64,000 nt of DNA from NCBI RefSeq assembly GCF_018524365.1, contig NZ_JAEKFT010000021.1, forward strand, positions 1 to 64,000, given 5' to 3'. The position numbers and the translations under genes were made by a program. This DNA is from Denitromonas iodatirespirans. Lineage in GTDB: Bacteria; Pseudomonadota; Gammaproteobacteria; Burkholderiales; Rhodocyclaceae. A model generated the notes under the pieces. The model saw only the letters and a list, made by a program, of their open reading frames with translations, made no database searches and was not told the origin of the DNA. The stretch's first letter is position 1; each line of letters opens with the position of its first letter. This document shows, piece after piece, positions 1 to 64,000 of this stretch.

Positions 1-40
1 CCGCGGTGCTGGCGACGATCGCCAAAAACAGATGCCGCAT
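1..40 (-). CDS. 5' end of an exported protein (partial)
   Basis: An ATG at 40-38 on the minus strand opens a frame reading MRHLFLAIVASTA, which looks like the start of a signal peptide. It runs off the left edge, so no family can be assigned. No clear ribosome binding site precedes it, so the call is tentative. Confidence 0.3.
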   Translation of the reverse strand, partial: MRHLFLAIVASTA

Positions 41-327
41 CCAGTCTGGACGAAGCTACCCAAGACCGGCCAGAGTCAAGCCGCATTTGCATTTGGCATA
101 CAAGGCGGCTTAAGTTGAGAGCATTGCCTTGAGGGGTACCGTGCCGGCGGACCTCGGCCGGGTGACAACCGTACGGGGAACCGGCCGCGACTATCCCGTT
201 CGAGCACACCCGCACAAGGAAATTCGGTATAGTCACACGTCATTTTTCAAGAAATGCCGGGTACGCGGATGGATGTCGGCATGCAATTCATCCTCGGACT
301 CACGCCCCCAATCATGGACAAGTCGCC

Positions 328-1125
328 ATGGGTATCGAAAAAATCGCCACCGCAAGCAACAAATGTCTTGAAGACCGGGACAACATTCCCGGCGCACCGC
401 TTTGGCAGATGGGCAAAGTGCGGCTACTTCAGTCGCAAGCCAGTTTCGACTTGATCCAGAACACGGTGGACTACCTGGCCTGCAAAGGCCAGTCCGGCCG
501 ACCATTTACCGATGACGAGAAGGAGTTCATGACCGAACTCTTCGAGGCGCTGTGGTGGGGCGGCACCATTCGCGGATATGCAGAGGCGGCACGCTTGGCC
601 GATCACTATGTGAACGGCCGCGGGCAATCCATCAAGATCGGCTCGACTGTCTACCAGACGTCGGTCATCGTCAAAGACACGATGATCGCCCTCAAAGCCT
701 ACATCAAGGAGCAAGTCACCAAAAAGCGCAGCTTCACCCCGCTCAAAAGCAGTGATGCAGGTTTCCTGCAAACCGCGCAGGCCAGATCCTTGCAACATGG
801 GCGAAACTTTCAATCCAAAGGTCGCCTGCTCCCCAACGGTTGCCTGCTCGCCGAGCAATCCAATCAGCGGCTGAAGAACACTGACAACCGATTCTTTCTG
901 AGCGTGAGCACTGTCAGGAACGCAAATGGCCTGTTCTTCTCGACTTGGAAAGTGGAAAGCCTCTACGACTTCGAACCGTTCAGTGCCGGTCACGTCACGA
1001 ACATCCCCCTGGCCGATGGTTTTGTTCTGAAGCTCCCGGACGGTCTCTCCCAGCATCTCACCACCATAGGCGTCGCACAGGACTTTGCGTACGCTGCCAC
1101 ATGGACTGAATGGTGGGAAAAATGA
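328..1125 (+). CDS. Unrecognised 265-aa soluble protein, first gene of an overlapping pair
   Basis: I do not recognise this family. The protein has no signal peptide or membrane segment. It is mixed alpha (residues about 1-130) then beta-like, with a C-terminal half rich in aromatic residues and alternating hydrophobic segments (for example LKLPDGLSQHL near residue 235). The ATG at 328 has only a weak purine stretch upstream. Its TGA (1123-1125) overlaps the ATG of the next gene, a lipoprotein, so the two are almost certainly co-translated. A cytoplasmic protein coupled to a small surface lipoprotein fits several arrangements, including a secreted effector with its immunity protein, but nothing in the sequence proves that. 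Base composition is less GC-rich than in most of the window. Confidence 0.7.
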   Translation: MGIEKIATASNKCLEDRDNIPGAPLWQMGKVRLLQSQASFDLIQNTVDYLACKGQSGRPFTDDEKEFMTELFEALWWGGTIRGYAEAARLADHYVNGRGQSIKIGSTVYQTSVIVKDTMIALKAYIKEQVTKKRSFTPLKSSDAGFLQTAQARSLQHGRNFQSKGRLLPNGCLLAEQSNQRLKNTDNRFFLSVSTVRNANGLFFSTWKVESLYDFEPFSAGHVTNIPLADGFVLKLPDGLSQHLTTIGVAQDFAYAATWTEWWEK

Positions 1126-1505
1126 TGCAGGCAAAACACCTGTTCGTCTGGCTGACGGCACTTGGCCTGCTGAGCGCATGCGCAGAAAAGGATGACTGCG
1201 GCGTCGCCGACACCGTCCAGGAGATCACGCAGGTCGATTCCGGACAGACGCGCTACTACCTCTACCTGAAAACAAGCGGCGTCAGCGACAAGGCGAGCTT
1301 CCTTGTCCTGTATGACCACAAGCCGTCGTTCGATGCCTGCGGCCGGGCCGACCGCGATGCCATTGGCGAAGCCTACGTCGACGCAGATCGAGGCGCCCCG
1401 GTACGCGCCGTCTTCGCGCACGACACGCTGGACATCCAGTACGTCGAGCAGGCGGGCGACAGCGCAAGCCTTCAGAACATCGAGATAGTCGTCCGAAACG
1501 ACTGA
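1122..1505 (+). CDS. Small lipoprotein (127 aa)
   Basis: The N-terminus is a lipoprotein signal: two Met, KH, a hydrophobic stretch, then LLSAC as lipobox, so the mature protein should be lipid-anchored. After the acylated Cys the chain has two further cysteines (DDCGVAD and FDACGRAD) and a beta-rich pattern ending in EIVVRND. The ATG at 1122 overlaps the stop of the preceding gene (ATGA) with GGGAAA just upstream; an in-frame ATG directly follows and another lies at 1110. Family not recognised. The coupling to the unknown gene before it suggests a shared function. Confidence 0.75.
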   Translation: MMQAKHLFVWLTALGLLSACAEKDDCGVADTVQEITQVDSGQTRYYLYLKTSGVSDKASFLVLYDHKPSFDACGRADRDAIGEAYVDADRGAPVRAVFAHDTLDIQYVEQAGDSASLQNIEIVVRND

Positions 1506-1555
1506 GCTTCGCAGGCGCTTGATCTGCCGACGAATCCCAACGCGCGTCGGCGGAT

Positions 1556-1591
1556 GCGTACGGCAGAATACGCTTCGCTCTTCCGCCCTAC
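1556..1591. repeat. REP-like palindromic repeat, family A, copy 1
   Basis: On the minus strand this reads GTAGGGCGGAAGAGCGAAGC followed by GTATTCTGCC, an imperfect palindrome. Very similar units occur at 2361-2390 and at 54263-54294, the last just upstream of a REP-associated transposase gene. It lies in the 410-base stretch 1506-1915, which otherwise holds only a doubtful mini-ORF. Confidence 0.6.
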
Positions 1592-1660
1592 CTGTGCCCC
1601 CGCTAAGGAAAAATCATTGCGACTTACAAGATCACAACACCGACACCACCCAACGACCGA

Positions 1661-1789
1661 ATGAAACCCACAGCCATTCTCGCCGCACTTCCCGCCCCCA
1701 CCCTCGCCACCCCGACCTTTGTGGAGGTCTTTCGCTGGACGGACAAGTCCACACCGGTGGTGTCACACACCGGTGGGGTCACCCATTAG
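1661..1789 (+). pseudogene. Possible 42-codon remnant of an exported DUF4124-like protein
   Basis: An ATG at 1661 opens 42 codons with an Ala/Leu/Pro-rich start (MKPTAILAALPAPTLATP) and then FVEVFRWTDKSTPVVSHT, which resembles the Y-K/R-W-x-D core seen at the start of DUF4124 proteins. There is no good ribosome binding site and the frame ends within a 16-bp tandem repeat. It may be a decayed gene start or chance. Confidence 0.2.
1751..1782. repeat. Two tandem 16-bp repeats
   Basis: ACACCGGTGGTGTCAC at 1751-1766 is followed directly by ACACCGGTGGGGTCAC at 1767-1782, differing at one base. Each unit contains the palindrome CACCGGTG. Function unknown. Confidence 0.6.
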
Positions 1790-1915
1790 CCCCTGCTGGG
1801 AGCCGGACGCCGCGTCGCTTTCCGTCCGACCGGCGCCTCCGTTTCGGCGATACTGACCAGCCCCCTCGTCGCTATTCGAACGAATTGGCGGCGTTCGACA
1901 TCACAGGAGAAAGAC

Positions 1916-2284
1916 TTGGCGAATCTCAAGGTCTCTGAAATCAAGGCTTTCGTTCCGTCGAAGGACTTCGAGGTTTCCAAGCAGTTCTACAAGGATCTCG
2001 GATTCACCATGGCGTCGGAAGGCGGCGGCATTGCCTACTTTCACTTTGGGCATGTCAGCTTCTTGCTCCAGGACTTCTGCGCAGAGGCGCTTGCGGAGAA
2101 CTTCATGATGCATATCCTCGTCGAGGATGTGGACGCGTGGTGGAATCATGTCCACGAGAGTGGCGTGCTTTCAAAGTACGGGGTCAGCGTCACCGACTTG
2201 GCTGAGCAGCCCTGGAGAATGCGGGATTTTTGCCTGTTTGACCCGTCGGGCGTTCTTTGGCGAATTGGCCAAAATACAGACTAG
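1916..2284 (+). CDS. VOC family (glyoxalase/bleomycin-resistance-like) protein
   Basis: A 122-residue protein with the vicinal oxygen chelate pattern: KAFVPSKDFEVSKQFYKDLGF at the start, a central HFGHVSFLLQDF strand, then HILVEDVDAWWNHV and the closing LFDPSGVLWRIGQ. This small form usually acts as a dimer. The first-strand metal ligand is not obvious, so enzyme versus binding protein cannot be decided. Translation starts at TTG 1916, supported by AGGAGA 5-6 bases upstream. The gene stands alone and is followed, after a REP-like repeat, by a strong terminator at 2394-2427. Confidence 0.85.
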   Translation: MANLKVSEIKAFVPSKDFEVSKQFYKDLGFTMASEGGGIAYFHFGHVSFLLQDFCAEALAENFMMHILVEDVDAWWNHVHESGVLSKYGVSVTDLAEQPWRMRDFCLFDPSGVLWRIGQNTD

Positions 2285-2360
2285 TCGCGGAGCGACGCTG
2301 GCGCAGGACGCGTCAGCAAAGCGCTTCCGCCGAGCGGCGGCACTTCTATCACCTCAGGCT

Positions 2361-2390
2361 GCGGAATGCGCTTCGCGCTTCTGCCCTGCG
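2361..2390. repeat. REP-like palindromic repeat, family A, copy 2
   Basis: GCGGAATGCGCTTCGCGCTT followed by CTGCCCTGCG is the reverse complement of the unit beginning GTAGGGCGGAA seen at 1556-1591 and 54263-54294. It sits between the VOC gene and its terminator. Confidence 0.55.
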
Positions 2391-2393
2391 CAG

Positions 2394-2427
2394 CCCCCTA
2401 CCGACCCTGGGTCGGCAGGGGGTTTTT
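2394..2427 (+). terminator. Rho-independent terminator after the VOC gene
   Basis: Arms CCCCCTACCGACC and GGTCGGCAGGGGG pair with one mismatch around a 3-base loop and are followed by TTTTT. This is the strongest intrinsic terminator in the left part of the window. Confidence 0.88.
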
Positions 2428-2592
2428 CTTTCGGGCGCCGGGCGATGAATGCACGATGAACGCGGACTTCAGACGCTGTTCAAGTCCACCCGACGACAAT
2501 GCATTCACGGCTGGCGCATCGGCAGCGCGAGTCGCCAGGCAGGCACCACGTCGTCACGACAATGCGCGCACGCCGCGCCAAAGGAGCTCAAC

Positions 2593-2730
2593 ATGAAATT
2601 CCGCCAGACTGCTTTCTCCCGCGAACTTCTCGCCGTTGTCACCGGCACGGTGTTGGCCGTGGCCACGGTCGCCTTCTTTACCCTGCCCTACAGCATCGCA
2701 CCCAGCGCTGTGCTGCAGCACCTGACCTGA
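2593..2730 (+). CDS. Small single-pass membrane protein (45 aa)
   Basis: ATG 2593 is preceded by AAGGAG at 2581-2586. The product begins MKFRQTAFSRELLAVV and has one hydrophobic span of about 20 residues (LLAVVTGTVLAVATVAFFTL) followed by a short tail. Basic residues at the N-terminus suggest N-in topology. I do not recognise a family. The good ribosome binding site and clean membrane segment make it more likely than not to be expressed. Confidence 0.5.
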   Translation: MKFRQTAFSRELLAVVTGTVLAVATVAFFTLPYSIAPSAVLQHLT

Positions 2731-2759
2731 CCGCCTCTCGGCCCGATGGCGTCGCCCGC

Positions 2760-3443
2760 TTAGAAATCGATGTCTGCCACCAGCGGCAGATGGTCGGACG
2801 CGATGCGTGTCAGCGGCGTGCGGTGGGTGTCGATCCGCCGCAGCGACATGCGGGGTTTGACCCAGATGCGGTCGAGGGCAAAGAGGGGCCAGCGAGACGG
2901 GAAGCTGCGTCGATGCGGCACGGCCGAAAAATACCGATGGAGGTGCCGTAGCGGCCGCCCCCACAGCAGCCACTCGTTGATATCGCCCATCAAGACCCGC
3001 GGCAGCGCGGGTTCGTCATCCAGTTGCGCCAAGATCTGCTGCACCTGGTGGCGGCGTTCGTAGGGGCGCAAGCCGAGGTGCGTTGCGATCACGCCCAGCA
3101 GTTGGTCGCCGTGTTCCAGCCGGGCGATGATGGCGCCGCGGGGTTCGCGCCGGTGCAGGGTCAGGTCCAGGCGGCGCGATTGGGCGACCGGCAGGCGGGT
3201 GAGCAGCGCGTTGCCGTATTGCGTGTTTTCGTAGGCCATGGTCGGGCCATACACCACCTGCATCTGCAACTCGCGTGACCAGTGCCGGAGGCAGTCCAGG
3301 CTTTCGTCGCGCGTGGCTTCGACCTCCTGCAATGCGATGGCGTCGGCGCCCAGGGCCTTCAGGACGGCGAGAATGCGCGCCGGCGCATGCCGGCCATCGA
3401 CGCCGACACAGCGGTGGACGTTGTAGCTGGCGAATCTAAGCAT
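2760..3443 (-). CDS. Endonuclease/exonuclease/phosphatase (EEP) family hydrolase
   Basis: The 227-residue product carries the EEP metallophosphodiesterase signatures in order: FASYNVHRCVG at the N-terminus, LQEVEA near residue 40, ATHLGL near residue 120, MGDINEWL near residue 150 and SDHLPLVADIDF at the end, with the conserved catalytic Asp/His. ATG 3443 is chosen because homologous sequence begins at LRFASYNVH and it overlaps the stop of the upstream phospholipase gene by eight bases. Coupling to a phospholipase D/VTT protein suggests a phospholipid-related phosphodiesterase rather than a nuclease; the substrate is not evident. Confidence 0.9.
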   Translation of the reverse strand: MLRFASYNVHRCVGVDGRHAPARILAVLKALGADAIALQEVEATRDESLDCLRHWSRELQMQVVYGPTMAYENTQYGNALLTRLPVAQSRRLDLTLHRREPRGAIIARLEHGDQLLGVIATHLGLRPYERRHQVQQILAQLDDEPALPRVLMGDINEWLLWGRPLRHLHRYFSAVPHRRSFPSRWPLFALDRIWVKPRMSLRRIDTHRTPLTRIASDHLPLVADIDF

Positions 3444-5640
3444 CGCGGGCGGCTGCGGCATCGCGCAGGCGGCGAACCCATTTTCGACCGCCCCAAACGA
3501 CCACCAGGAGCGCGCCGAGCGCCGCCGCAAACATGGCAAACGTCGGCAGGTCCGGCTGTTCGATCACGGCCGTCACCTGGTCGATGAAGAGCGCGATCAA
3601 CAGGAGGCCCGGCAGCATGCCGATCAGGGTGCCGAACAGCAGATCGACGCGTTTGAAATTGAATGCGCCGGCGGCCATGTTGATCAGCGTGAAGGGCGCG
3701 ATGGGGACGATGCGCACAAAGATCACCGTGGCCAGGCCGCGCGAGTGCAGTTGCCGCTCGAGGCGGCCCATTGTGTTGCCGGCGATCTTCTCGACCGTCG
3801 AGCGCCCCAGGCGGTGCCCCAGGGCATGGCCGCAGGCCGCGCTCAAGACGGCGCCGATCAGGGCAAGCAGCGTGCCGAAGATCGGGCCGAACAGCAAGAT
3901 CACCACCGAGCTCATCAGCGTGATGGGAAAGGCAAGCAGGGTGCTGACGATGATCAGGCCGATCATCAGCAGCGGGCCGTACCAGCGTTGCGGCAAGGCG
4001 CCGATGTGCGTTGTGAGCGTCTGCACATCCAGCCATTGCGACAGCGGTGTCCAACGCCGCGCGGCCGCCATCGCCGCGATGCCGAGCAACAGGTAGACGC
4101 CCAGCGCAACGCGTCTGAACAGGGGGCGGCTCTCGGGCCGGGCCAGGACTTCCCTGACGAGGAGGTCGGCCTGGATCGGTTGCTCGGGATCGACGAAGCG
4201 GCCTTCCGGCACCAGCTCGTCGACGTCTGCCGGCACTTTCAACGGGAGTGCGAACAGCGAGTGGCCGTCGGGCTTGTGCAGGGCCGTGAGGGTGTCGATC
4301 AGCGAGCCGGTGCGGGCGAGCGTGTCGGCGAAGCGCTCGGGGTCGACCGCCAGATGTTCGCCGAGGAGACGATCGCGAAACAGCGCGATGGCCCGGCGGG
4401 CCTCGGCAGCGTGCTGCCCGTGCGCTTCGAGCGCGATGTCGAGTTCCGAATCCAGCCCCATCGAGCGGTTGTTGTTGTTGGCCGAGCCGATGCGCAGATA
4501 GGCATCGTCGATGATCGTGACCTTGGAATGCACGATCATGTAGTGCTCGCCCAGCGCCGGATCATGCGGGTAGAAGACCCGCAGGCGGCTTTCGTGATCC
4601 TCGGCGCGCAGGCGCTTGATGATGCGCTCGCGAATCACGTCCATGGTGTATTGCGACAACCAGCCGTCGGTTTCGAAGGGCAGGACGAGGATCACTTCGG
4701 GGCCGCCGGGCTCCCGCAGTTTCTGCGCCAATTGCTCGGCAACGCAATTGGCCGTCAGGTACTGGTTTTCCAGGTAGATGTAGCGCTTGGCCTGTTGCAG
4801 CGCGGCGACGATCTGCGCTTCGATCTCGCGCACTTCCGGTACGCCCTTGTAGGCCGGCTGCGTGCGCGCGATCGCGATGTCGAGCGCGCTCGCGTCGACC
4901 GGCACTGCCGCCGGCCACATGGTGTCGCTGGCCGGCGGCGTGTCGATCGCCGGCAAGGCCTCGTCACTTGCGCACGCCCAGCGCTCCCGCGCCAGCGCGC
5001 CGAGCGCCTGCGCCGCTTCGCCGGCCACGAGCAGATGGACGTCATGGAAGGGGCGCGGCGGCCCCTCGCCGTTTTCGATCCGGCGGCGATCGTTAGGCCG
5101 ATGCGCCGGCGTGTCCCACCGCCCGAGGGCCAGGTCGATGCCGCCGACGAAGGCCAGCGCATCGTCGATGACCACCAGCTTCTGATGCTGGCAGGCGCCC
5201 ACGGGATGGCAGTCGTCGACCCTGTAGTGAATGTTCGCCGGGCTGGTCCAGCCGAGCCGGAGCTGCGACAAGGCCTCGCGATCCGGCGCGTAGAGCAGCG
5301 CGTAGTCCCAATTGAGCACATGGATGTCGAGCCCGGGCCGGGTGTCGGCCAGTGTCGTCAGCAGCGCACCGAGCGCCACCGGCAAGCCGTCGTCGCATGC
5401 GGCGGTGGATCCGGGGTGATCGCCGTCGCGCAACAGTTCCAGCTGGCTGTTGATGTCCCAGCCGATGATGAAGATGCGCCGGGTCGCCTGCTTCAGCGCC
5501 TCGCGCAGTGCATGAAAATACGCCGCGCCATCGATCAGAAAACGCAGTCTGTCGGCATGCGCGCGACGCCAGCAGGTGGCGCCTTCCCGAAGAATGGGGC
5601 GCTCGATGATGTTGTCGGTGGATGGATGCCGTGTGTTCAT
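3436..5640 (-). CDS. Phospholipase D-like protein fused to a VTT (DedA/TVP38-type) membrane domain
   Basis: The 734-residue protein has two HKD motifs of the PLD superfamily: HQKLVVIDD (H152, K154, D159) and HSKVTIIDD (H371, K373, D378, followed by IGSANNNNRS). Residues from about 515 on form a hydrophobic C-terminal domain of the VTT/SNARE-associated type, with RIVPIAPFTLINMAAGA and several membrane spans. PLD transphosphatidylases of this layout act on membrane phospholipids, as in cardiolipin synthesis or lipid turnover; VTT domains are linked to lipid scrambling. The start has GGAGG just upstream. It overlaps the EEP hydrolase gene, forming a probable lipid-modifying pair. Confidence 0.92.
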   Translation of the reverse strand: MNTRHPSTDNIIERPILREGATCWRRAHADRLRFLIDGAAYFHALREALKQATRRIFIIGWDINSQLELLRDGDHPGSTAACDDGLPVALGALLTTLADTRPGLDIHVLNWDYALLYAPDREALSQLRLGWTSPANIHYRVDDCHPVGACQHQKLVVIDDALAFVGGIDLALGRWDTPAHRPNDRRRIENGEGPPRPFHDVHLLVAGEAAQALGALARERWACASDEALPAIDTPPASDTMWPAAVPVDASALDIAIARTQPAYKGVPEVREIEAQIVAALQQAKRYIYLENQYLTANCVAEQLAQKLREPGGPEVILVLPFETDGWLSQYTMDVIRERIIKRLRAEDHESRLRVFYPHDPALGEHYMIVHSKVTIIDDAYLRIGSANNNNRSMGLDSELDIALEAHGQHAAEARRAIALFRDRLLGEHLAVDPERFADTLARTGSLIDTLTALHKPDGHSLFALPLKVPADVDELVPEGRFVDPEQPIQADLLVREVLARPESRPLFRRVALGVYLLLGIAAMAAARRWTPLSQWLDVQTLTTHIGALPQRWYGPLLMIGLIIVSTLLAFPITLMSSVVILLFGPIFGTLLALIGAVLSAACGHALGHRLGRSTVEKIAGNTMGRLERQLHSRGLATVIFVRIVPIAPFTLINMAAGAFNFKRVDLLFGTLIGMLPGLLLIALFIDQVTAVIEQPDLPTFAMFAAALGALLVVVWGGRKWVRRLRDAAAARDA

Positions 5641-5755
5641 GCCCTCCGGTCTTTCAGGCCAAATACCTGTGGGACGCCATGCGGCCGGATCAGTTCGCCT
5701 GGGTGTCGCGCACCGGGTGGGACGGGGCTGGCGGCAGGCTCCACCCGGCGGCGGG

Positions 5756-6223
5756 CTACCCGATGGCGTATTTCATTTTGTAGCCGCCCGTGATCTCGAA
5801 GCCGTTGGCCTGGTAGAAGGCGACGGTGCGATCGAACTCCGGCACCGGGGGCGTGCACAGCTCCAGCCGTTTCCAGCCTTTTCGCTTGGCAAACGCAATG
5901 ATTTCGCCGAGCAATGCCTTGCCGATGTTCCGGGACCGGTAGTCGGGCAGCACGTAGAACTCCTGAATGGTGCCGAAGCTGCCTTCGGCATAGAGGGAGC
6001 GGCATTCGCACAGGGCGCCAAAGCCGACGATGGTGGCGCCGTCGAAGGCGGCGATCACGCTGTACTGCCCCTGCCGAACGAATTCGTCGCACAGCGCCAT
6101 CGCCAGGGGCAGGTCCACGTCGAAGTGCTTGACCCCGGTCCTTTCGATGATCTCGTTGGTCAGGCACACCGCGAGCCGTGCCACTTCGTCCGTGCTGGTT
6201 TCATCGATGAGGCGGTATTCCAT
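5756..6223 (-). CDS. GNAT family N-acetyltransferase
   Basis: The 155-residue product has the GNAT fold: a V-G-F-G strand (IVGFGALCECRS), then the acetyl-CoA loop region IQEFYVLPDYRSRNIGKALL (R/Q-x-x-G/A type) and the late strand FYQANGFEITGGYKMKY. ATG 6223 is preceded by AAGGAG. A longer open frame continues upstream but runs opposite into the neighbouring gene and is not needed. The substrate is unknown. It follows a second GNAT gene by 50 bases and both lie in the same minus-strand run. Confidence 0.88.
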   Translation of the reverse strand: MEYRLIDETSTDEVARLAVCLTNEIIERTGVKHFDVDLPLAMALCDEFVRQGQYSVIAAFDGATIVGFGALCECRSLYAEGSFGTIQEFYVLPDYRSRNIGKALLGEIIAFAKRKGWKRLELCTPPVPEFDRTVAFYQANGFEITGGYKMKYAIG

Positions 6224-6273
6224 GGGGCTGCGCTCCTTGTTGTCGTGCGATGACGGGGGGCGGCGTGCCGCGA

Positions 6274-6753
6274 TCACGCCAAGGGTATGCAGAATACCGG
6301 CAGGTCGCGGCCGGGGATGCTGGCCGACTCGCGCGTTCCGACCTGAAGGCCGCCGGCGGCAAGATAGAACGACATCGCGTTCGGGTCTCCCTGAATGCGT
6401 ATCGACATGGCGCCCAGGCGCCGGGCATGCGACTTGGCGTGTTCGATCAGGGCTCGGCCGACACCGTGGCCGATATGTTTCGGCTCCACGAACAGGGCCT
6501 CCAGTTCGTAGTGATTCGGGGGCGTGCGTTCGAGCGCGTAGAAGCCGACGACCGCTCCGCCGGACTCGGCCACGTGGTAATGGCGCGCCGGGTTGGCGAT
6601 ATCCGCTTCCGACACCGTCAGTTCGGCACGGCAGGCCGCCATGAACGCGGGGGAGTAGCCCCAGTGGCACTTCGATCGAAAGGCCAATGCGCTCAGCAGC
6701 GGGCCTTCGCCCGGCTTCGCCGGCCGTAGTGTGATGCGGTCAGGCATGGGCAT
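6274..6753 (-). CDS. GNAT family N-acetyltransferase
   Basis: A 159-residue acetyltransferase with LRPAKPGEGPLLSALAFRSK at the N-terminus, the middle strand AVVGFYALE, the core ELEALFVEPKHIGHGVGRAL (acetyl-CoA pyrophosphate loop) and the closing FYLAAGGLQVGTRESASIPGR, typical of small GNATs. The start at 6753 has GGGAGG seven bases upstream; an in-frame ATG at 6747 is possible. Substrate unknown. It is 69 bases downstream of the glycosyltransferase gene and probably co-transcribed. Confidence 0.88.
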   Translation of the reverse strand: MPMPDRITLRPAKPGEGPLLSALAFRSKCHWGYSPAFMAACRAELTVSEADIANPARHYHVAESGGAVVGFYALERTPPNHYELEALFVEPKHIGHGVGRALIEHAKSHARRLGAMSIRIQGDPNAMSFYLAAGGLQVGTRESASIPGRDLPVFCIPLA

Positions 6754-6822
6754 GACGCGGCCTCCCTGTCGTTCAGAACCGGCACCGGCGGTGAATCGCA
6801 GTGGCTTGTCGGAGGCGCCACC

Positions 6823-8097
6823 TCAGGCACCGCCCATGAGCTTTTCGATCTGGGCCACCGCGTTCCCGATGCCGTCCTCGTTGCGAATCGCCGCCCCCAG
6901 CGCGGCCGCCTTTTCGCGGACACCGGCGTCAACGCCGTTGATGGCGGCGGCGAGCGCCTCGACGGTCAGCGTTTTTTGCGGCAGGGGGCGGCTGCCGGCC
7001 CCCAGGGCATGGACGCGCCGCGCCCAATAGGGCTGATCGCCGAAGAACGGCACGATCACCGAGGGCTTGCCCGCGCGCAGGGCGGCGGCGGTGGTGCCGG
7101 CGCCGCCGTGATGCACCACCGTCGCCATGCGCGGAAACAGCCAGTCGTGCGGCGCCTGCTCGATGCGCAGGATGCTGTCCGGCAGCGGGGCGTCGATCTG
7201 CAGGCCGCCCCAGCCGGTCGCGACGATGCCGCGCACGCCGGCGTGTTGCAGGGCGTCGATCACGATCCGGCCGAGGCGCTGCGGGTCACGGCCGGCCATG
7301 GAGCCGAAGCCGACATAGACCGGCGGCGGCCCGGCGGCGAGAAAGTCAGCCAGCGCAGGCGGCGGCGTCCAGTGGTCATGGCCGTCGAGAAACCAGTAGC
7401 CGGTGGTTGTCACGGTCTCGGGCCAGTCGGTCGGCGGCGGAACCACATGCCGGCTGAATCCGCACAGAACGGGAATGGCCTTGCCCGCATGGGTATGCAG
7501 GACATCGAATCGCCCCTGCCGCGGCAGACCGTTGGCCGCGCGCCAGGCCTTCACCGGCTTGCCGGCAGACAGCCCCATCAGGCGCTTGACCAGGGCGTGG
7601 GTCATGCGGTTGTAGGCGGCGCCCAGCTTCAGATCCGGAAAGCCCAGGTGGGGGTGTTCCGCCGTCGGCACCAGCATGGGAATCACCAGCGCCAGGATCA
7701 CCGGCACGCCGAGCTTTTCGGCATACAGGGGGCCGCCGTAGGCTTTCGGGTGAAAGATGATCAGGTCGGGTTGGCATTGCCTGGCGGCGTCCCAGCCTTC
7801 CTGCAGCAGGCGGCGCTGCAGGGGGCCGACCTGTTTCATCATGCTGAAGGTGCGCTTGACTACCGCGAACGCGCTGCGGGTGTTCTCCAGCATCTCGCGC
7901 CCCTGGTCCGTATCCAGGATCGCCAGCATGGTGTCGTTCATGTAGCCAAAGTGCAGGCCGTGCGCTTCCACCTCCTCGCGGAAGCGCTCGCTGGTGGCGA
8001 GGGTGACCTCATGCCCGGCCGCTTGCAGCCCCTTCCCCAGGGCGATGTAGGGTTGGACGTCGCCCCGCGAGCCATAGGTGGCGATGAAGATGTTCAT
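6823..8097 (-). CDS. UGT/Gtf-type glycosyltransferase (GT1/GT28-like)
   Basis: The 424-residue protein begins MNIFIATYGSRGDVQPYIALG, the N-terminal signature of sterol/macrolide-type glycosyltransferases, where G-S-R-G-D-V-x-P is diagnostic. The C-terminal nucleotide-sugar site contains VHHGGAGTTAAALRAGKP and FFGDQPYWARRV. Such enzymes transfer a sugar from a UDP- or dTDP-donor to a lipid or small hydrophobic acceptor. The start overlaps the stop of the upstream GFA gene (ATGA), so the two are co-translated. The acceptor cannot be inferred. Confidence 0.9.
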   Translation of the reverse strand: MNIFIATYGSRGDVQPYIALGKGLQAAGHEVTLATSERFREEVEAHGLHFGYMNDTMLAILDTDQGREMLENTRSAFAVVKRTFSMMKQVGPLQRRLLQEGWDAARQCQPDLIIFHPKAYGGPLYAEKLGVPVILALVIPMLVPTAEHPHLGFPDLKLGAAYNRMTHALVKRLMGLSAGKPVKAWRAANGLPRQGRFDVLHTHAGKAIPVLCGFSRHVVPPPTDWPETVTTTGYWFLDGHDHWTPPPALADFLAAGPPPVYVGFGSMAGRDPQRLGRIVIDALQHAGVRGIVATGWGGLQIDAPLPDSILRIEQAPHDWLFPRMATVVHHGGAGTTAAALRAGKPSVIVPFFGDQPYWARRVHALGAGSRPLPQKTLTVEALAAAINGVDAGVREKAAALGAAIRNEDGIGNAVAQIEKLMGGA

Positions 8098-8519
8098 AGC
8101 GCGTCGCCTGGCGTGCCGTTATGCCACGGTGGCCACTCGGCGAACTGCGGCGCCGAACCACCGATATGATCCCAGGGCGCCTTCGAGGCGACGAAGATGT
8201 GCTCCCCGATCTCGATCCCGGGGTTGCCGTTGACGGTGCCGAGGGTAACTCCCATCACCCGGCCTTGATACAGACCGCACAGGGTGGACCCGCAGGTGCT
8301 GCAAAAGCCGATCCCCCACCCCGCCTGCGAGGTGTATTGCCGCAACTGCGCCTCGCCGGCCACCCAGCGAAACGACTCGGGCGAGGACAGCTCGGCAAAG
8401 GCGGACGACGCGCCGCTGAACGCCTTGCGGCACCGCGAGCAGTGGCAGGCCTGGGCCCGGCTCAGCGGCGCGCTGATTTCATAGCGCAGGGCACCGCAAA
8501 AACATTCTCCCGTGATCAC
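8094..8519 (-). CDS. GFA family (CENP-V/glutathione-dependent formaldehyde-activating-like) zinc protein
   Basis: The product has the GFA cysteine pattern: ECFCGALRYEI (C6, C8), CHCSRCRKAFSG (C25, C27, C30) and FCSTCGS later, which bind zinc in this family. The family name derives from one member; most are of unknown function. I chose GTG 8519 because GGGAGG lies about nine bases upstream and the domain starts immediately; a GTG at 8525 is too close to the SD, and a longer frame to 8600 overlaps the end of ycaQ. The product is 141 aa, the usual length. Its TGA overlaps the glycosyltransferase start. Confidence 0.87.
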   Translation of the reverse strand: MITGECFCGALRYEISAPLSRAQACHCSRCRKAFSGASSAFAELSSPESFRWVAGEAQLRQYTSQAGWGIGFCSTCGSTLCGLYQGRVMGVTLGTVNGNPGIEIGEHIFVASKAPWDHIGGSAPQFAEWPPWHNGTPGDAL

Positions 8520-8535
8520 AAGCACATACCTCCCG

Positions 8536-9750
8536 TCATGCGCCGCCACGTTGGCGAACGGTGGTACCGGCACGGCGGCGCTGCGCCTTGCCGACCACAC
8601 GATCGTCGAGTTGCGGGCATTGGTTGAAATCGGCGAACCGTTGCAGCTCGCCGCGTAGCGCGGGAAAGAACGGCTCGCGCGCCAGGGGCCCGGCTTCGAG
8701 ATGCAGGCTCAACACCTCGAATCGCCGTTCGGCCCGATGCGCCTTGCAGTCGACACGCCCGACGAAGCGGTCGCCATACAGAATCGGCAGGCAGAAGTAG
8801 CCGAACACGCGCTTGGGCGCGGCAACGTAGCACTCGATCCGGTAATCGAAGCCAAACAGCGCACTCAGGCGATCGCGGTGGATGACCGCGTTGTCGAAGG
8901 GCGACAGCACTTTCACCGCGCCATCGACCGTCGGCGCCTGCGCGAGCGCGTCGGTATCCACATAGACGAGCGGCCCGTCGGCGTCGTCCAGCGCCTTCAC
9001 CGTGCCGGCGTCGATATGCGCGTCGAGCACCTGGCGCATCGCCTCCCGCAGGGGCTTGCCGGTCTTCAGGTGCAGAAGTTGTTTCCAGGTGAACACGCCA
9101 TGCGCGCGGCGTGTGGTGTCGAACAACCAGGCCGCGTAGTCGCTCAGCGTGGGTAGGCTCAGATCGATGCCTTCGGGCAGGCAGCGCTCGGTGAGGTCAT
9201 AGACTTTCTCCATGCCATCGCGGCCGCAGACCATCAGGTCGCCCTGCATGAACAGCTTGTCGAGGGCGCGCCGACCCGGCCCCCAGTTCCACCAACTGCC
9301 CTGACGCGATTTTCCCGTGTCGATGTCGCGCACCCGCAACTCCCCCTCGGCCTTCACGCGGGCCAGGATCTCGTGCATCAGGCGTTTGTCGACATTGCTG
9401 AAATAGGGCCTCTCGCCGCTGCGTATCGACGCCATGTGCACCAAGGCATACCGATAGTCGCGCATGGGCAGATACGACGCGGCATGGAACCAGTGCTCAA
9501 AAATATGCCGCTCGCCAATCAGCCGGTTCAAGTGGCTGGGTTCATAGCCCGGCACCCGGCTCCATAGCACATGGTGATGCGCCCGCTCGACCACCGACAG
9601 CGTATCGATCTGCACATAGCCCAGATGCTCGATGGCGCGGCGGGTGCCCGAAACACCGGTGCCAAACGGCGACGGCGCCACCAGGCCTTGCCGCGACAAG
9701 GCCAGCCGCCTCAATCGCGACGTCATCGAATATTCTGCGTTCTCCATCAT
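8536..9750 (-). CDS. ycaQ: YcaQ-type DNA glycosylase (winged-helix, HTH_42 superfamily)
   Basis: About 404 residues matching the YcaQ/AlkZ-like family throughout, with GYVQIDTLSVVERAHHHVLWSR early; the Q-I-D triplet is the Q-x-D catalytic motif of the YcaQ branch. YcaQ enzymes excise bulky alkylated bases and unhook interstrand crosslinks. Conserved blocks include EHWFHAASYLPMRDY, WNWGPGRRALDKLF and LSPFDNAVIHRDRL. The start is uncertain: ATG 9750, 9747 and 9726 are all in frame near the domain start. It is the first gene of a minus-strand run, 16 bases before the GFA gene. Confidence 0.9.
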   Translation of the reverse strand: MMENAEYSMTSRLRRLALSRQGLVAPSPFGTGVSGTRRAIEHLGYVQIDTLSVVERAHHHVLWSRVPGYEPSHLNRLIGERHIFEHWFHAASYLPMRDYRYALVHMASIRSGERPYFSNVDKRLMHEILARVKAEGELRVRDIDTGKSRQGSWWNWGPGRRALDKLFMQGDLMVCGRDGMEKVYDLTERCLPEGIDLSLPTLSDYAAWLFDTTRRAHGVFTWKQLLHLKTGKPLREAMRQVLDAHIDAGTVKALDDADGPLVYVDTDALAQAPTVDGAVKVLSPFDNAVIHRDRLSALFGFDYRIECYVAAPKRVFGYFCLPILYGDRFVGRVDCKAHRAERRFEVLSLHLEAGPLAREPFFPALRGELQRFADFNQCPQLDDRVVGKAQRRRAGTTVRQRGGA

Positions 9751-10132
9751 CCGATCTGCATTCCCATCGATTTTTCCCCATGTCGGCCACGGCCGTTTCC
9801 CGCAGCTTACGGCTTTGTGTGCAGCCGGTCCGCTCGTGTATCGGCGCTGCTGGGCCGCTCGTCGTCTGTTCGGGCCGATGGATCGCAGTGATCCTTGGCC
9901 TTGCATGCAGCCGCTGTCCGCCTCGTTGCGCCGCTTGTCATCGGACTCGCGGCCACGGCATTGCCCCTGTCATCGTCCCGCGGGTATCTTCGACGCATGA
10001 CGAGGCCTGGCCGGGACGCTCACCGGCGGCTTTCACCCCACAACTTCGGGCCGGTGCCGGGCGCGCACGAACCATCATGCCGCCACGCTCAGGACAGCAG
10101 CCCCGAACACTCGTGCCAAGAAAGGCAAGACC
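9751..10132. other. Intergenic region between divergent genes
   Basis: This 382-base stretch must hold the promoters of ycaQ (minus) and the NTF2-like gene (plus). I see no convincing gene, strong hairpin or repeat in it; the open frames crossing it lack ribosome binding sites and domain features. Confidence 0.5.
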
Positions 10133-10516
10133 ATGGACAAGCACCCAGTCGTTGCTCAAATCGAAAAGGCGGATGCAGCCATCGTGGCGGAAGATTTTGA
10201 CACGCTGCTCGACATCTACACGGACGATGCCGTACTGGTTGTCGAACCGGGAAGACATGCCGTGGGCAAAGACGCCATCAGAAAAGCGTTCGAGGCGATT
10301 GCCGCTTATTTCAAGAATGGATTGCAGGTGAGCCAAGAGGGCATGACGGTTCTGGCCTCTGGCCGAACCGCCCTGGTGCTGGCCAATACCGTCATATCGG
10401 CGCCCAACGTGCCGACAAGCACGCGCAAAGCCACCTACGTGTTCATCCAAGACACCGACGGCAAGTGGTTGTGTTCGATCGACAACTCGTACGGTCATGA
10501 AATCATGACACCGTAA
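10133..10516 (+). CDS. SnoaL-like / NTF2-like domain protein
   Basis: The 127-residue protein has the cone-shaped NTF2-like pattern: an N-terminal helix (IEKADAAIVAEDFDTLLDIYTDDAVLV), then GRHAVGKDAIRKAFEAI and C-terminal strands ending WLCSIDNSYG. This form (DUF4440-like SnoaL) includes small isomerases and ligand-binding proteins without a single function. The ATG at 10133 is preceded by AAAGGCAAG. No partner gene points to a substrate. Confidence 0.85.
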   Translation: MDKHPVVAQIEKADAAIVAEDFDTLLDIYTDDAVLVVEPGRHAVGKDAIRKAFEAIAAYFKNGLQVSQEGMTVLASGRTALVLANTVISAPNVPTSTRKATYVFIQDTDGKWLCSIDNSYGHEIMTP

Positions 10517-10620
10517 AAACACATGGCCAGCTGGCCGATCTCACATGTCGGTGCGCTAGACACAACCCGCTCACCACGCCTTTCGGCCTTGCACCACCGG
10601 GGGGACATAAGGATCTCCCC

Positions 10621-10881
10621 ATGGAAAAATTCAACGCCACCTCCTTGCTTGCGCCAGGCCGAAAGACTCACCCTGTCGTACGCGTGCTGGCCATACCGCT
10701 GTCGATACTGATGCTGTGCGTGTTTTCCGACACCCTGCACACGCTCATGTTCGATGCCAGAACCTTCGATGCGGTTTTCAAGAATATTGTCACCCTGGCC
10801 TTGCTCGGATTTCTTTTCTGGCCGTTTTCCTATGTTGCCGTTCGAGGCAAGACACCGAGAACCTGGCACCCCTACCAGTAG
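10621..10881 (+). CDS. Small two-span membrane protein (86 aa)
   Basis: The ATG is preceded by AAGGA (ACATAAGGATCTCCCC). The chain has two hydrophobic segments, VLAIPLSILMLCVFSDTLHTL and IVTLALLGFLFWPFSYVAV, separated by a short polar loop, with positive residues at both termini, suggesting a hairpin with both ends inside. Family not recognised. Confidence 0.65.
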   Translation: MEKFNATSLLAPGRKTHPVVRVLAIPLSILMLCVFSDTLHTLMFDARTFDAVFKNIVTLALLGFLFWPFSYVAVRGKTPRTWHPYQ

Positions 10882-11186
10882 AGCGTTCCCGGTCGATTTT
10901 TCCAGCATCGCGCTGGCCCCTCCTGCCGCCCCCGCCATCGCGCGGTAGCCCCCCGCCTTCCGCCCCCCTCCGCCGCCTGTAGACGCGCGCCTTTTGGTCA
11001 TGACATGTGGGCCGGCTGACGCCCGAGCGGATGCCATGAATTCGGCGTAGGCGCCGTCCTACATCGCTTTCAGCCTCGACCGACTGCGGCCCAAAGGCCC
11101 GCTCCCTATCATGAAGTCATCGGAATCGGGTTCGTTCCATCGCCTAGCGGCAGGGTCGATCCCATCCAGCAATCACGGGGGCAGCC
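10882..11186. other. Intergenic region
   Basis: This 305-base stretch precedes the lipoprotein gene at 11187 and should carry its promoter. I see no gene, clear hairpin or repeat in it. Confidence 0.45.
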
Positions 11187-11441
11187 ATGGACATCAAGAC
11201 ACGCCATATCGCAGCCGTCGCCTTGGGGGCGACCCTGTTGGGCGCATGCACCAGTTACTTCCAGGTCACCGACCCGACCACCGGCCGGCAGTACTACACG
11301 ACCGACGTGGACGACGAAGGCGACGCGGGTGCCATCCGCTTTCGGGATGAGCGCCATGACGAGGAGGTGACCTTGCCCAGTTCCGAAGTCAAACCCATAT
11401 CGCGTGAGCGGTATCACGAGGGTATGAGTACGCCCGACTAG
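11187..11441 (+). CDS. Small lipoprotein (84 aa)
   Basis: The N-terminus MDIKTRHIAAVALGATLLGAC is a lipoprotein signal with lipobox LLGAC. The mature part (TSYFQVTDPTTGRQYYTTDVDDEG...) is short, acidic and polar, with a VTDPTTGRxYYT segment found in small uncharacterised lipoproteins. A GGGGGCAG stretch serves as ribosome binding site. It is followed after 156 bases by the PRC-barrel gene in the same direction; both look like envelope or stress proteins. Confidence 0.8.
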   Translation: MDIKTRHIAAVALGATLLGACTSYFQVTDPTTGRQYYTTDVDDEGDAGAIRFRDERHDEEVTLPSSEVKPISRERYHEGMSTPD

Positions 11442-11597
11442 CAGCAGAGGGCATTGACCCGCCGAACCGCATCGATCTGCCGTGTGCAGCATGGCTGCGG
11501 GGGCTCCGCCCGGTGCTTCTGGAGACGCCGCCGGTCTTACCGACCGGGGTGTGGTCCCGACGACGCCGTCGGCAACATCACGACACAGGAGGATGAA

Positions 11598-12263
11598 ATG
11601 AACGCACGTTTCAAAAATACGCTGATCGCCGCATCGATCGCCGCCTTCGCGGCCAGTCCGGTATGGGCTGAAACCGAAGGCAAGGTCGCGCCGGGTAAAG
11701 CCGCGCAGGAAAGCACGGCGCCGGCCGGCAAGCCCCGGATGCAACAGGACCCAGCCAGCAGCGCCTCGCGTAGCGACCAGATGCTCCGTCAGGGCGATCT
11801 CGCCGGCCTCACCCCGGATCAGCTCGAGGGCAAGGAAGTCTTCGGGCCCGACGGCAAGCACATCGGTGAGATCGAGTCGGTCGTGAGCGATGCCGCCAAG
11901 CAAGGCGTGAAGGTGGTGATCTCCATGGGCGGCCTGCTCGGCATCGGTGACAAGGAAGCCGCCGTGCCGTTCGACCAGCTGAAGGTCGTCAATGGCAAGC
12001 TGACCGTCTCGCAGACCAAGGAGGCGCTGACCGCCGCCAGCGAGGGCTACAAAGAGGAGAACTATGTCGCGCTGGAACCCAAAGACCAGCCGATCAGCGA
12101 GTTCTCGGCCTTCGAGCCCGTGCCGGGCGCTGGGCAGGATCGCGGCGCGCAACCCAATGCCGGCACCGCACCGCGGGACGATGTGACGCCGGGGGCTGCC
12201 GGCTCACCCACCGCTCCTGCGGAGATCATGCCGAAGCCGACCACGCCGGAACAGCCGCAGTAA
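11598..12263 (+). CDS. Exported PRC-barrel domain protein
   Basis: The 221-residue protein has a clear signal peptide (MNARFKNTLIAASIAAFAAS, cleavage near VWA-ET), a linker, then a PRC-barrel at about residues 72-155: LEGKEVFGPDGKHIGEIESV, VVISMGGLLGIGDKEAAVPF and a final strand near YVALEPKDQ. The C-terminal 60 residues are Pro/Gly/Ala-rich and probably disordered. ATG 11598 is preceded by AGGAGG. PRC-barrel proteins of this kind are common, mostly uncharacterised envelope or stress proteins in soil and water bacteria. A strong terminator follows. Confidence 0.88.
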   Translation: MNARFKNTLIAASIAAFAASPVWAETEGKVAPGKAAQESTAPAGKPRMQQDPASSASRSDQMLRQGDLAGLTPDQLEGKEVFGPDGKHIGEIESVVSDAAKQGVKVVISMGGLLGIGDKEAAVPFDQLKVVNGKLTVSQTKEALTAASEGYKEENYVALEPKDQPISEFSAFEPVPGAGQDRGAQPNAGTAPRDDVTPGAAGSPTAPAEIMPKPTTPEQPQ

Positions 12264-12295
12264 CCCACCGGTGAATCGAGGCGCCGCAGCGCACG

Positions 12296-12321
12296 AACCC
12301 CGGCCTTCGGGCCGGGGTTTT
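12296..12321 (+). terminator. Rho-independent terminator after the PRC-barrel gene
   Basis: Perfect arms AACCCCGGCC and GGCCGGGGTT flank a TTCG tetraloop and are followed by further T residues (TTTTCCC). It lies between convergent genes; the T-run favours the plus strand. Confidence 0.85.
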
Positions 12322-12326
12322 CCCGT

Positions 12327-12878
12327 CTACGGTCGGGGCGTCTCTGCCGTCGGCCCGGGCACATGTTCGTCCAGTGCCGCCAGATCCGTCTCAGCCACGG
12401 CGGCCACCGTCGAGCTGCCCTTGCAGTTGCTCAGGACCAGCTGAGGCGGATCGAAGGAAAACACGAAGGGCGCAGCACGCTGCAACGCGTTGAGCCCGAG
12501 GATGGCGCGGGTTTTACCGGGAAACACCGCAGCCTCGACATTCTCGAGCCAGCACCCGTCGCCGATGCTCAGTGACGCGATGTTGTACACCGGCACCTCG
12601 AGCGTACGGCCGTTGGCCAGCCGCCCGCGCAACTGACGCAGATAGCGCACCTGGCCGGCGCGCTGCAGCTGGGCGAGCATCTCCTCGTTGATCGTCATGT
12701 AGCCGGAGCCGGTGTCCACCATCAGGTCCGCGGCGCCCAGTCCAGAGATCTGGACGGCAACGTAATAGGTGACCGAATCCCGGCTCTGCATGGCCACCGT
12801 GGTACCGAACTGCCCCGCCGTGGCAGCCATACTGGCGCCGGCGAGAAAGGCGCATAGAACGCCGCGCAAACTGCTCAT
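12327..12878 (-). CDS. Exported retropepsin-like aspartic protease
   Basis: The 183-residue protein starts with a signal peptide (MSSLRGVLCAFLAGASMAAT) and carries the aspartyl protease motif MVDTGSGYMTI with D55 as predicted catalytic residue, plus the later ILGLNALQRAAPF segment matching the family's hydrophobic-Gly flap partner. Retropepsin-like proteins act as homodimers; here it should work in the periplasm. ATG 12878 is chosen because it gives a proper signal peptide and has GAGG about ten bases upstream. Its 3' end abuts the terminator shared with the convergent PRC-barrel gene. Confidence 0.85.
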   Translation of the reverse strand: MSSLRGVLCAFLAGASMAATAGQFGTTVAMQSRDSVTYYVAVQISGLGAADLMVDTGSGYMTINEEMLAQLQRAGQVRYLRQLRGRLANGRTLEVPVYNIASLSIGDGCWLENVEAAVFPGKTRAILGLNALQRAAPFVFSFDPPQLVLSNCKGSSTVAAVAETDLAALDEHVPGPTAETPRP

Positions 12879-13073
12879 CGAACGCGTTGCCTCAATGTCG
12901 AATCGGCCGCCACGGACCACCGTGACGGCGAGAAAACATGTAAGCAATTGCATCAGGCCAAGTCAATCGCACGTGACGGACGGGGGCACACGGCGGGTGG
13001 GCGGCCGCGCTCGTCGATCCGGCCCGCGTCCGGGGCGGCCCCCCGGTGGCACGGCATGTCGCAGCAACGACGC

Positions 13074-13682
13074 TCACGCCTGTTGCAGCACGAGCCGCGC
13101 CCAGCGGACGCCCTCCTTGTGGCCGAGGCGGCTTGGCTGGTTGTCCAACCGCAGAACGCACGACAGCCCGACCTCTTCGGCCTGGCGAACCGTCTCGGCC
13201 GCATCTGTGGCATAGACGCGAGAGCCCAGGCCGGGCGGGCCATTGCGCAAGGTGAGCGCACAATGCCCGCCGCGATCGAGCAGGTGCGCCAGACGCGCCA
13301 TGGCGCATTTGCGCTCGGCGGCGTCCAGGTGGTGCCAGACCGCGGCGACGAGGATGAAATCGAAGCGCCCCGCCTCGGGCCGCAAACCATCGAGCACCGG
13401 CAGGCTGTCGGCCAGCCAGGTGATGGGCAGCGCCGCGTAGGTCGCCCGCGCCGCATCCAGAAACACGGCCATGGGTTCGACCGCCGTGACGACATGCCCG
13501 AGCGCAGCCAGGGCGGCGGCGTTCTGGCCGGCACCGGCGCCAACATCAAGAACGCGGGCCGGTGCGTGCGGCAGGAAGCGGACGAACTCCCGGCAAGCCT
13601 CGTCGAAGCGCAATGCCTGACAGCACGCGATAAACCCCTGGGGCGCGCTGTCGTACCCTGCGGTGCCGGGAACCCTGTTCAT
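13074..13682 (-). CDS. Class I SAM-dependent methyltransferase
   Basis: A 202-residue methyltransferase with motif I VLDVGAGAGQNAAAL near residue 44, the acidic motif II residue in VTAVEPM, and the later DFILVAAVWHHLD strand typical of methyltransferase type 11/12 domains. The substrate is unknown. It is a stand-alone minus-strand gene between the protease and the DUF2784 gene. Confidence 0.87.
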   Translation of the reverse strand: MNRVPGTAGYDSAPQGFIACCQALRFDEACREFVRFLPHAPARVLDVGAGAGQNAAALAALGHVVTAVEPMAVFLDAARATYAALPITWLADSLPVLDGLRPEAGRFDFILVAAVWHHLDAAERKCAMARLAHLLDRGGHCALTLRNGPPGLGSRVYATDAAETVRQAEEVGLSCVLRLDNQPSRLGHKEGVRWARLVLQQA

Positions 13683-13755
13683 ACCGAACGCCTGTCGATC
13701 CGTGGAGAGCGGCGCAGCTTACCAGCGCCTGCCGCCCCAACCCACACCGGGGGCC

Positions 13756-14181
13756 TCACAGCGGCGGCCCGCCCGGGCGACGCCTGCCGCGGCGCGGCGG
13801 AAAGTAGCACCAGGCGGCCACGACGAGCGCGCCGAACACCGTGTAAGCCAGGGCGAACACCCAGAACGGCGCCTCATAGAAGAGCAGGCGCTGAACCCAG
13901 TGTTCGACGAAACTCGCCGCATAGGCGGATTGGCCGGCCTGCTGGCGCAGCCAGGATTCGAGCACGGTGAGCGGGCAGATTGCGCCAAGCCAGGTCTGGA
14001 CCACGACGATACCGATGGCGACCAGGTGGGCGAGCCGAAACGCCCACCCATTCACCCAGGCCCAATGCCGCCAGTTGCCGACGAGCACCACCACCAGGCC
14101 GCCGACCACGAAGATGACGACGGCAAAGTGCACCAGCAGCACACCGTCCGCCGCCAGCCGGTAGAGGTGCGCGTCGGTCAT
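13756..14181 (-). CDS. DUF2784 membrane protein
   Basis: The 141-residue protein has four hydrophobic segments and the DUF2784 signature ICPLTVLESWLRQQAG followed by YAASFVEHWV and a last span AFWVFALAYTVFGALVV, with a basic Pro/Arg C-terminus. ATG 14181 has GGAGG upstream. Members are uncharacterised inner-membrane proteins. The next gene in the same direction upstream is a dodecin. Confidence 0.9.
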   Translation of the reverse strand: MTDAHLYRLAADGVLLVHFAVVIFVVGGLVVVLVGNWRHWAWVNGWAFRLAHLVAIGIVVVQTWLGAICPLTVLESWLRQQAGQSAYAASFVEHWVQRLLFYEAPFWVFALAYTVFGALVVAAWCYFPPRRGRRRPGGPPL

Positions 14182-14219
14182 CGGCAGCCTCCGCGGTGCG
14201 TGCGGCGTGCGCGCGGCGG

Positions 14220-14426
14220 CTACTCAAGCCGGAAGCCGACCTTCAGCTTGACCTGATAGTGCGCGATCTTGCCATCCACGATGTGGCCGCGCGACTCGAT
14301 GACCTCGAACCAGTCGAGGTGTTCGAGGGTTTCGGATGCGCGGGCGATGGCATTGCGGATGGCGTCGTCGGAGCCGGTGGCGGACGAGCCGGCCAGTTCG
14401 ACGATCTTGTATACATGCGCGTTCAT
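14220..14426 (-). CDS. Dodecin (flavin-binding storage protein)
   Basis: The 68-residue product matches dodecins over its whole length: [20 protein letters not shown], then [21 protein letters not shown], then [14 protein letters not shown]39 corresponds to the tryptophan that stacks on flavin in dodecins. Twelve subunits form a hollow sphere binding FMN or related flavins, protecting the cell from flavin photochemistry. AGGAG lies eight bases before the ATG. The real start is at 14426; the longer frame extends into the divergent promoter region. Confidence 0.95.
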
Positions 14427-14584
14427 GACGGTCTCCTGGGTCGGTGGGCTTGTGAGGGCAGTATAGGAAGCCGTGCCGGGCATTGCCGCGGCGCGGGGCC
14501 CGGCGCTTGCCCCGCGGCGCGGCTTCATGTTTCCCTAAAAAGGGTCAGCCGCCCACCTCGAACCCAAGATAACGGAATGTCCGG

Positions 14585-16132
14585 ATGAATGCGCTGCACC
14601 CCGCCGACTACGCCATCATGGCGGTCTACCTGCTGATCGTCGTCGTGGTGTGCGTGCGCGTCACCCGCCGCAGCCCGGATGCCGACGACCTGTTTCTCGC
14701 CGGGCGCACACTGGGCGCCGGCGTCATCGGCCTGTCGCTGTTTGCGTCCAACATCTCCTCCACCACGCTCATCGGCCTGCCGGGCGCGGCCTGGGCGACC
14801 GGCATCTCGGTGGCCAACTACGAATGGATGGCAGCGCTGGTGCTGGTGTTCACCGCGGTGTTCGTGGCCCCGGTGCTGATCGGCCGGCGCCTCACCACCG
14901 TGCCCGAGCTGCTCGAACAGCGCTTCGACGCACGCCTGCGCAAATACCTGTCGGGCACCAGCCTGATCCTCAGCGTGCTGCTCGACACCGCCGGCAGCCT
15001 GTATGCCGGTGCGCTGGTGGTGATGCTCTTCGTGCCCGGCCTGTCGCTCGGCCCCACCTGCGCCGCGCTGGCGCTGTTCGCCGGCATCTACACGGCCGCC
15101 GGCGGCCTGCGGGCGGTGGCCTACACCGACGTGCTGCAATCGCTGGTGCTGCTGGTCGGCTCGACCATCCTGTTCGTGCTGGTGTTCGCCGAATTCGACT
15201 ACTCCTGGGCCGAGGTGACAGCGCAGGTGCCGGCCGACAAGCTGTCGCTCATCCGCCCGCTCGACGACCCCGCCCTGCCCTGGCTGGGCACGCTGCTGGG
15301 CCTGCCGATTCTCGGCTTCTACTACTGGACCATGAACCAATACGTGTGCCAGCGCCTGCTCGGCGCGCGCGACATCGGCACGGCCGGCCGCGGCGCGCTG
15401 ATCGCCGCCGCGCTCAAGCTGCTGCCGCTGTTCCTGATGGTGCTGCCGGGCGTCATGGCGGTGGCTCTGTTCGCCGACCTGGATAGGCCGGACACCGTCT
15501 TCCCCCGCCTCATCGCCACTTACGCGCCCCCCGGGCTGGCCGGGCTGATGCTCGCCGGCCTGCTGGCGGCGATCATGTCGAGCGTGGACTCGGCGCTCAA
15601 CTCGGCCTCGACGCTGGTGATCTGCGACTTCGTTCAGCCGCGCCGCCCGCAACTCGATGCCAAGGCACTGGCCCGACTCGGCCGACTCACCACCCTGGGC
15701 CTGATGGTCGTCGCCGCGCTATGGGCGCCGGCCATCGACCGCTTCCCCGGCCTGTTCGCCTATCTGCAGCAGGCCTTCGCCTATGTCACCCCGCCGCTGG
15801 TGGCCGTCTTCGCGCTCGGCATGCTGTCCCGCCGCCTGTCCGCCAATGCCGCGCTGGCGGCCCTGGCCACCGGCCACGCGGTGAGCGCGGCATGGTTTGT
15901 CGCCACCCAGCTAGGCTGGCTGAATCTGCACTTCACCCTCGTCGCCTTTGTGCTGCTGCTCATCACGACGGCCGCGGCCGCACTGTGGCAAACCCTGCTG
16001 GGCAGCGCGCCGAGCACCGCGCAACTCGACGCGGTCGACGCCCGCCAAGTGGCCCCGGCCCCGCCGGGCGTGCGCTGGGGCGCCGCTGGGCTCACGCTCG
16101 CCACCGCCGCGCTGGTGGTCGCGTTCTGGTAG
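14585..16132 (+). CDS. Sodium:solute symporter (SSS family)
   Basis: The 515-residue protein has about 13-14 predicted membrane spans and SSS/SGLT hallmarks: FLAGRTLGAGVIGLSLFASN near residue 40, TVPELLEQRFDARLRKYLSG, AAGGLRAVAYTDVLQ near residue 170 and IMSSVDSALNSAST near residue 335 (sodium-site serines). It imports a solute with Na+, possibly a sugar or related compound; specificity is not readable from the sequence. The gene is monocistronic-looking, divergent from dodecin. Confidence 0.9.
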   Translation: MNALHPADYAIMAVYLLIVVVVCVRVTRRSPDADDLFLAGRTLGAGVIGLSLFASNISSTTLIGLPGAAWATGISVANYEWMAALVLVFTAVFVAPVLIGRRLTTVPELLEQRFDARLRKYLSGTSLILSVLLDTAGSLYAGALVVMLFVPGLSLGPTCAALALFAGIYTAAGGLRAVAYTDVLQSLVLLVGSTILFVLVFAEFDYSWAEVTAQVPADKLSLIRPLDDPALPWLGTLLGLPILGFYYWTMNQYVCQRLLGARDIGTAGRGALIAAALKLLPLFLMVLPGVMAVALFADLDRPDTVFPRLIATYAPPGLAGLMLAGLLAAIMSSVDSALNSASTLVICDFVQPRRPQLDAKALARLGRLTTLGLMVVAALWAPAIDRFPGLFAYLQQAFAYVTPPLVAVFALGMLSRRLSANAALAALATGHAVSAAWFVATQLGWLNLHFTLVAFVLLLITTAAAALWQTLLGSAPSTAQLDAVDARQVAPAPPGVRWGAAGLTLATAALVVAFW

Positions 16133-16228
16133 GTGGCATCTGCTGGTGACTCCCGCAGGGTGGCCACTGCGACTTGTTCGAAACATGCCGACATGCTAAA
16201 CAAGCGCTTTCCAAAGCAAACCACCATC

Positions 16229-16594
16229 ATGACCTGGGCCTCCGATCAATCGTCGGGAATGCTCTCTCACAATGGTGCGGCAGTGCCCGGCGGCGTCGGG
16301 TATGCCGGCAAGGGCGCGCACAAAAACCGGCCGGCATCGCAGCATCTTTCGAGCCTGGGACCCATTCCCCGTGGCGCCTGGACGATCGGCGGATACACCA
16401 ACAGCAAGGGCCCCTTGACGATCACACTCACCCCCAAGCCCGGCACCGCTACCTTCGGGCGCAGCGCCTTTCGCATTCACGGCGACAGCATCCGCCACCC
16501 GGGTACCGCGTCCGAGGGTTGCATCATCCTGCCCTACACGGTCCGGGCCATGATCGTCACTTCCGGGGATCACGACCTTGAAGTCGTCGAATAA
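16229..16594 (+). CDS. Tlde1-like (DUF2778) L,D-transpeptidase-fold toxin candidate
   Basis: The product, 121 aa from ATG 16229, begins MTWASDQSSGMLSHNG, the typical opening of DUF2778/Tlde1 proteins, and carries the catalytic block FRIHGDSIRHPGTASEGCII with the His and the Ser-x-Gly-Cys of L,D-transpeptidases. Tlde1 proteins are type VI secretion effectors that attack peptidoglycan in the target periplasm; they lack a signal peptide, as here. An in-frame ATG at 16193 would add 12 residues; neither start has a strong SD. The gene overlaps a downstream gene for an exported protein, probably its immunity protein. No secretion genes lie in the window. Confidence 0.82.
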   Translation: MTWASDQSSGMLSHNGAAVPGGVGYAGKGAHKNRPASQHLSSLGPIPRGAWTIGGYTNSKGPLTITLTPKPGTATFGRSAFRIHGDSIRHPGTASEGCIILPYTVRAMIVTSGDHDLEVVE

Positions 16595-17051
16595 GCGCAA
16601 AGGCAGAAGCCTGTTGGAGCGGATTTTGCATCTCATCGTAGCGTGCTGCCTTGCCGCGAGTGCCGCCGCGACAGCCGCGGATACGGCGCCTCCGTGCTAC
16701 GGGCCCGAAAACCATGCAACACAGAGCGCCCTGGTCGAACTCGTCAATGCCGGCCATGTGCCCGACGCATCGGCCATCTACCGCGACGACAACACGCCGT
16801 ACCACCTGAAGACCACACTGCTGGACGCCCAGCCGATCGGCACGTTGTCGGGGCCGGGGCTTCCCAAGGTGGATGTCTATCGTCAGATCCAGAAAATCGA
16901 GTTATCCACCCGCGCCGGCAACCCCTTTACGCTGCTGACCATCAGCGAAACGAGCGTTGCCGAATGTTCGCTGTCGTCGCCGACGGTCGTGCTCCTGTCT
17001 CCCGCCTATGCCGTGTTGCGCCTGGGCACCTCGGCGCTGGCGCCCCGGTAG
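16578..17051 (+). CDS. Exported protein, candidate immunity partner of the Tlde1-like toxin
   Basis: Translation appears to start at TTG 16578, 17 bases before the end of the toxin gene, with CCGGGGA eight bases upstream, implying translational coupling. The 157-residue product has a basic N-terminus, a hydrophobic core (ILHLIVACCLAASAAATAA) fitting a Sec signal peptide, and a mature part of about 125 residues with two cysteines that could pair. I do not recognise a Pfam family. Known Tldi1 immunity proteins are small periplasmic proteins encoded next to tlde1; size, location and overlap fit, but the identification is inference. Confidence 0.7.
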   Translation: MKSSNKRKGRSLLERILHLIVACCLAASAAATAADTAPPCYGPENHATQSALVELVNAGHVPDASAIYRDDNTPYHLKTTLLDAQPIGTLSGPGLPKVDVYRQIQKIELSTRAGNPFTLLTISETSVAECSLSSPTVVLLSPAYAVLRLGTSALAPR

Positions 17052-17136
17052 CGCATCCGGGCGTCATGCGTCCCTTGAGGGCACGCCATGCAGGCGTTAC
17101 CCTGACGGCCTGCGCCCCTGCCCCGGAGCCCCGCCC

Positions 17137-17751
17137 ATGCTGTCGCTTGAATTCCTGATCACCTCGCTCATCGTCGTGTTGATTCCCGGCACGGGGGTGG
17201 TGTTCACCGTCGCCACCGGGCTGGCCCACGGCCGGCGTGCGAGCGTGTTCGCGGCACTCGGCTGCACCGCCGGCATCGTGCCGCATCTGCTGGCCACGGT
17301 GCTGGGGTTGGCCGCGCTGATGCATGCCAGCGCGCTGGCCTTCCAGGCGCTCAAGGTCGCCGGTGTGGCCTATCTGCTGTATCTGGCCTGGGCCACCTGG
17401 CGGGATACCACGCCCTTCGCCATCGACACGACCGCCGCCCGGCAGTCGGCGCGGCGCTTGATGGTGAAGGCCTTTTTGCTGAATATCCTCAACCCCAAAC
17501 TGAGCATTTTCTTCCTGGCGTTTTTGCCCCAGTTCGTCAGCCCCAACGCCGCGGCACCGATGGCGCAGTTGCTGGTGCTCAGCGGCGTGTTCATGGCCAT
17601 GACCTTTGCCGTGTTTGTGCTCTACGGCCTGCTGGCGCATGCTTTCCGAAAGGCGGTGATCGAGTCGCCGCGCGTGCAGGCATGGCTGCGGCGCGGCTTT
17701 GCCGGGGTGTTTGCCGGGCTCGGCGCGCAACTGGCGCTGGCCGAGCGCTGA
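17137..17751 (+). CDS. LysE/RhtB family amino-acid exporter
   Basis: The 204-residue protein has the LysE pattern: FLITSLIVVLIPGTGVVFTVATGLAHGRRAS at the N-terminus (LxPGP-like), six hydrophobic segments and the mid-chain block KAFLLNILNPKLSIFFLAFLPQF with the N-P-K motif. Such proteins export amino acids or homoserine-type metabolites. ATG 17137 is preceded by CCGGAG and starts directly at the first span. It is 25 bases before the next methyltransferase gene in the same direction. Confidence 0.9.
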   Translation: MLSLEFLITSLIVVLIPGTGVVFTVATGLAHGRRASVFAALGCTAGIVPHLLATVLGLAALMHASALAFQALKVAGVAYLLYLAWATWRDTTPFAIDTTAARQSARRLMVKAFLLNILNPKLSIFFLAFLPQFVSPNAAAPMAQLLVLSGVFMAMTFAVFVLYGLLAHAFRKAVIESPRVQAWLRRGFAGVFAGLGAQLALAER

Positions 17752-17775
17752 GCATCGACGCACAAGGAGAACGAA

Positions 17776-18411
17776 ATGAGCGAATCGGCCCGGTTCTGGG
17801 ACTGGATTGCCGACCGGTATGCGAAGCAGCCGGTGCCCGACGCGGCGGCCTATCAGCACAAGCTGGACGTCACCCGCCAGTATTTCACCCCGGACATGCA
17901 GGTCCTGGAGTTCGGCTGCGGCACGGGCACCACCGCCATTTCCCATGCGCCGCACGTGGCGCAGATCCGCGCCATCGACGTATCGCCCAAGATGCTCGAC
18001 ATCGCCCGCCAAAAGGCGGCCGCCGCCGGCGTCAGCAATGTGCGCTTCGAGCAGTCGAGCATCGATGCGCTGGCCGCGGCCGACGCGAGCTTCGACGTGG
18101 TGATGGGGCACAGCATCCTGCATCTGCTCAGAGACAAGGATGCCGCGATCGCCAAGGTCCATCGCCTGCTCAAGCCGGGCGGGGTGTTCATCACCAGCAC
18201 CACCTGCGCCGGCGATTCGCCCAAGCTGCGGGCGATCGGCTTCGTTTTGTCGATCGGCTCACGCCTCGGCCTGCTGCCCTATCTGAGCGTGTTCACCGAA
18301 AAGGATCTGCACGCCAGCCTGACCCGCGCCGGCTTCGACATCGCGCACCGGTGGCAGCCCAAGCCCAACAGCGCGGTGTTCATCGTCGCCAAAAAGCCCG
18401 CCGACCCCTGA
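17776..18411 (+). CDS. Class I SAM-dependent methyltransferase
   Basis: A 211-residue protein of the methyltransferase 11 type: motif I VLEFGCGTGTTAI near residue 43, AIDVSPKMLDIARQKA (motif II) and SFDVVMGHSILHLLRD with LLKPGGVFI. AAGGAG precedes the ATG. Substrate unknown; similar proteins modify lipids or small molecules. It lies 24 bases after the LysE gene and 61 before rlmA, so the three may be co-transcribed. Confidence 0.88.
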   Translation: MSESARFWDWIADRYAKQPVPDAAAYQHKLDVTRQYFTPDMQVLEFGCGTGTTAISHAPHVAQIRAIDVSPKMLDIARQKAAAAGVSNVRFEQSSIDALAAADASFDVVMGHSILHLLRDKDAAIAKVHRLLKPGGVFITSTTCAGDSPKLRAIGFVLSIGSRLGLLPYLSVFTEKDLHASLTRAGFDIAHRWQPKPNSAVFIVAKKPADP

Positions 18412-18472
18412 AGCCGGTGCCGGGGCCACGTACAATGCCGGCGATACTCGCCCCGCACCTTTCAGACGCCGC

Positions 18473-19315
18473 ATGCCGCACACCGCCTTCACCGCCCTCG
18501 CCTGCCCGCTCGACGGCGCGCCCCTGACCCGCGAGGGCGCCAGCTGGCGCTGCGAGACCGGCCACAGTTTCGACATCGCCCGCCAGGGCTACATCCATCT
18601 GCTGCCAGTGCAGCACAAGCGCTCGCGCGACCCCGGCGACAGCAAGGCGATGGTGGCGGCGCGCCAGCGCTTTCTCGACGCCGGCCACTACCGACCGATC
18701 GCCGACGCGGTGAGCCAGGCGACCCTGGCCGACGCGGCGCCCGACGCCCCGCTCGCCTGCCTGGATGCCGGTTGCGGCGAGGGCTACTACCTGCGCCAAC
18801 TCGCGGCCGCGGCCGACGACGGGCCCAAGCTGGCCCTGCTCGGGCTGGACATCTCCAAGTGGGCCGTGCAGGCCGCCGCCAGGCAGGACCCGCGCGCCGC
18901 CTGGGTGGTCGGCAGCAATGCCAAGCTGCCGGTACTGCCGGCCACGCTCGACCGCGTGCTGTGCCTGTTCGGCTTCCCGGTGTATGCCGAATTCGCCCGC
19001 GTGCTCAAGCCCGGCGGCCTGTTGCTGCAGGTCGATGCCGGGCCGGACCACCTGCGCGAACTGCGCGAGATCATCTACCCCAGCCTCAAGCCCGAGCGCT
19101 CGGGCGAAGCACCGCTGCCGACCGGCTTCAGTCACGCGGGCAGCGACACCCTCCGCTACCCGCTCACACTCACAGGCACCGACACCATCGCCGACCTGCT
19201 GGTGATGACGCCGCACTTCTACCGCGCCAGCGCCGAGGGCCGCGCCCGCGCGGCGGCGCTGACCGCCGTGACACTCACCGTGGACATACGCCTGACGCGC
19301 TACCGGCGCCACTGA
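18473..19315 (+). CDS. rlmA: 23S rRNA (guanine-N1)-methyltransferase RlmA-like
   Basis: The 280-residue protein aligns with RlmA: an N-terminal zinc-finger region followed by the nearly invariant GYIHLLPVQHKRSRDPGDSK and ARQRFLDAGHY, then the SAM site CLDAGCGEGYYL and LGLDISKWAVQAAA. RlmA(I) methylates N1 of G745 in helix 35 of 23S rRNA. The zinc site is unusual: C11-P-L-D14, C27 and H31, so one cysteine of the usual C-x2-C pair is Asp. The rest of the enzyme is intact, so it is probably functional. Confidence 0.9.
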   Translation: MPHTAFTALACPLDGAPLTREGASWRCETGHSFDIARQGYIHLLPVQHKRSRDPGDSKAMVAARQRFLDAGHYRPIADAVSQATLADAAPDAPLACLDAGCGEGYYLRQLAAAADDGPKLALLGLDISKWAVQAAARQDPRAAWVVGSNAKLPVLPATLDRVLCLFGFPVYAEFARVLKPGGLLLQVDAGPDHLRELREIIYPSLKPERSGEAPLPTGFSHAGSDTLRYPLTLTGTDTIADLLVMTPHFYRASAEGRARAAALTAVTLTVDIRLTRYRRH

Positions 19316-19407
19316 ACGGGTGCCCGCTGGCACAGCGTCATACATTTACGTCATGATTTCGTGACCCGATGGCGGCCACCGGCCGCCCCTGCCACGGAGC
19401 ATCGCCC

Positions 19408-20292
19408 ATGCCACGCTGGTTACTCGCCGCCCTCCTCGTCCTGCTGACCCTGCCCACCCACGCCGGCGCGCTGCGCGACCGGATCGCCGAGCGCCGCCAG
19501 CAGGCCGCCCCGTTCGAACAGCTCAAGGACCTCGCCTACGGCCCGCACGAACGCCAGCGCTTCGACGTCTACCTGCCCAAACCACGCCCCACCGGCGCGC
19601 CGATCATCCTGCTGGTGCACGGCGGCGGCTGGCGTCATGGCGACAAGGGGGCCGACAGCGTGGTCGAGCACAAGGTGCGCCACTGGGTGGGTCAGGGGGT
19701 GATCCTGGTGTCGACCAACTACCGCCTGCTGCCCGAGACCGCCCCGCTCGAACAGGCCGACGACGTGGCCCGGGCGCTGGCCGCGGTGCAGCGCCAGGCC
19801 GCCGGCTGGGGCGGCGATGCGAACCGGCTGGTGCTGATGGGCCATTCGGCCGGCGCGCATCTGGTGGCCCTGCTCGGCGCCTCGCCAGAACGCGTCAAAG
19901 CCGCCGGCGCCGCGCCCTGGCGTGCCACGGTGGCGCTCGACAGCGCCGCGCTCGACCTGCCGGCGATCATGCAGCGACGTCATCTGCGCCTGTATGACCA
20001 GGCCTTCGGCGACGACCCGGCCAACTGGCGCGCCGCCTCGCCGCTGCACCAGCAGCGCACGGCCGGCCCGCCGCTGCTGGCCGTATGCTCCACCGAGCGC
20101 AACGACGGCCCCTGCCCCAACGCCGAGGCCTTTGCCGCGGCAGCCAAGCCGCTGGGTATGCGCGTCGAGATTCTGCCGCAGGCCCGCTCGCACCGTGAGA
20201 TCAATGTCGATCTGGGCAACGATGCCGCCTACACCGGCGCGGTCGACGCCTTCCTGCGCAGCGTGGATGCGCGCTGGCCGGTGGCGCGGTAG
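19408..20292 (+). CDS. Exported alpha/beta hydrolase (BD-FAE/HSL-like esterase)
   Basis: The 294-residue protein starts with a signal peptide (MPRWLLAALLVLLTLPTHAG) and has the hydrolase signatures HGGGW at 71-75 (oxyanion hole), the nucleophile motif GHSAG with S147, and a C-terminal SHREIN segment supplying the catalytic His. It resembles carboxylesterases acting on acyl esters outside the cytoplasm. ATG 19408 has ACGGAG upstream and begins the signal peptide. Palindromic repeats follow before the convergent DUF748 gene. Confidence 0.88.
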   Translation: MPRWLLAALLVLLTLPTHAGALRDRIAERRQQAAPFEQLKDLAYGPHERQRFDVYLPKPRPTGAPIILLVHGGGWRHGDKGADSVVEHKVRHWVGQGVILVSTNYRLLPETAPLEQADDVARALAAVQRQAAGWGGDANRLVLMGHSAGAHLVALLGASPERVKAAGAAPWRATVALDSAALDLPAIMQRRHLRLYDQAFGDDPANWRAASPLHQQRTAGPPLLAVCSTERNDGPCPNAEAFAAAAKPLGMRVEILPQARSHREINVDLGNDAAYTGAVDAFLRSVDARWPVAR

Positions 20293-20324
20293 CTGGCCAG
20301 GGGGTTGTCAGACAGGACGGCATT

Positions 20325-20480
20325 GACGGCCGGATGAATCCGGCCCTACACGGCCTGGCCCAACGGGCCTCCACCCCCCCCAAGAATCCGGGACCGTAGG
20401 GCGGGATTCATCCCGCCATCGGTGGCGCTGGGAGGCGTGGTTTGGCGGATTGAAACCCCAGCCTACCGGGCCGGTAGGTT
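20325..20480. repeat. Palindromic repeats between convergent genes (family C)
   Basis: GGCCGGATGAATCCGGCC (20328-20345) and the unit GTAGGGCGGGATTCATCCCGCC (20396-20417) are perfect or near-perfect hairpins, followed by the related GGCGGATTGAAACCCCAGCC. Similar units lie at 39572-39621. They fill the space between the ends of two convergent genes and could act as REP-like transcript ends. Confidence 0.6.
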
Positions 20481-20508
20481 GTTCGCCGGCGCCCTCCGGC
20501 CCGCCCCG

Positions 20509-23500
20509 CTACTTCAACGAAAAATCGACTCGACTGCCGGCCACGTCCTTCTTGTCCGCCGCGTCCGCCGTGTCGGCAGCCGACGGGCCGACCATGAAGA
20601 TGCGCTCGGCGCTGATCTTGCCCACACCCACCAGCCAGTCGCGCACCGCCTGGGCGCGGGCCTTGCCCAGCGCGGCCAGCTCGGCCTCCCCCACCGGCGC
20701 GTGCTCGAGCATCAGCGCGCGCGCCTGCTCGGGCGGCAGCGTCTTGGTCAGGCCGATGAAGTTGCGCGGCTTGCCTTCGAACTCGGCCTCGTCATAGGCC
20801 TCGGCCAGCAGGGCGTCGCGTTTGTCATCCGGGATCTTGATCTGGTCGAGCGGCGGCGGTGTCTGGCCGGCGTCGAGCAGCGCCTCGCGCTGGCGCTCGC
20901 GCATGCGGTCGAGCACCCATTGCTCGCGCAGGCCGGCCTCGTCCTCGACGGGGTCGACCTGGCCGGCAATCTCAAGCTTGAGCGCCGGGCGTTCGGACAA
21001 GGCCTTGGCGATGGTTTCCAGCTTCTTGGTGTTGGCGTCGGTCAGCCGCGCCAGGCCGGGTGCGAACTCGGCATAGGCCAGCTCTTCACCGCCGCTGCCG
21101 AACACCGAGCCGAGCAAGGCGAAGGGCGAGGTCACGGCCTTGAGGATGAGGTTGAAGAAGGCGCGCGCCACCAGCCCGGCGACACTGAACTGCGGGTCGT
21201 CGAGCGTGCCGCTGACCGGCACCGACAGGTCGATCTCGCCCTTGCGGTTCTTCAGCAGGGCAACCGCCAGCTGCACCGGCAGATTGACCGCGTCGGGGCT
21301 GTCGACCCGCTCGCCGAAGGTGAGCTGGTCGAGCAGGATCTTGTTCTCGGCGGTGAGCTGGCGGTCGATGATCTTGTAGGTGAGGTCGGCCGACAGCTTG
21401 CCCTTGGCAATGCCGTAGCCCACGTACTTGCCCGAATACGGCGACACCGTCGGCAGCTCGAAGCCGCGCATGGTGGCGACGATGTCGAGGTAGCGGTCGT
21501 CGCGCAGCGGGTTGAGCTGGCCGGTGATGGTCACCGGCGCGGCATGGTCGATGGCCGCGGTGAGCGACAGCGTGGCGACGCTCGACGGGTCGGACGACAG
21601 GCCTTCGAGGGTGCCGCCCACCTCGGTGAGGTTGGCGTCGTAGTTGGGCCGCACGAAGCGGTCGGCAAAGGCGACGTTGCCGTTTTCGAGCACGATGCGG
21701 TCGATGCGGATCGGCGGCAGCGCGGGCGACGGCGGCGGCACCGTGGCGGTCGCCTGCGGGGGCGTGGCCGCGTTGGCCGCCGGCCCGCCATCGAACTCGC
21801 CGGGGGTGACCGATGAACTGCTCGCCGCCGATGCCTCCGCAGACGCCTTGGCCGCGGCAGCGGAGGCCGCCGAGGCGTCCTTTTCGGCGGCGGTCATCTC
21901 GCGGAAATTGAGCCGCCCCTCGGCGCTGAGCACCAGGCGGGAGAAGAAGTCGTTCAGCGTGATCTCGCTCGCCGCCAGCGACAGCGGCTCGGTGCGCAGG
22001 TCGAGCCCGCTCGCGGCCAGCCGCTTCCAGGTCAGCACATCGACATCGTTGCGCGTATCGACCGCGATCAGATCCTCGATGGCCGCCTCGCCGCGGAACT
22101 GCACGGGCGGCGCGCCGCGCTTGGGCGCTGCGCCCACCCGGAGCTGGCCGCCGAGCGAGAGGCTGGCCGAGCGCAGGCTCGCGTCGATGCCGCCGGTCGC
22201 GTACGCCTGGAATGGCCGCAAGGCCAGCCCCTTGACGTCCACCCGCATGTCCACCGCTTGGCGAGCGAGGTTGGCCGTGCCCTTGGCCGCCAGATAGCCG
22301 CCCTTGTTGATGATGGCTTCGAGGCTCAGCGACAGCGGTTGGCTCAGATCCGAGCCCACCACACCGAGGCTCACGGCCATGCGCCCGGCCTCGACCACCA
22401 CCGGCGCGGGCGCCGCGCGATCTTCGAAGCGCAGCGTCCAGCCGCTCAGCTCGGTGCGCGCCACGCGTGCGGTCCAGGGCGGCCCCTCGGGCGCGGGCGC
22501 ATCGTCGGCAGGCGCCACGATCTGCGCCAGATCGATGCTGCCGTCGCGCGCACGCACGGCCGCCAGCACCCCGCCGCTGCTGCTCACGCGCGCCACCGAT
22601 GCGCTGCGCGCCGTCACATCCATGTCGATGCCGTCGAGCTTGAGCGCATCGATGCGCACGGCGGGTTTCTTCTGTGTGTCCAGCTGCAGCGCGGCCTTGG
22701 CCAGCGTGAGCTCTGCCTTGTCCAGGCGCAGGCCGGCCTCGTCGAGCACATAGGGCAGCGTGGCCGACACCGTGCCGCCGGTGAGCCGGGCGCCGACCAG
22801 CTGCTGGGCGAAGTACGGCTGGTAGCAGGCCAGCGGGATGTCGGTCAACGACAGCGTGCCCGAGGCGCGCAGCGGCGCGAGGGCCAGTTCGCCCTGCTGC
22901 GCGATCTGCTCGCCGGCCGGGCTGCGCGCCGTGATGCTCAGTTGCGCGGGCCGATGGCCATTCGACACGAAGCCGGTGAGCGAGACGGCAATGTCGTCGA
23001 GCTGCGTCTCGAAGGCACCGGCCGGGGCTGCGGCATCGGTATAGCGGAACTGCCCACCGGTGATGTCGAACTGGTCGACCGTCACCAGCAGCGCCCCGGA
23101 AGGGGTCGGGGGGTCGGCCGGTGCCGCGGCCGGGGCTTGGTCGGCGGCCGGCGATTGGGCGGCCTCGGCCGGGGTATCGGCCGCCGCCGGTGTCGGGGTA
23201 TCGGCGGTTGCCGGCGTCGGCGCCTCGGCCGGCAGCGTCGGGATCAGTTGCATCACATCGAGCGTGCCATCCGCCAGCCGGCGCAAGTCGATCGTCGGCC
23301 GATCGATGTCGATCCGTTCGAGATGCAGCGACTGACCGAACACGTCGAACTCGCGGATCACCGTCGTGACTTTGGGCAGCTGGATCACCGGCCGGTCGTC
23401 GCGGTGGCGCAGCGCCAGATCGGTCAGCGCGATGTTGCCGGCCAGCATCAGCCGCGGCCCCAGCCCCTGCGGCTCGGAGAAGGCCAGTTCGAGGGCCGTG

Positions 23501-24288
23501 GTGAGCGTGCCCGAGGGCACTTTGAAGGCCGGGTCGAACGGCAGGTAGGCCAGATAAGGCGTGATGTCCAGCGCGTCGAGCTGCAGGTCGATGACGGTTT
23601 CGAGATCTTCGCCGAAGGGGCGGGTGCGCCCGTCGAGGCGAAACGGCGAGCCGTTGATCTGCGCCGACAGCGCCGGCGTCACATAGCGCTCGACTTCGGC
23701 CGGAAACCCCGAGATGAAGGGTAGGCCGAAGCTCAGCTCGCGCACCGTGTGGGTCACGCCGGCGGGTTGGTCGTCGATGTCGATGCTGCCGCCGGTGATG
23801 CGGATGTTGTTGACCGAAAAGCGCGGCGGCCCGGGCTCCACCTCCGGACGCGGTCGCGTGGGCTCGGGCCGGGTCAGGCGTTCGACCACGTCGGACCAAC
23901 TATGGCGGCCGTCCTCGAAGCGCGTCAGGCGCAGCGCGGGCGCATCGATGTCGAGCCGCGAAAACACCAGCCCCCAGTAATACAGCGAGCGCCATTGCAG
24001 ATCGGTGTCGAGTCGGCCGATCTGCGCAGCGACCGAGCTGCCGTCCGCCTCGGCAACGCGCAGGCCGGACAGCGACAGGGTCAGCGAAAAGGGATTGAAG
24101 CGGGCGTCGTCGAGCGTCACCTGCCGGCCCAGCGCCTCGCCGGCCTGCACCGGCAGCTGCCACTTGACCAGCGCCGGCAGCGCAAAAAAGCCCAGCAGCG
24201 CATACAGCACCACGCCCGCAACGACGCCCAACACCCACCGCCGAGCCTTGAGCTTCCAGCCGTTATCCTGTGTCGCAGACGCGCTCAT
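20509..24288 (-). CDS. Large AsmA-like DUF748 envelope protein (1259 aa)
   Basis: The protein has an N-terminal membrane anchor (WVLGVVAGVVLYALLGFFALPALV, about residues 16-40) and a long periplasmic part of repeated beta segments as in AsmA/DUF748 proteins, thought to bridge inner and outer membranes for phospholipid traffic. A Pro/Ala/Thr-rich low-complexity linker occurs near residues 350-390 and an Ala/Ser-rich one near 835. The last 200 residues (DANTKKLETIAKALSERPAL ... LVGVGKISAERIFMVGPSA) resemble a degenerate OmpA-like domain. ATG 24288 has AGGAG upstream. Transport role is inferred from the family. Confidence 0.9.
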   Translation of the reverse strand: MSASATQDNGWKLKARRWVLGVVAGVVLYALLGFFALPALVKWQLPVQAGEALGRQVTLDDARFNPFSLTLSLSGLRVAEADGSSVAAQIGRLDTDLQWRSLYYWGLVFSRLDIDAPALRLTRFEDGRHSWSDVVERLTRPEPTRPRPEVEPGPPRFSVNNIRITGGSIDIDDQPAGVTHTVRELSFGLPFISGFPAEVERYVTPALSAQINGSPFRLDGRTRPFGEDLETVIDLQLDALDITPYLAYLPFDPAFKVPSGTLTTALELAFSEPQGLGPRLMLAGNIALTDLALRHRDDRPVIQLPKVTTVIREFDVFGQSLHLERIDIDRPTIDLRRLADGTLDVMQLIPTLPAEAPTPATADTPTPAAADTPAEAAQSPAADQAPAAAPADPPTPSGALLVTVDQFDITGGQFRYTDAAAPAGAFETQLDDIAVSLTGFVSNGHRPAQLSITARSPAGEQIAQQGELALAPLRASGTLSLTDIPLACYQPYFAQQLVGARLTGGTVSATLPYVLDEAGLRLDKAELTLAKAALQLDTQKKPAVRIDALKLDGIDMDVTARSASVARVSSSGGVLAAVRARDGSIDLAQIVAPADDAPAPEGPPWTARVARTELSGWTLRFEDRAAPAPVVVEAGRMAVSLGVVGSDLSQPLSLSLEAIINKGGYLAAKGTANLARQAVDMRVDVKGLALRPFQAYATGGIDASLRSASLSLGGQLRVGAAPKRGAPPVQFRGEAAIEDLIAVDTRNDVDVLTWKRLAASGLDLRTEPLSLAASEITLNDFFSRLVLSAEGRLNFREMTAAEKDASAASAAAAKASAEASAASSSSVTPGEFDGGPAANAATPPQATATVPPPSPALPPIRIDRIVLENGNVAFADRFVRPNYDANLTEVGGTLEGLSSDPSSVATLSLTAAIDHAAPVTITGQLNPLRDDRYLDIVATMRGFELPTVSPYSGKYVGYGIAKGKLSADLTYKIIDRQLTAENKILLDQLTFGERVDSPDAVNLPVQLAVALLKNRKGEIDLSVPVSGTLDDPQFSVAGLVARAFFNLILKAVTSPFALLGSVFGSGGEELAYAEFAPGLARLTDANTKKLETIAKALSERPALKLEIAGQVDPVEDEAGLREQWVLDRMRERQREALLDAGQTPPPLDQIKIPDDKRDALLAEAYDEAEFEGKPRNFIGLTKTLPPEQARALMLEHAPVGEAELAALGKARAQAVRDWLVGVGKISAERIFMVGPSAADTADAADKKDVAGSRVDFSLK

Positions 24289-24491
24289 TCGCAGTCTCCT
24301 CTCCCGCCGCCAGCTTACCAGCGCCCGGCCGCTTCCCGCATCCGCGGATGCTTGCAGCAGGTGTCCACGCGCCGGGCCGGCACCGGTTGCCCACGCCATG
24401 CGCCGGCGCTCGACTTGACCGATGGGCGCAAATCCACCAACTTTGTCCGGTCGGTTTCATCCACGCAGCCCGATCCGACCCAGGAGACCCC

Positions 24492-25145
24492 ATGACCCAC
24501 GACGCGCAAGCGCTGCAGATCGACATCGTGTCCGATGTCGTCTGCCCGTGGTGCCTCATCGGTTACCGCCAGCTGGCCACCGCGCTGGCCGCCGCCGGCA
24601 CGCCGCACGAGATTCGCTGGCACCCCTTCGAACTGAACCCCGACATGCCGCCCGAGGGCCAGAACCTGCGCGAGCACCTGGCCGAGAAATACGGCACCAC
24701 GCCGGCCCAGTCGGAAGAGAACCGCCAGAGAATCACCGCGCTCGGCGCCGAACTCGGCTTCACCTTTCACTTTAGTGACGACCTGCGCATGCACAACACC
24801 TTCAACGCGCACCAACTGCTGCACTGGGCCGATCAACACGACCGCCAGCACGCGCTGGCGCAGGCGCTGTTTGCAGCGCACTTCACCGATCACCGCGATC
24901 TGTCGGACCCCGCCATGCTGGCCGACATGGCCGCCACCGTCGGGCTCGACCGCGACGAAGCCGGCGCCGTGCTCGCCGACCAGCGCTTCGCCCCCGCGGT
25001 GCGCGAGGCCGAACGCCACTGGCAGGCCCAGGGCATCCAGGCCGTGCCCGCCATCATCTTCAACCACCGCTATCTGGTGAGCGGCGCGCAAGGCGTCGAC
25101 AACTACACCCGCATCCTCGAACAACTGGCCAAGCAGCCGGAATAG
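24492..25145 (+). CDS. DsbA family oxidoreductase (FrnE-like)
   Basis: The 217-residue protein lacks a signal peptide and has a thioredoxin-fold C18-P-W-C21 active site in DIVSDVVCPWCLIGYRQL, followed by FELNPDMPPEG, the HNTFNAHQLLHWA helix and the cis-Pro motif IQAVPAIIFNHRYLVSGAQ, all hallmarks of FrnE/DsbA-type cytoplasmic oxidoreductases linked to stress defence. AGGAG lies seven bases before ATG 24492. It is 30 bases upstream of yghU, another thiol enzyme, and the two probably form an operon. Confidence 0.92.
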   Translation: MTHDAQALQIDIVSDVVCPWCLIGYRQLATALAAAGTPHEIRWHPFELNPDMPPEGQNLREHLAEKYGTTPAQSEENRQRITALGAELGFTFHFSDDLRMHNTFNAHQLLHWADQHDRQHALAQALFAAHFTDHRDLSDPAMLADMAATVGLDRDEAGAVLADQRFAPAVREAERHWQAQGIQAVPAIIFNHRYLVSGAQGVDNYTRILEQLAKQPE

Positions 25146-25175
25146 CCCCCGACACGGAACAAGGAAGCCACACGC

Positions 25176-26051
25176 ATGTCCGACACACCCTCCTACACCC
25201 CGCCCAAGGTCTGGACCTGGGACGCCGAGAACGGCGGCGAGTGGGCCAAGATCAACCGCCCCATCGCCGGCCCCACCCACGAGGCCACCCTGCCGCGCGG
25301 CAAGCACCCGCTGCAGCTCTACTCCATGGGCACGCCCAACGGCCAGAAAGTCACCATCGCGCTCGAAGAGCTGCTGGCGGCCGGCGAGCACGGCGCCGAG
25401 TACGACGCCCACCTGATCCGCATCAGCCAGGGCGACCAGTTCTCCACCGGCTTCGTCGCGGTGAACCCCAATTCCAAGATCCCCGCCCTGCTCGACACCA
25501 CCACCGGCAGCCGCGTGTTCGAAAGCGGCGCCATCCTGCTCTACCTCGCCGAAAAGTTCGGCCGCCTCCTGCCCAAGGCCCCGGCCGCACGCACCGAAGC
25601 GCTCAACTGGCTGTTCTGGCTGCAGGGCTCGGCGCCCTATCTTGGCGGCGGCTTCGGCCACTTCTACGCCTACGCTCCTGAAAAGTTCGAGTACCCCATC
25701 AACCGCTACACCATGGAAGTCAAACGCCAGATGGACGTACTCGACCGCGAGCTGGCCGAGCACCGCTACCTAGGCGGCGACGAATACACCATCGCCGACA
25801 TCGCCACCTGGCCCTGGTACGGCAAGCTTGTGCTCGGCCAGGCCTACGGCGCCGCCGAATTCCTCGACGCCGCGAGCTACACGCACCTGAACCGCTGGGC
25901 CCGCGAGATCGCCCAACGCCCCGCCGTGAAGCGTGGGTGCATGGTCAACCGCAGCTGGGGCGAACCCTCGGAGCAATTGCACGAGCGGCATGATGCGTCG
26001 GATTTTGAATTGAAGACGCAGGACAAGGTAGCGCCGGATGGCGCCGGTTAA
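25176..26051 (+). CDS. yghU: Glutathione S-transferase-like disulfide reductase YghU
   Basis: The 291-residue protein matches YghU/Nu-class GSTs: an N-terminal extension PPKVWTWDAENGGEWAKINRPIAGPTHE, then the thioredoxin-fold domain with YSMGTPNGQKVTIALEEL, NPNSKIPALLDTTT, ESGAILLYLAEKFG, and the helical domain with ADIATWPWYGKL. These enzymes bind two glutathiones and reduce disulfides or peroxides. Placed after FrnE-like DsbA, it fits a cytoplasmic redox-defence unit. Confidence 0.93.
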   Translation: MSDTPSYTPPKVWTWDAENGGEWAKINRPIAGPTHEATLPRGKHPLQLYSMGTPNGQKVTIALEELLAAGEHGAEYDAHLIRISQGDQFSTGFVAVNPNSKIPALLDTTTGSRVFESGAILLYLAEKFGRLLPKAPAARTEALNWLFWLQGSAPYLGGGFGHFYAYAPEKFEYPINRYTMEVKRQMDVLDRELAEHRYLGGDEYTIADIATWPWYGKLVLGQAYGAAEFLDAASYTHLNRWAREIAQRPAVKRGCMVNRSWGEPSEQLHERHDASDFELKTQDKVAPDGAG

Positions 26052-26069
26052 ACGCACATAATGCCGAAC

Positions 26070-26145
26070 GAATAGCCCAGACAAGGCCCGCAGGGCCGCC
26101 TCCGGGAATCACCGGTTGATCGAGCACCGCGAAATCCGGGACCGC
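26070..26145. repeat. Long REP-like repeat, family B, copy 1
   Basis: The segment contains AGACAAGGCCCGCAGGGCCG followed by CCTCCGGGAATCACCGGTTGA and AAATCCGGGA. Nearly the same sequence recurs at 31400-31496, inverted at 29767-29861, and partly at 26752-26800. It sits between yghU and a GNAT gene. Confidence 0.6.
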
Positions 26146-26174
26146 CGCCCAATCAGCGCGAGCCAGGAAAACAG

Positions 26175-26714
26175 ATGCACTTCTCAAACACCATCGCCGG
26201 CCACGAAGACGCGCTGATCGCACTCTTCACCAACACCTTCACCGCCTCCGAAGGTGCCGAGGAAGGCGCGCGGATCGGCTCGCTCGTGCGCACCATGCTG
26301 CACGACACCCCGCCACAGGATCTGTTGGTGTTCACCGCCGGGGACGAAGGCCGGATCGTTGGCGGCATCTTCTTCTCGCGCATGCGCTTTGCGCAGGATG
26401 CGCGCACTGTATTCATCCTGGGGCCGGTCGCCGTCGCGACCGAAGCGCAGGGCAAAGGCATCGGCCAGCAACTGCTGAAGCACGGTCTGGCCGCCCTGCG
26501 CGACGCCGGCGTTGACGCCGCCCTCACCTATGGCGATCCGAACTACTACATGCGCGTGGGTTTCCGGCAAATCAGCGAAGCCGACGCCAGGCCCCCCTTC
26601 AAACTCCAGCACCCGGAAGGCTGGATGGGCCAGTCGCTGTCGGAGCGCCCCCTGACACCGCTCAAGGGGGCGTCGCGGTGCGTCGCGGCGCTGAGCGACC
26701 CGGCGTTCTGGTAG
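26175..26714 (+). CDS. GNAT family N-acetyltransferase (YhbS-like)
   Basis: The 179-residue protein has the early ALIALFTNTFTASEGAEEGA helix of the YhbS-type GNATs, then GRIVGGIFFSRM, the acetyl-CoA loop LGPVAVATEAQGKGIGQQLLKHG, and YYMRVGFRQISE. AGGAAA precedes ATG 26175. The substrate is unknown. It is flanked on both sides by family B repeats. Confidence 0.88.
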   Translation: MHFSNTIAGHEDALIALFTNTFTASEGAEEGARIGSLVRTMLHDTPPQDLLVFTAGDEGRIVGGIFFSRMRFAQDARTVFILGPVAVATEAQGKGIGQQLLKHGLAALRDAGVDAALTYGDPNYYMRVGFRQISEADARPPFKLQHPEGWMGQSLSERPLTPLKGASRCVAALSDPAFW

Positions 26715-26751
26715 GACTGCCGGTCGTCGCGTCAAACGCGCCCGCATCGCT

Positions 26752-26800
26752 CGGATAGGGCCCGAAGGGCCGCCTCCGAGGTGTATCGGCCGATCGCCCC
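26752..26800. repeat. Partial REP-like repeat, family B, copy 2
   Basis: CGGATAGGGCCCGAAGGGCC followed by GCCTCCGAGG and a degenerate GTATCGGCCGATCGC resembles a decayed form of the family B repeat at 26070. Confidence 0.4.
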
Positions 26801-26906
26801 CCGGCGCCGGCTTTCGTTCGCCGCAGCACCACCAGCACGCGGCCGGCCGGATTAGACCTTACCGACCGGGTCGCCTAAGCTCAATGTGTCATCAGGAGCG
26901 ACGGCC

Positions 26907-27728
26907 ATGCTTGAAGCCCGGGAACTCGACCATATCGCCTCGCAGGTATGGTCGGCACACAAGTCGGTGCGCCAGATCGCGCCATTCTCGCAGGGCGTGG
27001 CCGCCTTCGACCTCCCCTCGGCCTACGCCGTGGCGCGGCGTGTTCATGATCGGCGCATGGCCGAAGGCGCCGTGCCGGTCGGCCGCAAGATCGGTTTCAC
27101 CAACGCGGACATGTGGCGCATCTATGGCGTCCGCGATCCCATCTGGGCCTATGTCTACGATCAAACCGTCGTTTCGTTCGACACGGGCGAAGGCACTTGC
27201 CGCATCGGCCCGTTCGCCGAACCCAAGATCGAACCGGAAATCGTTTTCCACTTCCGCACCCAGCCCCCGGTCGGCAGTGACTTGCGCGCACTGCTGGCCT
27301 CGATCGACTGGGTTGCCCATGCCTTCGAGGTCGTGCAATCGCATTTTCCCGGCTGGGCGTTCCAGGCCGCCGACACCGTCGCCGACGGCTCGCTTCACGG
27401 CAGCTTGCTGCTCGGCCCGCCGGTGCCCATCGCTCAACTCGGCGAGGCGGCACAGGAAGCGCTGGCCAGCTTCACCGTCACCCTGGCCTGCGACGGGGCC
27501 GTGCGCGAAGTCGGGACAGGCGCCAACGTGCTCGGCAGCCCGCTGCGCGCCCTGGCTCAGCTCACCGAGGTCCTGGCCACACAGCAAGATGCCGTGCCGC
27601 TGCAGGCCGGCGAACTTGTGACAACAGGCACCCTGACCCGCGCATACGCCCTGGCCCCTGGCCAGACCTGGACAACCGCGTTGCAAGGCATCCCGCTGCC
27701 TGGGCTGACCGTGCGGTTTGAACGCTGA
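26907..27728 (+). CDS. 2-keto-4-pentenoate hydratase / 2-oxo-acid decarboxylase-like (FAH superfamily)
   Basis: The 273-residue protein follows the MhpD/FAH layout: AYAVARRVHDRRMAEGAVPVGRKIGFTN, then PFAEPKIEPEIVFHF (metal-site E-x-E), DWVAHAFEVVQSHFPGW and GANVLGSPLRALAQLTEVL. The family hydrates 2-oxo-4-enoates or decarboxylates oxalocrotonate in aromatic meta-cleavage routes, but no other pathway genes are adjacent, so the substrate is open. ATG 26907 is preceded by AGGAG nine bases upstream. It is followed by an MFS transporter that may carry a related compound. Confidence 0.87.
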   Translation: MLEARELDHIASQVWSAHKSVRQIAPFSQGVAAFDLPSAYAVARRVHDRRMAEGAVPVGRKIGFTNADMWRIYGVRDPIWAYVYDQTVVSFDTGEGTCRIGPFAEPKIEPEIVFHFRTQPPVGSDLRALLASIDWVAHAFEVVQSHFPGWAFQAADTVADGSLHGSLLLGPPVPIAQLGEAAQEALASFTVTLACDGAVREVGTGANVLGSPLRALAQLTEVLATQQDAVPLQAGELVTTGTLTRAYALAPGQTWTTALQGIPLPGLTVRFER

Positions 27729-27833
27729 ACGCCGCCCTGGACATCTGCAGGTGCTCGGCCGCCGTGCCAGCGTGTTCGGCTTCCTTCGCCGATGCACGCG
27801 GCGCTTGCCAGATGCCTGTCTGACGGAGGCCAC

Positions 27834-29147
27834 ATGAAGTCACTGTCGAGCACTGCTTTTGCGCTGTTCGGTGCCGCGCTGATCGCGATCAGTTTCGGGC
27901 TCGCCCGCTTCGCCTTCGGGCTGTTCGTGCCGCCCATCCGCGCCGAGCTGGATCTCACGCCGGACCTGATCGGCATCATCGGCGCGCTGCCGCTCATCAG
28001 TTTCCTGCTGGCCACGTTGGTTGCGCCCTTCATCGCCGATCGCCTCGGCGCCCGTTACTCGGCGGTGCTCTCCGGGGGCTTCGGGGCCGGCGGCCTGGCC
28101 CTGATCAGCCTGGCCTTTGACGCCCTCTCGCTCGGTGCGGGGGTGTTCGCGTGCGGCATCTGCACCGGCCTGATGATGCCGGCGCTCACCGCCGCCATGC
28201 AGGCGATGGTCAAGCGCTCGCTGCACGGACGCGTGAGCGCGGTCATGAACGCGGGGACCAGCATCGGCGTTGCCGTTGCCGTCCCCGCCGTTCTGTTCCT
28301 GGCCGATGCCTGGCGCTTGGCCTACCTGTCCTTTGCCGTGCTGGCCGGCGTCGGCGTGGTGGCGGCCTGGACCATCCTCCCCTCGGTTTCGCGCGTCACG
28401 CCCACGAACGCCGCGCCGCCGCCTCCGATCAGCGTCTTGCAGTGGTCGCGTCTGTTCAGGCTCTCGCTGTTCGCCTTTGCGATGGGCTTCGTCTCCGCGG
28501 CGTACTGGATCTTCGCGCCCGACCTGGCGGTCGCCCTCGGCGGCTTGCCGCCGAATGCCACCGGGTGGCTCTGGCTGGCGGTCGGCATTGCCGGCCTCGG
28601 CGGTGCCGTGGTCGCCGACCTGGCCGATCGCAACAACCCGCCCATCACGCAGGCGCTGATGCTGATGATGCTGTCGGCGAGCCTGGCATTGCTCGCGGCC
28701 AGCCCCGGCCGGCTGGTGCTCGCCGCGTTTTCCGCGCTGGTCTTCGGGCTGGCCTACATGAGCCTGACGGGGCTCTATCTGATGACCGGCATCCGCCTGC
28801 TGCCGGGCCGGCTGTCCATGGGGCCGGTGCTGCCCTTCATGGCCGTTGCATTGGGGCAGGCGACGGGTTCGCCCGTCGTCGGCCTGCTGGTGAATGCATT
28901 CGGCTACGCCGATGCGTTTGCCATGTTCGCCGCGATCGGTATCCTGGTCGCCGTCTTGTCGCCCCTGTATCCGCGCTACATCGACCATCCCGCCAGCCAC
29001 GAGGTCGAGGGCGAGACCGGCCTCCAGGCGGCGTTCGACCATCAGCTCCAGGGCGCGGACGGCAAGCCCCTTCCCCCGCTACCGGTCACGCTGACGATGC
29101 CGGACCAGGGCGAAGACAGAAAGGAAGCTGAGCCCCCGCCCGCCTGA
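27834..29147 (+). CDS. MFS transporter
   Basis: The 437-residue protein has 12 predicted spans and MFS landmarks: FGLARFAFGLFVPPIRAELDL early, the cytoplasmic loop FIADRLGARYSAV (motif A region) and the second-half repeat. The C-terminal 50 residues are polar and probably cytoplasmic. ATG 27834 is chosen since ACGGAGG lies just upstream and the first span follows. Substrate unknown; proximity to the hydratase gene hints at organic-acid uptake or export. Confidence 0.88.
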   Translation: MKSLSSTAFALFGAALIAISFGLARFAFGLFVPPIRAELDLTPDLIGIIGALPLISFLLATLVAPFIADRLGARYSAVLSGGFGAGGLALISLAFDALSLGAGVFACGICTGLMMPALTAAMQAMVKRSLHGRVSAVMNAGTSIGVAVAVPAVLFLADAWRLAYLSFAVLAGVGVVAAWTILPSVSRVTPTNAAPPPPISVLQWSRLFRLSLFAFAMGFVSAAYWIFAPDLAVALGGLPPNATGWLWLAVGIAGLGGAVVADLADRNNPPITQALMLMMLSASLALLAASPGRLVLAAFSALVFGLAYMSLTGLYLMTGIRLLPGRLSMGPVLPFMAVALGQATGSPVVGLLVNAFGYADAFAMFAAIGILVAVLSPLYPRYIDHPASHEVEGETGLQAAFDHQLQGADGKPLPPLPVTLTMPDQGEDRKEAEPPPA

Positions 29148-29185
29148 TCCCTCAACCGCGAACCCGCGTCAACACGGAGCGTCGC

Positions 29186-29734
29186 ATGCCCGCCACCCAA
29201 CCCGTTCTTGTCCCCGTCGGCGATGCCGACACCGCTGCCGCCGCCGCATCGCTCATCCGCGAGTACCTGCAATTCATCGCCGAGACCGCCCGCGACCACT
29301 ATCGGCTGAGCTTCGACATCGAGGCCATGATCGCCTCGGATCTTGACGACCGGGCAAAGTTCTACCCGCCCGCGGGGCGCTTCTATGTCGTTCGCCACGA
29401 GGACCGTTATGTCGCCGTCGGCTGCCTCAAGCGCCTGACGACGTCCGTGGGCGAAATCCAGCGCATGTATGTCCGGCACGATGCACGCGGCCTGGGGGTC
29501 GGCCGACTGCTGGTCGAACGGCTACTGGCCGACGCGCGGAGCATGGGCTTCGACACCGTGCGGCTGGAGAGCCTCAGGGCATTGACGGCGGCGCACACGC
29601 TCTATCGATCGGTCGGCTTCCGGGAAATCGCGCCCTATGCCGACAACAGCATGAAGGACTATCAAGCCCCGGCGTCGATGGCGACCTACCGGGCCTCCGT
29701 TCTGTTCATGGAGCGGGCGCTGGACGTGCCGTAG
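29186..29734 (+). CDS. GNAT family N-acetyltransferase
   Basis: A 182-residue acetyltransferase with a helical start (SLIREYLQFIAETARDHY), YVAVGCLKRLT, the core GEIQRMYVRHDARGLGVGRLLVERLL containing R/Q-x-x-G-x-G/A, and LYRSVGFREIAPYADN. ACGGAG precedes the ATG. Substrate unknown. It is the last plus-strand gene before repeat-rich DNA and a convergent serine hydrolase gene. Confidence 0.9.
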   Translation: MPATQPVLVPVGDADTAAAAASLIREYLQFIAETARDHYRLSFDIEAMIASDLDDRAKFYPPAGRFYVVRHEDRYVAVGCLKRLTTSVGEIQRMYVRHDARGLGVGRLLVERLLADARSMGFDTVRLESLRALTAAHTLYRSVGFREIAPYADNSMKDYQAPASMATYRASVLFMERALDVP

Positions 29735-29766
29735 GGGTTGGGTTGCACCAGATCGTTCGCGGCAAA

Positions 29767-29861
29767 CGTAGCCCGGATGGAGCGAAGTGAAATCCGGGAG
29801 CGGTGGTCGATCAACCGATGAGTCCAGGAGGCGGCCCTGCGGGCCTTTTCCCGACTACGCT
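29767..29861. repeat. Long REP-like repeat, family B, copy 3 (inverted)
   Basis: The unit opens GTAGCCCGGATGGAGCGAAG and GAAATCCGGGAGCGGTGGTC, and ends GAGGCGGCCCTGCGGGCC then CCCGACTACGC, which is the inverse of copies at 26070 and 31400. It lies between convergent genes. Confidence 0.65.
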
Positions 29862-29954
29862 TGAGGAGGATGTCTCAGGTACCGCAAAAGCGCGAGTCGG
29901 GTCGGGGCGGCTGACGTCCCCGCCCAATACCGTCCGAAGTTGCCCGCCGCCATG

Positions 29955-31193
29955 TCATGGTCCGCGCTGGTGGCGAGCCGCCGCGACAGCTGAAATGAGC
30001 CGATTGAATTCCCGACGACCGGTAAAGCGGTGTTCGCGGCAGAATTCGGTTTTCAGCGCATCTTTCTCCAAACAGCCCTCAAGGATCTGTTCCAACGCCG
30101 TGTCGCCGCCGACGCCCTGCCGTTGCAAATCAAACCACCGTTTAAGGAACTCCGTCGTATCCGACTGGTGCACAATCACGGTATTCCAAGCGGGAATAAC
30201 GAAAACCGACTGCTGCCCCAACCCCCAGGCAAAGTAGCTGCCTTCAGGCAAGCCAGTCTCGGGATCGGGGAGCCACCACAGGAACCCGTGCCCGGCCCTG
30301 AGGCCACCAATGCCCGTCTCCGCAAAGTCGATGGTGATGCGATTGATCCAGGATCTGGGCAGGACCGCAGCATCACCGACAACGCCCTGATCCAGATAGA
30401 GCTGGCCGAACCGGCCAAGATCGCGGCCCGACATTTTGAACATCACGGCCCTGTGCTGCGAACGGTCGGGTGCTTCCGAATAGGAAACGGAGTCGAGGGT
30501 GTAGTCCTCCATGCCGGTCGGTTCGGCGATGCCGGTCTCAAAGGCTTGGGCAACCGACAGACCGGTTCTCTGCTCGAAGATCGTCGTCAGGGCATTGTAG
30601 TCCCAGTTGTTGTAGGCCCATATCGTGCCGGGCTCGTTCTCCGTGTTCCCGAGACGCTCGTCTTTTTCTGCGGTCAGACCGCCTTCCGCGGCCGCGGGGT
30701 GATTGATCCCCGACTTGCTGTGGAGCAGGTCCAGGACGGTCGCTCGGCGCTGAAGCGGCGTAAGGGATCCCGGGGAATCGTCGACGCCAAGTTCCTCGAG
30801 CGTGGCGTCGAGCGGGACCTCGTTCGGCCCCTCGCCGACATGCTGGCCGACGACGGCGCTGAGCATCGCCTTTCGCGCGGAATGTATCGAATGGGGCTGC
30901 TCGATATCGCCCAAAGAGGCGACGACTTCGCCATCCGTCATGATGATGAAGGTATCGGCACTCAGTCGCGATACGTAGTCGAGCACCCTGTCAAGTGCCC
31001 CAGGCGACCAGCCAAGGCGCTCCGCCTCGGCGGCATCCGCCCGATAGGTATCCACGGTTCTTGGCCCAAACGGCGAGCGGATGTGGTCGGCGCGACCCGA
31101 GAGACCGCGCTCCCCGGTGGCGAGCAGAGAACCGAGCACCGCCAGCACGACGACGGCCAGACCAGCGATGGTATAGGCAAGGCGTCGAAACAT
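29955..31193 (-). CDS. Membrane-anchored serine hydrolase (beta-lactamase-related, class C fold)
   Basis: The 412-residue protein has an N-terminal hydrophobic segment (LAYTIAGLAVVVLAVLGSLL) acting as anchor or signal, then the penicillin-binding-like SIHSARKAML with S105-x-x-K108 as nucleophile, WAYNNWDYN as the Y-x-N equivalent, and GHGFLWWLPD and the HQSD segment late, as in beta-lactamase family serine hydrolases. Substrates include D-amino peptides and esters. ATG 31193 begins the hydrophobic segment and has GGAG upstream. Confidence 0.87.
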   Translation of the reverse strand: MFRRLAYTIAGLAVVVLAVLGSLLATGERGLSGRADHIRSPFGPRTVDTYRADAAEAERLGWSPGALDRVLDYVSRLSADTFIIMTDGEVVASLGDIEQPHSIHSARKAMLSAVVGQHVGEGPNEVPLDATLEELGVDDSPGSLTPLQRRATVLDLLHSKSGINHPAAAEGGLTAEKDERLGNTENEPGTIWAYNNWDYNALTTIFEQRTGLSVAQAFETGIAEPTGMEDYTLDSVSYSEAPDRSQHRAVMFKMSGRDLGRFGQLYLDQGVVGDAAVLPRSWINRITIDFAETGIGGLRAGHGFLWWLPDPETGLPEGSYFAWGLGQQSVFVIPAWNTVIVHQSDTTEFLKRWFDLQRQGVGGDTALEQILEGCLEKDALKTEFCREHRFTGRREFNRLISAVAAARHQRGP

Positions 31194-31399
31194 AGGGCGG
31201 TATCTCCGAATGCGTTTGTTGATCGGTGAAATGCAGAACCACGAGATGAACGGCGGTGAGTACCGCCGCACGTCCAACGAAAGCCAACGTGAGGATATGT
31301 GGTCCCGTCGGCAGACTGTAATGGTCAATTCTTTCGGACACCGCGAAAAAGCTGTTGTACGGTGACGTTGCGTTCGTACGCGGTGGGCGCCATGAAGCA

Positions 31400-31496
31400 A
31401 GCGTAGCCCGGACAAGGCCCGCAGGGCCGCCTCCGGGATTCATCGCTTAATCGACCACCGTCCCCGGATTCCGCTGCGCTGCATCCGGGCTACGCA
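31400..31496. repeat. Long REP-like repeat, family B, copy 4 (complete palindromic unit)
   Basis: The unit begins GCGTAGCCCGGACAAGGCCC and ends ATCCGGGCTACGC, so its ends are inverted repeats. Within the 318-base gap 31194-31511 this is the only clear structure; the rest should hold the promoter of the serine hydrolase gene. Confidence 0.7.
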
Positions 31497-31511
31497 ACCA
31501 GCATCCCGCCC

Positions 31512-32207
31512 CTACCGCACCAACACCGTCCCCAGCCACTGCTCGATATCCCGCACCTCCTCCATCACGATCCCATGCTCGACGAAGTAGGTCTGCCAGG
31601 CGATCGGGTAGCCGGCTTGTTTGAGTTGGGCGAAGGATTTGAGGGCGAAATCGTGGGGGATCACGCCGTCGTCGCGGCCGTGGGCCATGAAGATGGGCAC
31701 GTCGCGGTTGGCATCGCTGGCTTCGGCGGCCAGCGTGTCGGCGAGCGGCAGGTAGGTGGACAAGGCCAGCACGCCAGCGAGGCGCTTGGGGTGGCGCAGG
31801 GCGGTGTGCAGGGCGATGGCGCCGCCTTGCGAGAAGCCGGCGAGCACGATGTTGGCGTCGGGGATGCCACGCGCGTTTTCGCGGGCGATGAGGGCTTCGA
31901 TCTGTGCGGCCGACTGGTGCACGCCTTCCGGGTCTTCGCGGCGGGCGGAGAAGTCCTGCGAGACGATGTCGTACCAGGCGCGCATCACGTAGCCGCCGTT
32001 GATGGTCACCGGGCGGGTGGGCGCGTGAGGGAAGACGAAGCGGGTCGGCGGCAGCGCGGCTTCGTCGAAGGCGTCGACCACCGGTTCGAAGTCGTGGCCG
32101 TCGGCGCCCAGGCCGTGCAGCCAGATCACGGCATGGGTGGGATTGGCGCCGGTTTCGATCTCGACGGTGGGGAGAATGGGGGTATGGGTCATGGCGGTTC
32201 GCATCAT
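31512..32207 (-). CDS. Carboxylesterase / phospholipase family alpha/beta hydrolase
   Basis: The 231-residue protein fits the small carboxylesterase family: THAVIWLHGLGADGHDFEPVV near residue 25, FPHAPTRPVTINGGYVMRAWYDI, the nucleophile elbow GFSQGGA with S126, the acid loop AHGRDDGVIP and FVEHGIVMEEV with H211. It hydrolyses short esters or lysophospholipids in the cytoplasm. Starts at 32207 or 32192 are both possible; neither has a strong SD. A terminator separates it from the transporter gene upstream. Confidence 0.9.
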   Translation of the reverse strand: MMRTAMTHTPILPTVEIETGANPTHAVIWLHGLGADGHDFEPVVDAFDEAALPPTRFVFPHAPTRPVTINGGYVMRAWYDIVSQDFSARREDPEGVHQSAAQIEALIARENARGIPDANIVLAGFSQGGAIALHTALRHPKRLAGVLALSTYLPLADTLAAEASDANRDVPIFMAHGRDDGVIPHDFALKSFAQLKQAGYPIAWQTYFVEHGIVMEEVRDIEQWLGTVLVR

Positions 32208-32237
32208 GGTGGTGTCTTGCGAACTATACCGACAATG

Positions 32238-32265
32238 AAAAACGCCCGGCGCGCAGGCCGGGCGT
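32238..32265 (-). terminator. Rho-independent terminator after the NSS transporter gene
   Basis: Read on the minus strand, ACGCCCGGC and GCCGGGCGT form a perfect stem with a 6-base loop followed by TTTTC. It lies 21 bases past the transporter's stop codon. Confidence 0.85.
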
Positions 32266-32286
32266 ATTCACATCGAGCGACGCGCC

Positions 32287-33633
32287 TCAGAGGCTGGAGA
32301 CGAACACCACGATCACCCCGATCGGCGCGACGAAGCGCACCACCAGGTTCCACAGCGCAAAACCGCCGCCGCCGAGGTCCAGCTCTTCGCGCACGCTGTC
32401 GCGATTCAGGCACCAGCCGACGAACACCACCGCGCCCAGCGCGGTCAGCGGCAGCAGGAACTTGCTGGTGAGCTTGTCGAGCAGGTCGAAGATGTTGTTG
32501 CCGAAGATCAGCACGTCGCTCCACACGTTGAACGACAGCAGCGCGGCGATGCCCAGCGCCCAGATGACCACGCCGGCCAGCACGGTGGCGCCGACCCGGC
32601 CCAGCGGGGTGCGCTCCTGCAGCAACTCGACCGAAGGTTCGAGCAGCGAGATGGCCGAGGTGAGTGCGGCGAAGGTGAGCAGCAGGAAGAACATGGTGCC
32701 GAGGATCACGCCACCGGTGATCTTGCCGAAGACCAGCGGCAGGGTGACGAAGATCAGGCCCGGGCCGGCGGCCGGGTCGAGGCCATTGGCGAACACGATG
32801 GGAAAGATCGCCAAGCCGGCGCCCAGGGCGATCACGGTGTCCATGATGGCCACGGTGCGCGCGGCGCGCAGCAGGTTCACCTTCTGCCCCAGGTAGGAGC
32901 CGTAGGCGATCATCACGCCCATGCCCAGCGACAGGGTGAAGAAGGCATGGCCGAGGGCGGCCAGCACCACTTCGCCGGTGAGCTTGGAGAAGTCCGGCGC
33001 GAACAGGTATTCCAGTGCGCGGCCAAAGCCGTCGGAGGCGGCGCCGTAGCCGACCATCAGCGCCAGCAGCACGCCGAGCGCCGGCATGAGGATCTTGGAG
33101 GCGCGCTCCAGACCGCCCGACACGCCGAGCGCCACCACACCGGCGGTCAGCACCATGAAGGCGGTGTGCCAGAGGGTGAGCGAGCCCGGGTTGCCGAGCA
33201 TGCCGTTGAAGGCGGCGCCGGCGGCGTCGGAGTCCATGCCGCCGAAGCTGCCGCTGAGCGCGTCGAGCAGATAGGACAGCGCCCAGCCGCCGATCACGCT
33301 GTAGAACGACAGGATCAGGAAGCCGGCCAGCGTGCCGCTGACGCCGACCAGGGCCCAGCCCTTGCCACGCCCGTTTTCACGGGCCAGATCGGCCATCGAG
33401 TTGATCGGGTTCTTCTGCCCGCGGCGGCCGATCATCCACTCGGCGACGATGATCGGCAGGCCGATCAGGGCGATGCACACCAGGTACACGGCCACGAAGG
33501 CGGCGCCGCCGCTCTGGCCGACCATGTAGGGAAACTTCCAGATATTGCCCAGGCCGACGGCCGAACCGACGGCGGCGAGCACGAAGCCCATGCGCGACGA
33601 CCACTGGCCGTGGCCTTCTTTGACTGCTGACAT
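32287..33633 (-). CDS. Sodium-dependent amino-acid transporter (NSS/SNF family)
   Basis: The 448-residue protein has the NSS signature WSSRMGFVLAAVGSAVGLGNIWKFPYMVGQSGGAAF, then about 11 further-spaced membrane segments, with TLSLGMGVMIAYGSYL and LLLTFAALTSAISLLE (Na+ site region). Bacterial homologues such as LeuT-type transporters import hydrophobic amino acids with Na+. AGGAG precedes the ATG. It is the third gene of a run with leucine-type dehydrogenase and 2-keto-acid oxidoreductase, which supports branched-chain or aromatic amino acids as cargo. Confidence 0.92.
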   Translation of the reverse strand: MSAVKEGHGQWSSRMGFVLAAVGSAVGLGNIWKFPYMVGQSGGAAFVAVYLVCIALIGLPIIVAEWMIGRRGQKNPINSMADLARENGRGKGWALVGVSGTLAGFLILSFYSVIGGWALSYLLDALSGSFGGMDSDAAGAAFNGMLGNPGSLTLWHTAFMVLTAGVVALGVSGGLERASKILMPALGVLLALMVGYGAASDGFGRALEYLFAPDFSKLTGEVVLAALGHAFFTLSLGMGVMIAYGSYLGQKVNLLRAARTVAIMDTVIALGAGLAIFPIVFANGLDPAAGPGLIFVTLPLVFGKITGGVILGTMFFLLLTFAALTSAISLLEPSVELLQERTPLGRVGATVLAGVVIWALGIAALLSFNVWSDVLIFGNNIFDLLDKLTSKFLLPLTALGAVVFVGWCLNRDSVREELDLGGGGFALWNLVVRFVAPIGVIVVFVSSL

Positions 33634-33701
33634 GACGTCTGTCTCCTTCTTTGGATTATTGTGGTTCGCCCCCGCGCGGCGGCTGCCGGGCGGGCGGCTG
33701 T

Positions 33702-33745
33702 CGGCCGGATCGCTCTTGTGTGTTGGTGATGTCGCGATCCGGCCG
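33702..33745. repeat. Inverted repeat between dehydrogenase and transporter genes
   Basis: Arms CGGCCGGATCG and CGATCCGGCCG pair perfectly across a 22-base loop in the 123-base spacer. There is no T-run on the minus strand, so it is not a classical terminator; it could limit read-through or stabilise the upstream mRNA end. Confidence 0.5.
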
Positions 33746-33756
33746 GGGGAAGATTC

Positions 33757-34809
33757 TCAGCGCTTGAAGCGGGCTTCGGCGATCGCGTCGGCGACCTCTC
33801 CGGTCGGGCGTTCTTCCTGACGGGCACGGTCGAAGATCTCGAGCAGCGTGTCATGGATGCCTTCGACATGCTTGAGCAGCGCCGCGCGGTCGAAGCCGGT
33901 GCGCTCGTAGTACACGTCGATGATGCCGCCGGCGTTGATCACGTAGTCCGGCGCATAGAGGATGCCGCGGCGCATCAGCTCGGTGCCGTGGCGGGCCTCG
34001 GCCAGTTGGTTGTTGGAAGCGCCGGCCACGATGCGGGCCTTGAGCTGGGGAATGGTCTGGTCATTGATGACCGCGCCCAGCGCGCAGGGGGCGAACACAT
34101 CCACATCCAGGCCGTAGATGGCGTCGGGGGCGACCACGGTGGCGCCCAGTTCGGCGCCGGCACGGATCAGGTTGTCCTTGTGGATGTCGGTCACCCACAG
34201 CTGGGCGCCGGCCGCATGCAGTTGCTGCGCGAGATCGAAGCCGACGTTGCCCACGCCCTGCACGGCCACGCGCACGCCGTCGAGCGAATCGCGGCCCAGT
34301 TGCGCCTTGACCGCGGCCTTGATGCCGACGAAGGTGCCCAGCGCGGTGGCCGGCGAGGGATCGCCGCTGCGGGTGCCGCCGCCATCGGTGGGCTTGTCGA
34401 CGATGCCGGCCACATGCGCGGTGCGCTCGGCCAGGTACTTCATGTCGGAGACGCTGGTGCCCGAATCCTCGGCAGCGATGTAGCGGCCGTTGAGCCGGTT
34501 GAGTGCGGTGGCGAAGGCGTCGAGCAGCGCCGGGGTCTTGTCGGTGCGCGGGTTGCCGATGATCACCGACTTGCCGCCGCCGAGCTTGAGGCCGGCCAGG
34601 GCGGACTTGTAGGTCATGCCGCGCGACAGGCGCAGCACGTCGCGGATCGCCTCTTCCTCGCTGGCATAGGGCCACATGCGGCAGCCGCCGAGGGCCGGGC
34701 CGAGGTTGGAATTGTGGATGGCGATGATGGCCTTGAGGCCGCTGGCGTCGTCGCTGACGAACACCACCTGCTCATGGTCGGCGAAATCGCGCAGGGAAAA
34801 TACGGACAT
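33757..34809 (-). CDS. Leucine/phenylalanine-type amino-acid dehydrogenase
   Basis: The 350-residue protein matches Glu/Leu/Phe/Val dehydrogenases: [16 protein letters not shown] (glycine-rich substrate site), [18 protein letters not shown] with K68 and catalytic K80, [18 protein letters not shown], the NAD site [12 protein letters not shown] and the closing [13 protein letters not shown]. It deaminates amino acids reversibly to 2-oxo acids with NAD+. The size and motifs favour the leucine/phenylalanine branch. The upstream gene encodes the enzyme that would oxidise the resulting 2-oxo acid, so a catabolic role is likely. Confidence 0.92.
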
Positions 34810-34931
34810 GGTGGGTCTCCTTCCTTCTGGGTCGGGCGCCCGGTGTGGGGGCGCCGAATGGATGCGGCACGCCCGCCGCCGTCACTTGTGGCGACTTGGG
34901 CGGGCGGGCCGCGATTCAGGGGTGGCCGGGA

Positions 34932-37900
34932 TCAGGCCGCGGTCTTGCTCGTCGGGATGTGGCGCAGCACCTGGGCCTCGCCCAGCGTGGCCTTGCCTTC
35001 GAAGCGGGCCACCAGCGTCTTCTGCTGCTGGCGGGCATGCTCGACATAGCGCTCGCGCACATGGCCGAAGCCGCGCATCTGGTCCGGCAGGTTGGCCAGC
35101 TCGACCGCCGTTTCGTGGTTGCTCGGCTTGAGGCCGGCCAGCACGGTGTCGATCAGCGCTTCGTACTCGGCGATCAGCGCACGGTCCAGCTTGCGGTCGG
35201 CGCTGCGGGCGAAGGGGTCGAGCGCGCTGCCGCGCAGGTGGCGGAAGCGGGCCAGCAGGCGCATGGCCTTGAGCATCCACGGGCCGTAGCTGCGCTTCTT
35301 GAGATGACCGGTGGCGGCATCCTTGTCGGCCAGCAGCGGCGGGGCCAGGTGGAAGACGAGCTTGTAGTCGCCTTCGAACTGGTCTTCGACACGCTGGAGG
35401 AAGTCGCTGTCGGTGTACAGGCGGGCCACTTCGTACTCGTCCTTGTAGGCGAGCAGCTTGTAGTAGCCGCGGGCGACGGCTTCGGTCAGCAGCGTGATGC
35501 CCGGCGACACCGCCTCTTCGGCCTTGCGCACCTTGTTCACAAGCGCCAGGTAGCGCTCGGCATAGGCCGCGTTCTGGTAGGCAGTGAGCTGTTCCTTGCG
35601 ACGCTTGATCACCTCGTCGACCGTGGTCGACAGCTGGTGGTGCGCCGGCACATGCGCGGGCTGGGCGGCCTTGGCGACCATGGCCATATCCACGGCCGCG
35701 GCACGGCCCCACTGGAAGGCGGTGATGTTGGCCTTGACCGCCGCGCCGTTGATCTCGATGGCGCGCACGATGGCCTCGCGGGTCAGCGGCACCAGGCCCT
35801 TCTGCCAGGCGTAGCCGAGCATGAACAGGTTGGTGGCGATGGCGTCGCCCATGATGGTGGTGGCCAGGTGCGAGGCGTTCAGGAAGTCGGCATGGTCTTC
35901 ACCGACCGCGTCGGCGATGCGCGCTTCCATGCCGTCCTGCGGGAACTGCGGGTCGGGGTACTTCTGCACGTCGCCACTGCGCGCCTGGGCGGCAAAGCCG
36001 CGCACGAAGTCACTGGTGTTGCTCTTGTCGCTGTTGATCACCACGCGGGTGTGCCCGGCGCGCATCTTGGCGATGGACTCGTCCGAGGCGGTCACCACCA
36101 GATCGCAACCGATCACGGCGTTGGCCTCGCCGGCCGCCACACGCGCCGCGTAGAGCGACTCGGGCTTGTCGGCAATGCGCACATGCGACCACACCGCCCC
36201 GCCCTTCTGCGCCAGACCGGCCATGTCGAGCACCGACACCCCCTTGCCTTCGAGGTGCGCCGCCATGCCCAGCAGCGCGCCGATGGTCACCACGCCGGTG
36301 CCACCGACGCCGGTGATCAGCAGGCCCCAAGGCGCCGCCGTGCCCGGCAGCACCGGCTCGGGCAGCTTGGCGAACATCGTCTCGGCCGGGGTTGCGGCCT
36401 TGCCTTTCTTGAGCGCGCCGCCTTCGATGGTGACGAAGCTCGGGCAGAAGCCCTTGAGGCAGGAGAAGTCCTTGTTGCAGGACGACTGGTCGATGGTGCG
36501 CTTGCGGCCGAACTCGGTCTCGACCGGCATCACCGACATGCAGTTGGATTTCTCCGAGCAGTCGCCGCAGCCTTCGCACACCAGGTCGTTGATGACCACG
36601 CGCTTGGCCGGATCGGGGAATTTGCCGCGCTTGCGGCGGCGGCGCTTTTCGGCCGCGCAGGTCTGGTCGTAGATGATCGCGGTCACGCCGGCGATCTCGC
36701 GCAGCTCGCGCTGCACGGCGTCCAGCTCGTCGCGATGGCGGATCGGGGTGTGGTGCGGCAGGCCGACGTCGCCGGCGTACTTCTCGGGCTGGTCGGTGAC
36801 CACCACCAGGTTGTGGATGCCCTCGGCCGCCAGCTGGCGGGCGATGATCGGCACCGAGAGCTGGCCGTCGTGCGGCTGGCCGCCGGTCATGGCGACCGCG
36901 TCGTTGTAGAGGATCTTGTAGGTGATGTTCACACCCGCGGCGATCGACTGGCGGATCGCCAGCAGGCCGGAGTGCATGTAGGTGCCGTCACCCAGGTTGG
37001 CGAACACATGCCGGGTTTCGGTAAACGGCGCCTGGCCGACCCAGGGTACGCCCTCGCCGCCCATCTGGCAGAAGGTCTGGGTCGATTCGGGCGACAGCCA
37101 GGTGGCCATGTAGTGGCAGCCGATGCCGGCCAGCGCCTTGGAGCCTTCGGGCACCTTGGTCGAGGAGTTGTGCGGGCAGCCCGAGCAGTAGTGCGGAATG
37201 CGCGCGATGGCGCGGTTCGGCTTGGCCAGCGCCGCCTCCTTGGCTTCGAGGAAGGCCAGGCGCGCGGCGATGCGCTCGGAGGTGTAGTGGCGGGCGATGC
37301 GCGCGGCGATGACACGGGCGATCATCGCCGGGGTCAGCTCGCCGGCCGCCGGCAGCAGCCATTCGCTGTGCGGCAGCGACCACTCGCCCTTCTCGTCGAA
37401 CTTGCCGATCACGCGCGGGCGGGCCGACTCGCTCCAGTTGTAGAGCTCTTCCTTGATCTGGTATTCGAGGAACTGGCGCTTCTCTTCGATCACCAGAATC
37501 TCTTCGAGCCCCTCGGCGAACTCGCGCACGCCTTCCGCTTCGAGCGGCCAGACCATGCCGACCTTGTACAGGCGCAGGCCGATCTTGGCGGCCACGGCGT
37601 CATCGATGCCCAGGTCTTCCAGCGCCTGGCGCACGTCGAGGTAGCTCTTGCCGCTGGTGACGATGCCCAGGCGCGGGGTCGGGCTGTCGATGACGACCTT
37701 GTTGAGTTTATTGGCGCGGCAATAGGCCAGCGCGGCATACAGCTTGTGATGCAGCAGGCGCTTTTCCTGCACCAGCGGGGGATCGGGCCAGCGGATGTTG
37801 AGGCCGTCGGCCGGGATCGGGAAATCGGTCGGGATGACGGTCTCGACGGCGAAGGGATCGACGTTCACCGAGGCGGAGGTCTCGACGGTATCTGCGAGAG

Positions 37901-38531
37901 CCTTGAAGGCCACCCAACAGCCGGAGTAGCGCGACATGGCAAAGCCATGGATGCCCATGTCCAGGTACTCCTGGATGTCGGCCGGGGCCAGCACCGGCAT
38001 CATCAGCGCCTTGAACACATGCTCGGTCTGGTGCGGCAGGGTCGAGGACTTGGCGGCATGGTCATCGCCGGCAATGGCCAGCACGCCGCCGAACTTCGAG
38101 GTGCCCGCCGCGTTGGCATGGCGGAACACGTCGCCCGTGCGGTCCACGCCCGGGCCCTTGCCGTACCACATGGCGAACACGCCATCGTACTTGGCGTTCG
38201 GGTCGAGATTGACCTGCTGGGTGCCCCACACCGCGGTGGCGGCGAGGTCTTCGTTGATACCGGCCTGGAACGTGATGTGGTTCGGTTCGAGGAATTTCTT
38301 CGCCCGCCAGAACTCATGGTCCACGTTGCCCAAGGGCGATCCGCGGTAGCCGCTGACGAAGCCGGCGGTGTTCAGCCCTGCGCGCTCGTCACGGGCCCGT
38401 TGCATCATGGGCAGGCGCACCAGCGCCTGGGTACCGTTCAAATAGACGCGGCCGCTGGGCAGCGTATATTTGTCGTTCAAAGTCACTTCGCGCAATGCGA
38501 CCGCTTCTGCATCCTTGTGGGGTGCGTTCAT
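34932..38531 (-). CDS. Fused indolepyruvate/2-keto-acid ferredoxin oxidoreductase
   Basis: The 1199-residue protein is the single-chain form of IorA/IorB. Residues 1-about 690 hold the pyrimidine and thiamine-diphosphate domains (FVSGYRGSPLGNVDHEFW, PHYCSGCPHNSSTKVPEG, GDGTYMHSGLLAIRQS). A ferredoxin-like insert has CEGCGDCSEKSNC and later CLKGFCPSF cysteines for Fe-S clusters. The C-terminal gamma domain carries ITGVGGTGVVTIGALLGMAAH and AQKGGAVWSHVRI. It oxidatively decarboxylates aryl- or branched 2-oxo acids to acyl-CoA, reducing ferredoxin. GGAGGAGACGGTCG precedes the ATG. It is divergent from a LysR gene and upstream of the dehydrogenase. Confidence 0.93.
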   Translation of the reverse strand: MNAPHKDAEAVALREVTLNDKYTLPSGRVYLNGTQALVRLPMMQRARDERAGLNTAGFVSGYRGSPLGNVDHEFWRAKKFLEPNHITFQAGINEDLAATAVWGTQQVNLDPNAKYDGVFAMWYGKGPGVDRTGDVFRHANAAGTSKFGGVLAIAGDDHAAKSSTLPHQTEHVFKALMMPVLAPADIQEYLDMGIHGFAMSRYSGCWVAFKALADTVETSASVNVDPFAVETVIPTDFPIPADGLNIRWPDPPLVQEKRLLHHKLYAALAYCRANKLNKVVIDSPTPRLGIVTSGKSYLDVRQALEDLGIDDAVAAKIGLRLYKVGMVWPLEAEGVREFAEGLEEILVIEEKRQFLEYQIKEELYNWSESARPRVIGKFDEKGEWSLPHSEWLLPAAGELTPAMIARVIAARIARHYTSERIAARLAFLEAKEAALAKPNRAIARIPHYCSGCPHNSSTKVPEGSKALAGIGCHYMATWLSPESTQTFCQMGGEGVPWVGQAPFTETRHVFANLGDGTYMHSGLLAIRQSIAAGVNITYKILYNDAVAMTGGQPHDGQLSVPIIARQLAAEGIHNLVVVTDQPEKYAGDVGLPHHTPIRHRDELDAVQRELREIAGVTAIIYDQTCAAEKRRRRKRGKFPDPAKRVVINDLVCEGCGDCSEKSNCMSVMPVETEFGRKRTIDQSSCNKDFSCLKGFCPSFVTIEGGALKKGKAATPAETMFAKLPEPVLPGTAAPWGLLITGVGGTGVVTIGALLGMAAHLEGKGVSVLDMAGLAQKGGAVWSHVRIADKPESLYAARVAAGEANAVIGCDLVVTASDESIAKMRAGHTRVVINSDKSNTSDFVRGFAAQARSGDVQKYPDPQFPQDGMEARIADAVGEDHADFLNASHLATTIMGDAIATNLFMLGYAWQKGLVPLTREAIVRAIEINGAAVKANITAFQWGRAAAVDMAMVAKAAQPAHVPAHHQLSTTVDEVIKRRKEQLTAYQNAAYAERYLALVNKVRKAEEAVSPGITLLTEAVARGYYKLLAYKDEYEVARLYTDSDFLQRVEDQFEGDYKLVFHLAPPLLADKDAATGHLKKRSYGPWMLKAMRLLARFRHLRGSALDPFARSADRKLDRALIAEYEALIDTVLAGLKPSNHETAVELANLPDQMRGFGHVRERYVEHARQQQKTLVARFEGKATLGEAQVLRHIPTSKTAA

Positions 38532-38571
38532 CGACCGTCTCCTCCATCGTGTGGTCAGGGTCTTTATGTCG

Positions 38572-38604
38572 TTTCGCGAAATGATAGGAAGTCGATCGGC
38601 TATC
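38572..38604. promoter_or_regulatory. Candidate LysR-type operator region
   Basis: The 113-base gap between the divergent oxidoreductase and LysR genes contains the perfect palindrome TTTCGCGAAA (38572-38581) and GATAG-N12-CTATC (38583-38604), the latter resembling the T-N11-A/CTAT sites used by LysR regulators. The region next to the LysR gene is AT-rich, as expected for its promoter. Assignment is by form and position only. Confidence 0.4.
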
Positions 38605-38644
38605 GTAAAATCACAAGAATTCTATTCCGGTATCAAAAAAACGA

Positions 38645-39550
38645 ATGGCAAGTGAGATCACGCTCCGCCAGCTGCGCTACTTCACCGCCGCCGCCGAAAC
38701 CGGCCAGTTCTCGATGGCCGCGGCCAAGATGTTCGTCTCGCAGTCAGCCATCACCAACGCCATCCTGCTGCTCGAAGAGCGCCTCGGCGTGAAGCTGTTC
38801 GAGCGCCAGCCGCATGGCGTGGTGCTCACCGCCGAGGGCCACCGCTTCTACCAGCACGCGGGCAACATCCTCGACTCGGTGCAGGACGCCCTGCGCGAGC
38901 CGCGCTTCAGTGCCGACCACCTCACCGGCAGCATCCGCATCGCCGCCACCTACACCGTGCTCGGCTACTTCCTGCCACCGCTGTTCTCGCGCTTTCGCGC
39001 CACCTATCCGGATGTCGATCTCGACCTGCACGACATGAGCCGGCTCGAGGTCGAAGCCGCGGTCGAGGCCGGCGAGCTGGAGCTGGGCGTGGTGGTGCTG
39101 TCCAATGTCGAAAACCCGGCGCGCTTCGGCCACCATGTGCTGATGCGCTCGCGCCGCCAGCTGTGGGCCGCCGCCGGCCACCCGGTGCTGCAGACGCCCT
39201 ACCCCTCGCTGGCCGACATCGCCGAGCATCCCTACATATTGCTCACCGTCGATGGCGGCGAGGAATCCAACCGCCGCTTCTGGCGCGACAACGGCCTGGA
39301 GCCGCGCGTGGCCTTCCGCACCAGCGTGATGGAAGCGGTGCGCGGCATGGTGGCGCACGGCTTCGGCGTCACCATCCTCAGCGACATGGCCTATCGGCCG
39401 TGGTCGCTGGAGGGCAAGAAGATCGAAGCGCGCCCCATCCTCGACGCCGTGCCGCACATGGAAGTCGGCCTGATCTGGCCCAAGGACGCCAAGCTGTCTG
39501 AACCGGCCGAGGCACTGCGCCAGTTCCTGATCCAGGCCTGCGGCAGCTGA
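38645..39550 (+). CDS. LysR family transcriptional regulator
   Basis: The 301-residue protein has an N-terminal winged helix (LRQLRYFTAAAETGQFSMAA ... SQSAITNAILLLEERLGVKLFERQPHGVVLT, residues 5-65) and a two-lobed effector domain (residues 90-300, starting SGSIRIAATYTVLGYF-like). It is transcribed away from the 2-keto-acid oxidoreductase gene, the usual position for a LysR protein that controls its neighbour; the inducer may be an amino acid or its 2-oxo acid. The short untranslated stretch before the ATG has no strong SD (AAAAAAACGA). Confidence 0.93.
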   Translation: MASEITLRQLRYFTAAAETGQFSMAAAKMFVSQSAITNAILLLEERLGVKLFERQPHGVVLTAEGHRFYQHAGNILDSVQDALREPRFSADHLTGSIRIAATYTVLGYFLPPLFSRFRATYPDVDLDLHDMSRLEVEAAVEAGELELGVVVLSNVENPARFGHHVLMRSRRQLWAAAGHPVLQTPYPSLADIAEHPYILLTVDGGEESNRRFWRDNGLEPRVAFRTSVMEAVRGMVAHGFGVTILSDMAYRPWSLEGKKIEARPILDAVPHMEVGLIWPKDAKLSEPAEALRQFLIQACGS

Positions 39551-39571
39551 TCCGGGCGAATCACCGCCCCA

Positions 39572-39621
39572 CCGTAGGGCCGGCTTCAGCCGGCCATGGC
39601 GGGTTGAAACCCGCCCTACGG
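39572..39621. repeat. Double palindrome between convergent genes (family C)
   Basis: CCGTAGGGCCGGCTTCAGCC then GGCC, followed by GGCGGGTTGAAACCCGCC and CTACGG: each half is a hairpin, and the outer CCGTAGGG/CCCTACGG ends also pair. It separates the LysR gene from the convergent cytochrome b gene. Confidence 0.6.
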
Positions 39622-39630
39622 AGGGACGCA

Positions 39631-40926
39631 TCACCGCATCTCGAACGCCTCCTGATGGAAGCGCACCCGCCAGCGGCCGAGCTGCTTGCGCAAGGCGGCC
39701 CCGAAGGCCTTCGGGCCGCAGAACCACACGTCGGCCGCGCCGTTCACCTTCAGTTGCCCGGCGCTCAGCGGTGCTTCGCGATCCGTGCTGATCACTGTCA
39801 GACGCACCGCCGGCAGGCGTTCGCACAGCGCGGTCACACGAGCCACCAACGGGTCGGTGTCGCGGTTGCGCACGCAGTAATACAGGTCGGCCGCGGGCGC
39901 TGTCTCGGGCCTAGCCTGCAGGCGCTCCAGCCAGGCCAGGAAGGGCGTGACGCCCACCCCCGCCGCCACCCAGATCTGGCGCGCACCGCTGCGGGCACGG
40001 CGATAGTCGAAGCAGCCATACGGCCCCTCGACCGTCACCGCCTGCCCCGGTTGCACCCGGCGGGCCAGCGACTCGGTGTAGTCGCCCAGCGCCTTGATCT
40101 CGAAGCGCAGCCGCCCGTCGCCGGTGTCGGCGCTGGCAATGGTGAAGGGGTGCGGCCCTTCGAAGCGATCGAAGTTGAGGAAGACGAACTGCCCCGCCCG
40201 GTGCCCCGGCCAGCGCGGCAGCTGGCACACCACTTCGGTCAGCCCGGGGGCCGGCGTCGTCACCGCTTCGACGGTGCCGGCATGGCGGCGTCGCTGGCCG
40301 ATGCGGCCGAGCAGCGCCATCAGCGCCGCGACCGAGCCGGCGGCGCCCATCGCTGCCAGCAGCCAGCCCACCGGTTGCGACCAATAGACCACCGGCGCCA
40401 GGAAGGCAGCATGGATCGCCAGCATCAGGTAGAGCACCGGCATGGCCTTGTGCAGGTAGCGCCACAGGTGGAAGGGGAAGCGCTTCCACAGCGTCAGCAC
40501 CAGCATCGCCAGCAGCGCGTAGATGGCCCATTCGCCGAGTTCTTCGGCCATGTCGCGCAGCGCCTCGAAGACGCCGTCACCGTGTTCCTTGGGTAGCCGT
40601 CCGGCGCGGCCCCACAGCGCCTTGATGATGTCGTCGGACATCTCCACCATCCAGTGCAGCGCGGCGAAGCCGATGGCCAGGATGCCGGCCCACTTGTGGG
40701 TGCGGTACATCTTGTCGAGCCCGCCGAAGGCGCGCTCCAGCCACGCCGGGCGGGTCGCCAGCACCATCACCAGCGACATCAGCGAGAAGGCCCACAGGCC
40801 GGTGAGATACAGCGCCTGGTGACGCAGCATCCACGGCAGGCTGCCGGCGCCCTGGGCCGGCTCGGCGCCGGCCAGGGTCCAGATCAGGCCGACGCCGGCG
40901 ATATAGAGGGCGAGAAAGGTTTTCAT
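39631..40926 (-). CDS. Ferric-reductase-like transmembrane flavocytochrome b
   Basis: The 431-residue protein has about six N-terminal spans with histidines for two b-hemes (HKWAGILAIGFAALHW, KAMPVLYLMLAIHAAF), as in the FRE/NOX family, then a cytoplasmic ferredoxin-NADP reductase module: GPHPFTIASADTGDG (FAD), VEGPYGCFDY, AAGVGVTPFLAWLERLQ (NAD(P)H) and VWFCGPKAFG. It would pass electrons from NAD(P)H or flavin across the membrane to periplasmic acceptors, here presumably the diheme cytochrome and SHP encoded just upstream in the same operon. The true start is ATG 40926. Confidence 0.9.
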   Translation of the reverse strand: MKTFLALYIAGVGLIWTLAGAEPAQGAGSLPWMLRHQALYLTGLWAFSLMSLVMVLATRPAWLERAFGGLDKMYRTHKWAGILAIGFAALHWMVEMSDDIIKALWGRAGRLPKEHGDGVFEALRDMAEELGEWAIYALLAMLVLTLWKRFPFHLWRYLHKAMPVLYLMLAIHAAFLAPVVYWSQPVGWLLAAMGAAGSVAALMALLGRIGQRRRHAGTVEAVTTPAPGLTEVVCQLPRWPGHRAGQFVFLNFDRFEGPHPFTIASADTGDGRLRFEIKALGDYTESLARRVQPGQAVTVEGPYGCFDYRRARSGARQIWVAAGVGVTPFLAWLERLQARPETAPAADLYYCVRNRDTDPLVARVTALCERLPAVRLTVISTDREAPLSAGQLKVNGAADVWFCGPKAFGAALRKQLGRWRVRFHQEAFEMR

Positions 40927-40973
40927 GACATTCGCCTCGTTCAATATCAGGTTACGCCCCGCGCAGCGGGGGC

Positions 40974-41468
40974 TCAATCGTCTTCGAAATAGCCGCGCTC
41001 GGCATCCACATGGCAGGCCACGCAATTGGCCTTGCTGGCCACCTCCTTGCGCGTCCAGTCACTGCGCGCCACTTCGCGGTGCTCGCGCACCCACTTGGGC
41101 AACTCGGTGATGCGCTGCGGCGCGGCCGCGGCGGAAACCCCGCGCAACCAGCGGTGCATGCCGCCATTGCCGGCGCTGTCGGCGGCATGGGCCATCAGAT
41201 AGGTGTTGATCTGTCTGGCCGTGGCCGCATCGACACTGGCGTCATCCCCGAAGTGATTGTCCAGCTCGCCCATCACCTTCTGCCACGAGCGCGCCGGCAG
41301 CAGCCCGGCCGGAAAGGCCATGTGGCAGCCGCCGCACTCCTGGCGGGTCAGCGGATCGGTCACCGGCGGAAAGAACTCGTCGCTGCCGGCTTTCGCTCGG
41401 CTCAGCATCACAGCGCCGGCGGCAAACAGCACGGCGCCCACAACGATCGATCGAATCACGGTAGTCAT
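40974..41468 (-). CDS. Diheme cytochrome c (DHC type)
   Basis: The 164-residue protein has an N-terminal signal/anchor (IRSIVVGAVLFAAGAVML) and two c-heme sites, C45-G-G-C-H49 and C149-V-A-C-H153, separated by about 100 residues as in DHC of Rhodobacter and Shewanella. A GMHRWLRG segment and further His may give axial ligands. In those organisms DHC is the electron donor to SHP and is encoded with it and a cytochrome b. The order SHP-DHC-cytochrome b with short gaps (15 and 47 bases) is the same here. Confidence 0.9.
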   Translation of the reverse strand: MTTVIRSIVVGAVLFAAGAVMLSRAKAGSDEFFPPVTDPLTRQECGGCHMAFPAGLLPARSWQKVMGELDNHFGDDASVDAATARQINTYLMAHAADSAGNGGMHRWLRGVSAAAAPQRITELPKWVREHREVARSDWTRKEVASKANCVACHVDAERGYFEDD

Positions 41469-41483
41469 CTCGGTCTCCCCGAC

Positions 41484-41900
41484 TCATTGGGTCATCATGA
41501 AGGCGAGCCAGTCGCCCTTCTCGCGGGCAGTGCATTCGCGCCCGAGCACTTCGCGGCAGTTGCGGCGGAACCATTTCTCGACCTTGGCCGGCTCGGTGTA
41601 GCGCGTCGGCGCAACCGACACCGCCACCGGATCGATGGCCTTGCCGACCGGGGTGCGGCCCGCGGCGCGGGTTTTGTCACCATGGCAACTCGTGCAACTG
41701 GACGTATCCGGCTTGCCGCCGCCATGGCGGTCGCGATACAGCGCCTCGCCGCGGGTGGCCGAAAAACCGCCGAAGGCCGCGTCGTCCGCCTTGGCCTGTG
41801 CGGCATAGCCGGCGAGAATGTCGTCGCGGGGCGCGGCGTTGGCCGCCGGCATCGCGGCCAGGGCGGCCAGGAACATCACGATCAGGGGTCGCTGCATCAT
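41484..41900 (-). CDS. shp: SHP-type monoheme cytochrome c (DUF1924)
   Basis: The 138-residue product has a signal peptide (cleavage near ANA-AP), one heme motif C69-T-S-C-H73 and the C-terminal block FRRNCREVLGREC. In sphaeroides heme protein an Asn is the sixth heme ligand and is released on reduction, letting O2 or NO bind; N114 beside C115, with C123 able to form the neighbouring disulfide, matches that feature. AAGGAGACG precedes the double ATG at 41900/41897. First gene of the SHP-DHC-cytochrome b operon. Confidence 0.88.
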   Translation of the reverse strand: MMQRPLIVMFLAALAAMPAANAAPRDDILAGYAAQAKADDAAFGGFSATRGEALYRDRHGGGKPDTSSCTSCHGDKTRAAGRTPVGKAIDPVAVSVAPTRYTEPAKVEKWFRRNCREVLGRECTAREKGDWLAFMMTQ

Positions 41901-41955
41901 CGTCTCCTTGAGGCATGCACGGGATTCGTCATGGCTTGCAGTGTGCGCAGCGGCA

Positions 41956-41996
41956 CCTGAATCGATCCTGAAGCCCGCATTCATCCGCCGTTCAGC
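41956..41996. promoter_or_regulatory. Two 6-N5-6 direct repeats, candidate response-regulator boxes
   Basis: CCTGAA-TCGAT-CCTGAA (41956-41972) and TTCATC-CGCCG-TTCAGC (41980-41996) each repeat a hexamer with an 11-bp period, in opposite orientation to one another. This spacing is that of OmpR/PmrA-family boxes. They lie in the 139-base gap between the divergent SHP operon and the PepSY-regulator-kinase operon. Confidence 0.5.
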
Positions 41997-42039
41997 TTCA
42001 CCGGGGTAGAAAATGGGCATATCGACACGGAGACCCGCC

Positions 42040-42360
42040 ATGAGACACCGGCGCTGGACACCTGCCCTGCTGCTGAGCTTTGCGCTGATCGCCCCTGCCC
42101 TGGCCGACAGCGACCATGACCGCGCCCGCCGCGCCCTCGACGCCGGCCAGGTGCTGCCGCTGCCGGCCATCCTGACGCGGGTCGCGCAGGACTATCCGGG
42201 CAAGGTGCTGGAAGTCGAACTGGAGGACGAAGACATGCGCTGGATCTACGAGATCAAGCTGGTGCAGCCCGACGGCCGGCTGCTCAAGCTCGAGGTGGAC
42301 GCCGCCGACGCCCGCATCCTGAAAGTGCGGGGCAAGCGCCACGAACGGAGTCACCGCTGA
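42040..42360 (+). CDS. Exported PepSY domain protein
   Basis: The 106-residue protein has a signal peptide (RRWTPALLLSFALIAPALAD) and a single PepSY domain: ALDAGQVLPLPAILTRVAQDYPGKVLEVELEDED, then WIYEIKLVQPDGRLLKLEVDAADARILKV. Small PepSY proteins commonly sit before two-component genes and may modulate sensing in the periplasm. ATG 42040 is preceded by CACGGAG. Its stop overlaps the response regulator start (TGATG). Confidence 0.9.
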   Translation: MRHRRWTPALLLSFALIAPALADSDHDRARRALDAGQVLPLPAILTRVAQDYPGKVLEVELEDEDMRWIYEIKLVQPDGRLLKLEVDAADARILKVRGKRHERSHR

Positions 42361-43022
42361 TGCGCATCCTCGTGGTCGAAGACGAACCCACCCTCGCCGG
42401 CCAGCTGGCCGATGCGCTGACCGACGCCGGCTACGCGGTCGACCGCGCCGACAACGGCCTCGACGCGCACTTTCTCGGCGATACCGAGCCCTTCGACGCC
42501 GTGGTGCTCGACCTCGGCCTGCCGCAGATGGACGGCCTCACCGTGCTCGGCAAATGGCGCAGCGCCGGGCGCACGATGCCGGTGCTGATCCTCACCGCGC
42601 GCGACGACTGGCACCAGAAGGTGGCCGGCATCGACGCCGGCGCCGACGATTACCTCACCAAGCCCTTCCACATGGCCGAATTGCTGGCCCGCCTGCGCGC
42701 CCTCATCCGCCGCGCCGGCGGCCATGCCAGCGCGCTGCTCGCCTGCGGCCCGCTGAGCCTCGACACCCGCAGCGGCCAGCTCACCGACGACGGCCGGCCG
42801 GTCTCGCTCACCAGCCACGAATACCGCCTGCTGGCCTACTTCATGCACCACCCGGGCAAGGTCATCTCGCGCACCGAGCTGACCGAACACCTCTACGCGC
42901 AGGACTTCGACCGCGACTCCAACACCATCGAAGTCTTCGTCGGCCGCCTGCGCAAGAAGCTGCCCGAGGGCATGATCGAGACCGTGCGCGGCCTCGGCTA
43001 CCGGCTGGTCGCGCCGGCATGA
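42360..43022 (+). CDS. OmpR/PhoP-family response regulator
   Basis: The 220-residue protein has a receiver domain with acidic pocket E7/D8, phospho-acceptor D51 in VVLDLGLPQMDG and K101 in DDYLTKPF, and a C-terminal winged helix (RPVSLTSHEYRLLAYFMHHP ... SNTIEVFVGRLRKKL ... TVRGLGYRL). It overlaps the PepSY gene upstream and the kinase gene downstream (ATGA), so the three are co-translated. It likely regulates its own operon and the divergent cytochrome operon. Confidence 0.95.
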   Translation: MRILVVEDEPTLAGQLADALTDAGYAVDRADNGLDAHFLGDTEPFDAVVLDLGLPQMDGLTVLGKWRSAGRTMPVLILTARDDWHQKVAGIDAGADDYLTKPFHMAELLARLRALIRRAGGHASALLACGPLSLDTRSGQLTDDGRPVSLTSHEYRLLAYFMHHPGKVISRTELTEHLYAQDFDRDSNTIEVFVGRLRKKLPEGMIETVRGLGYRLVAPA

Positions 43023-44404
43023 CGGCGACACCGCCGGTGCCCGCCCGCCCGGCCATGCACCGCTCGCTGCGCCTGCGCCTGCTCGCCGGCTCGCTGGTGT
43101 GGATCCTCGCCGCGGTGGCGATCACCGGCGTGCTGCTGGCCGACCTGTTCGGCCAGCATGTGCGCGAGCGGGTCGACGCCGAACTGCACGGCCACCTCGA
43201 CCAACTCACCGCGCTCTTTGAAATCGCCCCGGACGGCACCGCAACGCTGCGCATGCCGCTGTCCGACCCGCGCCTGAGTCGCCCCTATGCCGGCCTGTAC
43301 TGGCAGGTGGATGGCGGCCCGGCCGGCACCATCGGCCTGCTGCGCTCCCGCTCGCTGTGGGACACGGCCTTGAGCGTGCCGCCCGACACACTCGCCGACG
43401 GCGAGGTGCATGTGCACGATGTCGACGGCCCCGACGCCAGCCGCGTGCGCCTGATGGAGCGCCTGATCCGCCCCGCCGAACAGCCCGACACCGCCTACCG
43501 CCTGATCGTCGCCCTCGACACCCGCCAGATCCACGAGCCGGTCGAGGAGTTCGCCACCCTGCTGGCCATCGCCCTCGGCGTGCTCGCCCTCGGCCTGGGC
43601 GCCGCGGCGGTGCTGCAGGTCGGCATCGGCCTCGCCCCGCTCGGGCGCATGCGCCAGGCGCTGGGCGCCGTGCGCGACGGGCACACGCGCCGCCTCGAAG
43701 GCGACTACCCGCGCGAAGTGCAGCCCCTGGTCGACGAGCTCAACACCCTGCTGGCCCATGACGAAGCCATGGTGGAGCGCGCCCGCACCCAGGCCGGCAA
43801 CCTCGCCCATGCGGTCAAGACGCCGCTGACCATCCTCGCCAACGCCGCCCGCAACGACCCCTCCGAACTGGCCCGCCTGGTCGACGAACAGGTCGGCGAC
43901 GCGCGCCGCCAGGTCGACTACCACCTGGCCCGCGCCCGCGCGGCCGTGGCCGTGCAGCAGCCCGGCCTGCGCACGCCGCTGCGCCCGGTGCTGGACGGGC
44001 TGATCCGCGTCATGCGCCGCCTGCACGCCGAGCGCGATCTGCACATCGCGATGGCGGATGTCGCCGACACCCTGGCCTGCCGCGGCGACGCGCAGGACCT
44101 GCAGGAAATCCTCGGCAACCTGCTCGACAACGCCTGCAAGTGGGCGGCCCGCCAGGTCAGCATCACCGCCGCCACCGCCGACGGCCAGCTCGTCGTGCAC
44201 ATCGACGACGACGGCCCCGGCCTCGACGAGGCCCAGCGCAGCGCGGTGCTGGCGCGCGGTGTGCGCGCCGACGAGCACACGCCGGGCTCGGGCCTGGGGC
44301 TGGCCATCGCGCACGAACTGGCACGGGTCTACGGCGGCGACCTGCGCCTCGACATCTCCCCGCTGGGCGGCCTGCGCGCCACCCTGACGATGCCGTCGGC
44401 GTAG
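43019..44404 (+). CDS. Sensor histidine kinase (PhoQ-like)
   Basis: The 461-residue kinase has two membrane spans (about 18-42 and 180-204) around a 140-residue periplasmic sensor rich in Arg/Asp, a HAMP-like linker, the phosphorylation site LAHAVKTPL (H264), and the ATPase domain with ILGNLLDNACKWA, DDDGPGLDE and GSGLGLAIAHELARVYGG. The H-box and GNLLDNA spacing match the PhoQ-like group. The signal is unknown; divergence from the SHP operon suggests a redox, oxygen or nitric oxide cue. Confidence 0.94.
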   Translation: MTATPPVPARPAMHRSLRLRLLAGSLVWILAAVAITGVLLADLFGQHVRERVDAELHGHLDQLTALFEIAPDGTATLRMPLSDPRLSRPYAGLYWQVDGGPAGTIGLLRSRSLWDTALSVPPDTLADGEVHVHDVDGPDASRVRLMERLIRPAEQPDTAYRLIVALDTRQIHEPVEEFATLLAIALGVLALGLGAAAVLQVGIGLAPLGRMRQALGAVRDGHTRRLEGDYPREVQPLVDELNTLLAHDEAMVERARTQAGNLAHAVKTPLTILANAARNDPSELARLVDEQVGDARRQVDYHLARARAAVAVQQPGLRTPLRPVLDGLIRVMRRLHAERDLHIAMADVADTLACRGDAQDLQEILGNLLDNACKWAARQVSITAATADGQLVVHIDDDGPGLDEAQRSAVLARGVRADEHTPGSGLGLAIAHELARVYGGDLRLDISPLGGLRATLTMPSA

Positions 44405-44482
44405 CCGCCGGACACCCAAAAACCCCAATACCAGAAAGGATTTCAGCCCGATCGCCCGGCACAGAAAAAGGGCATCGGCGAG

Positions 44483-44515
44483 TTGACATCTAAAATAGGA
44501 CTAATATAGTCTTAT
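44483..44515 (+). promoter_or_regulatory. Promoter and IscR/SufR-type operator of the suf operon
   Basis: TTGACA (44483-44488) and TATAGT (44505-44510) with a 16-bp spacer form a near-consensus sigma-70 promoter. Overlapping the -10, ATAGGACTA (44495-44503) and TAGTCTTAT (44507-44515) form a palindrome with one mismatch around a 3-base centre; its GACT-N5-AGTC core matches type 1 IscR sites. The Rrf2 regulator encoded 200 bases downstream is the obvious ligand, suggesting autorepression when Fe-S clusters are sufficient. Confidence 0.75.
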
Positions 44516-44543
44516 TTAAACGCAACACCCGACGGAGAAACCC

Positions 44544-44738
44544 ATGCCCCCCGCTCCGGCCCTCGATCGCCTGCTGACCGTTTCGGCCCGCTACTTCGGC
44601 CTTCCGCCGGAGACGGTGTCCATGCTCGTGGCGCACGGCGGAGCGGATCGCCCGGCCGCGGCAGCCCGTCGGCAGACCGATGATCGCCACCCGCTCACTG
44701 CGATGGGCGAAAGGAATCCACATGCTGCGCGTAAGTAA
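44544..44738 (+). CDS. Small ORF (64 aa) in the suf leader, overlapping the regulator gene
   Basis: ATG 44544 is preceded by CGGAGAAACCC, 30 bases after the suf operator. The product (MPPAPALDRLLTVSARYFGL... then VSMLVAHGGADRPAAAARRQ) is not a known family. The frame ends at 44738, 17 bases inside the regulator gene, so ribosomes on it could re-initiate there. It may be a real small protein or a leader peptide; GC-rich third positions are only partly convincing. Confidence 0.45.
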   Translation: MPPAPALDRLLTVSARYFGLPPETVSMLVAHGGADRPAAAARRQTDDRHPLTAMGERNPHAARK

Positions 44739-45186
44739 ATTGACCGACTACGGCACGCTGGTGCTGACGCACCTGGCGAGCTTTCCCGAGCGCCTGTTCA
44801 GCGTCACCGAACTGGCGCAGGTGCTGCACTTGAACGCCCCGACCATCAGCAAGGTGCTCAAGGCGCTCGGCCGCCACGAGCTGGTCAGCAGCGTGCGCGG
44901 CGCCCATGGCGGCTATGCGCTGGCCCGCCCGGCGACCGAGATCAGCGTCGCGCAGATCATCGACGCGCTCGAGGACCAGCCCTTCGGCCTCACCGAATGC
45001 AGCGCCACCGCGGGCACCTGTGACATCGAAGGCGATTGCCGCATCCGGGCCAACTGGCAACGCATCAATGCCGTGGTGCGCCGCGTGCTCGACGACGTGA
45101 GCCTGGCCGACATGGTGCAACCCACGCCCCTGGCCACCGAGGCGCTGCTCCTCCGCCGCACCCCCGAACGCAAATCGACGCCGTAG
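44722..45186 (+). CDS. Rrf2 family SUF Fe-S cluster assembly regulator
   Basis: The 154-residue protein starts [20 protein letters not shown], the opening of the SUF-associated Rrf2 regulators, with a winged helix ([44 protein letters not shown]) and three cysteines C93, C100, C106 that can hold a [2Fe-2S] cluster as in IscR. ATG 44722 has AAAGGA upstream. It heads the suf operon and should repress it through the palindrome at 44495-44515. Confidence 0.93.
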
Positions 45187-45205
45187 CCCACAGGAGACGT
45201 CACCC

Positions 45206-46669
<1,464 letters not shown>

Positions 46670-46670
46670 T

Positions 46671-46938
46671 GGGGGCTGCCGACATGATTTTGAACATCGC
46701 GTTGCGCCCAAACAGCGCCCCAATACCCCACACCAAACGGCGGAGCGTCGTACGCTCCGACGAAGGCTACCACCCGGCATGCAGGCTGTTTGGGCACAAC
46801 CCTCCGGGCTCAAGGCGGTTTGGTCGCATGGCTGCGTTGCGCCTCCTCGCTTGGGGGCCACCCAAGCAGCGTCGGCGCGCCTTGCCCTGCAACCAAACCG
46901 CCATGAGCGCGATGTCCAAAACCATGTCAGCAGCCCCC
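46671..46938. mobile_element. MITE-like element with 31-bp terminal inverted repeats, between sufB and sufC
   Basis: The ends 46671-46701 and 46908-46938 are inverted repeats matching at 28 of 31 positions (GGGGGCTGC at the left tip, GCAGCCCCC at the right). Inside are nested palindromes: GCCCAAACAGC (46706-46716) with GCTGTTTGGGC (46785-46795), the hairpin GGAGCGT-CGT-ACGCTCC (46742-46758), and long arms 46814-46843 and 46873-46902 starting GGCGGTTTGGT. There is no coding potential. I see no clear target-site duplication. It abuts the sufB stop and ends two bases before the sufC ribosome binding site GGAG. Confidence 0.7.
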
Positions 46939-46952
46939 TTGGAGAACTAAAT

Positions 46953-47734
<782 letters not shown>

Positions 47735-47738
<4 letters not shown>

Positions 47739-49045
47739 GCGACGTCGACACCTGGCTGGCCCACTACCATGCCCACTCGGCCGTGCTGCCGGGCGCCGAG
47801 CTGCCCTGGCTGGCCGACATCCGCCGGCAGGCCATCTACCGCTTTGCCGACGAAGGCTGGCCGACCCGCCGCCATCCGCGCTGGAACCACACCTCGCTGG
47901 CCTTCATGGACCAGCAGGACTTCGCCCCGGCCGGCGTCGCCCCCGATGCCGCCGCGGCGCTCGCCCGCCTGCGCGGTGAAGATGCCGGCCACTGGCTGGT
48001 GTTCGTCGGCGGCCGCTTCGACGCAGCCCTGTCGGACATCGGCCCCCTGCCCGCCGGCGCCCAGCTGAGCAGCCTCGCCGAGGCGCTGGCCACGCATCCC
48101 GAAGCGGTCGAAGCCGCCTTCGGCAGCCATGAGGACGGCGACAGCCCGGCCGCGCTCAACGCCGCGCTGGCCAGCGACGGCGCCTGGCTGCGCCTGGCGC
48201 GCGGCGTGACGCTGGAGGCCCCGGTGCATCTGGTGTTCATCGCCGGCGCCGACGAGGCCAGCCGCCACCTGCGCAACCTGATCGTCGCCGAGGCCAACAG
48301 CGAAGCCACGGTGGTCGAGCACTACCTGGGCAGCGGCGAGGCCAGCACGCTGACCACCGCGGTCACCCGTCTGCAGGTGGACGCCGACGCGCGGCTCACC
48401 CATCTCAAACTGCAGCAGGAAGCCGAGCAGACCGTACACCTGGCGCGCATCGACGCGGTGCAGGGGCGCGGCGCGCGCTTCGCCTCGCACTCGCTGTCCT
48501 TCGGTGCCCGCCTGGCGCGCCACGACATCGGCACCCGCTTCGACGGCGAGGGCTGCGAGGCGCTGTTCAACGGGCTCTATCACCTCGACGGCCGGCGCCA
48601 TGTGGACCACCACACCCGCATCGACCACGCCCAGCCGCGCGGCACCAGCCGCGAGTTCTACCGCGGCCTGCTCGACGGGCTGTCGCGCGGGGTGTTCACC
48701 GGGCGCGTCATCGTCGCCAAGGACGCCCAGCGCAGCGACGCCATGCAGCGCTGCGACAACCTGCTGCTGTCGCGCCAGGCAGAGGCCGACGCCCGGCCGG
48801 AGCTGGAGATCTATGCGGACGACGTCAAGTGCAGCCACGGCGCCACGGTCGGCCAGATCGACGAGGACAGCCTGTTCTACCTGCAGACCCGCGGCCTGGA
48901 CGAAACCCATGCCCGCCGGCTACTCACCTACGCCTTTGCCACCGAAGCGCTCGACCGCATCGACCTGGCGCCGCTGCGCAAGCAGGCGCGCGCCGCGTTG
49001 ATGGCGCGCCTGCCCGGCGGCGAACTGCTGGAGGAACTGTTGTGA
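47735..49045 (+). CDS. sufD: Fe-S cluster assembly protein SufD
   Basis: The 436-residue protein is the SufB paralogue SufD: an N-terminal helical part ending RHPRWNHTSLAFMD, the parallel beta-helix core (ASVSY-like repeats, VVEHYLG), and the conserved C-terminal KCSHGATVGQIDEDSLFYLQTRGLDE with catalytic-region His and Cys. It completes the SufBC2D scaffold. The start overlaps the sufC stop and the end overlaps the sufS start, showing tight translational coupling. Confidence 0.95.
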
Positions 49046-50303
49046 ACACCGTTGCTGACCCGCTCCGCGCCTCGGCGGCCACCGCGCTGCCGGCGGCGGA
49101 CGACTTCCCGATCCTCGCCCGGCCGGTGCATGGCCGCCGCCTGGCCTACCTCGACAACGGCGCCACCACGCAAAAACCCAATGCGGTGATCGAGGCCGAG
49201 GCGCGCTTTTATCGCGAGTCGAACGCCAACATCCACCGTGGCGTGCACTGGCTGTCGCAGCACGCCACCGAGTTGTACGACGCCGCGCGCGTCACGGTGC
49301 AGCGCTTCATCGGCGCCGCGCGGGCCGACGAGATCGTGTTCACTCGCGGCACCACCGAGGCCATCAACCTGGTCGCCAACACCTGGGGGCGCAAGACGCT
49401 CAAGGCCGGCGACGAGATCCTGATCACCACGCTGGAGCACCACTCCAACATCGTGCCCTGGCAGATGCTGTGCGAGCAGACCGGCGCGGTGCTCAAGGTG
49501 GCGCCGGTGAATGACGCCGGCGAGGTCGAGCAGGACGGCTTCGATGCCCTGCTGGGCGAGCGCACCCGGCTGGTCGCCATCACCCATGTGTCGAACGCGC
49601 TGGGCACCGTCAACCCGGTGGCCCGCATGGTCGAGCGCGCCCATGCGGTCGGCGCCGTGGTGCTGGTCGACGGCGCGCAGGCGGTGGCCCACCAGGCGGT
49701 CGACGTACAGGCGCTGGGCTGCGACTTCTATGTGTTCTCGGGTCACAAGCTGTACGGCCCGACCGGCATCGGCGCGCTCTACGGCCGCGCCCGGCTGCTC
49801 GCCGAGATGCCGCCCTGGCACGGCGGCGGCGACATGATCCGCACCGTCAGCTTCGAGCGCAGCACCTACGCCGAGGCGCCGCAACGCTTCGAGGCCGGCA
49901 CCCCCAACATCGCCGGCGCCGTCGGCCTGGCCGCCGCCATCGACTATGTGCAAGGCCTTGGCATGGACACCATCGTGGCGCACGAGCATGCCCTGCTTGA
50001 GCATGCCACCGCCGCACTCACCGCGATCCCCGGCCTGCGCATGGTCGGCACCGCGGCGGACAAGATCGGCATCCTCTCCTTCGTCATCGAGCATATTCAC
50101 CCGCATGACCTGGGCACCATTCTCGACAGCGAAGGCGTGGCCATCCGCGCCGGCCACCACTGCGCCATGCCGCTCATGACCCGCTTCGGCATCCCCGGCA
50201 CCGCGCGCGCCTCGCTGGCGGTCTATAACAATGAAACTGACATTGCCGCGCTGGTCGCCGCCATCGAAAAGGCGCAAACCCTGTTCGGCACGAGGCCCAA
50301 ACG

Positions 50304-50307
<4 letters not shown>
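49042..50307 (+). CDS. sufS: Cysteine desulfurase SufS
   Basis: The 421-residue PLP enzyme starts at GTG 49042, overlapping the sufD stop (GTGA). It has YLDNGATTQKP, the PLP-binding EHHSNIVPWQ and VDGAQAVAHQ, the Schiff-base lysine K236 in SGHKLYGPTG, and the group II active-site loop RAGHHCAMPLM with C374. It takes sulfur from cysteine and hands it to SufU, encoded next. The N-terminus is variable, so an internal start cannot be excluded, but the overlap supports this one. Confidence 0.96.
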
Positions 50308-50756
<449 letters not shown>

Positions 50757-50766
50757 GGAGCGCATC

Positions 50767-51336
50767 ATGGGCGACGCCTACGGCGAAACCGACTCCCGCA
50801 CCCTGCAGCGCGACTGCGCCGCGATCAGCGTGCCCTGGGGCCAGCGTGAAACGCTCGAGGCGGGCAGCTACGCGCTGATCACCCAGCGCCTCGGCGGCTC
50901 GATCACCGTCATGTGCGGCGGTAACCTCTACCGCATCGACGAGCGCAACGCCGACGCCCTCGGCCTCGAACCGCAGCTGCCCGCCACCCCGCCGCCCACC
51001 GACACCGGCGAGCGCACCGCCGACAGCGTCGAACAGGCCGCCTGGACCCAACTGGGCAGCTGCTACGACCCCGAGATCCCCATCGACATCGTGAATCTTG
51101 GCCTGGTGTATGGCTGCACCGCCGAATCGATCGGGCCCGACAGCTTCCGCGTGGTGGTGAACATGACGCTCACCGCCCCCGGCTGCGGCATGGGCACCCT
51201 GATCGCCGACGAAGCGCGCGACAAGCTGCTCACCCTCCCCGGCGTCACCGAAGCCGAAGTCAATCTGGTGTGGGACCCGCCCTGGAGCCGCGAAATGATG
51301 AGCGACGCCGCCCGCCTCGAAATGGGCATGTTCTAG
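50767..51336 (+). CDS. sufT: Putative Fe-S cluster assembly protein SufT (MIP18/DUF59)
   Basis: The 189-residue protein has an N-terminal extension of about 85 residues (LQRDCAAISVPWGQRETLEAG, the SufT-specific module) and a C-terminal MIP18 domain: LGSCYDPEIPIDIVNLGLVYG, VVVNMTLTAPGCGMGTLIADE and VNLVWDPPWSREMMS. SufT proteins help mature Fe-S enzymes under high demand. AAGGAG precedes the ATG. It ends the core suf operon. Confidence 0.95.
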   Translation: MGDAYGETDSRTLQRDCAAISVPWGQRETLEAGSYALITQRLGGSITVMCGGNLYRIDERNADALGLEPQLPATPPPTDTGERTADSVEQAAWTQLGSCYDPEIPIDIVNLGLVYGCTAESIGPDSFRVVVNMTLTAPGCGMGTLIADEARDKLLTLPGVTEAEVNLVWDPPWSREMMSDAARLEMGMF

Positions 51337-51447
51337 CCGTCACCCGCACCGCGGCCAACCCGGCGCAGCCCCCGCCGGGCGGGCTTCAACCCGCCCGCGC
51401 CAACCCGACACGCCACCGCAGCCGGCACCTCCTCCGGAGCACGCCCC

Positions 51448-52680
51448 ATGATCGACGAAGCCTTCCACCCCGAAACCATGAAATGCGTCCTGCTCGAAGG
51501 CATCCACGCCTCGGCGGTCAGCGTGTTCGAAAGCCACGGCTACACCCATGTGGAGCAGCACGCCACCGCCCTCTCGGGCGACGCGCTCAACGCCGCCATT
51601 GCCGACGCCCACATCATCGGCATCCGCTCGCGCACCCACCTCACCGACGCCGTGCTGGCCAAGGCCGAGCACCTGCTCGCCATCGGCTGCTTCTGCATCG
51701 GCACCAACCAGGTCGACCTCACCGCCGCCGCGCGCCGCGGCATCCCGGTCTTCAACGCCCCCTTCTCCAACACCCGCAGCGTCGCCGAACTGGTGCTGGC
51801 CGAAATCATCATGCTGCTGCGCGGCATCCCCGAAAAGAACGCCACCCAGCACCGCGGCGGGTGGATGAAACACGCCACCGGCGCCCATGAAGCCCGCGGC
51901 AAAACGCTCGGCATCATCGGCTACGGCCACATCGGCACGCAGATCGGCATCCTCGCCGAACAGCTCGGCATGAGCGTCCTGTTCCACGACATCGAAAGCC
52001 GCCTGGCACTGGGCAACGCCCGCGCCATGCCCACCCTCGACGCCCTGCTCGCCCAGGCCGACGTCGTCAGCCTGCATGTGCCGGATACCGCCGCCACCCA
52101 AAACCTCATCGACGCCGACCGCCTCGCACAGATGAAACCCGGCAGCCACCTCATCAACGCCTCGCGCGGCACCGTTGTCGACATCGACGCCCTCGCCAAG
52201 GCCCTGGCCAGCGGCCACCTGCGCGGCGCCGCCATCGACGTCTTCCCGCAGGAGCCCGGCGGCAACAGCGACACCTTCACCTCGCCCCTCACCCGCTTCG
52301 ACAACGTCATCCTCACCCCCCACATCGGCGGCTCCACCCTCGAAGCGCAAGAAAACATCGGCACCGAAGTGGCCACCCACCTCATGCGCTACGGCCAGAA
52401 CGGCTCCGTCCTCATGGCCGTCAACTTCCCCGAGCTCTCCCTCCCCGTCCAACACGGCGCCACCCGCATCCTCCACATCCACCGCAACGTCCCCGGCGTC
52501 CTCGCCAAGATCAACGACATCTTCTCCGCCGCCGGCATCAACATCGAAGCGCAGTATTTGCAAACCGGGCCGGAGCTCGGCTATGCGGCGATTGATATCG
52601 ATGCCGCGTTGTCGGCGGAGGATCTCAAGCGGCTGCGGGGGATTGAAGGAACGTTGCGGTGCCGGACGTTAGTTCGGTAA
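51448..52680 (+). CDS. serA: D-3-phosphoglycerate dehydrogenase
   Basis: The 410-residue protein matches SerA: KAEHLLAIGCFCIGTNQVDL, the NAD site GKTLGIIGYGHIGTQIGILAE, LHVPDTAATQNLI, INASRGTVVDIDAL with catalytic Arg, and the TPHIGGSTLEAQENIG His. A C-terminal ACT domain (about 338-410, HIHRNVPGVLAKINDIFSAAG) suggests feedback by serine. It starts serine synthesis from 3-phosphoglycerate, and so supplies cysteine, the sulfur source for SufS. It follows sufT by 111 bases in the same direction and may be partly co-transcribed. Confidence 0.95.
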   Translation: MIDEAFHPETMKCVLLEGIHASAVSVFESHGYTHVEQHATALSGDALNAAIADAHIIGIRSRTHLTDAVLAKAEHLLAIGCFCIGTNQVDLTAAARRGIPVFNAPFSNTRSVAELVLAEIIMLLRGIPEKNATQHRGGWMKHATGAHEARGKTLGIIGYGHIGTQIGILAEQLGMSVLFHDIESRLALGNARAMPTLDALLAQADVVSLHVPDTAATQNLIDADRLAQMKPGSHLINASRGTVVDIDALAKALASGHLRGAAIDVFPQEPGGNSDTFTSPLTRFDNVILTPHIGGSTLEAQENIGTEVATHLMRYGQNGSVLMAVNFPELSLPVQHGATRILHIHRNVPGVLAKINDIFSAAGINIEAQYLQTGPELGYAAIDIDAALSAEDLKRLRGIEGTLRCRTLVR

Positions 52681-52843
52681 GCAAATCACACAGTCAACCA
52701 TGGGTGCGCACCCACTTGAGCAGGAAGGGCACAGCCTCACGCTTGAGCTATGACGGCCGCGGACGAGTCGTCAGAAGTTCTGCCTCCAACAAAGAAAACC
52801 TGGTGCATTCGCCGGACTTTTATCTCTTGAAGCCACAGGTCGA

Positions 52844-53995
52844 TTACTTCACGCCTTCGGCATTTTTCTTATTAAGAATATCCGGCCCGTTCGGTGAAAC
52901 ACCCGGCGGAGGTCCTCCCTCGCCCGGAGGGTCGCCGATCTCTTGTTCCCATAGCGTCGCGACCGCAAAAACAACCGGTACGTCGAACACATACTCCAGC
53001 TTCACGGATGTCTCCGAAGAATTTGCCGATTCTCCTCTGACACCAGGGAAACCAAGATCGAGCGCCAGATCCTTGGCGAGTAGGGCCTTGCGAAGGCGCG
53101 AGATCTCAGCATCCTTGCTATTGGCCGATTGGTTCCCTTGGTTGTCGGCCTGCGCGTCGTCGGACGCGTACGCGGCCAAGGCCTCAACCACCTTGGCCCT
53201 TTCCTTTCCAAGCGCCATCTGCATTTGACCACCGAGCGCACCAGCCCTGTCGGCGGACAAGGAGACACTGAATCGACGTGTAGCATAGGTTTGCCGAACC
53301 ACGGCTAGACGCACCTCCTGGCATACCTCTCGGTATGCTTTGGAAAAATCAGTCCTGATGGCCTTAGCCTTGGCCCACATCTCTTTCTGTTCCGGGGTAT
53401 TCTGCTTGGCCAGTTGCTGAAGGAACTGCACTCGGGGAAGTTCGTTCACCTCGGCAAGCGGGATACTCAGGGTGTAGTACAAGTTGCGTTCTTCTGAGGC
53501 GCCAAAGCCCCACAGTCCGCTCCCCGTGGGCAGTGATATGCCAAAGCTCTTGGCGTCCCCCAGCTTGCTCACCAATGCCGGGAAGCTGGCAACTGGCAAC
53601 CTCGGGTGTGGCTTCTTGGACGCCATGGGATCGCCAATCTTTCCGTTCTTGTCTGGAAGTGAGGGGTAGAACCGATCGCTCTCCGGAGCGGGAGTTCTGT
53701 CCGAGGCCGGAGCGGTGGAAAACAGGTTCCCTATTCTCTCGGCCGGGAACGCCTCCTTGGCCTTGGGGTCATCGTTGTGGCAAACAAGGAAGATATCACC
53801 AGGTCTTGTGCTCTCGTCCGGCGGGAAACGCGCGGTTAACCGATATGGCGCAAGGAGTTTTCCCCATAGCCCGCGAAGGTCGGCAAACTCTCGCGTTGCC
53901 TCATCTGTAGAGGACTGGACTGGTGGACTCGCACAGCTCGACATGAATGCAGTCGCGAACGCGATAGTGGGGATCAAGACACGACTTGTGCGCAT
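52844..53995 (-). CDS. Large lipoprotein of unknown function (383 aa)
   Basis: ATG 53995 is preceded by GAAGGAAG. The N-terminus (MRTSRVLIPTIAFATAF then MSSC) is a lipoprotein signal with C22 as likely acylation site, followed by a Ser/Thr linker. The rest is unrecognised: a region with GLWGFGASEERNLYYTLSIPLAE, a helical part (QLAKQNTPEQKEMWAKAKAIRTD...), and a C-terminal Gly/Pro-rich tail. Base composition is visibly less GC-rich than the flanking suf and serA genes, suggesting later acquisition. It is convergent with serA. Confidence 0.75.
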   Translation of the reverse strand: MRTSRVLIPTIAFATAFMSSCASPPVQSSTDEATREFADLRGLWGKLLAPYRLTARFPPDESTRPGDIFLVCHNDDPKAKEAFPAERIGNLFSTAPASDRTPAPESDRFYPSLPDKNGKIGDPMASKKPHPRLPVASFPALVSKLGDAKSFGISLPTGSGLWGFGASEERNLYYTLSIPLAEVNELPRVQFLQQLAKQNTPEQKEMWAKAKAIRTDFSKAYREVCQEVRLAVVRQTYATRRFSVSLSADRAGALGGQMQMALGKERAKVVEALAAYASDDAQADNQGNQSANSKDAEISRLRKALLAKDLALDLGFPGVRGESANSSETSVKLEYVFDVPVVFAVATLWEQEIGDPPGEGGPPPGVSPNGPDILNKKNAEGVK

Positions 53996-54262
53996 AATCA
54001 GCTTCCTTCGCTGTTGCCGAGCAAGACTCACCGCTTCAGCCACTATCCTCGGCAAGTACCGCCACTTCGGCCAATGCCATGGCGATATCCCGAATTTAGC
54101 CTGGCCTCCTGGCATGCCAACCGCATTCTTGCGTAGCGCAGCACACACCCAAAAGGGGTAGTCTCCATGGGCGCTCGGAGCGCCGCATCTGGCGCGGACC
54201 TCCTGAAAACTCGCCGCTCGTCGGGAGACCAGTTTTGGGTGAAAACGCATGCAGTTCAGCTC

Positions 54263-54294
54263 GCGTAGGGCGGAAAAGCGAAGCGCCTTCCGCC
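54263..54294. repeat. REP-like palindromic repeat, family A, copy 3, next to the transposase
   Basis: GCGTAGGGCGGAAAAGCGAA followed by GCGCCTTCCGCC is an imperfect palindrome 55 bases before the transposase start. It is the same family as 1556-1591 and 2361-2390. The rest of the 353-base gap 53996-54348 shows no convincing gene. Confidence 0.7.
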
Positions 54295-54348
54295 AAACGT
54301 TCTCCGCATCCACCGCCACCGCGAAAAGCACAAAGAAACACCCCTTGA

Positions 54349-54825
54349 ATGCCCGACTACCGCCGAAACCGCATCCCGGGCGGGTGCTACTTCTTCACGG
54401 TCAACCTGCTCGACCGCGACAGCGATGCACTGGCGGTGCACATCGACCTGCTGCGCGATGCCGTTCGAAAGGTGCGCACGCGCCGTCCGTTTCACATCGA
54501 CGCGTGGGTGGTGCTCCCTGATCACAAGCACGCGGTGTGGACGCTACCGCTGGGCGATAGCGATTACTCCGGCCGCTGGCGGGCGATCAAGATTGCCTTC
54601 GCCAAGGCGCTTCCGAAAACGGAATGGCGATCACCGAGGCGCGTTGCAAAGGGCGAGCGAGGCATCTGGCAGCGTCGGTTCTGGGAGCATACGATCCGGG
54701 ATGAAAGCGATTACGCGGCGCATGTGGACGACGTCCTTATCAATCCGCTCAAACGCGGACTGGTCGAAGCGGCAGGTGACTGGCCGTACTCATCGCTTCA
54801 TCGCTGTGTCGCGCGCGGCGACTAA
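54349..54825 (+). CDS. REP-associated tyrosine transposase (RAYT), motifs altered
   Basis: The 158-residue protein matches RAYTs: MPDYRRNRIPGGCYFFTVNLLDR, FHIDAWVVLPDHKHAVWTLP, GIWQRRFWEHTIRDESDYAAHVDD, INPLKRGLVEAAGDWPYSSLHR. RAYTs are single-domain Y1 HUH nucleases that act on REP sequences. Two catalytic motifs deviate: the HUH pair is H-K-H instead of H-hydrophobic-H, and the expected Tyr after HVD is Asp (HVDDVLINP versus the usual HVDYIHxNP). The frame is intact, so it may be inactive or changed in function. Confidence 0.87.
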   Translation: MPDYRRNRIPGGCYFFTVNLLDRDSDALAVHIDLLRDAVRKVRTRRPFHIDAWVVLPDHKHAVWTLPLGDSDYSGRWRAIKIAFAKALPKTEWRSPRRVAKGERGIWQRRFWEHTIRDESDYAAHVDDVLINPLKRGLVEAAGDWPYSSLHRCVARGD

Positions 54826-55008
54826 CTAGCTGGACATCTCTTGATTTCGCTGCCGCCATCGCAGCCTTCGTCGCACCCTGATACAAAACCAGTCGCACTA
54901 TTGCTGCAGCGCAGCATCTATTGACTGTAGTGTATCTCCGTTCATTCACTCACTTCCAGACGCCTGCGCAGGCATCAGTGCCAGCGAACCGTCGGCAAGG
55001 AGGTCGAT

Positions 55009-56067
55009 TTGCGGATCAATCCCTTCTCTCATCGAAAGACCATCAGCCTGGCCCTACAGGGCGGTGGCGCGCACGGGGCGTTTACCTGGGGTGTGCTCGA
55101 CTATCTGCTCGACGCCGGCCAGCTTGAGTTCGACGCCGTCAGCGGAACCAGCGCCGGCGCGATGAACGCGGCGGTGCTGGCGCAGGGGCTGATGGCGGGC
55201 GGGCGCGACGGTGCGCGTGAGGCCCTGGCGGCGTTCTGGAAGGCGGTGGCGGGCAGCGTTCCCTTTGACATCACCGTACGCACGCTCGATGGCGACAGCG
55301 GGACGCTTGCGCCGGCGATCAAGATGATGATGATGTGGACGAGCTTTTTCTCGCCTTACGAGCTCAACCCGTTCGACCACAACCCCTTGCGCGACGTGGT
55401 GACGAAGCAGATCGACTTCGAGCGATTGCGGCGCGAGAGCCCGCTGCGGCTGTTCATTGCCGCCACCGAAGCCAACACGGGTCGCCTGCGGCTGTTTCGC
55501 GAGCGCGAGCTGACCGCCGACGCCCTGCTTGCCTCGGCCTGCCTGCCGTCGGTGCATCACAGCATCGAGATCGATGGCGAGCACTACTGGGACGGCGGTT
55601 TCGCGGCCAATCCGGCGGTGTTTCCCTTGTTCTACACGGGCAAGAGCCGCGACATCCTGCTGGTGCTGATCAACCCCATGCGCCACAGCAAGACGCCCCG
55701 CAGTGCCGATGAGATCCGCACGCGCAGCATGGAGCTTGGCTTCAGTGCGAACTTTCTGCGCGAGATGCGCATGTTTGCGCATGCCCGCGAGTTTGCCGAA
55801 CAGCAGCCGTGGTGGTCGCGCGGCCGGCTGGAGCGGCGGCTGCTGTCGACCAACTTCCATCTCATCGAAGCTTCGGAGGTGATGAGCCAGCTGTCGGCCG
55901 AGTCCAAGCTGTCGGCCAACGGGTCTTTTCTCGAACGGCTGCGCGACCTAGGCCGCGAGCGTGCGCAGCAGTGGCACGCAGCCTCGGGCCATCATGTTGG
56001 CGAGCGCCCATCGATCGAGGTGGCCGGACTGTTTGGCTCACCGTCCACTCCGGAGACGACGCTCTGA
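55009..56067 (+). CDS. Patatin-like phospholipase
   Basis: The 352-residue protein has the patatin signatures: ALQGGGAHGAFTWGVL (oxyanion loop), the nucleophile elbow GTSAG with S48, and the dyad Asp in HYWDGGFAANPAVFPL. A C-terminal region of about 110 residues (RTRSMELGFSANFLREMRMF...) resembles the DUF3734-type extension of bacterial patatins. The enzyme hydrolyses acyl groups from lipids. Start is TTG 55009 with AAGGAGG six bases upstream; no ATG fits as well. Remnants of other genes follow. Confidence 0.9.
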   Translation: MRINPFSHRKTISLALQGGGAHGAFTWGVLDYLLDAGQLEFDAVSGTSAGAMNAAVLAQGLMAGGRDGAREALAAFWKAVAGSVPFDITVRTLDGDSGTLAPAIKMMMMWTSFFSPYELNPFDHNPLRDVVTKQIDFERLRRESPLRLFIAATEANTGRLRLFRERELTADALLASACLPSVHHSIEIDGEHYWDGGFAANPAVFPLFYTGKSRDILLVLINPMRHSKTPRSADEIRTRSMELGFSANFLREMRMFAHAREFAEQQPWWSRGRLERRLLSTNFHLIEASEVMSQLSAESKLSANGSFLERLRDLGRERAQQWHAASGHHVGERPSIEVAGLFGSPSTPETTL

Positions 56068-56082
56068 TGCGCGCAGGCAGAG

Positions 56083-56198
56083 CCCCCCGCTTGAGCCGCT
56101 TGCCCGAAGCATTGCGCGGCAGGTCGTCGACAAACACCACCCGCTTGGGCACCTTGAACAACGAGCCGCTCATGCACATGGGCGATCAGCTCCTCGGT
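56083..56198 (-). pseudogene. C-terminal remnant of an acyl-CoA synthetase (AMP-binding family)
   Basis: On the minus strand, TEELIAHVHERL (56198-56163) in one frame continues in another frame as FKVPKRVVFVDDLPRNASGK then RLKRG (56158-56083). Together these are the conserved C-terminal tail of ANL-family synthetases, including the catalytic Lys of the P-x-x-x-x-G-K motif, broken by a frameshift. Only about 40 codons survive. The fragment abuts the truncated toxin gene head to head, marking a recombination joint. Confidence 0.65.
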
Positions 56199-56201
56199 TC
56201 T

Positions 56202-56489
56202 GGCCGCGGCGGCCTGCTCGGTCCGCTCAGAGACTTCTTTACGGGTCGGGACGATTGGTTTGCGCTGTACGCCGCAGATGGGCGCATTGACGACGAAACC
56301 TTTTGCGACGCGGTCAAACGCGGCAATTTCAGGCTGCACCCAAAAGGACGACTTGGACGAAGCGAAGGCTGCGTGGTGATTGACCGTGCCGCAGACTATG
56401 TCCATCTGCGCACGCTGCTCAAAAGCGTTCGCCCACAAACGGTGCCTGGCGCCTCTTTGCAGGCCTATGGCAGCTTGGTGGTGACATGA
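56202..56489 (+). pseudogene. Truncated Tlde1-like (DUF2778) toxin gene
   Basis: The frame encodes GGLLGPLRDFFTGRDDWFALYAADGRID... followed by VKRGNFRLHPKGRLGRSEGCVVI, the conserved second half of DUF2778 proteins with the catalytic His and Ser-x-Gly-Cys. The first half (usually about 70 residues) is missing; upstream sequence is an unrelated gene remnant. ATGs at 56172 and 56178 could start a short product, so a residual protein is possible. The stop overlaps the next gene, a candidate immunity gene (ATGA). Confidence 0.65.
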
Positions 56490-56737
56490 AATCCCGCACG
56501 ATTGCCGCCATGAGTGTGGCCACGCTGGCACTCACCTATGTACAGATGCGTTTGTGGCTTGCCAGTGATTGGTCGGAGGCGGCCTGGACCTGGATCAACG
56601 CTCGACTCTCTGATGGCGCTAATCCCGGCCTTGCCTCTGATATCGAACTGATTGCCGCATGGGCCGGCTCGTTTGTGGTGTCGCTGGCGGTGGTATGGGG
56701 TGTCCGGGGCTTGTTTGGCGGGCGCTGTATCGGCTGA
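56486..56737 (+). CDS. Small membrane protein, candidate immunity partner of the truncated toxin
   Basis: The 83-residue product has two hydrophobic segments: TIAAMSVATLALTYVQMRLW and LIAAWAGSFVVSLAVVWGVR, with a periplasmic-sized loop SDWSEAAWTWINARLSDG between. The ATG overlaps the stop of the truncated Tlde1-like gene. Family not recognised. Retention of an intact membrane protein beside a broken toxin fits an orphan immunity gene, by inference. Confidence 0.6.
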   Translation: MKSRTIAAMSVATLALTYVQMRLWLASDWSEAAWTWINARLSDGANPGLASDIELIAAWAGSFVVSLAVVWGVRGLFGGRCIG

Positions 56738-56803
56738 CGGGCTGTGCAACACCTTCGGATGGTGAGCGTTGGGTCTTGATGGACGAGGCCTCGTCACGCA
56801 CAA

Positions 56804-56830
56804 GAGCCGGGCCTGAATGGCGCCCGGCTC
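56804..56830 (-). terminator. Weak terminator after the DUF1328 gene
   Basis: Arms GAGCCGGGC and GCCCGGCTC pair perfectly across a 9-base loop. The minus-strand tail is only TTGTG, so efficiency is uncertain. Confidence 0.45.
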
Positions 56831-56838
56831 ATGGGCCA

Positions 56839-57003
56839 TCATCGCCCTCGGGTGGCGTTGATCAGGAAGCTGACGACCGCCATGACGAGGAATATCACGA
56901 ACAGGATTTTGGCAATACCTGCCGCACCGGCGGCGATACCGGTGAATCCGAAGATCGCGGCAATGATGGCGATGATAAAGAATACGACTGCGTAGTGAAG
57001 CAT
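56839..57003 (-). CDS. DUF1328 small membrane protein
   Basis: The 54-residue product [20 protein letters not shown] ... [22 protein letters not shown] matches DUF1328 proteins (YtjA-like), with two hydrophobic spans and the central [16 protein letters not shown] motif. GGAGGAG precedes the ATG. These are conserved, uncharacterised inner-membrane proteins often linked to stress. It is 48 bases downstream of the csbD-like gene in the same direction. Confidence 0.93.
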
Positions 57004-57051
57004 GATGCCCTCCTCCCCCCGTCGCCGTGGGGCTTCGGGGGCGATTCGTGA

Positions 57052-57255
57052 TTAGTGGCGCTGCGAGGCTTCCCAGGCCCTCATCTGTTCTTCGGCGACC
57101 TCGCGCGAGATGCCGTAGCGCTCCTGGAGTTTCCCGGCCAGCACTTCGCGCTGCCCTTCGATCACATCCAGATCGTCGTCGGTGAGTTTGCCCCACTGCT
57201 TTTTAGCGCTGCCTTTGAGCTGTTTCCAGTTACCTTCCAGCGTGTCGCGGTTCAT
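57052..57255 (-). CDS. CsbD family stress protein
   Basis: The 67-residue protein is a full CsbD domain: MNRDTLEGNWKQLKGSAKKQ, then WGKLTDDDLDVIEGQREVLAGKLQERYGIS and a helical end EEQMRAWEAS. CsbD proteins are small hydrophilic general-stress proteins, in Bacillus under sigma-B. Together with DUF1328 it forms a typical stress pair. Confidence 0.95.
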   Translation of the reverse strand: MNRDTLEGNWKQLKGSAKKQWGKLTDDDLDVIEGQREVLAGKLQERYGISREVAEEQMRAWEASQRH

Positions 57256-57564
57256 ATCTCGACTCCTTTTGTCTCATTGGATTGGCGAAGGCATCGGAGA
57301 CTGGCATGACGGCTGTTCTGATCCGATGCATGGTTTCACTGTAGTGAATCGACGCGTCGATCTGCATCAGCACAGGCTGAAAGCGGCGTAGGACGTTGCC
57401 TACAACGCAGTCCGTTGCCGGTTGAATTCGCAGTGCAAGAGCAGATCGCACGGCATGTGTTTTCCGGTCGATTCCCGTCGCGGCTGGCGGCGGCACTTCA
57501 ACAATTGGCGACACGCCCCTAGAATGGGCTCACGATGTCGTCGGGTAGCCGCTCAGGCAAGCAC
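57256..57564. other. Intergenic region between divergent genes
   Basis: This 309-base stretch should hold promoters for csbD (minus) and the small protein gene at 57565 (plus). I see no gene, terminator or convincing repeat in it. Confidence 0.45.
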
Positions 57565-57897
57565 ATGAAAAGCATTCGCGAATCCGATTGGAAGGTGCTA
57601 CGCCGTTTGCATCCGGTGGCGCTGGAGCGCTATTGCGAGCGGACGCTCGGGGAGTGCGTTCAGGTGGCAACGGATGGCGGCGAGTCGGCGCACGCGCGGT
57701 ATCTGGCGCTGTACCGCCTGGTAAAGGCGCGCGACAAGACGCTGGCGATGGCCTTCGACGATCTGCGCCGCTCCACGGCGATCACAACGCTGATCGCCCT
57801 GGTGGGGCTGGACCTGCTGACCGCCGCCGAGCTCGATGCATTAAGCGACGAGACGCGGGAGATCGTCCTCGGGGCACTGGAGCCGCTGCGCGAGTAG
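57565..57897 (+). CDS. Small alpha-helical protein, unrecognised (110 aa)
   Basis: The product (MKSIRESDWKVLRRLHPVAL ... ERYCERTLGECVQVATDGGE ... FDDLRRSTAITTLIALVGLD ... LSDETREIVLGALEPL) is all-helical and without signal or membrane span. Similar short proteins are found in related bacteria but I cannot name a family. ATG 57565 is preferred to 57535 because conserved-looking sequence begins there and AGGCAAG precedes it. It lies 122 bases before the DUF3024 gene. Confidence 0.7.
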   Translation: MKSIRESDWKVLRRLHPVALERYCERTLGECVQVATDGGESAHARYLALYRLVKARDKTLAMAFDDLRRSTAITTLIALVGLDLLTAAELDALSDETREIVLGALEPLRE

Positions 57898-58019
57898 ACG
57901 CGGCGCCCGGGTCTTGAAGGCGGGTGGCATGCGCCGCGGTCGGCGGTCGCCGCTTGGGTTTCGGGATGCGCGGCGCTGGCAGCGCGCCGATTTTATTCAG
58001 CGTGAAGGAGGGGAACACG

Positions 58020-58370
58020 GTGGCATTGAGCGAACTGGAAACGGCGCGGCTGCATAAACGGGTCGGGGCATATGTCGAAGCTCGCCGGCCGCCACCGCAT
58101 GTTCGCCGCGAGTTGGATCTTTCGTATCGGGTGAGCGGGCAGAGCTTCGAGCTGTTCGAAGTGCGGCAGGCCTGGCGCGGAGCACCCGGCGAGACCATCG
58201 AGCACCCGATCGTGAAAGCGACCTTCGTGAAGACGGTGAATGCCTGGCGGATCTACTGGCAGCGGGCCGATCTCCGATGGCACCGCTACGAGCCGTACCC
58301 GACCGCCCGGACGATCGACGAGGTGCTGTCGGTCATCGAAACGGATGAGTACGGTTGCTTTTATGGCTGA
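58020..58370 (+). CDS. DUF3024 protein
   Basis: The 116-residue protein begins at GTG 58020, preceded by AAGGAGG eight bases upstream. It matches DUF3024: ALSELETARLHKRVGAYVEARRPPPHVRRELDL, SFELFEVRQAW, IEHPIVKATFVKTVNAWRIYWQRADLRWHRYEPYP and a DEYGCFYG end. Function unknown; the two-layer pattern and charged surface suggest a small cytoplasmic protein. The longer frame upstream lacks homology-like sequence. Confidence 0.9.
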   Translation: MALSELETARLHKRVGAYVEARRPPPHVRRELDLSYRVSGQSFELFEVRQAWRGAPGETIEHPIVKATFVKTVNAWRIYWQRADLRWHRYEPYPTARTIDEVLSVIETDEYGCFYG

Positions 58371-58570
58371 ACGGCGGTGCGGCCCCCACCGCCCTACCGG
58401 TGCGGATCGGCACGCGGGCGCGCTTGTGGCGACCCCGCTCGCGGAGTAGCGCGTAACGCTCTCCAACCACCTGCATCAGCGCTAGAGCACGACGTTTTGC
58501 AAACCATGCCGGCCGCGCCCGGTCTTCACCTGCGCTTTGTGCCGACACACCGTATCGACCCCGCCCCGCA

Positions 58571-59050
58571 ATGACGTTGACCTTGATCCGCCTGAGCGAA
58601 GCCAGGCTTTCCGACCTGATTGCGCTGCACAACGACCCCAGCGTCTTGCGGCACATGCCGCTCGCCGGTGCGGCCTTCGACGAGGCGACATGCCGACGGT
58701 GGGTCGAGGACAAAGAGCGCCAGTGGGCACAGAACGGCTATGGGCCGTGGGGCGTGCTGGTCGATGGTGAGTTTGCCGGCTGGGGCGGGTTCCAGCAGGA
58801 GCAGGGCGATGCGGATCTCGCGCTGGTGCTCTCTGCCCGACATTGGGGGCATGGGCGGGCCATCTATCAGGTGTTCATCAAGATGGCGTTCGAGGACATG
58901 GGCCTGGCGTCCATCACAGCACTGCTGCCGCCGAGCAGGCGCCGCGCCAACGGGCTACTCCGGTTGGGGTTCGAGGCGGACGGCTCGGTGCAGATCGCCG
59001 GCTCGGTGTTCAACCGATACCGGCTTTGGGCGCCCGCGCAGGGTCGCTGA
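58571..59050 (+). CDS. GNAT family N-acetyltransferase (RimJ/RimL-like)
   Basis: A 159-residue acetyltransferase of the RimJ/RimL type: LIRLSEARLSDLIALHNDPSVLRHMPL, GYGPWGVLVDGEFAGWGGFQ, ADLALVLSARHWGHGRAIYQ (acetyl-CoA loop) and RRRANGLLRLGFEADGSVQIAG. Such enzymes acetylate amino groups of proteins or small molecules. The ATG lacks a strong SD. Isolated gene, substrate unknown. Confidence 0.87.
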   Translation: MTLTLIRLSEARLSDLIALHNDPSVLRHMPLAGAAFDEATCRRWVEDKERQWAQNGYGPWGVLVDGEFAGWGGFQQEQGDADLALVLSARHWGHGRAIYQVFIKMAFEDMGLASITALLPPSRRRANGLLRLGFEADGSVQIAGSVFNRYRLWAPAQGR

Positions 59051-59156
59051 GCGGAGCGATCTGGCCCGCAAACGGACCACCCCATGGCGCCGTCACGATG
59101 CCGCGTTCGGCCCACCGTGCTACAACACGCTTGGCATAACAACCAAGGAGCCCCCA

Positions 59157-59528
59157 ATGCAACGCACAGCCGCCCCCCGCCAGATCGCCGAATCGCTCAC
59201 CGAACTGTGGTCGCCCCGCATCATCGGCGAGTTGGACGATTCCTACGTGAAGGTCGCCAAGGTCCATGGCACCCTCGGCTGGCACAGCCATGACAACGAG
59301 GACGAGCTGTTCTTCATTCTCAAGGGGCAATTGCGCCTCGAGATGGCCGCCGAGACCGTCACGCTGTCCGAAGGCGAGATGTTCGTGGTGCCCAAGGGCG
59401 TGCAGCACAACCCGGTGGCCGAGGCGGAGTGTCTGATCCTGCTCATCGAACGCAAGACAACGCTGCATACGGGCAACGTGGTGACGGAGCACACGCGCTC
59501 GCTGGCCGAGCAGTTGCGGTCGGTGTGA
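59157..59528 (+). CDS. Single-domain cupin
   Basis: The 123-residue protein has both cupin motifs: GWHSHDNEDELFFILKGQL (His-x-His...Glu metal ligands) and MFVVPKGVQHNPVAEAE (second His). The fold is a small beta barrel that binds a metal; functions range from isomerase to dioxygenase or sensor. AAGGAG precedes ATG 59157. No neighbour indicates a substrate. Confidence 0.92.
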   Translation: MQRTAAPRQIAESLTELWSPRIIGELDDSYVKVAKVHGTLGWHSHDNEDELFFILKGQLRLEMAAETVTLSEGEMFVVPKGVQHNPVAEAECLILLIERKTTLHTGNVVTEHTRSLAEQLRSV

Positions 59529-59865
59529 GCCGGCAGGCTCGAAGAGGCTGACATCGCGGCGGCGGCGGTTCGTTGCCCCGCCACGGCGGATGCCTTCGTC
59601 AACACCCTTGGCGCGACCTGCCCGACCGGGACCGCGTGCCACCGCCCGGCGATCCACCCGCGGCGGCTGAAACCTTGCCCCGTCGAAGGCGGTCAACCTC
59701 CTACGGACAACACCGAGGGCATCGCGCGACATCCCGGTCCGCGCGCGCCGGCCCGGGTCTGTACGCAGACCCTCGCCGCCGGTCCATCCTTCGGTATCGC
59801 ACCGGGACGAGGCCGCGGACGAGCAGAAGCACCCGGCCCTCGGATAGCCCATGAAGGAGAACGTC
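59529..59865. other. Intergenic region
   Basis: This 337-base stretch precedes the DUF1269-like gene. I see no supported gene, terminator or repeat; a minus-strand open frame across it is the antisense of flanking codons. Confidence 0.45.
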
Positions 59866-60384
59866 ATGAGAGGCTTGAAAAGGTTGTACTTCCTGGTCCC
59901 CGATGTGGACACCGCACGCAAGATCATCGACGAGCTGCTGCTCGCGCACGTCCCCTACGAGCACATCCATCTGCTGGCACGCGCCGGCACCCCGCTCGAA
60001 GACTTGCCGCAGGCCGGTATCACGCAGCAAACGGACGTTGTGCCGGCGCTGGAGCGCGGCTTGGCTGTCGGCGGCACCCTGGGGGCGCTGGCCGGGCTGG
60101 CCGCGCTGGCGTTTCCGCCGGCCGGCGTGGTGGCCGCCGGTGGCGCGATCCTGTTCGGTGCGCTGGGCGGTGCCGGTTTCGGCGCCTGGGTGTCGGCCAT
60201 GATCGGCGTGCGTCTGCCCAACTCGCGCCTGGAGCGCTTCGAAGGGGCCCTGGAGCAAGGGCTGTTGCTGATGATGATCGACGTGCCGCGCGACCGGGTG
60301 GAGGAGTTCCAGGACACCATCAAGTCGCATCACCCCGAGGCCGAAATCGAGGGCACCGAGCCGACCATCCCGGCCTTTCCCTGA
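59866..60384 (+). CDS. DUF1269-like membrane-associated stress protein
   Basis: The 172-residue protein begins with a ferredoxin-like domain (KRLYFLVPDVDTARKIIDEL ... HIHLLARAGTPLEDLP), then a glycine/alanine-rich hydrophobic hairpin (GGTLGALAGLAALAFPPAGV ... GGAILFGALGGAGFGAWVSA) as in DUF1269/YflT-like general-stress proteins, and a C-terminal domain ending HHPEAEIEGTEP. ATG 59866 has AAGGAG nine bases upstream; an ATG at 59851 lies before that SD. Function unknown. Confidence 0.87.
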   Translation: MRGLKRLYFLVPDVDTARKIIDELLLAHVPYEHIHLLARAGTPLEDLPQAGITQQTDVVPALERGLAVGGTLGALAGLAALAFPPAGVVAAGGAILFGALGGAGFGAWVSAMIGVRLPNSRLERFEGALEQGLLLMMIDVPRDRVEEFQDTIKSHHPEAEIEGTEPTIPAFP

Positions 60385-60434
60385 GGCCTCCCACGCCTGA
60401 GCACGCCGCCCACCGCGCGGCACGGCAAGCCTGC

Positions 60435-60791
60435 CTAGTCGCCTCCACCGGCAGCTTGCCGGCTCGGGGTTTCGATGTCGGCCACCGGCGCCTCGCCAGC
60501 CTTCCAGGCGGCGATGCCGCCCAGCAGATGGCGGGCATCGCAGCCCATGGCCCGCAGCGCCGCGGCAAGCCCCTGGCTGATCTCCTGGCCATGGGCGCAG
60601 TACAGCAGCACCAGGGCATCGCCGGCCACCTCGTCTTTCCAGTCCAGCCAGCGCGCCGGGTCCTCCCAGCGGCTGCCGGCGATTTCGGTGCCATCTGCGG
60701 CGCGGGCAGCGGCCCGGCGCACGTCGATGAGGGTGTGCGGCAGCGCGCCGCCTTGCCATAGCCGTAGTTCAGGGACGGTAACGGGGCGCAT
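60435..60791 (-). CDS. Rhodanese-like domain protein of the chromate operon
   Basis: The 118-residue single-domain rhodanese has HTLIDVRRAAARAADG, the active-site loop YCAHGQEISQGLA with C65, and LLGGIAAWKAGEAPV. It can carry sulfur or act as a sensor/reductase accessory. It starts nine bases after chrA ends, in the same direction, so it is the third gene of the chrB-chrA operon. Some chromate operons carry rhodanese genes, perhaps for sulfur or thiol handling. Confidence 0.9.
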   Translation of the reverse strand: MRPVTVPELRLWQGGALPHTLIDVRRAAARAADGTEIAGSRWEDPARWLDWKDEVAGDALVLLYCAHGQEISQGLAAALRAMGCDARHLLGGIAAWKAGEAPVADIETPSRQAAGGGD

Positions 60792-60800
60792 GACGGCCTC

Positions 60801-62159
60801 CTAGCGCAGCAGTGACAGCACCAGGCCGACCCCGGCGCAGGTGGCGATGACCTCGATCACGCCGCGCCTGAAGCGCAGCAGCGCCACCGCGGCGCCCAGC
60901 GCGATGAGCGCCGCCACCGCATCGAAGCTGCCGCCCCAGCCCGCCGGCCATAGCACGTGATAGCCGAAGAACAGCGCCAGGTTGAGCACCACCCCCACCA
61001 CCGCGGCGGTGATGGCGGTGAGCGGCGCGGTCAGGCGCAGCTCGCCATGCGTGGACTCGACCAGCGGCCCGCCGGCGAGGATGAACAGGAAGGACGGCAG
61101 AAAGGTGAACCAGGTCACCAGACAGGCCGCCACGGCGCCGGCCAGAAACAGGGATTCCGGCCCGAACAAGGTCTTGAGATACCCGCCGACGAAGCCGACG
61201 AAGGCAACCACCATGATCAGCGGGCCGGGCGTGGTTTCGCCCAGCGCGAGACCGTCGATCATCTGCGTGGGCGCCAACCAGCCGTAGTGCCCGACCGCGC
61301 CCTGGTACACATAGGGCAGCACCGCATAGGCGCCACCGAAGGTGAGCAGCGCCGCCTTGGTGAAGAACCAGCCCATCTGCGTGAGTGTGTGATCCCAGCC
61401 GAGGCCGGCGACGAGCAAGCCCATCGGCACCACCCACAGCACCGCACCACAGGCGAGCACCGCCGCCAGGCGCGGCCAGCGAAAGCGGGCATGCGCCGGG
61501 GTGGGCGTGTCGTCGTCGATCAGCGCCCGGCCAAAATCCCCCTCGGCCGGGCGATGGCCGCCGCCAGTGACAAAGCAGGCCGGTGCGACACGGCCGCCGA
61601 CATAGCCCACCAACGCCGCCCCCAACACGATGGCCGGAAACGGCACTTGGAGCGCGAAGATGGCCACGAACGCGGCGCCGGCAACCGCCCACAGCGCCTT
61701 GTTGCGCAACGCGCGCGACCCGATGCGATGCGCCGCCTGCAGGACGATGGCCGTCACCGCCGGTTTGATGCCGTAAAACAGTCCGGCCACCAGCGGCACG
61801 TCGCCGAAGGCGATATAGATCCACGACAGCGTGATCAGGATCAGCAGCGAGGGCAGCACGAACAGCGCACCGGCCACCACGCCGCCCCAGGTGCGGTGCA
61901 TCAACCAGCCGATGTAGGTGGCCAGCTGCTGCGCCTCGGGGCCGGGGAGCACCATGCAGTAGTTGAGCGCATGCAAAAAGCGCCGCTCCGACAGCCAGCG
62001 GCGGCGCTCGACCAGCTCCTGGTGCATGATCGCGATCTGCCCCGCCGGCCCGCCAAAACTGATGAAGCCGAGCTTGAGCCAGAACAGCACGGCCTCGCCG
62101 AAGCCGACCGCGCGCGGCGCCTCGGCAGGCGCGCTGACGGCGGATGTCGCCGGGGTCAT
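60801..62159 (-). CDS. chrA: Chromate transporter ChrA
   Basis: The 452-residue protein is the long-chain, two-domain CHR form: the N-half LGFISFGGPAGQIAIMHQELV with YCMVLPGPEAQQLATYIGWL and the C-half repeat KAALLTFGGAYAVLPYVYQ with GLALGETTPGPLIMVVAFVG. The F-G-G-P and P-G-P motifs are diagnostic. It exports chromate using the membrane potential. Its start overlaps the chrB stop (ATGA). Confidence 0.95.
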   Translation of the reverse strand: MTPATSAVSAPAEAPRAVGFGEAVLFWLKLGFISFGGPAGQIAIMHQELVERRRWLSERRFLHALNYCMVLPGPEAQQLATYIGWLMHRTWGGVVAGALFVLPSLLILITLSWIYIAFGDVPLVAGLFYGIKPAVTAIVLQAAHRIGSRALRNKALWAVAGAAFVAIFALQVPFPAIVLGAALVGYVGGRVAPACFVTGGGHRPAEGDFGRALIDDDTPTPAHARFRWPRLAAVLACGAVLWVVPMGLLVAGLGWDHTLTQMGWFFTKAALLTFGGAYAVLPYVYQGAVGHYGWLAPTQMIDGLALGETTPGPLIMVVAFVGFVGGYLKTLFGPESLFLAGAVAACLVTWFTFLPSFLFILAGGPLVESTHGELRLTAPLTAITAAVVGVVLNLALFFGYHVLWPAGWGGSFDAVAALIALGAAVALLRFRRGVIEVIATCAGVGLVLSLLR

Positions 62160-63097
62160 GACGACGCGCCTCCATGTTCGAAACGGGTCAGCAAGGCGTC
62201 GAACACCGCGCCGGCAGCGGCCAGCAAGGCGTCGTCATCGCCGATCGAATCGCGCAGCCCGGCCAGCACGCTCTCCACGCCGACCGCCTCGGGCGGCTGC
62301 ACGCCGCCGACATCCAGGTAGTGCACCAGCACGCCGAGACGCGCCAGCGCCGGCTGCGTCAACCCGAAGCTGGCCAGGAGCACCTCGAAACTCACCAACC
62401 CGCCCACATGGCTGAAGCGGGCGCCATCGAAGTCGAAACCCAGGGCATCGTCGGGGCAGTCGGCGGGCGAGGCCAGCCACACAATGGCGGCGGCAGGGTC
62501 GATGAAGCGGCGGATCAGCCAGGCGCAGGCGAGGCGGTCCACCCACGGACGCTGCCGCGTGGCCCAGGTCCGGCGCTGGAAATCAGCGATCGCCAGCGTC
62601 TCGATGCCCCCCGACCGGCCATGCGGCTCGTCCGGCGCCAGCACGCGCGCGGCCTCCTGCTCCAGCGCCTGCAAGGCGGCATCGACCTGCTGCTGCGCGC
62701 GGCCGGGGAAGAAATCGATGTCGGCAATGCCGGCGAAGGTCTTGCGCAACTTTCGTAGCTGCTTGATCGCGCTCGCCACCGAGTCAGCCGCGAGACTGTC
62801 GCGAATGACCGACAGCTCGGCGAGCAAGGCCGCGTAGTCGTCGCCACGGTCGAAGCGGCCGGCGAAGTCTTCTCCCTCGACGCTCTCGGCCCGCAGCACA
62901 TGGGCGCTGCCGCCGCCTTCGCGCACGTCGGTGGCGACGGCTTCAAGCTGCGTCGCACACTCCTCGCGATCCGGCATGAGATAGACACCGTCGCGCAACA
63001 CCGCCGCGCCGGACTGCTTGAGCGCCCGCCAGGCGCGCATACGGACCGTTGCGTTCTCGGTGGGCAAGCTGAGGATGAGTACGAGCCAACAGTTCAT
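62156..63097 (-). CDS. chrB: Chromate resistance protein ChrB
   Basis: The 313-residue protein has the N-terminal ChrB domain (WLVLILSLPTENATVRMRAW ... ALKQSGAAVLRDGVYLMPD, winged-helix like) and the C-terminal chromate-resistance exported-protein-like domain (TWATRQRPWVDRLACAWLIRRFIDP ... FDFDGARFSHVGGLVSFEVLL). ChrB senses chromate and regulates chr operons. ATG 63097 begins the domain; a palindrome of 11-bp arms ends three bases upstream of it. There is no SD, so translation may be nearly leaderless. Confidence 0.93.
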   Translation of the reverse strand: MNCWLVLILSLPTENATVRMRAWRALKQSGAAVLRDGVYLMPDREECATQLEAVATDVREGGGSAHVLRAESVEGEDFAGRFDRGDDYAALLAELSVIRDSLAADSVASAIKQLRKLRKTFAGIADIDFFPGRAQQQVDAALQALEQEAARVLAPDEPHGRSGGIETLAIADFQRRTWATRQRPWVDRLACAWLIRRFIDPAAAIVWLASPADCPDDALGFDFDGARFSHVGGLVSFEVLLASFGLTQPALARLGVLVHYLDVGGVQPPEAVGVESVLAGLRDSIGDDDALLAAAGAVFDALLTRFEHGGASS

Positions 63098-63100
63098 GCA

Positions 63101-63128
63101 ACATACGCTACACCTACGTAGCGTATGT
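63101..63128 (-). promoter_or_regulatory. Palindromic candidate operator at the chrB start
   Basis: ACATACGCTAC (63101-63111) and GTAGCGTATGT (63118-63128) are perfect inverted repeats around a 6-base spacer, directly before the chrB ATG. On the minus strand TTGAAA follows the palindrome's outer end as a possible -35, so the operator would cover the -10 and transcription start. Confidence 0.6.
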
Positions 63129-63150
63129 TTCAACATTCTTTTTCGCACCC

Positions 63151-63186
63151 CAAAACAAGGACGGCCCCGCGGGGCCGTCCTTGTCA
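63151..63186 (-). terminator. Rho-independent terminator after the ammonium transporter gene
   Basis: ACAAGGACGGCCCC and GGGGCCGTCCTTGT form a perfect 14-bp stem with a 2-base centre; on the minus strand it runs into TTTTGGGG. It lies 17 bases after the transporter's stop codon and before the chrB promoter. Confidence 0.85.
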
Positions 63187-63203
63187 TGTCGCGTACTGCG
63201 GGC

Positions 63204-64000
63204 TCACCAGGTGGCGTCCCGGTCCGGCGTCGCCGAAATCTTGTGGATGGTCAGGTCGGCGCCTTCGTACTCTTCCTCGGCGTCGAGGCGCAGGCCAGCG
63301 ACCGCCTTGATGATGCCGTAGATCAGGTAGCCGCCGACGAAGGCGAAAACCACCCCGGCGACCGTGCCGATCAGCTGGCTCATGAAGCTCACGCCGCCCA
63401 TGCCGCCGAGCGCCTGGCTGCCGAAGATGCCGGCGGCGATGCCGCCCCAGGCGCCGCACAGGCCATGCAGCGGCCACACACCAAGCACATCGTCGATCTT
63501 CCAGCGGTTCTGGGTGAGGGTGAACATCTGAACGAAGAGCCCCCCGGCGATCACGCCGACCACCAGCGCACCAATCGGGTGCATCAGGTCGGAACCGGCA
63601 CATACCGCCACCAGCCCGGCGAGCGGGCCATTGTGCACGAAGCCCGGGTCGTTCTTGCCCATCACCAGCGCCGCCAACGTGCCGCCGACCATGGCCATGA
63701 GCGAGTTGACCGCCACCAGGCCGCTGATGCCCTCGACCGTCTGGGCGCTCATCACATTGAAGCCGAACCAGCCGACAGTGAGGATCCATGCGCCCAGCGC
63801 CAGAAAGGGAATGCTGGAGGGCGGATGCGCGGCAATCGCGCCCGACTTGTTGTAGCGGCCATGGCGTGCGCCGAGCAGCAGCACCGCGGCCAACGCGATC
63901 CAGCCGCCGACGGCATGCACCACCACGCTGCCGGCAAAGTCATGGAAGGTGGCGCCGAAGCTGGCTTCGAGCCAGGCCTGAAAGCCGAAATTGCTGTTCC
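63204..64000 (-). CDS. amtB: Ammonium transporter AmtB (5' end outside window)
   Basis: The visible 265 residues are the C-terminal two-thirds of an Amt channel: NFGFQAWLEASFGATFHDFAGS, VVVHAVGGWIALAAVLLLGARHGRY, LGAWILTVGWFGFNVMSA, the conserved DDVLGVWPLHGLCGAWGGIAAGIF with the pore His, and a short cytoplasmic tail ending DRDATW. Amt proteins conduct ammonium and are usually linked with the PII protein GlnK, which may lie beyond the right edge. The gene is read from beyond 64000, and ends in a strong terminator. Confidence 0.95.
   Translation of the reverse strand, partial: NSNFGFQAWLEASFGATFHDFAGSVVVHAVGGWIALAAVLLLGARHGRYNKSGAIAAHPPSSIPFLALGAWILTVGWFGFNVMSAQTVEGISGLVAVNSLMAMVGGTLAALVMGKNDPGFVHNGPLAGLVAVCAGSDLMHPIGALVVGVIAGGLFVQMFTLTQNRWKIDDVLGVWPLHGLCGAWGGIAAGIFGSQALGGMGGVSFMSQLIGTVAGVVFAFVGGYLIYGIIKAVAGLRLDAEEEYEGADLTIHKISATPDRDATW

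Follow-up and report, generated by a model that had tools for sequence, protein, structure and literature searches.

A probable Y-shaped MITE between sufB and sufC of Denitromonas iodatirespirans and its dispersed relatives

In the window, by which we mean the whole analysed stretch of 64,000 nucleotides from Denitromonas iodatirespirans, sufB and sufC are held apart by a 268-bp unit that we consider, with a probability of roughly 0.87, to be a MITE of a Y-shaped family: a non-autonomous transposon of IS5 type that has decayed and become fixed in the suf operon. We file it as a variant of the MITEs on account of its shortness, its lack of a transposase gene, its terminal repeats, its dispersed copies and the empty sites in relatives. 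The usual description of bacterial MITEs is of IS-like remnants that have a single long stem. We propose that an IS5-type transposase acting in trans would once have inserted this copy directly after the sufB stop, that the insertion would have been tolerated, since it left that stop and the ribosome-binding site of sufC undamaged, and that the copy would now be immobile. In the mRNA its very stable fold would most likely only uncouple sufC translation from that of sufB or shield the upstream message.

The unit at the sufB-sufC junction

The TAA stop of sufB ends at 46669 and sufC begins at 46953, so that the gap is the 283 bases given in the initial annotation; the anatomy of the unit within it is listed in Table 1. 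Its 31-base ends are inverted repeats of each other with 28 of 31 bases complementary (90%), and the unit ends two bases before the GGAG of sufC, both as originally described; at the left, a single base, rather than the two claimed, separates the sufB stop from the first base of the arm. Three nested palindromes had also been reported. Two inner inverted repeats are indeed found inside the ends (46701-46716 with 46785-46800, and 46805-46832 with 46884-46911), but they lie side by side, and because they are adjacent the layout is that of a Y and not of three concentric palindromes. The four-base overlaps said to join all genes from sufC to sufU were found at sufC/sufD and at sufS/sufU, and exist at sufD/sufS only with the GTG at 49042 as the sufS start, which the reading frame suggests; the gene after sufU begins 10 bases downstream of sufU. 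Open frames crossing the unit are parts of longer read-throughs, and 268 bp is too short for a transposase gene. No promoter-like or intrinsic-terminator-like site was found between 46500 and 47100. The folding energy of the unit was -152.8 kcal/mol, as against -103.1 (SD 5.1) in 200 shuffles, a z of -9.7.

Table 1. Features at the sufB-sufC junction (positions in the window)
Feature	Position	Strand	Remark
sufB	45206..46669	+	SUFBD_core match
Whole element, Y-shaped MITE copy, 268 bp	46671..46938	.	7 more full-size copies in host genome
Left terminal inverted repeat / outer stem	46671..46701	+	28/31 complementary to right end
Arm 1, 100 nt	46701..46800	+	basal stem 46701-46716 / 46785-46800 retained
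Arm 1 apical hairpin, 8 bp, remaining	46741-46759		conserved tip replaced or diverged
Spacer hairpin between arms, 7 nt, CC-TCC-GG	46801..46807	+	
Arm 2, 101 nt	46808..46908	+	
Arm 2 conserved 51-nt tip motif	46834..46884	+	model R1: 70.3 bits, E 1.9e-11; one of the 34 sequences used to build R1
Right terminal inverted repeat / outer stem	46908..46938	+	complementarity with left end
GGAG ahead of sufC	46941-46944		intact
sufC	46953..47738	+	ABC_tran match

Comparison of this junction with that of related strains, as the initial annotation had proposed, showed the site without the unit. sufB was found in six of nine genomes of the same genus, and in all six (6/6) the unit was missing between sufB and sufC; the gap was 54-58 bp in five of these and 156 bp in the sixth (G002). 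It was 13 bases in Cognatazoarcus halotolerans (Betaproteobacteria, Rhodocyclales), whose SufB is 94% identical, and in many relatives sufC starts 10-66 bases after sufB. The absence of the unit from the suf site in relatives means that in the host lineage it was inserted or took the place of a short spacer; taken together with the related units at other places in the host and other genomes, this absence indicates that the window unit derives from a mobile element, which was the first of the two readings originally put forward. The second was a regulatory RNA fixed in the suf operon, with a fold that would tune sufC relative to sufB. The presence of the same 268 bp at this exact site in all relatives, and nowhere else, was to have pointed to such an RNA, and the opposite was found. 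This RNA would fit the position of the unit exactly between the two genes and its very stable fold, which is mostly paired despite the divergence of the copy. It would also fit the finding, described in excerpts of PMC7518266, that in a synthetic E. coli operon re-initiation is limited by stable structure immediately downstream of a stop codon; such structures are also reported there to be depleted between closely spaced operon genes. With the unit absent from the site in 6/6 relatives, and related units found at unrelated places, we regard it as improbable. By the same limiting of re-initiation (excerpts of PMC7518266), the fold of a transposon derivative could loosen the coupling of sufC to sufB, and its effect on the transcript would probably be passive or mildly insulating, mild if any.

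The 156-bp gap of G002 (locus L112) holds an unrelated palindromic pair of the GTAGGTCGGACTTCAGTCCGAC type; as a different pair occupies the same gap, the sufB-sufC junction has acquired repeats on at least two occasions. A copy of the family itself lies between trpG and trpD in G003 (names assigned from translated gene ends), in a gap of 278 bases, and is flanked by TAG at one end and by TAA at the other; in the other nine of nine genomes of the genus this copy is absent and the gap is 11-62 bases. In G000, G005 and G009 (L349, L345 and L346) the trpG-trpD spacer has 62 bases instead of the 11 of their relatives, and in G000 and G009 this spacer was seen to have a GC-rich palindrome of its own.

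The window copy retains the outer stem, both arms, the spacer hairpin and the full arm-2 tip, and its arm-1 tip is without the conserved motif. Its pairing, at 77 of 96 positions, is the poorest among 18 copies, and it is 50-65% identical to the other full copies. A search of the host genome with its terminal repeat had been suggested: the inner 19 bases of that repeat have no other match there with three or fewer mismatches. The ends have no counterpart among the seven IS stretches examined, the flanks contain neither TA nor a target duplication, and no transposase in the host genome passes the NF033580 cut-off, with four weaker matches present. From the lost arm-1 tip, the unique terminal repeat, the lack of TA and the transposase matches below cut-off, we read the copy as probably old and immobile. 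The arm-1 tip was also tried as a second dispersed palindrome and rejected, as its 22-base core has no second occurrence in the host genome with three or fewer mismatches.

The dispersed family and its fold

BLAST of the host genome with the window unit gave 12 matches at nine places, the window counted, and 9 of 41 genomes, the host counted, contained matches. The host genome has eight full-size copies, including that of the window, of a family with units of about 267 bp; extracted full copies measured 265-268 nt, or 277-279 nt with a small insertion, and G020 has four copies at four sites that are 98-100% identical. A 51-nt tip model built from 34 examples, run with stricter filters in both censuses, matched 26 of 81 genomes, with 25 matches in the host genome, and 15 of 299 genomes sampled from across the phylum (the host included in each); positive genomes had 1 to 25 matches each. 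When the 145 tip matches listed are merged, 115 regions result, and 30 of these have two tips. A clear terminal repeat was found in 71 of the 115, and boundary statistics exclude the 44 regions, including all 14 of G181, without a terminal repeat of score 13. At suf loci the tip model matched only the window (81 sources). Neither the window copy nor copy C159 had a match in the plasmid and phage collections, nor did L273 in the plasmid collection. Rfam gave no match on the window; at ten loci with other copies it gave nine at E <= 1, the only one above its cut-off being a tRNA that lies outside the unit, and the best match below cut-off, to a microRNA model (E 0.00013), was taken as a hairpin artefact.

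Other members of the phylum, more distant, had 10-19 tip matches each (L358 in G330, and G322, G403 and G477), and since many of those in G330 are equal in score their spread may be recent. Remote copies with other terminal repeats (L357, L361, L362 and L363) have, by eye, tip-like segments around a CCC..GGG spacer; the best fold of L357 is without a clean Y. The 51-nt tip occurs with several terminal repeats, for example GGGTCTGTTGACA, GGGCGTGTTCACAG, GAGTTCATTTCAG, CTAGAAACCGCAGTTGACC and CTAGTGTGCTGTTCC, the last of which may be IS630-like; with several types present, a single dominant terminal repeat for the family was rejected. A second class of repeats, of about 240-320 bp (L229, L235, L241, L244, L246 and others), contains the same 51-nt tip motif and has ends of the form CTAGAAACC..AGTTG...

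In the consensus layout the terminal repeats form an outer stem that encloses two arms of about 100 nt each, with a CC-NNN-GG hairpin between them whose CC/GG pairs are both present in 18/18 copies of alignment A1. Among these 18 copies, 65 of the 97 pairs of the consensus fold were changed on both sides, and the covariation score was 0.506, as against 0.154 (SD 0.009) in shuffled alignments and at most 0.084 in slid controls. Because this fold was derived from the same alignment on which it was scored, and because related sequences can exceed shuffles, a second set matters: when the 18-copy structure was applied to an alignment of 24 rows, of which 23 were new and some came from the same genomes, 80 of the 97 pairs were changed on both sides and the score was 0.650, as against 0.188 (SD 0.008) shuffled and at most 0.124 slid. 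Two of the 25 candidates for this alignment (L284 and L315) were dropped, and C159 was kept to carry the structure. Folded singly, 22 of the 23 new copies gave z values of -19.9 to -9.1 (30 shuffles each; L308 left out). Pooling old and new copies gave 45 units of 255-286 nt from 16 genomes, of which 42 had two large arms in their best fold; both arms measured 95-102 nt in 38 of these 42, and the spacer hairpin 7-11 nt in 39. The arms of L284 were unequal, and the Y layout was not seen in L268, L292 and L294. Over all lengths, the fold was two-armed in 54 of 70 units. Both tips exceeded the tip-model threshold in 30 of the 45 full-size units, and a single tip did so in 15.

Column figures, calculated on 13 of the 18 rows after removal of C2b, the window copy and three near-duplicates, separate the stems from the tips. 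Mean identity was 0.59 in arm-1 stem columns, with pairing in 97% of cells, 0.75 in the outer stem, with pairing in 98%, and 0.68 in arm-2 stems, with pairing in only 84%; identity in tip columns was 0.87-0.90, and in unpaired arm-1 tip columns 0.96. The stems change their sequence but keep their pairing, and the tips keep their sequence together with their mismatches. A precise three-stem architecture that is kept while most stem pairs are replaced is the mark by which functional structured RNAs are recognised; alternatively, such stems would be a clear natural case of palindrome self-correction. The arm-1 tip of copy C2b (L007:1476-1754, minus strand) is inverted relative to the other copies, which indicates that strand switching occurs in the arms of the family. 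We lean, short of proof, towards some selection acting on the family fold over template-switch correction alone, since the latter would be expected to remove the tip mismatches.

Such selection would be central to the view that the Y fold is itself a function, an RNA or DNA module at gene ends, and that the window copy is a domesticated structure still at work. This is compatible with a MITE origin, and we hold it to be possible though rather doubtful. The covarying stems and the tips that keep sequence and mismatches speak for it, as does the occurrence of the tip motif with several different-looking terminal repeats. Against these stand the loss of one tip from the window copy, the 15 of 45 full-size units with a single tip above threshold, the modest 1 to 25 tip matches per positive genome and the presence of units in both orientations relative to the preceding gene; the covariation of the stems could also stem from template-switch correction of palindromes.

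Terminal repeats, flanks and gene ends

The exact 15-mer TAGGGTCTGTTGACA was found in 4 of 150 family genomes and its reversed control in none. The sequences that it bounds are family units in G000 and G020 and, in G075 and G143, frames with matches to IS5-family transposase models. The L187 frame scored 139.8 bits to NF033580 (cut-off 110); the partial L175 frame scored 99.5 bits, below that cut-off and above the Pfam cut-off for DDE_Tnp_1_2. Copy C159, the best preserved, has 17 of 17 terminal bases, GGGTCTGTTGACAATCA, in common with the IS ends in G075 and G143; the partner-transposase test covered the GGGTCTGTTGACA terminal-repeat type only. The interiors of C159 and the IS are unrelated, the remaining matches being 9-15 bases long with E 0.2 or worse. 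Origin from an IS5 element by internal deletion is not supported, as only the 17-bp ends of C159 match. Of the seven IS ends shown, six are preceded by CTA and one by TTA, and only the C of CTA is informative because the search pattern itself contained TAG.

Among 46 units examined for TA flanks, 43 could be scored and three had no scorable start; TA was present on both sides in 15 of the 43, on one side in 19 and on neither in 9, the frequency of TA in the flanks being 0.0144. A gene end, that is, a reading frame of at least 100 codons ending -12 to +8 bases from the terminus, was found at 38 of the 71 clear-ended units; of 14200 positions drawn at random from their flanks, 1189 (8.4%) had one. 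The flanks, 124,682 bases in all, contain CTAG only 36 times, and 13 of the 36 lie at such gene ends, so that a CTAG/TA target could explain much of the placement. Duplication of the TA lets the first G of the inserted element complete a TAG stop, as at trpG, and a TA/CTAG target would offer a simple explanation of how units can settle behind the stop codons of operons without breaking either gene. Units follow genes in both orientations, the window copy and L251 forward and L288 reversed.

Palindromic, extragenic units with TAG at gene ends are also what a repeat of REP/BIME type mobilised by a RAYT (HUH) transposase would give, and GTAG-REP-like repeats occur both in the window and in the sufB-sufC gap of G002. 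A length of about 267, TA flanks, ends with no GTAG/CGTC head, and long terminal repeats that in one copy are common to a DDE-type IS5 element make this origin highly improbable. At 20318-20427 and 39565-39628 the window contains palindromic pairs with GTAGGGC...GCCCTAC-like ends that resemble GTAG-type REP pairs.

A decayed MITE of IS5 type remains our reading of the window unit. For the family as a whole we would offer, as a speculation to which we give less than even odds, an unnamed old family of mobile Y-shaped elements across Pseudomonadota, the fold of which would be inherited in place of the sequence, with interchangeable terminal repeats borrowed from different TA/CTAG-targeting transposases, and which would deliver a structural module to stop codons as a 3' end or insulator. 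If this is true, the module consists of two 100-nt arms, conserved tips that are persistently mismatched and a 7-nt spacer hairpin, and is read as RNA or as folded DNA.

Comparison with known systems

Neither a name for the family nor a description of the Y layout was found in Rfam or in the available portions of the open-licence papers searched, which is weak evidence of novelty. The bacterial MITEs described in excerpts of PMC2229807 (Correia/NEMIS, ERIC, RUP and YAPL) resemble the family in being short and dispersed and in having terminal inverted repeats, in several cases with TA at the termini, and a stable folded transcript. Other bacterial repeat elements form a stem-loop by pairing of their ends, without arms or linker, according to the same excerpts (PMC2229807). 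The present family departs from those MITEs in that its paired ends surround two arms and a spacer hairpin, all of nearly constant length. The Caulobacter CIR repeats also have two arms, connected by a linker; these differ, in a comparison by description, in being about 110 bp long and having a GANTC motif, and excerpts of PMC2229807 describe no terminal-repeat stem for them. Insertion sequences of the IS5 family (NCBIfam NF033580, transpos_IS5_3) have a 17-bp terminal repeat identical to that of copy C159, but carry a transposase and have an unrelated interior. The termini of GTAG-tagged REPs, like those of the family, often provide the TAG stop of the neighbouring gene, whereas these repeats are 20-40 bp long, have other ends and are associated with RAYTs (excerpts of PMC3733652). 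Ribosome termination structures, finally, share with the window unit a stable structure right past the stop codon, but in the relevant excerpts of PMC7518266 they are local mRNA folds and not mobile units.
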